Shown here piece after piece: positions 1 to 23,062 of a stretch of DNA of 23,062 nucleotides. The position numbers and the translations under genes are program-made. Numbering within the stretch: position 1 is the first letter of the stretch; each line of letters begins with the position of its first letter. Under the pieces are notes generated by a model, which was given only the letters and a program-made list of their open reading frames with translations, ran no database searches and was not told the origin of the DNA. The stretch is from a virus, in IMG/VR virus record IMGVR_UViG_3300031669_000248, positions 1 to 23,062 of that record. One strand, given 5' to 3'.

Positions 1-45
1 ATCTCAAAAAAAATAGATATGTAGTAATCCAACGGAGATCAATTA

Positions 46-3000
46 ATGGCCGACGATATAGACGCAAAAATCCCGCCTAACACAAGAGAAATGTTAGATC
101 AAACTTCTAAAGAGGGAGTGGAACGTTCACGTAGAATTAGTAGTCTTTCTTCTAAAATAGTTGAAATGGAGAAACAAGCTATTCTAGATACTAATAAGAT
201 GTCTAATGAAATTAGTAAAATATCTAAAAAACAAAGAGTAGTTCGTGAAGAATTGAAAGGAATTAAAGATTCTACTATTCCTGAAATTGAAGCAATGGCT
301 CCTGCAGTTAATAAGATTCTGTTACATATAAGCGGAGCTGTTGGATCGTTAGCAACTGGAATGAAAAGAATAACGATAGATACAGCCACTTCTGCTAAGA
401 ATGTTGTTGGTCAATATGGAAAAGCTATATCTGAAGATATAAGTATTAATAGAGAAAATTTAATGGCTATGAGTCTTGCAAAGGCTACTCCAATTTTTGG
501 TTATTTTGCTGCTAAGTTTATGCAAACTGATGTGTTTAAATCAGCTGCCGCAAAAATTAAACAAACATTTAGTTCTGCAATATCATCTGTTGGTGGTGGA
601 TTAAAAAATATTTCTTCTGCCGCTGCATCAAAAGTTCAAAATTTATTTTCTAAAGGAGTTAAAGAACCACCACCAAAAATGCAGACTGGTGGTTACGTAG
701 AAAAGGGTGGTGTTGCAGAAGTTCATCCTGCAGAAGTTATTGTTCCTATAGATAAAGTATTATCCAAATTTAGTGAACAACAAAAAGGTAAAGGAGGAGA
801 TGTACAGGAGCAAACACTTACAACATTAAAAGATTTATCTACTAATATGAAGATGTATGGAAACTATTTCCAAAAAGAGAAGATGAATCGAAAGGGAGTT
901 ATAAAAGATTTTGTTACTGGTATATGGGGAGGAAAATACGGTAAAAGTTGGGAATTCAGAATGCTTATGGCTACTGAAAAATTACAAGCAGCTATATCTG
1001 AAACACCTGGGAGATTTAAGTTTGCTTGGGAATCAATAATGTGGAAGCATCCAATATTTAGAAAACTTATTGGACTTACTAAAGGTTTATGGTCAACATC
1101 AAAAATGTTTGGAAGAATGATTCGTTGGCCTTTCAAACTATTATTTGCTGCAAAAGGAAAGTATACAAAAGATATAAAACAAGCTACATCCACAGATAAC
1201 GCAATGGGTCAGATTGCTAATATATTAGCTGCAATTCATACAAGGTTAATGCCAAGAATGGATACATTAATTAGAAATACAGGAGCATTAAATAATTTTG
1301 TATTACAAGAAAGTGGTTATGAAAAACAAGAAAGTGGAACTTCTAGATTAATTTCTAGAGTATTTAAAATGCTCACTCCTGGCAAGAAAAAAGAATTATC
1401 AATGGGAAAAAAATCAAATTTGCTACCAGGGCCAGATCAGATGGCAAACGATATAAGACTGATTGAAGAAAATACACGCAGTACATCAAAAAAGGTTAAG
1501 CTTTTAGCCCCACTTCAAAAAGATCAAATAATAGAGCTAAAGAAAACAAGAAGATCTATAAGTTGGATGGGTAAAGGAGTTACAAAACTAGGAAAAACAT
1601 TAAAAAGTAGTGGACAATTTATTTGGAAACTTCTTATGATGGGTTTTGCTTTTATTCAACCTTTGTTAACATCTGTAAGTTCGCTTATTGGTAGGTGGCT
1701 TCCTGCTATTGCTACTGGTATTTTTAGTCTTGGTAGTGGTCTTCTTGGTAAAGCATTTGGAGGTATTGGAAAAGTAGCTGGTGGACTTCTTGGTGCTACA
1801 GGAGCTACAATTGCTGGTTGGTCATTAGCTGCTGTTGGAGCTGGTGCAGCTGGATATGGAATAGGAACATTAATTAATAAAGTTATTGATAAAGCTTTTG
1901 GTGAAAAAGGTGGTTTAGGTAAATGGGTTTATGACAAAGTTCATGAACAAGGAGATAGCTGGTATAAAGTTGCTTGGGGATTTATAAAATTACCTTTTAC
2001 TGCTGTGCATTCATTATGGACAAAAGTAAAAGAATGGGTATATGAAAGAATTGAAGGTTCTTGGGTGTTTAATAAAGTGAAACAAATAGGAGCAATTATT
2101 ACATATCCTTATAAACTTGCTTGGAAAATTGTTAAAAAATTATCAGCTTTTGGAACATGGTTAGGTGAATCAACCAAAACTATTTACAGAGGTGTATCTG
2201 CTTCTATTAAATTTATATGGAATTTGCCTGGAAACATAGTTGATTTTGTTACTTGGCCGTTTAGAAAAGTTTCTTCACTATTATCAAGACTTAAACAATG
2301 GACAAAATTAAAATTAAGCAGTATACCTATAATTGGTAGATGGTTTCAAGCTGGAGATGACTCTTGGCTTGCAAAAGAAAAATTGTTTGAAAAACTTAAA
2401 AAAGAGGAAGGACCCTCTTTCATAGAAAAAATATCTTCTTTTCTTATATGGCCACTTAAAAAAATAGGAGAACTAAAAGATACGTTCAAGCAAAAAATTA
2501 GTGAGAAGTGGGATAATATTTTAAAAGATTTGAATTCTGTAAAAGAAAAAATAAGTTCATTTCTTTCATGGCCTTTTACAAAAATAATAGAACTGAAAGA
2601 TACGTTCAAACAAAAAATTCATGAGAAGTGGGATAATATTATAAAAGATTTGAATGTAAAAATAGATAATATTGTTGACCTTATAACATGGCCTATAAGA
2701 AAAATGGTTGAATTGGTTACAAAGGCTAAAGATTGGACTATGGAGAAACTTCAGAATATACCTCTTATTGGTAGAATAATGAAGTGGAGTAAAGAGAAAG
2801 AGAAAGAGGACGGTCAAGGATTAGAACCTATTGTTAAACCAAAAGAAGACAAACCTTCATGGTGGAAATCTCTTAAAAAAGCTGCGGGTATGGCTAAAGG
2901 AGGAATAACAACAAGATCTACATTAGCAAATTTACATGCAAGCGAAGCAGTTATTCCATTACCGCCAGAAGTTACGGAAGCTATTACAAAAAGATTTATT

Positions 3001-3276
3001 GATAGATCTGAAATTGCAAAGAGAGATGTTGCATCTCGAATGGCTGAAAGTAAATATGCTGCTGGTGAGTTTGGAAAGAAGACAGGTGATATAGCTTCTC
3101 AGATTGAAAAGGGTCAAGTACAAATTAATAACGCAATGGTTTATAATTCTAATTTAATGGCAAATTCAAATTCAAACATGGCATCTACAATAGCAGATTC
3201 AATGGGGTCTGGAGGAGGAAGTTTTTCATCTGGAAATGATTTTGCAGCACAAGTTTTAAAATGTAACTTATCGTAG
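46..3276 (+). CDS. tail tape measure protein
   Basis: A 1076-aa protein inferred to set tail length and occupy the tail tube lumen. Residues 1-80 are charged and helical (coiled-coil-like). About residues 526-615 form a long Gly/Ala-rich hydrophobic stretch, typical of tape measures. Two copies of a motif familiar from tape measure proteins are visible: GGVAEVHPAEVIVPID near residues 220-236 and a degenerate form, STLANLHASEAVIPL, near 957-972. The second half carries repeated aromatic-proline units (RWPFK, YPYK, TWPFRK, IWPLKK, SWPFTK, TWPIRK) and a recent 40-residue tandem duplication. The ATG is preceded by GGAG at 34-37. At about 0.15 nm per helical residue the tail would be near 160 nm, an inference only. 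The gene next to it is another structural protein, but the tube, chaperone-like and baseplate genes lie on the opposite strand. Confidence 0.85.
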   Translation: MADDIDAKIPPNTREMLDQTSKEGVERSRRISSLSSKIVEMEKQAILDTNKMSNEISKISKKQRVVREELKGIKDSTIPEIEAMAPAVNKILLHISGAVGSLATGMKRITIDTATSAKNVVGQYGKAISEDISINRENLMAMSLAKATPIFGYFAAKFMQTDVFKSAAAKIKQTFSSAISSVGGGLKNISSAAASKVQNLFSKGVKEPPPKMQTGGYVEKGGVAEVHPAEVIVPIDKVLSKFSEQQKGKGGDVQEQTLTTLKDLSTNMKMYGNYFQKEKMNRKGVIKDFVTGIWGGKYGKSWEFRMLMATEKLQAAISETPGRFKFAWESIMWKHPIFRKLIGLTKGLWSTSKMFGRMIRWPFKLLFAAKGKYTKDIKQATSTDNAMGQIANILAAIHTRLMPRMDTLIRNTGALNNFVLQESGYEKQESGTSRLISRVFKMLTPGKKKELSMGKKSNLLPGPDQMANDIRLIEENTRSTSKKVKLLAPLQKDQIIELKKTRRSISWMGKGVTKLGKTLKSSGQFIWKLLMMGFAFIQPLLTSVSSLIGRWLPAIATGIFSLGSGLLGKAFGGIGKVAGGLLGATGATIAGWSLAAVGAGAAGYGIGTLINKVIDKAFGEKGGLGKWVYDKVHEQGDSWYKVAWGFIKLPFTAVHSLWTKVKEWVYERIEGSWVFNKVKQIGAIITYPYKLAWKIVKKLSAFGTWLGESTKTIYRGVSASIKFIWNLPGNIVDFVTWPFRKVSSLLSRLKQWTKLKLSSIPIIGRWFQAGDDSWLAKEKLFEKLKKEEGPSFIEKISSFLIWPLKKIGELKDTFKQKISEKWDNILKDLNSVKEKISSFLSWPFTKIIELKDTFKQKIHEKWDNIIKDLNVKIDNIVDLITWPIRKMVELVTKAKDWTMEKLQNIPLIGRIMKWSKEKEKEDGQGLEPIVKPKEDKPSWWKSLKKAAGMAKGGITTRSTLANLHASEAVIPLPPEVTEAITKRFIDRSEIAKRDVASRMAESKYAAGEFGKKTGDIASQIEKGQVQINNAMVYNSNLMANSNSNMASTIADSMGSGGGSFSSGNDFAAQVLKCNLS
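2425..2664 (+). repeat. 120-bp tandem duplication inside the tape measure gene
   Basis: Two adjacent copies of a 120-bp (40-codon) unit. In each, EKISSFL is followed by WP, ELKDTFKQKI and EKWDNI at the same offsets. For example, the ELKD codons begin at 2470 and at 2590. The copies differ at few bases, so the duplication is recent compared with the more degraded WP-type units on either side. Because the unit is a multiple of three, the reading frame is kept and the protein is lengthened by 40 residues. Confidence 0.85.
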
Positions 3277-3290
3277 GAGATTGATCAATA

Positions 3291-4535
3291 ATGGCAAATG
3301 ATGCATATGTAAGAAAGTTAGATCCTCCTTATGGAATTTTTGGTTTACCGCCATCAAATTTTGTAAGTACACACATGATAAAGAATTCCATGCCGGTTAT
3401 GGAGATTAGACCGTCGAAACCTTCATTTAAAACTGGACTGACACTTTTTACTGTTCAAGATGATATTGAAACATATGATAAAATTCTTAATAATTTAGGT
3501 TTTAAAATTGAACATCCTCTTAGAATTGCTTTTCTTGCTGATAACTTCCCGACGGATACGTTTACCAATGACTATGGAGAGACTTTCTTACAAAAATTTA
3601 CTGATGTTGCTAGCCAAGGGATGTCACAACTTGCACAGATGACTGGTGCGCGGACAGGAACTGAAGCTCTTAAACAATATGGAAATATAATTTCAGGAAT
3701 GAGCAACCTGGGTGGAGCTGCCGGAAAAGTTTTTGATGTTGCTGGAAAGGGTCTTACCAGTTTTGTTGAAGGTGCAGAAAAAATTCAACAACAACTTTCT
3801 AAAGGAGGCGGAGCAGCCGGAGCTGGCGCATCTATTGCTGGTAATGTTGTTAATAAAATGTTAGCTGGAAACAGAGTCGACTTTCCACAGGTTTGGAGAA
3901 ATAGTGGTTTTAGTCCTTCTTATACTGTTACTATTAGGTTATATAATCCAAAACCTGGAAATTATGAATCTACTCTAAAACATATTGTGGGTCCACTTGC
4001 TGCCATTCTTACATTAGCTATTCCTAGATCACAAGATGGTTATACTTATAATTGGCCATTTTTTCATAGGGTTAAAGTTCCTGGGATTTGGGAATTAAAT
4101 CCTGGGGTTATAACAAATGTTACTGTCATTAAAGGAGGAGATCAACAAGCAATTGCATATAATCAGAGACTTGGGATGGTTGATGTAAGACTTGACTTTG
4201 TTAGTTTATACACTAGTATGTTGATCGAAGAGGGAGATGCTAATATTACAAACAGACCTACCATTAGATCTTATTTACAAAATTTATTAGAGGATAAAGA
4301 GGTAGAACCTGTATATAACACAGCTGCTAAATTAGGTGGTGGTACAACTGCACCAAAATTAATATCTCCAAATAGAACTTTTGAAAATGCATTATCACCT
4401 CCAAGACTAGCATTAATTCAACCAAGATCATCATCTCCAACACTTATCGAAGGAGATGAAGCCAGAGTAGATGTTGATGTGATAACGAAAGCTGCATCTT
4501 TAAAAGCATCCAATGATTTGATTGGTTTAGCTTAA
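3291..4535 (+). CDS. tail-associated virion structural protein
   Basis: A 414-aa protein starting at ATG with GGAG upstream (3276-3279), 14 nt after the tape measure stop, so very likely in the same transcript. The N-terminal third has mixed alpha/beta character. Residues about 135-200 are Gly/Ala-rich and low in complexity. The second half has a conserved-looking core (PQVWRNSGFSPSYTVTIRLY and then GPLAAILTLAIPR), a pattern I associate with structural proteins of large myoviruses near the tape measure. The C-terminus is Pro/Ser-rich and probably flexible. I cannot place it in a T4 gene family; a baseplate hub, tail-tube initiator or tail terminator role would suit the position. Its stop codon overlaps that of the convergent minus-strand gene. 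Confidence 0.5.
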   Translation: MANDAYVRKLDPPYGIFGLPPSNFVSTHMIKNSMPVMEIRPSKPSFKTGLTLFTVQDDIETYDKILNNLGFKIEHPLRIAFLADNFPTDTFTNDYGETFLQKFTDVASQGMSQLAQMTGARTGTEALKQYGNIISGMSNLGGAAGKVFDVAGKGLTSFVEGAEKIQQQLSKGGGAAGAGASIAGNVVNKMLAGNRVDFPQVWRNSGFSPSYTVTIRLYNPKPGNYESTLKHIVGPLAAILTLAIPRSQDGYTYNWPFFHRVKVPGIWELNPGVITNVTVIKGGDQQAIAYNQRLGMVDVRLDFVSLYTSMLIEEGDANITNRPTIRSYLQNLLEDKEVEPVYNTAAKLGGGTTAPKLISPNRTFENALSPPRLALIQPRSSSPTLIEGDEARVDVDVITKAASLKASNDLIGLA

Positions 4536-5644
4536 CAAATAGAATTTCGAAAAATCATAGTTAAATAATAGGCGAGAAAAAGGTTGATGAGAAATTGTGT
4601 TTGGGATGTGAAGTTGTTATATTTATTTTGATATTTCATATCTGCTAAAACTTTCATTAATAATATATTTACTTGTTGTTTGAAATACACCTGGGATATC
4701 GTTCTTTTTATTGACATGAGAGATCTAACATATGTATAATAATCATCTCCACATATCTGATTAACGTTTTTTAAATCCTTTACAAATAATTTTAAAATCA
4801 ATCTTATAGTATCTGTATGTTTTACGTTATTTACTTTATTAACAATCATCGTGGCAATTGAACTATTGATTTTTGTTATTCTTCTTGCGTTTTCTTGAGC
4901 AATTTTATCTACTATTTGATATACTGTTATTTTCTTTGTTACTTCTTCTACAGCTCTTTCATCTTTTTTCATATTTTCATATTGAAAAGAATTCTCTTCA
5001 TCATCAACAGGTTCATTTTGTGTTTTTATTTTCCCACCTTGTTTTACTGCTTCATAATATGTATTAGCAAAACTTTTAACACTTTGCGAAATTCTATGTC
5101 TACATTCCTGTATAAATTTTGATATTTGGTCTATGTCTTTTTCTGTCATAGATCTTGTATATCTCCTGATCATCTCATTTGATATATGATACATAGCATT
5201 ACCAATTGTTTTTTCTCTTGCGAATAAATGTGTTTTTGTTATGTGTTCTAAAGCATATCTAAATATATCTTCATTACAAAATTTAATATGTTTATCTAGA
5301 AGTGCTCGATAGTGTCGAATAACAAAAAATAACATTGTTGTTCTAAACCCAATTTGATCTCTTTGATTCAAGAAATACCACATTAGAAAAATATAGAAAT
5401 TTGATTTTGGATCATTATGAAGTTTAAACTTTGATTCTTTTCTTCCGCTCCATTGTCTTTTTGTAAATTCTTTAATATCTTGTTCTTTCAGACCGGTAAG
5501 ATTTAAAAAAGTAAAATAATGTTTTTTTGTTTTTGGTTTATAACAAGGTTCTGATAAACTAGAAAGACTATAACCAGCTGCTTTAATCATCTCTGATTTT
5601 AATTTTGTTATATTTATTTTTGTTTTAGATAGTAATATTTCCAT
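4532..5644 (-). CDS. hypothetical protein, last gene of the minus-strand tail operon
   Basis: A 370-aa lysine-rich, mostly helical protein that I do not recognise. It starts at ATG only 2 nt after the stop of the baseplate J gene, so it is probably translationally coupled; the SD is weak. Visible features are a central charged segment (about residues 205-235, rich in E, K and D) that looks like a linker, and helical halves with many aromatic residues on either side. There is no signal peptide and no clear membrane segment; the hydrophobic C-terminal helix (FLINLFLAYYLTMIF) could be buried or membrane-active. Its place after gp25 and gp6-type genes suggests a baseplate or tail assembly role, but nothing in the sequence proves it. 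It is convergent with the preceding plus-strand gene and overlaps it by 4 bp. Confidence 0.55.
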   Translation of the reverse strand: MEILLSKTKINITKLKSEMIKAAGYSLSSLSEPCYKPKTKKHYFTFLNLTGLKEQDIKEFTKRQWSGRKESKFKLHNDPKSNFYIFLMWYFLNQRDQIGFRTTMLFFVIRHYRALLDKHIKFCNEDIFRYALEHITKTHLFAREKTIGNAMYHISNEMIRRYTRSMTEKDIDQISKFIQECRHRISQSVKSFANTYYEAVKQGGKIKTQNEPVDDEENSFQYENMKKDERAVEEVTKKITVYQIVDKIAQENARRITKINSSIATMIVNKVNNVKHTDTIRLILKLFVKDLKNVNQICGDDYYTYVRSLMSIKRTISQVYFKQQVNILLMKVLADMKYQNKYNNFTSQTQFLINLFLAYYLTMIFRNSIC

Positions 5645-5646
5645 CG

Positions 5647-8124
5647 TTATCCCACGACTCTAACTGTAATATTTGCAGCTCTAAAATAAACAAATTCAGG
5701 ACCGTATTCTAGCAATTCTGTTTGTGTAAAATCATCAATATCATAATTGAAAAATATGCTTGTTACGGGTCTTATTAGTCTACAATGATCTACTCCATCT
5801 ACTCCTTGTATAACATCTATAATTTCAGATCTATATATTGAAACATTAGACCCAAACCTACTACTAAAAGCACTTATCAATGCAGTTTTTATACTTTGAG
5901 AAATTCCTGATATTGTTAGAGTTGTATCTGATTCTTTAAAAACTTCTATTTCGATCTCTAATGGAATCGTATAATTTGGTACTGGTATCCAACCTTTCAT
6001 TGAATATATATATTTATATCCTTTATTTGTTACATTAATAATATCGTCTGATGCTGGTACTAAATAATGCCATGTTATTGCTGTGGCGTCTGTACATGTT
6101 GCTATATATCCAGCGTAAGATGTAGCAGCGTCTGATAATGCATATTTATCATCTATAGAAGGATTTGCTGGAAGACTAGATACAACATCTATAACTGTTG
6201 GTTTTGTTATTATATTATGCTGCATGTTTTTAAGCACGCCAGTTGTGTTTGAAAATTTTAAATTTGTAAAATCTGTTAACATTCTATGTGATGTAAAATC
6301 AAGAGTAGTTAATAATGATTGTAATATTTGACTTTCAAATTCTCTTGTTTCTATACCATCGTAATATGATTGTTTAATTACTGGTATATCATAAATTGTT
6401 ATATAAGAAGTTGAATCATCTACAATACTTGATAACATAAAATCATCTAAATTTTGCCTAAAAACTATCGAATTTTGATATCTAGACACATTATTTAAGG
6501 ATGGATCTTTTATTGTAAAATAGTAAGTTTCTTGACCTTCTGGAATAAAAGTATATGGACTTACAGAATAGGAAAATTCTGATGCTGTTGAGTCGTTAGT
6601 CATATCATATGTAACACCTGTTGAACTAACTTCCATTTCACATGTTGCTAAGGCAACATCTAATTCTGTAGAATGATAATGTAAATTAAATTTGCCTGCA
6701 TTCCCTATTTTTTCTACTACCAAATTGTCAGCAAATATATTATAGTCTGAAACATAGCTTGTTATTAAAGTTGGAGTTTGTTCTGTTTCGTCAACAGTAT
6801 AATAATAATTTGCTGCAGAATTTATAAGGTCTATTACTAGATCGAAAAGTGTATAGTAATTAACGTTATCAACAACAACAGTTGTTAACCTTGGAATAAT
6901 TGTTTCTGTTCTACCAGTTATAAAAGAAGCGTTTCTTGTAGGAACTATTAATTGTTGAGTAATATCATCAGGATCTGTTCCAAAAAACAATGATGTAAAT
7001 AGTTGAATATCATTTATTTTTAAGTCTGATCTTTTTAATACTGCAATTGAATTTTGAGATAATGGTGAAGTGGGTACTACTACATCTACATTTGAATAGT
7101 CGTTTTCAGTAACTAATCTTCCAAGAGTGGTTATTGAAGCAATTGCATTTCTTCTAGTTTCTTCTAGAGATTCTTCATCTTCTCCACCACTTGCAGAAGT
7201 TGCGTTCAAAACTGTATAATTGACTATTTGTGTTACTCCAGCATCTGTTTCATTATAAAGTCTATCTCCTGTTTTTATACTACCAGCTATTACATTTCCA
7301 GCAGCTCCTTGTGTAATATTAGAAGTTATTCGAACTGTACCACCTGCAGCAGGCTGAACTCCTATTAATCCATTTCCAAAATATAATCTAACTCCAGAAT
7401 CTGTTCTTCTTCGAACATATCCTTGATTAGAATCAGACATTAAATATAAACTATCATATTCTGTCCATGTTGTAAATGCTGGATCTCCTGGATTTTTTAC
7501 CTCTACTGTTATAGTAGATATTTTTCCAGATATTGGTACATCAATTGTTACAAATTGATATCTGTCTAAATCTGAATCTACTTGAAATTCCTGAATATCT
7601 GGTTGATATTGATTCACAGGTAGTACGAATGAAAAGTCATCAGATGTTTTTGTATAGGCAAGGGTATATTTTTTATTATTTTTTACTAATGTAATTACCA
7701 CTGTTGAGTTACTTGTTATTTCTATTGTTGTAGTATAATCTGTTGTGAATTGAATGTCACCTGCGTAAAATTTAAAACCTGATGCAATATCAAAACTTAC
7801 GCTAGCATCTGTAAATGTTAGAGGTATTGTAACAAGAACATTAGCTGTAGAATATTCTGCATCTGAAGGGCTATATCCTAAAAATGCACCAAGGTTCAAG
7901 ATTGATTCAGCAAGTTGGGCTTTAGTAAGAAAGAACTCGCGGTAAGTTGACATTTGATAAAACATCAAATTTCCTGTTAAAGTAGAAACAACATCAATAA
8001 TGAAACTAAGAAAAGATGATTTCGTAAGATCCACACCTTCTAATTCAAGATACTCTTTTATATAATCTGTGATTTGAGCTCGTATAGAATCTCTTGATGC
8101 GTATATTTCAGTGGATATTGTCAT
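5647..8124 (-). CDS. baseplate J / gp6-like baseplate wedge protein
   Basis: An 825-aa protein of the baseplate J family (T4 gp6-like), which forms the wedge ring of contractile-tail baseplates. The family core is clear: FGNGLIGVQPAAGGTVRI, then QGAAGNVIAG, then SGGEDEESLEETRRNAI and LGRLVTENDYSNV in the middle third (about residues 245-345). A helical N-terminal domain comes before it and a long beta-rich C-terminal region follows, ending with repeated-subunit-type segments such as GVDGVDHCRLI. It lies downstream of gp25 and a wedge-like gene, the usual neighbourhood for gp6. The ATG is preceded by AAGGGAAAA. The gap to the 220-aa gene upstream is 13 bp and to the next gene 2 bp, so it belongs to the operon. 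Confidence 0.9.
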   Translation of the reverse strand: MTISTEIYASRDSIRAQITDYIKEYLELEGVDLTKSSFLSFIIDVVSTLTGNLMFYQMSTYREFFLTKAQLAESILNLGAFLGYSPSDAEYSTANVLVTIPLTFTDASVSFDIASGFKFYAGDIQFTTDYTTTIEITSNSTVVITLVKNNKKYTLAYTKTSDDFSFVLPVNQYQPDIQEFQVDSDLDRYQFVTIDVPISGKISTITVEVKNPGDPAFTTWTEYDSLYLMSDSNQGYVRRRTDSGVRLYFGNGLIGVQPAAGGTVRITSNITQGAAGNVIAGSIKTGDRLYNETDAGVTQIVNYTVLNATSASGGEDEESLEETRRNAIASITTLGRLVTENDYSNVDVVVPTSPLSQNSIAVLKRSDLKINDIQLFTSLFFGTDPDDITQQLIVPTRNASFITGRTETIIPRLTTVVVDNVNYYTLFDLVIDLINSAANYYYTVDETEQTPTLITSYVSDYNIFADNLVVEKIGNAGKFNLHYHSTELDVALATCEMEVSSTGVTYDMTNDSTASEFSYSVSPYTFIPEGQETYYFTIKDPSLNNVSRYQNSIVFRQNLDDFMLSSIVDDSTSYITIYDIPVIKQSYYDGIETREFESQILQSLLTTLDFTSHRMLTDFTNLKFSNTTGVLKNMQHNIITKPTVIDVVSSLPANPSIDDKYALSDAATSYAGYIATCTDATAITWHYLVPASDDIINVTNKGYKYIYSMKGWIPVPNYTIPLEIEIEVFKESDTTLTISGISQSIKTALISAFSSRFGSNVSIYRSEIIDVIQGVDGVDHCRLIRPVTSIFFNYDIDDFTQTELLEYGPEFVYFRAANITVRVVG

Positions 8125-8137
8125 GTTTTATTTTCCC

Positions 8138-8800
8138 TTACATTAGATAGAATCCTGAATTCTCATCAAACAAATCTTTTAATGTATTTTTTAATGAACT
8201 ATTTTTTGATAAAAGTTTTGTTAAGAATTCAGTATCAGATAAAGTATGAATTTTTTTGTCATAATCAAAGAATACGTGAGTATTAATAACTTGTTGATCT
8301 ATTTCGGTTGTTGTGCGGCTTTGCATTATTTCTAGTTTTAACTTCCAATAACGTTTGTCAGTGTTTGGATGTATTTCTACTCCAGTGACTTGAAAAATTG
8401 GATATATATCATTTGTCGATCTTAAGAATGTTTGTTCTAATTTTATGATATCATGAGGTAGAGGTGTAATTCCGTAGGAACTAGGAAAGATTATATTTGT
8501 TATATTTTCTTTAACTTGACCAATATCTTGACCGTCAAATGAAGTTGTTATTTCATCTGGAAAATAGATTGGTAATAGTAGTATTTTATCTCTTTTAATT
8601 CCAGTTAGTTCTCCAACTTGTTCATATGATCCACCAAATACATTTTCATCTTCCCATATTGTTTCATCTTTATTTATATGATAATATGTTGTTAGAAATC
8701 CAATAGCATGTTTACTGTAATATTCATAAACTAATCTTTGATATTCATGAATATATCCATATAATGCTTCCCAGCTTGGAGTTCTTACCCATTTTTGCAT
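8138..8800 (-). CDS. probable baseplate wedge subunit
   Basis: A 220-aa protein encoded between gp25 and gp6/baseplate J. Its ATG overlaps the stop of the gp25 gene (TAATG), so translation is coupled; a GGAGG site lies about 9 nt upstream, inside the gp25 gene. The N-terminus is aromatic-rich (WEALYGYIHEYQRLVYEYY), the centre contains beta-type segments, and the C-terminal half has alternating hydrophobic strands followed by a helical end. In T4-like baseplates this position is filled by small wedge proteins such as gp53. Position and size suggest that role, but I cannot see a diagnostic motif. Alternatives are a neck or other baseplate-peripheral protein. Confidence 0.5.
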   Translation of the reverse strand: MQKWVRTPSWEALYGYIHEYQRLVYEYYSKHAIGFLTTYYHINKDETIWEDENVFGGSYEQVGELTGIKRDKILLLPIYFPDEITTSFDGQDIGQVKENITNIIFPSSYGITPLPHDIIKLEQTFLRSTNDIYPIFQVTGVEIHPNTDKRYWKLKLEIMQSRTTTEIDQQVINTHVFFDYDKKIHTLSDTEFLTKLLSKNSSLKNTLKDLFDENSGFYLM

Positions 8801-9237
8801 TAATCAGCAGCCTCCATAAATCTAAAATATAATGATTCGTCAATGGTAACACCTAATTGAGAAGTTTCGCCTTTATAATTTACGTCTATTGAAACAGTAA
8901 ATCCTTTTTTGTTATTTAAGAACCTAACATCAACGTTTAAAATTTTTGCTCTATTATCATATCTTTGGAGTTTGACCATTACTTCATCTTTAATTTTAGA
9001 TGCTGTATAGTTATCAGCTGGGTCAAAAACGAATTTATATAAATCACTTCCATACTCAGGATCGTGAGTATATGTCCTCGTTGCTGTTAACAGGATGTTA
9101 TTCCAAGAGAGAATAATTGCTTCTAAATCACTAACTCGTCTGAAATCGCCGCTTGGACCAATAGTAGAAGTGTAGTCAGATATTTTACCTTCTGAACCTA
9201 CTACACTTATATTAAATCTATCTAATATATTTGCCAT
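8800..9237 (-). CDS. gp25-like baseplate wedge protein (GPW/gp25 family)
   Basis: A 145-aa protein of the size and pattern of the GPW/gp25 family, which forms the inner wedge that nucleates the sheath in contractile tails. Supporting features: the D-LEAII-SWNNILLT segment, the family-typical TYTHDPEYGSDLYKFVFDP near residues 58-76, the following helix (ASKIKDEVMVKLQRYDNRAKI) and a C-terminal beta hairpin (GFTVSIDVNYKG). The ATG is preceded by GAGGAAG, which lies inside the end of the out-of-frame extension ORF upstream. The stop overlaps the next start (TAATG). Some family members are called lysozyme-like, but this is a structural protein. Confidence 0.88.
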   Translation of the reverse strand: MANILDRFNISVVGSEGKISDYTSTIGPSGDFRRVSDLEAIILSWNNILLTATRTYTHDPEYGSDLYKFVFDPADNYTASKIKDEVMVKLQRYDNRAKILNVDVRFLNNKKGFTVSIDVNYKGETSQLGVTIDESLYFRFMEAAD

Positions 9238-9238
9238 T

Positions 9239-9443
9239 TTACTTCCTCGCAGCTTCTTCTTGCATTTGTTTTTGTTTTGATTCTTCTAACTCAGACTTCC
9301 ATTTTAAGTAATCATAAAATTTTTTAACTGGCATAAACATAGTTTCTCCATATGATTGTTTACTCAACTCCATGCAAGAATATATGTTTTCGGCTAAATT
9401 ACGTTTATACTCAGATATGCCGTTATGCTGAATACACTGCTCG
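9239..9443 (-). CDS. out-of-frame C-terminal extension of the 263-aa protein (made by frameshift)
   Basis: A 67-codon open stretch immediately downstream of and overlapping the end of the 263-aa gene, in the +1 (equivalent to -2) frame. It encodes EQCIQHNGISEYK near the fusion point, then a helical, charged tail (KKFYDYLKWKSELEESKQKQ) ending at TAA 9241-9239. The open region begins only at 9463, just upstream of the U6 run, giving an overlap of about 40 nt. There is no good independent start: the first ATG in frame (9373) has no SD and would leave only 44 codons. The peptide is plainly coding in character and fills the otherwise unexplained gap before gp25. Together with residues 1-257 of the 263-aa protein it gives a protein of about 324 aa. 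Fusions of this kind are known for tail assembly chaperones (lambda G/GT, Mu). Confidence 0.65.
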
Positions 9444-10214
9444 AAAAAAGTTATCCACCAAGTCTATATCAATTTCTTCTTCTTGTGAACACTCTGGACA
9501 ATATGTTTTCATTTTAAGTTCAATACCATATTTTCCAAACTCTTCTAAATAGTGTTTATGTATTTCTCTTTTATCTTTTGCAGGAAGAGTTAGATAAGCA
9601 TCAATTATGTCAACTCGATCATTATAAATTTTAGATTCTGCTTTAGCTTCTACATCTTCTTCAAATTTATCTATAATTAATGTTTCTATAATTATATCAA
9701 TTGAACTTCCAGGTCTTGATGATAATTCTCTTATAGCGGTCATTTCGTCATGTAGAGATGGTTGTTTTATAAAAGCTGAAACTCCTGTACTAACTGGTAA
9801 TTCAACTTTTTTCTTTTTGGTTAATATGTTATCTAATGGGTATGGAGTAAAATTAAATGTACTTGATGCTTTAACAGTCACCGGATATTTTTTTCCACAT
9901 ATTCCGCATTTAATTTCATAATTTCTTATTTCTTCGTAAGTAATATGGTAAAGTCCATATAGAAGTGCATCACGATCTTTTAATGTAACTACTTTTAAAA
10001 ATGTATTATAATCAGGAATGCTTTCTGGTTTAACTACAATAGAATCATAAATACATTTATTTAAATGTTCTGTGACCTTTGTTGGAGTCATCAGACTTCC
10101 TTTTAATCTTTCTTCTTCTTGTACATTCAATGATCTAACATTGAATGATAATTTTGTTTGAGGTGTGATTACCTCGTATTCTGGATATTTTACATTAAAT
10201 CCTGTAAATGGCAT
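9423..10214 (-). CDS. gp26-like baseplate hub / tail assembly protein
   Basis: A 263-aa protein with two CxxC pairs, C103/C106 (KCGICGKKYPV) and C239/C242 (YCPECSQEEEI), which together could bind one zinc. The layout (N-terminal segment, zinc knuckle, helical middle, second CxxC followed by an acidic beta segment and a FF end) resembles the T4 gp26/gp51 type of baseplate hub and assembly proteins, as I recall that family. ATG with AAGGAGATC 7 nt upstream. The position between the tail-tube region and gp25 also suits a tail assembly chaperone. The last codons (AAC TTT TTT CGA) form a plausible slip site, so some ribosomes probably make a longer form. Confidence is moderate for the family and high that the gene is real. 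Confidence 0.6.
   Translation of the reverse strand: MPFTGFNVKYPEYEVITPQTKLSFNVRSLNVQEEERLKGSLMTPTKVTEHLNKCIYDSIVVKPESIPDYNTFLKVVTLKDRDALLYGLYHITYEEIRNYEIKCGICGKKYPVTVKASSTFNFTPYPLDNILTKKKKVELPVSTGVSAFIKQPSLHDEMTAIRELSSRPGSSIDIIIETLIIDKFEEDVEAKAESKIYNDRVDIIDAYLTLPAKDKREIHKHYLEEFGKYGIELKMKTYCPECSQEEEIDIDLVDNFFRAVYSA
9441..9449 (-). promoter_or_regulatory. candidate programmed frameshift site (+1 or -2)
   Basis: On the minus strand the zero frame reads AAC TTT TTT CGA. A Phe-tRNA on the second UUU can move forward one base to UUC, which it reads better, and the following CGA is likely a rare codon in an AGA-dominated genome. Reading then continues GAG CAG TGT into the 67-codon extension. A two-base backward slip on the U6 run reaches the same frame. 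This is an inference from sequence; no product has been observed. Confidence 0.6.
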
Positions 10215-10264
10215 TAGTTTGATCTCCTTTCAAATTTGTTTTCTATCTACTTTTTACAAAAATT

Positions 10265-10789
10265 TTATTCTTCCGCTCCACGAGATTTAAATGAAGCTAT
10301 TGATTTTTGAAGAGCAGCATTAGCTTTCATAAGGTTTGTTTTAGCCTTTTGAGTTTCTTTATCATTTTTTGCTTTTTTAGCAGCAACAAGTTGAGCTTTA
10401 TGTTTTTCAACTTTACATTTAAGCATACAATGTTGTCGTCTTGAAGTATTAACTTCAAATTTGCCGCATCGTTTGGTACACACATCGTATATAGATCTTA
10501 TTTTTCTATATAGAGACCACATAACTGGAAATCCTACACCTGTTAAACTTGAATATGATTTCCTCAATTTAGCAACTCTACCTCCAGCTTCCATAACTTT
10601 GAATCTTGCTTCTATTATTTGCTCACTTATCTCGTCAGTTTTTATAATTTGGTCATCTAAAATAAAAGTCATTAATTGATGTTCTGAGGCTTCCATTACA
10701 AAATTTAGTAATTGTAATTTTGATAATTTTGATTTATCTGACTCACTAACTATATACATTGATAATAGTTGTAACTCTTTTCTATCCAT
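10265..10789 (-). CDS. small tail-operon protein, paralogue of the 79/104 two-frame gene
   Basis: A 174-aa protein of unknown function. Residues 20-65 match the 79-aa protein upstream: KLQLLNF occupies residues 24-30 in both, followed by an EHQL motif, a hydrophobic FxLD segment and an (I)I-x-x-RF segment. The C-terminal part is basic and Cys-containing (VCTKRCG, then HCMLKCK near residues 123-126), followed by a Lys/Ala-rich helix. The middle segment (LTGVGFPVMWSLYRK) resembles the start of the 104-codon frame (QPTWAAWRGLKG). The start is ATG with GGAG 8 nt upstream. This gene is therefore an in-frame version of what its neighbour encodes in two frames. Its location between tail tube and hub-like genes suggests a tail assembly factor, unproven. 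Confidence 0.6.
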   Translation of the reverse strand: MDRKELQLLSMYIVSESDKSKLSKLQLLNFVMEASEHQLMTFILDDQIIKTDEISEQIIEARFKVMEAGGRVAKLRKSYSSLTGVGFPVMWSLYRKIRSIYDVCTKRCGKFEVNTSRRQHCMLKCKVEKHKAQLVAAKKAKNDKETQKAKTNLMKANAALQKSIASFKSRGAEE

Positions 10790-10802
10790 TGTAATAATCT
10801 CC

Positions 10803-11147
10803 TTAATATCTATACAATCCCTTTAATCGTCTTTGTTTTGATCTGTTTAATAATCTTACTAATTTTTGTTGTACATTATTAATTGCGTTTTGTCCTTTCT
10901 TTTTACAAAGATCTTCATTTTTATTTTGAGGACAATCTTGAGAAATAACTCGTTTTATAATTTCTAATTCTTTATGATAAAGTTCAGTATTAGCAGAATC
11001 TAAACATAAACGTTTTTTCTTTGAGTTTGTAATGGATTTACATTGTATAGTTTTTTTATTATGCAAACCTTTTAACCCTCTCCAAGCTGCCCAGGTTGGC
11101 TGAGCAAATACAGACATTCCTGAAATAATGCCTACTGGGCTTTCGCT
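10803..11147 (-). CDS. C-terminal half of a two-frame gene (-1 frame)
   Basis: This open stretch runs in the -1 frame relative to the 79-codon gene and overlaps its end. Read from the slip site it gives SESPVGIISG, then MSVFAQPTWAAWRG and a basic, Cys-containing tail (TIQCK, RLCLD, DCPQN, DLCKK) ending in Arg/Lys-rich helices. An ATG at 11117 would give a 104-aa product, but the only SD-like bases (AGGA) touch the ATG, so independent initiation looks poor. As an extension it adds 114 residues to residues 1-75 of the 79-codon frame, giving a 189-aa protein that matches the 174-aa paralogue in order of parts. The alternatives are a separate gene with a weak start, or a genuine frameshift mutation. 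Confidence 0.65.
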   Translation of the reverse strand, partial: SESPVGIISGMSVFAQPTWAAWRGLKGLHNKKTIQCKSITNSKKKRLCLDSANTELYHKELEIIKRVISQDCPQNKNEDLCKKKGQNAINNVQQKLVRLLNRSKQRRLKGLYRY

Positions 11148-11153
11148 AAAAAA
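11089..11153 (-). promoter_or_regulatory. candidate -1 programmed ribosomal frameshift signal
   Basis: The minus strand carries T TTT TTA at 11153-11147, in the correct phase of the 79-codon frame (TAT TTT TTA). This is the same heptamer type as in HIV-1 gag-pol. After a 6-nt spacer (GCGAAA) comes GCCCAG (11140-11135), complementary to CTGGGC at 11094-11089, a 6-bp GC-rich potential stem with a 40-nt loop. The -1 frame is open only from 11174, so the shift window is about 40 nt and contains this heptamer. Confidence 0.65.
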
Positions 11154-11371
11154 TAAGAATGAAACTTTGATTGTTCAAATCGTTGATCAATGATTTCTTT
11201 TGCTTCGTCATCTGATTTTGTTATAATTTCACCATCAAGTAAAAATACTTTTAGTTGGTGTTCATCAGCCTCTACTTGTACAAAATTTAAAAGTTGCAGT
11301 TTAGATTCTTTCGTCAACTTTGCGTTAACAATGATCTCGCCACAAGTTATTTTTAAGTTATTGATGTTCAT
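11132..11371 (-). CDS. N-terminal half of a two-frame gene (zero frame, 79 aa)
   Basis: A 79-aa product starting at ATG with AAGGAGA about 9 nt upstream, next after the tail tube gene. It contains the paralogous core shared with the 174-aa protein: KLQLLNF at residues 24-30, DEHQL at 36-40, VFLLDGEII at 42-50 and a terminal RF segment. The protein ends shortly after codons TAT TTT TTA GCG (Tyr73-Phe74-Leu75-Ala76), which contain a canonical slippery heptamer. The short form probably exists as the majority product, with the fusion as the minority form, by analogy with other tail-gene frameshifts. Function unknown. The position right after the tail tube is where tail assembly chaperones sit in many phages. 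Confidence 0.65.
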   Translation of the reverse strand: MNINNLKITCGEIIVNAKLTKESKLQLLNFVQVEADEHQLKVFLLDGEIITKSDDEAKEIIDQRFEQSKFHSYFLAKAQ

Positions 11372-11428
11372 TGGTATATGTCTCCTTTTTTAAATTAACA
11401 AGGTAGTGGAAAGTTATATGTTAACCAC

Positions 11429-12142
11429 TTACTTTGTACCATAGGCTTTAATTATATCTTTTGCTGAATAAAATGTTTCTGCGAATGTTTGACACTTTGT
11501 TCTTACCCATGGTTCATGCCAAGCATAGTCAATATTAAATTCAATTTCAACGTCCAGTCTTCCGACTGTTTCTACATCACTTGAATATAAGTCCTGTGGG
11601 TCTTTTGCTGGGAACATTCCATCATAACATGCATAATATTCTATTGTTTTTGCATCTGGTGCTGTTGTCCAGTAATACATTAAACCAGCATATGTGGCTT
11701 TTGTATAACCGCTACCATCATCATTATCTACCAAGTCAGTAACACCAGTTCTATAATCTCTAATCATTTTAACCCAACTATGCATAATATCTAGAATAGG
11801 TGTCTTGTTGAACTCTAGAAATTTAATAGAAACAGTATTTCCATAATCCACATTAGATGGCACTGCCCATTTTACACCACCAAGTCCTGTAAACTCTGTT
11901 TTATTTAAAGTTCCACCGGGAGGTGTAACAGATAAACAGGAAGCGGCTAAAATATTTTGAATTTCAGAAGTTTGTGAAATTCCACTAATTCCGAGTTTAG
12001 TGTATTCAACTATTCCTACTGGAATTCTTTCAAACCATATAAAATGATAACCAGTAGTATAAGGGTCGGCAACTCCTACAGTAGTTCCGCCGAATTTACG
12101 AGTAAGGATGTTTTGGCCTAACTCTGAGAATGAATATTTCAT
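11429..12142 (-). CDS. tail tube protein (gp19-like)
   Basis: A 237-aa protein with the features of T4 gp19-type tail tubes: a hydrophobic N-terminal beta region, a central MIRDYRTGVTDL segment (about residues 127-138), YAGLMYYWTT, then YYACYDGMFPAKDPQDLYSS and a terminal DVEIEFN strand followed by a helix. These proteins polymerise into the inner tube that the sheath drives into the host. ATG with GGAGG about 11 nt upstream, within the end of the HAD gene. Downstream of the stop are 57 bp before the next gene, with an imperfect stem (AGTGG/CCACT) overlapping the stop codon but no U-tract. The sheath gene is also on the minus strand, far upstream in this window. Confidence 0.85.
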   Translation of the reverse strand: MKYSFSELGQNILTRKFGGTTVGVADPYTTGYHFIWFERIPVGIVEYTKLGISGISQTSEIQNILAASCLSVTPPGGTLNKTEFTGLGGVKWAVPSNVDYGNTVSIKFLEFNKTPILDIMHSWVKMIRDYRTGVTDLVDNDDGSGYTKATYAGLMYYWTTAPDAKTIEYYACYDGMFPAKDPQDLYSSDVETVGRLDVEIEFNIDYAWHEPWVRTKCQTFAETFYSAKDIIKAYGTK

Positions 12143-12148
12143 TTTAAA

Positions 12149-12658
12149 TTAATCCTCCATATTTACGTTCTTGTTGATATCCTTTACTTGTTTCATTGTG
12201 GTTTTCCAATCAGAAAACCTGATACCTTTATCGTCAATATAAAATGTAGCTCCTAGTTTTTCAGCTGTAATTCTATCGTAATATATATTGTGTTTCTTTA
12301 ACCAAACTTTTAGAGCACCAATTTGTTCTTCAGCAGTTGGTTTAACCATATGAACTTTAGATGCTCTAGTAGTAAAGATTACTATTTCGTAACCCATTTC
12401 TCTTAGTTCGACTATTGATTCTTTTGCTCCTATCATGAGGTCGTCTGATAATACTCCATTATTCCAACCGTTCAAATACTGACTTATAACTCCATCAAAA
12501 TCAATCATAGCTCTTTTTCTAATTGGTATATTTGGATTTACTTGTTCTGGATACATAGTTCTAATTATATTATTTTTCTTTTTTTCATCTTTATAAGAAT
12601 CCATCGGAAACAATGATTCATCTTTTTGAATTTTGTTTAGATATTTATTTATGTCCAT
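12149..12658 (-). CDS. HAD-superfamily phosphatase
   Basis: A 169-aa protein with HAD motifs in order. Motif I is MIDFDGVIS with nucleophile and acid/base pair D53 and D55. Motif II is IVIFTTRAS (T96/T97). A Lys in TAEKLGA (about 134) could serve as motif III, and the acidic motif IV is YIDDKG (D142/D143). The expected reaction is phosphate-ester hydrolysis; small phage HAD proteins of this size are often nucleotide or 3'-phosphate phosphatases, but the substrate is not readable here. The first 45 residues are a charged, poorly structured lead-in. It is the first gene of the minus-strand tail operon, 6 bp before the tail tube gene, with only a weak SD. Confidence 0.75.
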   Translation of the reverse strand: MDINKYLNKIQKDESLFPMDSYKDEKKKNNIIRTMYPEQVNPNIPIRKRAMIDFDGVISQYLNGWNNGVLSDDLMIGAKESIVELREMGYEIVIFTTRASKVHMVKPTAEEQIGALKVWLKKHNIYYDRITAEKLGATFYIDDKGIRFSDWKTTMKQVKDINKNVNMED

Positions 12659-12796
12659 TTTAACTCTTTTTTACTAAAACTACTATTTTATAATTTGTTC
12701 TGATTTTCGAAGTAGTTCGTTTATTTTTGTAACTGTTTTCTATATATATTAATAACAAATGAATAGAGTTTGTTTTATTTTTTAAGGAGAAAATTA
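12659..12796. promoter_or_regulatory. divergent intergenic region with probable promoters
   Basis: This 138-bp gap separates the minus-strand tail operon from the plus-strand nucleic-acid operon, so promoters in both directions are expected. On the minus strand, TATAAAATA lies at 12692-12684, 26-34 bp before the HAD ATG; it fits a sigma70 -10 or a T4-late-like TATAAATA box. On the plus strand, the run TATATATATTAATA at 12741-12754 with TTGTAA at 12727-12732 is a weaker candidate. The whole region is very AT-rich, so the box assignments are tentative. Confidence 0.4.
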
Positions 12797-13102
12797 ATGT
12801 GGTTAGATTCCAGAGAAATATCAGGATGGTCATATAATTATTGTTATTATGTTGAAGATGATCTAAACATTAGAAGTCTTATAACAGATTCTCAATGGGC
12901 ATATTATTATTGCAAAAATGTCAAAGATATACCAGAAGTTAGAAAATATATAACAGTTTCTATGTGGGCATATTATTATTGTAAAGTTGTTAAAGACATA
13001 CCAGAAGTTAGAAAATATATAACAGAGTCTAAATGGGCATATCGTTATTGTAAAGAAATAAAAGATGAGTCAGAAGTTAGAAAATATATAAAGGAGAATT
13101 AA
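12797..13102 (+). CDS. WAYYYCK tandem-repeat protein
   Basis: A 101-aa protein. I chose the ATG at 12797 because AAGGAGA lies 6-7 nt upstream; earlier in-frame starts lack a site. Almost the whole protein consists of four 23-residue units. The last three are close copies built on WAYYYCK-x-VKD-x-PEVRKYI and the first is diverged (WSYNYCYYVEDD). At DNA level the period is 69 bp (TGGGC at 12896, 12965 and 13034). The units look helical and would stack as a small solenoid. Similar Trp-Ala-Tyr repeat proteins occur in other phage genomes as I recall them, with no assigned function. It is the first gene of the plus-strand operon, 1 bp before the CCA-adding enzyme gene. Confidence 0.75.
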   Translation: MWLDSREISGWSYNYCYYVEDDLNIRSLITDSQWAYYYCKNVKDIPEVRKYITVSMWAYYYCKVVKDIPEVRKYITESKWAYRYCKEIKDESEVRKYIKEN

Positions 13103-13103
13103 A

Positions 13104-14444
13104 ATGGAAGCAACACCAAAATACATAGTTGATAGGCTTTGCCAAAATGGGTTTGAAACCTATGTAGTTGGTGGAGCTGTTAGGGATTTTTTGAGAGGTG
13201 TAGAAGCAAAGGATATAGATATTGCTACATCTGCAACTTCAGATGAAATTGAAGAACTATTCAAAGAACAAAAAATTAAAACGGTAGGTAAATCATTTAA
13301 AGTTGTTTTTGTGGATGGTGTAGAAGTAGCAACTTTTAGAACTGATAAATATTTTGGATTGAGTGATAAGAATGTTGAAATTTCAGTTGCTAAAACAATA
13401 GGTGAAGATTTATCTCGTCGTGATCTTACAATAAATGCTATGGCAAGATGTCAATATACTGGAGAAATAATTGACAGATTTGGAGGGAAAGAAGATTTAA
13501 GAAATAAGGTAATCAGGTTTGTAGGTAATCCTGAAAAACGCATTTATGAAGATCCAAATAGAATTATAAGAGCCTGTAGATTTTTAGCTCTTATAGAAGG
13601 TAAGTTTGATGAAGGTACTAAAGAAGCTTTAAAGAAATATTCTTACTTTGTTGAAAAGTATATTGATGTGGAGAGAATTCAAATTGAAATTTTAAAAAGT
13701 ATGAATTATAGAAAACCATCTATATTCTTTTTAGCTCTTCATGAGATCGATGTTTTAAAGTATATTTTTCCAACTTTGGACAGGTGTTTTGATCATGATC
13801 ATGGACCATATCATAATGAAGATATATTTACACACAGTATGATGTGCGGAGATAATATATCAAAAAAATATCCATTGTTACGACTTGGTGGATACCTTCA
13901 TGACATTGGTAAAGTAATAACAGCGTGTCAAGATATAGAAACAAGAGAGTTTCATTTTGCTGGTCATGAAAAAGCTGGAGCTGTTGTAGTTAGAAAGGAA
14001 TTAGAACATCTTAGATTTTCTAACGACGATACTAATTATGTATCATTTATAAACGAGTTACATATGAGAGATTTTAGATCACCAAAATCAATTAGAAGAA
14101 CTCTTAAAGCATTAGCTGATCATGGAATTAATTATAAGGATATTGTGCGATTGAAATTTTCTGATAGAAAGTCAAATTTGTTTCGTGGAAATTATGAGTT
14201 GTCAAAAGCAAGAGAACTTATTTCTGATATTAGAACTGAATTAACGAGGGAACCACCAAATAATTTTAAACATTTGAAATTAAATGGTAATGATATTATG
14301 AAAATAACTGGTATCCCTCAAGGAAAACTCATCGGAGATATTTTAAAATTCTTGCTTCAAAATGTTGTTGATGTTCCTGAACTAAATAATATATATAACC
14401 TTAAACAATTAGTTTTTAAGTATTTGAAATTGGAGATTCTATGA
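13104..14444 (+). CDS. CCA-adding-type tRNA nucleotidyltransferase with HD domain
   Basis: A 446-aa class II nucleotidyltransferase of the tRNA CCA-adding / poly(A) polymerase family. The head domain shows VVGGAVRDFLRG with the metal-binding pair in KDIDIATSA (DxD, about residues 37-39), then RRDLTINAMA and EDPNRIIRACRF, the family signatures for catalysis and nucleotide or RNA binding. An HD-domain region follows (HNEDIFTHSM near 235-245, GGYLHDIGK near 260-268, then GHEKAGA), as in bacterial CCA enzymes with a metal-dependent phosphohydrolase domain. The expected role is to build or repair tRNA 3' CCA ends; CCA versus A addition cannot be decided by eye. ATG with AAGGAGA upstream. It is encoded in one operon with an RlaP-like protein and a DNA ligase. 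Confidence 0.85.
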   Translation: MEATPKYIVDRLCQNGFETYVVGGAVRDFLRGVEAKDIDIATSATSDEIEELFKEQKIKTVGKSFKVVFVDGVEVATFRTDKYFGLSDKNVEISVAKTIGEDLSRRDLTINAMARCQYTGEIIDRFGGKEDLRNKVIRFVGNPEKRIYEDPNRIIRACRFLALIEGKFDEGTKEALKKYSYFVEKYIDVERIQIEILKSMNYRKPSIFFLALHEIDVLKYIFPTLDRCFDHDHGPYHNEDIFTHSMMCGDNISKKYPLLRLGGYLHDIGKVITACQDIETREFHFAGHEKAGAVVVRKELEHLRFSNDDTNYVSFINELHMRDFRSPKSIRRTLKALADHGINYKDIVRLKFSDRKSNLFRGNYELSKARELISDIRTELTREPPNNFKHLKLNGNDIMKITGIPQGKLIGDILKFLLQNVVDVPELNNIYNLKQLVFKYLKLEIL

Positions 14445-14449
14445 AAAGT

Positions 14450-14573
14450 TTACGATGATTCAAATATATAAAAGTCAGAGAATCACTGACGTCAATGATG
14501 GTTTTTTATATGAGGGTACTGTATTGATTCTACAGGAGGAATGTACCCGCCTAGAGGTGCATCGTCATCGTAA
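14450..14573 (+). ncRNA. candidate structured RNA or leader between CCA enzyme and next gene
   Basis: The 167-bp gap contains nested inverted repeats that could fold as a three-way junction. The outer stem is TTACGATGA (14450-14458) with TCATCGTAA (14565-14573), 9 perfect bp. The first inner hairpin is GTCAG/CTGAC (14474-14490) with a 7-nt loop. The second is GGGTA/TACCC (14514-14518, 14544-14548) stacked on CTGTA/TACAG around a 7-nt loop, leaving an AGGAGG-containing bulge at 14534-14539. No ORF of convincing quality covers it. It could be a cis-acting leader of the 137-aa gene or a small phage RNA. It is not a recognisable tRNA. Confidence 0.4.
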
Positions 14574-14611
14574 TTTGTTTTTAAAAATTTTAGTTAAAGA
14601 GAGGTTTTAAA

Positions 14612-15025
14612 ATGAAAATGAAAGGAAAAAGATCAGAAGGTGCTATTGATAAGGATTTACAGAGGTTGATTGCTGATTTAACATTAAGCAAAAAAGATGA
14701 TCATCCTCAATATGGTTACAAGATAGATTTCTATGTAAATGATGTATCTAGTAAAGTTATTCTAGATTTTATTAAAGTACTATTTTGCAGGATACAACCA
14801 TCTGATAAACCAGAGACATTACTCCGATTTATTGACGAACTTACAGTAGGTGATATGGAAGAAATGAGAAAAGTTTTTGGAGTAGATGGTCCTTTGTGTG
14901 ATTGGCAATTTTGGAAAGACATGTATTCGAAAACGGGAAGAAAACAGAATGGTGATTTACATTCATCAGTAGATTTAACATCTGAGAAAGAAAAAGAGAA
15001 GGTTAATGTTAAATCTACCGAATAA
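14612..15025 (+). CDS. hypothetical protein
   Basis: A 137-aa protein that I do not recognise. ATG with GAGG 7 nt upstream. Residues 1-100 look folded and mixed alpha/beta (YGYKIDFYVNDVSSKVILDF, then LLRFIDELTVGDMEEMRKVF), and the tail from about 112 on is hydrophilic and Ser/Lys/Glu-rich, probably disordered. It overlaps the start of the RlaP-like gene by 20 bp, so the two are likely co-translated, and it follows the possible structured RNA. This close pairing hints at a partner or accessory role for the nucleotidyltransferase, inferred from position only. Confidence 0.55.
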   Translation: MKMKGKRSEGAIDKDLQRLIADLTLSKKDDHPQYGYKIDFYVNDVSSKVILDFIKVLFCRIQPSDKPETLLRFIDELTVGDMEEMRKVFGVDGPLCDWQFWKDMYSKTGRKQNGDLHSSVDLTSEKEKEKVNVKSTE

Positions 15026-16076
15026 TTTTAAACTAATATCTAAATTTATAACAGGAAGTCATCTTTATGGAACAAATACAGAATTATCTGATACAGATAT
15101 AAGAGGTGTGTTTATTCCAAGCGAGGAATATTTTTATGGTTTCTTGAATCGAGTAGAACAACCCAAAGATGACGTAGTAGATCTTGAGTTTTATGAAATT
15201 CGAAAATTTCTCATTCTAACACTTGATAATAATCCAAATATTATAGAGTTTTTATTCATACCAGATGAGTTTATCCTTCATAAAACTAAAGAGTGGGATG
15301 ATATTATTTTAAATAGAAGGTATTTTGTTTCTAAAAAATGCAAACATACTTTTTTTGGATATGCTAATTCACAGTTAAAAAGAATACAAAGACATAGAAG
15401 TTGGTTATTAAACCCGCCGAAGAAACAACCAAATAGAAGTGATTATGGTCTTCCTGAAAACAAATCATTACTACCAAAAGATCAGATCGGAGCGTTTAAT
15501 GCATTATTATCTACATATTTAAAACAAATAGGAAAACATCATAAATTAGCAGTTGAGTTAGAAAAAATGGAAGAAACAGTATCTTATATTTCTGCAATTC
15601 AAAATTTGGTTAATATAGACTATAATGCAGTTTCAAAGATAATGACTGTTTCTGATAATTTGATTGAGGCTCTTGATAGAGAGAAAGCTTATAGTAACTC
15701 AATGAGGGAATGGAATTCTTATCAAAACTGGAAAAAGAATAGAAATCCAGATAGAGCTATACTGGAGAAAAAATTTGGTTATGATACAAAATTTTGCATG
15801 CATTGTTTCAGGTTGATTTCAGAGACAGAAGAACTTCTCTTAAGTGGTAAGATTAGTTTTCCAAGACCTGATGCTGATTTTTTGATTGAAATTAGAAATG
15901 GAAAATATAGTTATGAATATTTATTAGAGAAACTTCAACATGTAGAAGATGATTTTGAAGAATTATATTTAAAATCATCGCTCCCAGATAAACCAAACAG
16001 AACTATAATTAATAAATTATGTATAGATATAGTTAAACCTCTATTAGAAAGTCGTACGATATGCGATCTATGTTAG
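15006..16076 (+). CDS. RlaP-type nucleotidyltransferase (RNA repair, polymerase beta superfamily)
   Basis: A 356-aa protein. The N-terminus carries the minimal nucleotidyltransferase signature: ITGSHLYGTNTELSDTDIRG, with GS at residues 17-18, D29 and D31 as metal ligands, and an acidic strand (VVDLEFYEI, D60/E62) as a candidate third ligand. This pattern and the length match the family annotated as RNA repair pathway DNA polymerase beta family (RlaP), whose members often sit with RNA ligase or other RNA-repair genes; the exact reaction is not settled to my knowledge. The C-terminal two thirds are helical and Lys-rich, suited to RNA binding. The ATG overlaps the previous gene by 20 bp, with AGAAGG just upstream. 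The CCA-type enzyme two genes upstream supports a tRNA or RNA end-repair role. Confidence 0.75.
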   Translation: MLNLPNNFKLISKFITGSHLYGTNTELSDTDIRGVFIPSEEYFYGFLNRVEQPKDDVVDLEFYEIRKFLILTLDNNPNIIEFLFIPDEFILHKTKEWDDIILNRRYFVSKKCKHTFFGYANSQLKRIQRHRSWLLNPPKKQPNRSDYGLPENKSLLPKDQIGAFNALLSTYLKQIGKHHKLAVELEKMEETVSYISAIQNLVNIDYNAVSKIMTVSDNLIEALDREKAYSNSMREWNSYQNWKKNRNPDRAILEKKFGYDTKFCMHCFRLISETEELLLSGKISFPRPDADFLIEIRNGKYSYEYLLEKLQHVEDDFEELYLKSSLPDKPNRTIINKLCIDIVKPLLESRTICDLC

Positions 16077-16107
16077 AACAAAAATAAAAATAGAGGATTG
16101 TATTGGT

Positions 16108-17037
16108 ATGAAAAAATTTTGTGAGTGCGGTTGTGGTTTTTTAGTAAAACCTGGTAATAGATTTATTGTAGGTCATAACAATAAAGGAAAAAAACTTAAT
16201 TTGTCAGAAGAACAGATTAAAAAGAAACAAGAATTAGCAAAAAAGAACTGGTTAAATAAAGATATCAGACAAAAGATGATGTCTGGTATTAAAGAATCTA
16301 AAAATACTGAGAAAGGAAGAAAAGATAATAGAAGAGCATCTAAGATTGGTAACAAAGTTATCAAATACAAACTAGATAATGATCCATATTTTAAAGAGAA
16401 AAAAAGAATTAGTAGTAGTTTAGCAGCAAAGAAATTGTGGCAAACTAAAAGAGAACATATGTTGAAAGTTAGGAAAAAACAATGGACTAAACAAGCCAGA
16501 AGTAATATGAGCAATTCTACAAAAAACAGATTCAGAAATCCAAGAGAAAGAGAATTACTTCGGCATCGAACAATTACAAGGTTTTTAGATCCAAAAGAAA
16601 GAGAAAAACAATCAAAAATTATATCTCAAGCTTATATTGATGGTAAATTCTCTATGAAATCAAGGTTTAAAACTGGTTATATAAATGATATTTTTTATCA
16701 AAGTTCATATGAAAGAAGATTTATTTATATTTTAGAATATTTCTTTAAAGATCGATGGAGTAGATGTAGTTTGAGATTTCCATATTTTGATGAAGAGATT
16801 AAAAGAATTTATATACCCGATTTTCTAGTTGATGATAAAATTATTTTTGAAGTTAAGGGTTGGTTTAGTGATAAAGATAAGAGTAAAATGATTAGAGCTA
16901 CAAGAGAATTATCTTTTATGGTTTATTTAATTTTTGAAGAACAATTAAAATTTTTGGAGAATTTAATTTCTTTACAAAAACCTTTTTCTTTTAGAAAATT
17001 ACCCAGAATTGACAATGGACAATTAATTTTAAAATAG
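16108..17037 (+). CDS. free-standing homing-type endonuclease with PD-(D/E)XK domain
   Basis: A 309-aa protein. The N-terminus has a short Cys cluster (FCECGCGFLVKPGNRFIVGHN, C5/C7/C9), a pattern I associate with phage HNH/GIY-type and NUMOD-bearing homing proteins. Residues 30-160 are highly basic helices resembling NUMOD3-like DNA-binding repeats. The C-terminal nuclease core is visible: YQSSYERRF (about residues 199-207) supplies a conserved Glu, then IPDFLVDDKIIFEVKGW (about 236-252) supplies the PD...E-V-K catalytic triad. ATG with AGAGGA upstream. It is inserted between the RlaP and ligase genes with short gaps on both sides and reads like a mobile intruder in the operon. No intron boundaries were seen. 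A non-mobile repair nuclease is the alternative. Confidence 0.7.
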   Translation: MKKFCECGCGFLVKPGNRFIVGHNNKGKKLNLSEEQIKKKQELAKKNWLNKDIRQKMMSGIKESKNTEKGRKDNRRASKIGNKVIKYKLDNDPYFKEKKRISSSLAAKKLWQTKREHMLKVRKKQWTKQARSNMSNSTKNRFRNPRERELLRHRTITRFLDPKEREKQSKIISQAYIDGKFSMKSRFKTGYINDIFYQSSYERRFIYILEYFFKDRWSRCSLRFPYFDEEIKRIYIPDFLVDDKIIFEVKGWFSDKDKSKMIRATRELSFMVYLIFEEQLKFLENLISLQKPFSFRKLPRIDNGQLILK

Positions 17038-17061
17038 TAAAACAATCTTTAGGAGAATAGT

Positions 17062-18855
17062 ATGAATAGAATAGATGAACTGGTTTTAGAAATAACTAAA
17101 CATGATAAACTTTATTGGGAAAAGAGCGACCCAATTATTTCTGACATTGAGTATGATAAATTAGTAAATGAACTTAAAGAACTTGATCCTTCAAATGAAC
17201 TTTTAGTTAAAGTACATACTCCAGTAACGAATGAAAAAAAGATTCGTCATAAAATATCAATGTTGAGTCTTGATAAAGTATATTCATTTAAAGATCTTGT
17301 AAAATGGTGTAGAAAAGTTGCTAGATCAAAAAATGAAATGTTCAAAAGTGAAGTAAAATATGATGGTGTATCTGGAGATTTAAGAGATGGAGTTTTGGCT
17401 ACAAGGGGAGATGGTATTGTTGGCGAAGATGTATCAGATAAACTTCCTCTAATAAAAGTTTTTTCAACAACTGGATCTAAAGATGTTAGAGGTGAAATTC
17501 TTTTTAAAAAATCTAGTTTTAGAGAAAATATAAATAAGGTCGTCAGAAAGGGTGGCGAATCTTATAAAAATGAAAGGAATGCAGTTGGAGGAATATTAAA
17601 TAGAGATGATATTGATTATAGTGTTGGCGAAATATTAACTCTGGTAGATTTTCGTCATCTTGGTGTAAAATTGAATTTAAATGACATAGAAAATCTTGGA
17701 GAAGAAGGAATAAGGATAATTGAAAGAGATATTAAGATGTTAGATTATCCTGCTGATGGTATTGTTTTTAAAATTGATGATCAGGAATATGCAGAACAAT
17801 TAGGATCAACAAGACATTATTCAAAATCTGAGATAGCATTTAAATTTGCCAATCCATTTGCATTTTCAAAGTTGAATGGAGTAACATGGAGTGTTGGTAA
17901 ACATACAATTACTCCCATTGGTAATGTAGAACCAGTAGAAGTTAGCGGAGTTACAATTCGAAATGTCAATCTTCATAATATGAAAAATATAAGAGATATG
18001 GATATTCATATAGGAGATGAATTGAAGATTGAACGTGCTGGTGATGTAATACCTTTTGCAGCTGGAGTATCACAAGGACAAGAAAGAGAATGGATTTATA
18101 TTACTAATTGTCCTGCTTGTGACTCTGATGTTAGATATGAAGATCCAGAAATGGTATGTATTAATCCTGATTGTAGGGGAAAGCATTTAGTTAAACTTAT
18201 GGATGCTGTTGTTAGAATTGGTATTGAACGACTTGGTGAACCAACTCTAAGAAAAATGATAGATGATTTGTATGTATATAATTTAGTTGATATTTTTCAT
18301 TTAGATAAAGATGATATCATCACGTTAGAAGGATTTGCTGAGTCCTCAACTAATAATCTTTTTGGTGAGATTCAAAAAGTTAAAGAAAATGGAGTTTTTG
18401 AATGGCAGATTCTTTCGTCTGTAAATCTTGAAGGAATAGGAAGATCTTTGAGTGCTGATTTGTTAGAAGGTAGATCTTTGGAAGAAATTAGAAAATATAA
18501 TATTGATCAATTTGAGGCAATTCAAGGAATTGGTCCTGAAAGAGCTAAAGTTCTTTTTAATGGTTTAAAAGATAATCAAGAATATATTGATCGTCTTTTA
18601 AAAATTTTACCCATTAGAAATGTTGAAGCAAAAGGAGACCTGATGAAAATATGTTTTACTGGAAAATTCCATGAGACGAAATCTTATTATTATGATTTGA
18701 TTAAAAATAAGGGATATGATATTTGGGAAAAAGTTACAAAAGATCTTGACGTGTTAGTTGTAGCTGATCCAAGTAAAGGGTCGAGTAAGCAAAAGAAAGC
18801 TGAAAATCTTGGAATTAAGGTAGTTTCTATTGAGGAACTTTTGAATAATCTTTAA
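17062..18855 (+). CDS. ligA: NAD-dependent DNA ligase
   Basis: A 597-aa LigA-type ligase, somewhat shorter than the roughly 670 aa of bacterial LigA. Domain Ia (NAD/NMN binding) covers residues 1-60 with PIISDIEYDKLVNEL. The adenylation motif EVKYDGVSG gives catalytic Lys99, followed by ATRGDGIVGEDV. An OB-like region follows, then a four-Cys zinc finger (C351, C354, C367, C372), helix-hairpin-helix motifs (LEGIGRSLSADLL, IQGIGPERAKVLF) and a C-terminal BRCT domain from about residue 528 (ICFTGKF). All parts needed to seal nicks with NAD are present. ATG with AGGAGA upstream. It would serve phage DNA replication or repair and probably ends the nucleic-acid operon, followed by a hairpin. Confidence 0.93.
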   Translation: MNRIDELVLEITKHDKLYWEKSDPIISDIEYDKLVNELKELDPSNELLVKVHTPVTNEKKIRHKISMLSLDKVYSFKDLVKWCRKVARSKNEMFKSEVKYDGVSGDLRDGVLATRGDGIVGEDVSDKLPLIKVFSTTGSKDVRGEILFKKSSFRENINKVVRKGGESYKNERNAVGGILNRDDIDYSVGEILTLVDFRHLGVKLNLNDIENLGEEGIRIIERDIKMLDYPADGIVFKIDDQEYAEQLGSTRHYSKSEIAFKFANPFAFSKLNGVTWSVGKHTITPIGNVEPVEVSGVTIRNVNLHNMKNIRDMDIHIGDELKIERAGDVIPFAAGVSQGQEREWIYITNCPACDSDVRYEDPEMVCINPDCRGKHLVKLMDAVVRIGIERLGEPTLRKMIDDLYVYNLVDIFHLDKDDIITLEGFAESSTNNLFGEIQKVKENGVFEWQILSSVNLEGIGRSLSADLLEGRSLEEIRKYNIDQFEAIQGIGPERAKVLFNGLKDNQEYIDRLLKILPIRNVEAKGDLMKICFTGKFHETKSYYYDLIKNKGYDIWEKVTKDLDVLVVADPSKGSSKQKKAENLGIKVVSIEELLNNL

Positions 18856-18860
18856 TTTTT

Positions 18861-18888
18861 TGGTGGGGTGGTTAACTCTACCCCACCA
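18861..18888 (+). other. GC-rich hairpin between ligase and radical SAM genes
   Basis: GGTGGGGT (18862-18869) and ACCCCACC (18880-18887) form a perfect 8-bp stem, 9 bp with the flanking T-A, around a 10-nt loop. It stands out strongly in AT-rich surroundings. It lacks a downstream U-tract on either strand (the T-run is upstream), so it does not read as an intrinsic terminator. It could be a processing or stability element, or could control the radical SAM gene, whose own SD is weak. Confidence 0.5.
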
Positions 18889-18906
18889 TGAAAGGCTGGT
18901 AGAAAA

Positions 18907-19959
18907 GTGGAAAAAGATCAAGAAATGAGAGTAAGAATCATTAAAGATCCAGATACTAAAATTGCAGTAGTTGGAGGTTTTGACAAATCATTCAGGAACG
19001 ATAAATATGAATTATTGTTTAATACGAAAACTGGAGTTGAAGTTCTTTACGGCATAGATGATAATCCAGATCCTTTTGTTTTAGAATTACCATCGATGAT
19101 AGACTGCGGAATTATGGGTCATTGTTTAAATAAATGCTCATTTTGTTATCAGGGTGATAATAATGAACCTAATATGAAATTAGAAGATTATAAAAAAATT
19201 ATAGACGAAACTAAACACCATGTAAATCAAATTGCTTTAGGTGGTAGAGGTGATCCAAATTTACATGAGAATTTCAGAGAAATAGTTGAATATTCAAAAA
19301 ATAATAATGTAGTTCCAAACTATACAACAAGCGGAATTAATCTAACTAATGAACAAGTTGAAATATCAAAAATGTGTGGTGCTGTAGCAGTTTCTGATTA
19401 TGTTAGATCGTATACATATAAATCACTAAAAATGTTTATGGATGCTGGAATAAAAACGAATATCCATTTTATTTATTCTACGCAATCACATGATAGTGCT
19501 ATTGAAATACTTAAAGGAAAAGATATATGGAATGGTGATGTTGATTTTGAAAGATTAAATGCTGTTGTATTTTTATTATTTAAACCTCAAGGAAGTGGCA
19601 AGTCGTTAGGAAGATGGGTTCCTTCATATCCTATGTTTAAAGAATTTTCTGCAAATCTTAAAAATCAGAATTTGAAATTTAAAATTGGGATGGACAGCTG
19701 TATGATCAACCATGTAGCATCAGTTGCTAATTTTTCTGAAGTTGAACAAATGGCAATAGATTTTTGTGAATCATCCAGAATGTCTGTATACATAACTCCT
19801 GATATGAGATTGGTTCCATGTTCTTTTGCTGATCATGATGAGTACGGTGAAAGTATTCGTGATAAAACGATATATGAAGTATGGAACAATTCTGAATCGT
19901 TTAGATTATTTAGAAAGAAGTTAGAAATAAAACCTGATAGATGTCCACTTAATTTGTAA
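18907..19959 (+). CDS. radical SAM protein with C-terminal cysteines
   Basis: A 350-aa radical SAM enzyme. The cluster motif is C73-x3-C77-x2-C80 (GHCLNKCSFCYQG), which binds the 4Fe-4S cluster that cleaves S-adenosylmethionine; C67 lies just before it. GGRGDPN at 112-118 is in the position of the SAM-binding Gly motif. After the barrel are four further cysteines (C265, C287, C305 in LVPCSFAD, C346 in DRCPL), compatible with an auxiliary Fe-S domain of SPASM/twitch type, as in enzymes that modify peptides or proteins. I chose GTG at 18907; AAAGG lies about 12 nt upstream, so initiation may be weak. ATG 18925 is the alternative. The next gene starts 12 bp after the stop, and three NSSSS-leader proteins follow, so it may act on them. 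Substrate unknown. Confidence 0.85.
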   Translation: MEKDQEMRVRIIKDPDTKIAVVGGFDKSFRNDKYELLFNTKTGVEVLYGIDDNPDPFVLELPSMIDCGIMGHCLNKCSFCYQGDNNEPNMKLEDYKKIIDETKHHVNQIALGGRGDPNLHENFREIVEYSKNNNVVPNYTTSGINLTNEQVEISKMCGAVAVSDYVRSYTYKSLKMFMDAGIKTNIHFIYSTQSHDSAIEILKGKDIWNGDVDFERLNAVVFLLFKPQGSGKSLGRWVPSYPMFKEFSANLKNQNLKFKIGMDSCMINHVASVANFSEVEQMAIDFCESSRMSVYITPDMRLVPCSFADHDEYGESIRDKTIYEVWNNSESFRLFRKKLEIKPDRCPLNL

Positions 19960-19971
19960 GGAGAATTGATT

Positions 19972-20370
19972 TTGAGTTATAGTAATCACTATAGTTTTTA
20001 TTCTTCCATTGATAAACCTTTGGATGTTATTTCTAGTTTTTATTTTCATTCTCTTTTAGAAATAAATGAAATGCGCGGTAGAAGAATATGTAAACCACCA
20101 GAAAATTATGATGGTGGTCTTTATATTCACATACCAAGTTTATTTAGAATGTTTTGTTTCAAAGATTGGTTCAATACTAGAGTTGATTTAATATGCGCAT
20201 CTAGGATGATTAGTGACCATTTTTATGAAGAAATGAATATACTTATTAAAACTTTTTTAACTGAAAAACAATCTGCGGATATTGATTATGATGTTATATT
20301 TTTTGATATGTTTAAAGAACAATATAATAAAAGAATTGATTTAGAAAGGTTGGATTATTGGAGGAGATAA
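19972..20370 (+). CDS. hypothetical protein downstream of radical SAM gene
   Basis: A protein of about 132 aa, not recognised. I prefer the TTG at 19972 because GGAG (19960-19963) is 8 nt away; the TTG at 19966 would be only 2 nt away. The N-terminus is Ser/Tyr-rich (SYSNHYSFYSSIDK) but lacks the NSSSS signature of the next three genes. The body is aromatic and helical with a few cysteines. It lies 12 bp after the radical SAM stop and 3 bp before the first NSSSS gene, so it is in the same transcript. It could be a partner or another substrate of the enzyme, inferred from position only. Confidence 0.6.
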   Translation: MSYSNHYSFYSSIDKPLDVISSFYFHSLLEINEMRGRRICKPPENYDGGLYIHIPSLFRMFCFKDWFNTRVDLICASRMISDHFYEEMNILIKTFLTEKQSADIDYDVIFFDMFKEQYNKRIDLERLDYWRR

Positions 20371-20373
20371 AAA

Positions 20374-20904
20374 TTGAAAATTAAAACAGATTTTGTAACA
20401 AATAGTTCAAGTAGTTGTTTTATAGTTGCTTGGGATAAAGAAGTAAAAACATATGAAGATGTGAAAAAATATATAAGATCAGAAGTTCACGCTAAAATTG
20501 TGTATGGGGATATTTTGAAACAACAACCAATGATATTACAAAATAATAATTTTGATTTTGATATGAATCCTGTCTTAAAAAGTATAACAAATAGAATATC
20601 TAGTGAAATAAGTTCTGGTTGGTTTGATGGTTATAGAGATTCATTGGATGCAGTTTATGAGTATGAACGAAGACACAACTGTGGCTTTACAGAAGCCAGA
20701 AAAAAATGTAAAGATAAAATTGATGAAGTTGAGGAATATAATAAGAATTTAGCGATTGATAAAGCTAAAAAATTTATAGATCAAAATGTGGGAAAAGTTG
20801 TATATATGTTTTCATATGCTGATGAAGATGGAGCTTTATATTCTGAAATGGAACATGGTGATATTTTTGTACAACTTCCACATATAACAATAAGTCATCA
20901 TTAA
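20374..20904 (+). CDS. NSSSS-leader protein 1
   Basis: A 176-aa protein starting on TTG, with a strong GGAGGAG 7 nt upstream. The N-terminus is MKIKTDFVTNSSSSCFIVAW. I recall this opening from many otherwise unassigned bacterial proteins, and it recurs in the next two genes. The middle is helical and charged. The C-terminus runs from a Lys-rich helix (IDKAKKFIDQ) into VYMFSYADEDGALYSEMEHG and ends LPHITISHH. The C-terminal block resembles that of the next protein, so the two look like full-length paralogues. No membrane segment or signal peptide. Function unknown; a modified peptide-like N-terminus is one hypothesis given the radical SAM gene. Confidence 0.7.
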   Translation: MKIKTDFVTNSSSSCFIVAWDKEVKTYEDVKKYIRSEVHAKIVYGDILKQQPMILQNNNFDFDMNPVLKSITNRISSEISSGWFDGYRDSLDAVYEYERRHNCGFTEARKKCKDKIDEVEEYNKNLAIDKAKKFIDQNVGKVVYMFSYADEDGALYSEMEHGDIFVQLPHITISHH

Positions 20905-20914
20905 GGAGTTCAAA

Positions 20915-21463
20915 GTGAAAATTAAACGTGATTTTATTACTAACAGTAGTTCAACCAATTTCTATTTTATCTTTAAAGGTGACCACATTGACTTATATCA
21001 AAGATTACTTGAACATAAACATGAATTCGACCTATCTTATGATACATTTGAAGAGTTGGTGTTCAATATTACTACTTGGGATGTAATTAGAGAAATAGAT
21101 AAAGTTATTAGATCGAATGATTCAGATTTATGGTTATTAAAAAATGTTACAAATATAGATCATATCATAGAGACTTTTGAAGATGATAAAAAGATGTTTT
21201 TTGATCTATATAAAAATGGAAGTAAATATTCAAAAACTTTACATGATATTTATTATAAAGAAAAAGCTGAGACTATACAGAAAAGAACTCAACTTCTTAA
21301 AGAAGCTAAAAAGAAGGGATTGTCTTCATATATAATGATATCTTTTGGAGATAATCATGGTGATGTTAAAGGGGATGCTGTCGGAACAACAATGGATTAT
21401 GCTGGAAGAAAGATATCTATTAATTGTCCAAGTTTTGTTGTTTTTACAGAACAGGATAGATAG
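20915..21463 (+). CDS. NSSSS-leader protein 2
   Basis: A 182-aa protein starting on GTG, with AAGGAG 6 nt upstream. The N-terminus MKIKRDFITNSSSTNFYFIF is the same signature as in the neighbours with conservative changes. The middle (residues about 30-115) is acidic and helical. The C-terminal part has a Lys-rich helix (LLKEAKKKG) followed by IMISFGDNHGDVKGDAVG, which aligns in type and position with FSYADEDGALYSEMEHG of protein 1. It lies 10 bp after the previous stop and 12 bp before the next start. Function unknown. Confidence 0.7.
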   Translation: MKIKRDFITNSSSTNFYFIFKGDHIDLYQRLLEHKHEFDLSYDTFEELVFNITTWDVIREIDKVIRSNDSDLWLLKNVTNIDHIIETFEDDKKMFFDLYKNGSKYSKTLHDIYYKEKAETIQKRTQLLKEAKKKGLSSYIMISFGDNHGDVKGDAVGTTMDYAGRKISINCPSFVVFTEQDR

Positions 21464-21475
21464 GAGAAACTATTG

Positions 21476-21823
21476 ATGAAAATAAAAACAGATTTTGTGA
21501 CTAATTCAAGTTCAGCAAGTTTCTTGTTGTATATTCAGTCAAAGGGTGATAACTTAGAGGATTTTAAGGAGTCGTTTGAAAGATATATGACTTTTCATGC
21601 ATCAGTTATTAATGGGAGTGCAAGATTTTTTAACCCAAACGATATTGAACAAATTTCTTCTAATACTTTTTTAGTTAGTGATTGGACTTCAATGTATAAT
21701 TACTTTAATGATATTCCAGAATATATGAGGGATTTGTTGGTTATGTTTATTGTAGAAAAAGAAGATCTTAAAAGTGACTATGGTTTTCTGGGTTTTAAAT
21801 TTAAGATTGAAGAGGACCACTAA
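21476..21823 (+). CDS. NSSSS-leader protein 3
   Basis: A 115-aa protein. I chose ATG 21476 rather than the preceding TTG 21473 because it gives the same MKIKTDFVTNSSSASFLLY start as the paralogues and a good 9-nt spacing from GGAG. It keeps the N-terminal signature but lacks the Lys-helix and Asp-Gly block seen in proteins 1 and 2, so the shared part is essentially the leader. The rest is aromatic and acidic, ending LGFKFKIEEDH. The stop overlaps the next ATG (TAATG). Function unknown. Confidence 0.7.
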   Translation: MKIKTDFVTNSSSASFLLYIQSKGDNLEDFKESFERYMTFHASVINGSARFFNPNDIEQISSNTFLVSDWTSMYNYFNDIPEYMRDLLVMFIVEKEDLKSDYGFLGFKFKIEEDH

Positions 21824-22233
21824 TGACTTTAGGTATGAATAATGTTGTAGATAATGATAGTGATAATGAATATAGACTAGAGTATCATACTATAGTAGTA
21901 GCTATTCCTAATGATTTTGATATTGAAAAATATTTATCTTTGAAGGAACATGCTGGTATGTTTGGTAATAGATTGATTAAAAAAAGAGATTTAGTCTTTT
22001 TGTCCAATGCTGTAAGAGATTCTATAATATTTAGGTTGTTTTCTAATAAAATTCCGTACGAGACAGTTGCTTATTTTATCAAGATTTTAAAAGATCTTGG
22101 AGTTATTATGGATTTGGTTGCATCTAGTGTACAGACTTATAATATCGTTTCGATTAATGTTTTAGCAGAAGAGTTAAATAAGAAGGTTATAGAGGCTATT
22201 AAAAATATAGTGTCCGTAGAAGAATCGATGTAA
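21823..22233 (+). CDS. hypothetical protein, last gene of the radical SAM cluster
   Basis: A 136-aa protein coupled to NSSSS protein 3 by a TAATG overlap. It lacks the NSSSS signature. The first 20 residues are acidic and Asn-rich. The body has a beta-type segment (TIVVAIPNDFDIEKYLSL) and two amphipathic helices (YETVAYFIKILKDLG and LAEELNKKVIEAIKNI). No membrane segment. Not recognised. The overlap with the previous gene suggests that the two products are made together and may form a complex. The intrinsic terminator starts at its stop codon, so it ends the transcription unit. Confidence 0.6.
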   Translation: MTLGMNNVVDNDSDNEYRLEYHTIVVAIPNDFDIEKYLSLKEHAGMFGNRLIKKRDLVFLSNAVRDSIIFRLFSNKIPYETVAYFIKILKDLGVIMDLVASSVQTYNIVSINVLAEELNKKVIEAIKNIVSVEESM

Positions 22234-22270
22234 AAAATAGGTCAGAGAATTAAAACTCTGACCTATTTTT
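22233..22270. terminator. bidirectional intrinsic terminator
   Basis: AAAAATAGGTCAGAG (22233-22247) pairs perfectly with CTCTGACCTATTTTT (22256-22270) around an 8-nt loop. The GC-containing core GGTCAGAG is flanked by A-run and T-run, so a U-tract follows the hairpin on both strands. It separates the convergent radical SAM cluster and tail sheath gene, and would terminate both. Confidence 0.92.
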
Positions 22271-22278
22271 TTGTAACA

Positions 22279-23062
22279 TTATTTAATGAAAAAATTGAGT
22301 TCTATCTTTTCAACTACTCTAGTGGGTTCAAGGTTAACGTTAACATGAAATGTTTTACTTTTCTTTTCGTAGTCAGTAGCAGCAACTTCAACATCATAGC
22401 TATACAGACCACGTTTTCTTTTGATTACTTCTAAGAATTCAACTATATCGCTAGAAACCATGTTCCAAGTAATTGAGTCGTTTTGTTCAAATATAAAGTA
22501 TCTACAATATTGTTCCAAAGCTCTCTTGCAATACAGAACCAATCTTACAATATTTAAATCCTGTAACGCACTAGCTTTTGTTTGTGAAGTTAATTGACCC
22601 CAAACAACGTAACCAGGGTTAAATTTCACAATTGGATTTAACTGTTTCAAATACATTTGGTCTCTCTGTCCTAGTTTAGGATTAAACCTAAGTTCTTTAA
22701 TAGACCCGATTGAGGCTCTATTAAAACCAGCAGCAGCATACCAAAGTTCACCTACTACATCATTTCTTGGTAATAGATATGACATGTGGTAAACAGGTGA
22801 GAACCAAACATCCTGCCCAGTAAATATATCATAAACTTTATTAAAAGACTCATATAAAGCAAGAAAATAAGTGTTGAATACATGAGTATCTTCTCTGGAA
22901 GTAATTGATGCTGCATATGTTGAGTTATCACCATTATCCATAATTCCAACACAGTCTCGTCTTGTAGTAACTAAATTATAAAGCCATGTTTTAACAGAAG
23001 TTGGATAACCACAATCAAACACAAGAGTAAAATATATATTTTCTGTATCAAGAACATTATCA
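22279..23062 (-). CDS. tail sheath protein, C-terminal part (cut by window edge)
   Basis: The last 260 residues of a contractile tail sheath protein. The frame stays open to the window edge (the visible stretch begins DNVLDTENIYFTLVFDCG), so the start lies outside. Diagnostic features are the AAAGFNRASIGSIKELRF segment, the LNPIVKFNPGYVVWGQLTS stretch and the C-terminal domain around CKRALEQYCRYFIFEQND followed by beta strands and KIELNFFIK. In T4-type sheath proteins (gp18) these C-terminal elements pack around the tube and link subunits through extended strands. The stop is 8 bp past the shared terminator. Two further ORFs on this strand within the gene are frame shadows. Confidence 0.88.
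   Translation of the reverse strand, partial: DNVLDTENIYFTLVFDCGYPTSVKTWLYNLVTTRRDCVGIMDNGDNSTYAASITSREDTHVFNTYFLALYESFNKVYDIFTGQDVWFSPVYHMSYLLPRNDVVGELWYAAAGFNRASIGSIKELRFNPKLGQRDQMYLKQLNPIVKFNPGYVVWGQLTSQTKASALQDLNIVRLVLYCKRALEQYCRYFIFEQNDSITWNMVSSDIVEFLEVIKRKRGLYSYDVEVAATDYEKKSKTFHVNVNLEPTRVVEKIELNFFIK

Follow-up and report, generated by a model that had tools for sequence, protein, structure and literature searches.

The locus considered here raises the question of whether a radical SAM enzyme can have as its substrates several proteins that are encoded beside it and share only their first residues. The window, i.e., the whole stretch of viral DNA that was analysed (23,062 nucleotides, IMG/VR record IMGVR_UViG_3300031669_000248), carries an enzyme gene and three genes opening MKIKxDF[VI]TNSSS (N1, N2, and N3). 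A preliminary description placed these four genes in one tight unit, which is right as far as it goes; the unit also holds an untagged gene between the enzyme and N1 and another one at its end:

18907..19959, + strand: phrog_7293, radical SAM/SPASM enzyme belonging to the tag-linked family (from Pfam, phrog, alignment A1, and structure model)
19972..20370, + strand: 132-aa untagged protein, between the enzyme and N1
20374..20904, + strand: tagged protein N1, 176 aa, TTG start, phrog_7397
20374..20421, + strand: N1 tag, MKIKTDFVTNSSSSCF
20915..21463, + strand: tagged protein N2, 182 aa, GTG start
20915..20962, + strand: N2 tag, MKIKRDFITNSSSTNF
21476..21823, + strand: tagged protein N3, 115 aa, ATG start
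21476..21523, + strand: N3 tag, MKIKTDFVTNSSSASF
21823..22233, + strand: 136-aa untagged protein, last gene of the unit
22234..22275, + strand: terminator-like hairpin followed by a T run, end of the unit (read from the sequence)

The genes are separated by gaps of 12, 3, 10, 12, and −1 bases. The enzyme reading frame starts at GTG and encodes 350 aa, with an alternative in-frame ATG possible at 18925. The 132-aa protein gave no Pfam or NCBIfam match and a weak one to phrog_34816 (0.0032), while genes resembling the 136-aa protein (VAIPxxFDIExYLS) were found by reading 3′ of the enzyme or a tagged gene in loci L003, L006, L007, and L008. N2 and N3 both have tagged relatives in L001.

The enzyme

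The window enzyme matches Pfam Radical_SAM (PF04055, 4.8e-8) and SPASM (PF13186, 1.4e-5), both above the curated cut-offs, and phrog_7293 at 1.1e-28. The CX3CX2C motif and four C-terminal cysteines that had been noticed at the outset are present as C73/C77/C80 and as C265, C287, C305, and C346. The first three C-terminal cysteines are kept in 35/35 rows of alignment A1 and the fourth in 24/35; the residue following C287 is acidic in all 35 rows, and it may correspond to the catalytic Asp of anaerobic sulfatase-maturating enzymes. In the wider family (n = 134), the spacing of the first cluster is CX3CX2C in 72 members, CX7CX6C in 47, CX7CX2C in 6, and of other kinds in 9. As read from the alignment, many cellular members have CX2C...CX3C cysteines that are absent from the window enzyme. 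The enzyme of L138, of Firmicutes type, had no match among phage records at 1e-15.

The predicted model of the window enzyme (pLDDT 93.2) has SuiB as its best structural match (VIA Z 25.9 across 313 residues), and it also matches SkfB (Z 23.9) and the sulfatase-maturating enzyme anSMEcpe (Z 20.6). Sequence identity to SuiB and SkfB is about 14–16%. No NCBIfam model reaches its cut-off for this enzyme, and the best curated maturase model scores 38.7 bits, with cut-offs of 265 and 380. The Pfam scan of the enzyme gave no PqqD/RRE-type match.

Linkage between enzyme and tag

Genomes were scanned in both directions. When starting from the tag, a family enzyme was counted at 40 bits or more within the stretch fetched around it. 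Among cellular loci, 90/118 had the enzyme, at a median gap of 6.5 bp and on the same strand in 88/90. For 20 of the 28 cellular misses, the enzyme is elsewhere in the genome (at least 80 bits); for the remaining 8/118 no family enzyme was found in the genome, one of them having a 55-bit match only. The viral loci gave the enzyme in 55/120, always on the same strand (55/55), and two of these positives (L058 and L090) are contigs that also supplied HMM seeds. Of 65 viral misses, 50 are covered by 48 records: the enzyme was found beyond the stretch in 30 of them and was missing from 18, some of which reach a considerable size (up to 122 kb) but come with no statement of completeness. In phage RB43, both the enzyme and the tagged genes are present, 20 kb apart. 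Its record, HE858210.2, has the enzyme gene at about 92307–93452 and tagged genes at 71933–72445 and 68049–68516.

The scans that started from the enzyme, run with sub-alignments of A1, found a strict form of the tag in 117/137 distinct loci, the nearest tag being on the same strand in 117/117. Tag density drops from 0.60/kb to 0.00–0.04/kb across 10 kb from the enzyme. Six of the 20 loci that appeared tagless actually bear tags that deviate at position 3 or 6, so that the strict expression undercounted. With a relaxed tag, the figures were 75/80 and 68/78 viral loci, i.e., 143/158, leaving 15/158 in which no relaxed tag was found. An enzyme with no tag found also occurs in L007 and L008, which are short contigs, and in genome G266.

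Sampling of genomes by taxonomy points in the same direction. In the class of an Arenibacter genome, the enzyme was found in 0/148 besides the tag-selected centre. In the class of a Roseburia bin (245 genomes drawn), there were five with the enzyme and three with the tag, all three inside the five. The family of this bin, with 397 genomes drawn evenly, had nine with the enzyme and five with the tag, all within the nine; leaving out the centre (396 genomes), the tag pattern is matched in 4/8 enzyme genomes vs 0/388 of the others (p ~7e-8), and two of the eight have no tag within ~1.5 kb.

The expectation that genes with this N-terminus would be enriched near the enzyme family was thus borne out very strongly in both directions. 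A chance or compositional artefact was rejected on the basis of the two kinds of scan, the tolerance test of the tag described below, and the genome sample of the family. The pairing recurs in many phages, bacteria, and archaeal bins, and the idea of a phage-only system was rejected because of the cellular loci. The earlier view, limited to a phage cassette, was too restricted: phages are not the only carriers of the pairing, which in cells occurs with operons of STAND NTPases, proteins that resemble immune receptors.

The tag and the proteins that carry it

The first 18 residues of N1, N2, and N3 have 12–14 identities in pairwise comparison, whereas alignment of their bodies gives nothing above the level of shuffled sequence (z 0.9, −0.3, and −0.3). 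Since, in addition, the association recurs far beyond the window phage, the common N-terminus exceeds chance, and the original impression that it was real is upheld. The consensus of the 16-residue tag is M-K-x-[RK]-x-[DG]-[FY]-V-[TS]-N-S-S-S-x-x-[FY]. Its N10-S11-S12 core is nearly invariant: in the tolerance test (n = 578), N10 was kept in 578, S11 in 577, and S12 in 575.

All 1062 core matches examined have a start codon just upstream. Such a constant position at the start codon might be expected if the shared stretch were a ribosome-binding or recombination sequence, or another cassette acting at the level of nucleic acid or expression, that happens to mimic a protein motif. The codon usage of the tag speaks against this: the serine codons are drawn from both families (TCN and AGY), the codons for Phe, Val, Thr, and Asn vary as well, and the start codons themselves differ (642 ATG, 27 TTG, and 27 GTG of 696). 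We rejected this explanation on those grounds and consider its probability negligible.

The tag was found on 819 distinct proteins forming 212 body families, with up to nine tagged genes near one enzyme. Among tagged proteins of at least 60 aa, the median length is 135 aa in viruses and 138 aa in cells. N1 belongs to the largest cluster of bodies (73 members, all viral), in which E160 and H176 are invariant across 52 rows. It is predicted to be a folded domain (model pLDDT 93.1), and comparison of this fold with solved structures gave no match at E ≤ 0.001. A set of 91 tagged proteins gave hits to 18 Pfam families, which include LRR and BRCT domains and no sulfatase.

One enzyme with several products of conserved N-terminus and variable remainder is also the layout of leader/core peptide systems, and the nearest folds, SuiB and SkfB, do modify peptides. 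The tag might then serve only as a leader for docking the enzyme, with the modification falling in the body. We find this unlikely. Across 91 tagged representatives, the only invariant positions are M1, K2, N10, S11, and S12, none of them in the bodies, some of which contain LRR and BRCT domains, and a good fold is predicted for N1. Moreover, the most invariant residues, N10 to S12, are not those that vary by tag dialect (positions 4, 6, and 9, see below), which is more what one would expect of a target than of a surface used for docking.

The dialects are seen when different bodies within one locus are compared: identity at positions 4, 6, and 9 is 98, 96, and 100% vs 75, 52, and 55% when permuted, and positions 3, 7, 8, 17, and 18 have no excess of within-locus identity. 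For body families having both dialects, DFVT and GFVS, 120/121 pairs are concordant, with 58 expected, and seven dialect changes on the enzyme tree account for a 67/66 split. Because unrelated bodies of one locus are alike at positions 4, 6, and 9, the dialect of the tag follows the enzyme, and lineage history could be a partial cause of this concordance. The proposal that the unit has the layout of a modification system draws support from both the enrichment and this tracking of the enzyme, rather than the body, by the tag subtype.

Cellular operons with STAND NTPases

In 19/118 cellular loci, the tagged gene is part of an operon in which it is preceded by genes for a STAND-type NTPase (c1) and a small protein and followed, unless cut, by that of the enzyme. 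Rhodobacter sp. CZR27 has such a four-gene operon on plasmid NZ_CP023549.1, at about 810764–815219. Of nine c1 proteins scanned, eight match PADLOC Avs2 at 5e-14 or better, and that of L153 had no match; the c1 of L173 has an Avs match at 5.5e-82. The N-terminal domains of these proteins vary (trypsin-like, DUF4062, and SMEK), and L202 has an additional Avs1a-like MBL gene. Neighbours of defence type include restriction-modification (L193 and L233), HEC-06 (L134), and a pAgo-like gene (L173), which suggest defence islands; PADLOC gave no match for 5/10 of the neighbours scanned. The tagged family of these operons (cluster 28) is found in phages as well.

The company of STAND NTPases at 19 loci might be taken to mean that the tag is a docking or sorting signal, directed to the enzyme as a scaffold, a host factor, the virion, or an immune complex, and that the enzyme has another substrate, such as a nucleotide or a different protein. 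The presence of viperin structures among the structural matches of the enzyme also speaks for this reading. Nevertheless, viperin identity was rejected, as the window enzyme scores 22.6 bits with viperin_w_prok against a cut-off of 180; its PADLOC pVip match is weak (2.2e-7). Besides, the dialect positions shift with the enzyme clade, and in the maps of cellular operons any other gene cluster is limited to at most 23/118 loci. We think that this explanation is improbable, slightly more so than a leader with its target in the body.

Comparison with known systems

SuiB (streptide) and SkfB (sporulation killing factor) combine radical SAM and SPASM domains, as the tag enzyme does, and they act on ribosomal substrates having an N-terminal recognition region. 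The window enzyme shares with such RiPP maturases the radical SAM triad and domain and the SPASM domain. The substrates differ, as those of the tag system would be proteins with unrelated bodies and the tag at the extreme N-terminus; the short leader/core precursor peptide that is a hallmark of RiPP maturases was not found among the window products, which span 115–182 aa. Anaerobic sulfatase-maturating enzymes oxidise Ser or Cys, and so offer a precedent for chemistry at a serine that lies in a short motif within a folded protein. Their consensus, C/S-x-P/A-x-R, is absent from the tag consensus, and no sulfatase is among the Pfam families hit by the 91 tagged proteins. The prochlorosins resemble the tag system in having one enzyme (ProcM) for many products (ProcA) with a conserved leader and a variable remainder, although the enzyme chemistry of lanthipeptides of this type is unrelated to radical SAM and their products are short peptides.

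A radical SAM enzyme has been proposed to modify the product of a neighbouring gene in the FtsH ternary vWA-MoxR conflict systems, where it is paired with a peptide effector (PMC7159879). The likeness is in the pairing of a radical SAM enzyme with a neighbour-gene product within an NTPase-based system; unlike the tag system, this one rests on MoxR, vWA, and FtsH ATPases, and its description in section 21 of that paper mentions neither the NSSS tag nor a phage form. The relation to Avs (AVAST) lies in c1 of the cellular four-gene operon, which matches Avs2 models and has variable N-terminal domains. In contrast, three further genes come after c1, for a small protein, for the tagged protein, and for the enzyme, and the PADLOC Avs models that matched are those of the NTPase and MBL proteins. 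Avs systems are not known to have a radical SAM enzyme or a tagged protein. No description of the enzyme–tag pairing was found in the literature (open PMC text).

Conclusions

At the level of sequence, what is established is the linkage and co-occurrence of enzyme and tag, the N-terminal placement of the tag, its conservation as protein, the unrelated bodies, and dialects that follow the enzyme. The pairing points to an undescribed protein-modification system, and we think, with a probability of about 0.7, that an enzyme-and-tag system of wide distribution, in which a dedicated radical SAM enzyme modifies the N-terminal tag, is present in the window in its phage form. The SPASM-type enzyme would recognise the 16 residues on several unrelated proteins encoded alongside, positions 4, 6, and 9 being those read and the N10-S11-S12 core the site acted on. 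Abstraction of a hydrogen atom from one of the core residues, with serine as the likeliest target, would leave an oxidised or cross-linked residue (a formylglycine-like aldehyde or an intra-tag bond). The altered residue would mark or activate each tagged protein, whose bodies would perform differing jobs, those of phages being small proteins. In certain bacteria and archaeal bins, an Avs-like STAND NTPase appears to be coupled to one tagged family, probably within an anti-phage defence operon. Since that family is also in phages, the immune form may sense or mimic the phage form, or may have been captured from it.

The broadest version is, in our opinion, about an even bet: an undescribed protein modification of phages, bacteria, and archaea in which the enzyme converts the N-S-S core and 16 residues make any protein a client, with phages equipping unrelated infection proteins and cells having built STAND immune operons around one tagged family. 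As RB43 carries both the enzyme and tagged genes, the question is directly testable in E. coli, and the prediction covers the enzyme, the set of substrates, and the target site together. Hundreds of unannotated proteins with this N-terminus gain a handle that bears on function. If the tag is modified, it would provide a modular radical SAM modification applicable to arbitrary fusion proteins, and the STAND operons would mean that bacterial immune receptors can involve a step of radical SAM modification.

Phage Unit and Enzyme Family

The window covers part of a tailed-phage genome: its matches include a tail sheath and a baseplate wedge, along with a weak one to a tape-measure protein. The features referred to here are the following:

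12770–13102: small protein built from short repeats (WAYYYCK..KDIPEVRKYIT), NCBIfam match weak only (E 0.09)
13104–14444: CCA-adding/poly(A) polymerase-like gene with an HD domain, near the following gene
15006–16076: RlaP-like nucleotidyltransferase (PF10127, 1.1e-20), of a family associated with RNA repair
17062–18855: gene directly upstream of the enzyme, presumably an NAD-dependent DNA ligase by reading
18907–19959: radical SAM/SPASM protein (the enzyme)
18907–22233: single unit, all genes on one strand, with intergenic gaps of 12, 3, 10, 12 and −1 bases

The unit comprises, in order, the enzyme, a 132-aa unknown, three proteins N1, N2 and N3, and a 136-aa unknown. An enzyme followed by three proteins with a common N-terminus had been proposed in the preliminary description, and such an arrangement is present: N1–N3 have 12–14 of 18 N-terminal residues in common, their remaining parts (bodies) being unrelated, with alignments no better than those of shuffled sequence. 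Two families of unknown function were matched, phrog_7293 by the enzyme and phrog_7397 by N1, and no NCBIfam curated cut-off was reached by the enzyme. Its model (pLDDT 93.2, pTM 0.91) is nearest to the structures of SuiB (Z 25.9, 313 residues, 3.4 Å), SkfB, PqqE and anSMEcpe, the substrates of which are peptides or proteins.

An alignment of 35 diverse family members has 24 invariant columns, including those of the three radical SAM cysteines and also those of C265, C287 and C305. The spacing of the first cluster is unusually variable among 134 members (CX3CX2C in 72, CX7CX6C in 47, CX7CX2C in six, others in nine). The motif CX7CX6CY occurs in L247:6675-7763 and 46 other members, cellular and viral, and in phage members the first spacing is stretched to ~17 residues; members of both kinds may escape standard radical SAM models. 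On a tree of 136 members, virus or cell origin takes only seven changes, so a modest number of phage–cell transfers explains the spread.

The Tag and the Tagged Proteins

The shared N-terminus, or tag, is M-K-x-[RK]-x-[DG]-[FY]-V-[TS]-N-S-S-S-x-x-[FY], with N10-S11-S12 as its core. Each of the 1062 core matches in the fetched loci has a start codon just upstream, and the tag serines are drawn from both codon families. When up to four mismatches were tolerated anywhere in N-termini encoded on an enzyme's strand and no more than 3 kb away from it (n = 578), N10 was kept in 578, S11 in 577 and S12 in 575, with F or Y at position 16 in 576 and at position 7 in 573. Among 91 representative tagged proteins, the only invariant positions are M1, K2, N10, S11 and S12.

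Most bodies are unrelated to one another: clustering gave 179 groups for 696 strict-tag proteins and 212 for 819 relaxed-tag proteins. Recognisable bodies are few (LRR_5 in 5/91, BRCT in 4/91). In the N1 model, confidence is low over residues 1–10 (mean pLDDT 61) and a strand spans residues 13–20, which would place the core where a loose arm meets the folded body. No solved structure matched this model at E ≤ 0.001. In a 52-row alignment of the N1 body family, E160 and H176 are invariant and D150, H161 and S174 nearly so, a set resembling an active site or a metal site.

Association of Enzyme and Tag

Two collections were scanned for M-K-I-[KR]-x-[DG]-F-V-[TS]-N-[ST]x3, written as a degenerate DNA pattern, which gave at least 120 viral and at least 118 cellular stretches. 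With an HMM built solely from the window enzyme and eight viral relatives, the enzyme was found near the tag, among the matches listed, in 90/118 cellular loci, at a median gap of 6.5 bases and with strand agreement in 88 of the 90, as well as in 55/120 viral loci (all 55 on the same strand), two of these 55 being contigs that also supplied HMM seeds. In many loci without enzyme, the tag is near an end of the fetched stretch. Whole-genome searches for all 28 cellular loci without enzyme recovered it in 20 at a score of at least 80 bits, some of them partial copies only, one (G057) in broken pieces; a further genome with a 55-bit match only was left out of the 20. Of the 48 records behind 50 of the 65 enzyme-negative viral loci, 30 contain the enzyme (264–392 bits), the next best match listed being 46 bits. 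The family is well set apart from other radical SAM proteins in 32 genomes searched: full-length enzymes scored 319–432 bits, partial ones 67–172 and remaining matches 47–59.

The converse scan fetched enzyme loci without reference to the tag, by means of two sub-alignments whose enzymes themselves derived from tag-bearing loci. Among the best 80 of 100 and the best 80 of 152 relatives, 117/137 distinct loci carry a strict tag, the nearest being always on the enzyme's strand and downstream in 104/117. Tag density drops from 0.60 per kb in the first kilobase around the enzyme to 0.00–0.04 beyond 7 kb. In six of the twenty misses a tag is present that differs at position 3 or 6, and the relaxed tag is present in 75/80 and 68/78 loci of the two sets, which were not de-duplicated. 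The neighbourhood statistics proposed in the preliminary description are thus available in both directions, and they agree on co-occurrence. Two loci (L007, L008) have enzymes 52% identical to that of the window and a downstream untagged gene, with no tagged gene in between.

Genome samples served as controls, drawn evenly from the taxonomic group of a sample centre; a few genomes are common to the two samples around G049, a Roseburia bin. In the class of G053 (Arenibacter, 149 genomes), the enzyme occurs in the tag-selected centre only. The class of G049 (245 genomes) has five enzyme genomes, which include all three with the tag, and a fourth has a tag with a GTG start. Its family (397 genomes) has nine, including all five with the tag; minus the centre, the tag is in 4/8 enzyme genomes vs 0/388 others (hypergeometric p ~7e-8), and a looser pattern places it beside the enzyme in 6/8.

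The enzyme was found in 172 of 50,697 annotated phage records, nearly all named as Klebsiella, Enterobacter, Cronobacter, Citrobacter and Escherichia phages, including RB43. N1-like proteins are likewise in 172 records, with a nearly identical name tally. In RB43 there are two tagged genes, separated from the enzyme by ~20 kb, and Vibrio phage D479 has five tagged genes.

Tag Dialects

Tag positions 6 and 9 are coupled (D-T 403, G-S 255, D-S or G-T 23). In same-locus pairs with different bodies, the residue at position 6 is identical in 706/714; for the seven body families having both states, 120/121 pairs agree, against 58 on average and at most 78 in 1000 permutations. Concordance within loci exceeds every permutation at positions 4, 6 and 9 and also, less so, at 5, 14 and 15. 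On the enzyme tree (FastTree; 67 D, 66 G), seven changes suffice for the D/G state. Private forms are found in single phages (MKTRTGFVSN five times in L369, MK[RKS]R.TF[VA]SN nine times in L387). Lineage history common to a locus can explain part of this concordance. Positions 3, 7, 8, 17 and 18 show none above permutations, which argues against lineage alone as the source of dialects. Our reading of these patterns is that positions 4, 6 and 9 would serve enzyme–tag recognition and 10–12 would be a fixed reaction site.

Cellular Contexts

Cellular tag loci are spread over many bacterial groups and Lokiarchaeota, Thermoplasmatales and Methanosarcina bins, which may hold virus contigs. In three such bins (L178, L152 and L220, respectively) the tag is present, and an enzyme is found in each of the genomes or stretches; L178 and L152 carry multi-tag arrays, which suggests virus contigs.

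Operon maps cover 116 of the 118 cellular loci listed. In setting (i), 19 loci, a STAND-type NTPase gene (cluster c1) is followed by a small-protein gene (c2), the tagged gene and the enzyme, two loci (L134, L233) being cut before the enzyme. All but one of the tagged proteins (18/19) come from a single body family, which has viral members too; the exception is a 44-residue fragment. The c1 protein is Avs2-like in 8/9 scanned, and some have N-terminal trypsin-like, DUF4062 or SMEK domains. Agrobacterium, Rhizobium and Rhodobacter plasmids (3/7 matches read) keep this order, with a SMEK-domain protein in first place (that of the Rhizobium record is split). Ten scanned neighbour proteins included two with matches to restriction-modification models, one to HEC-06, one to an Avs1a-like MBL and one to pAgo; the remaining five gave no match. 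The main text on a DUF4062 anti-phage system has no radical SAM mention by word search (PMC13174449), and a radical SAM protein with a peptide effector has been proposed for FtsH ternary systems (PMC7159879, section 21). We think that setting (i) likely has a defence role.

In setting (ii), four loci (L164, L173, L196, L209), a c1-type gene follows tagged gene and enzyme; that of L173, the sole one scanned, matches Avs2 (5.5e-82). Setting (iii), eight loci, mostly Lachnospiraceae by title, has a small protein that reads as helix-turn-helix-like. In setting (iv), five loci (L133, L210, L216, L217, L239), genes similar to ABC transporters stand beside tagged gene and enzyme, including a FecCD-type permease in L216 (Pfam, run on this locus only), which may point to a role linked to metals or siderophores. 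In setting (v), ten loci with cluster c3, the tagged proteins beside the enzyme are long, and LRR-type genes are also present.

Outlook

In our opinion, comparative genomics could hardly provide a stronger case for the enzyme–tag link. Peptide natural-product systems act on short precursors, unlike the present system, which we therefore do not class among them. There are precedents for the logic, in which an N-terminal sequence directs radical SAM modification. As judged from sequence, the most economical reading is that the enzyme would change the tag covalently at N-S-S, with Ser oxidation or an intra-tag cross-link as the favoured candidates for the chemistry.
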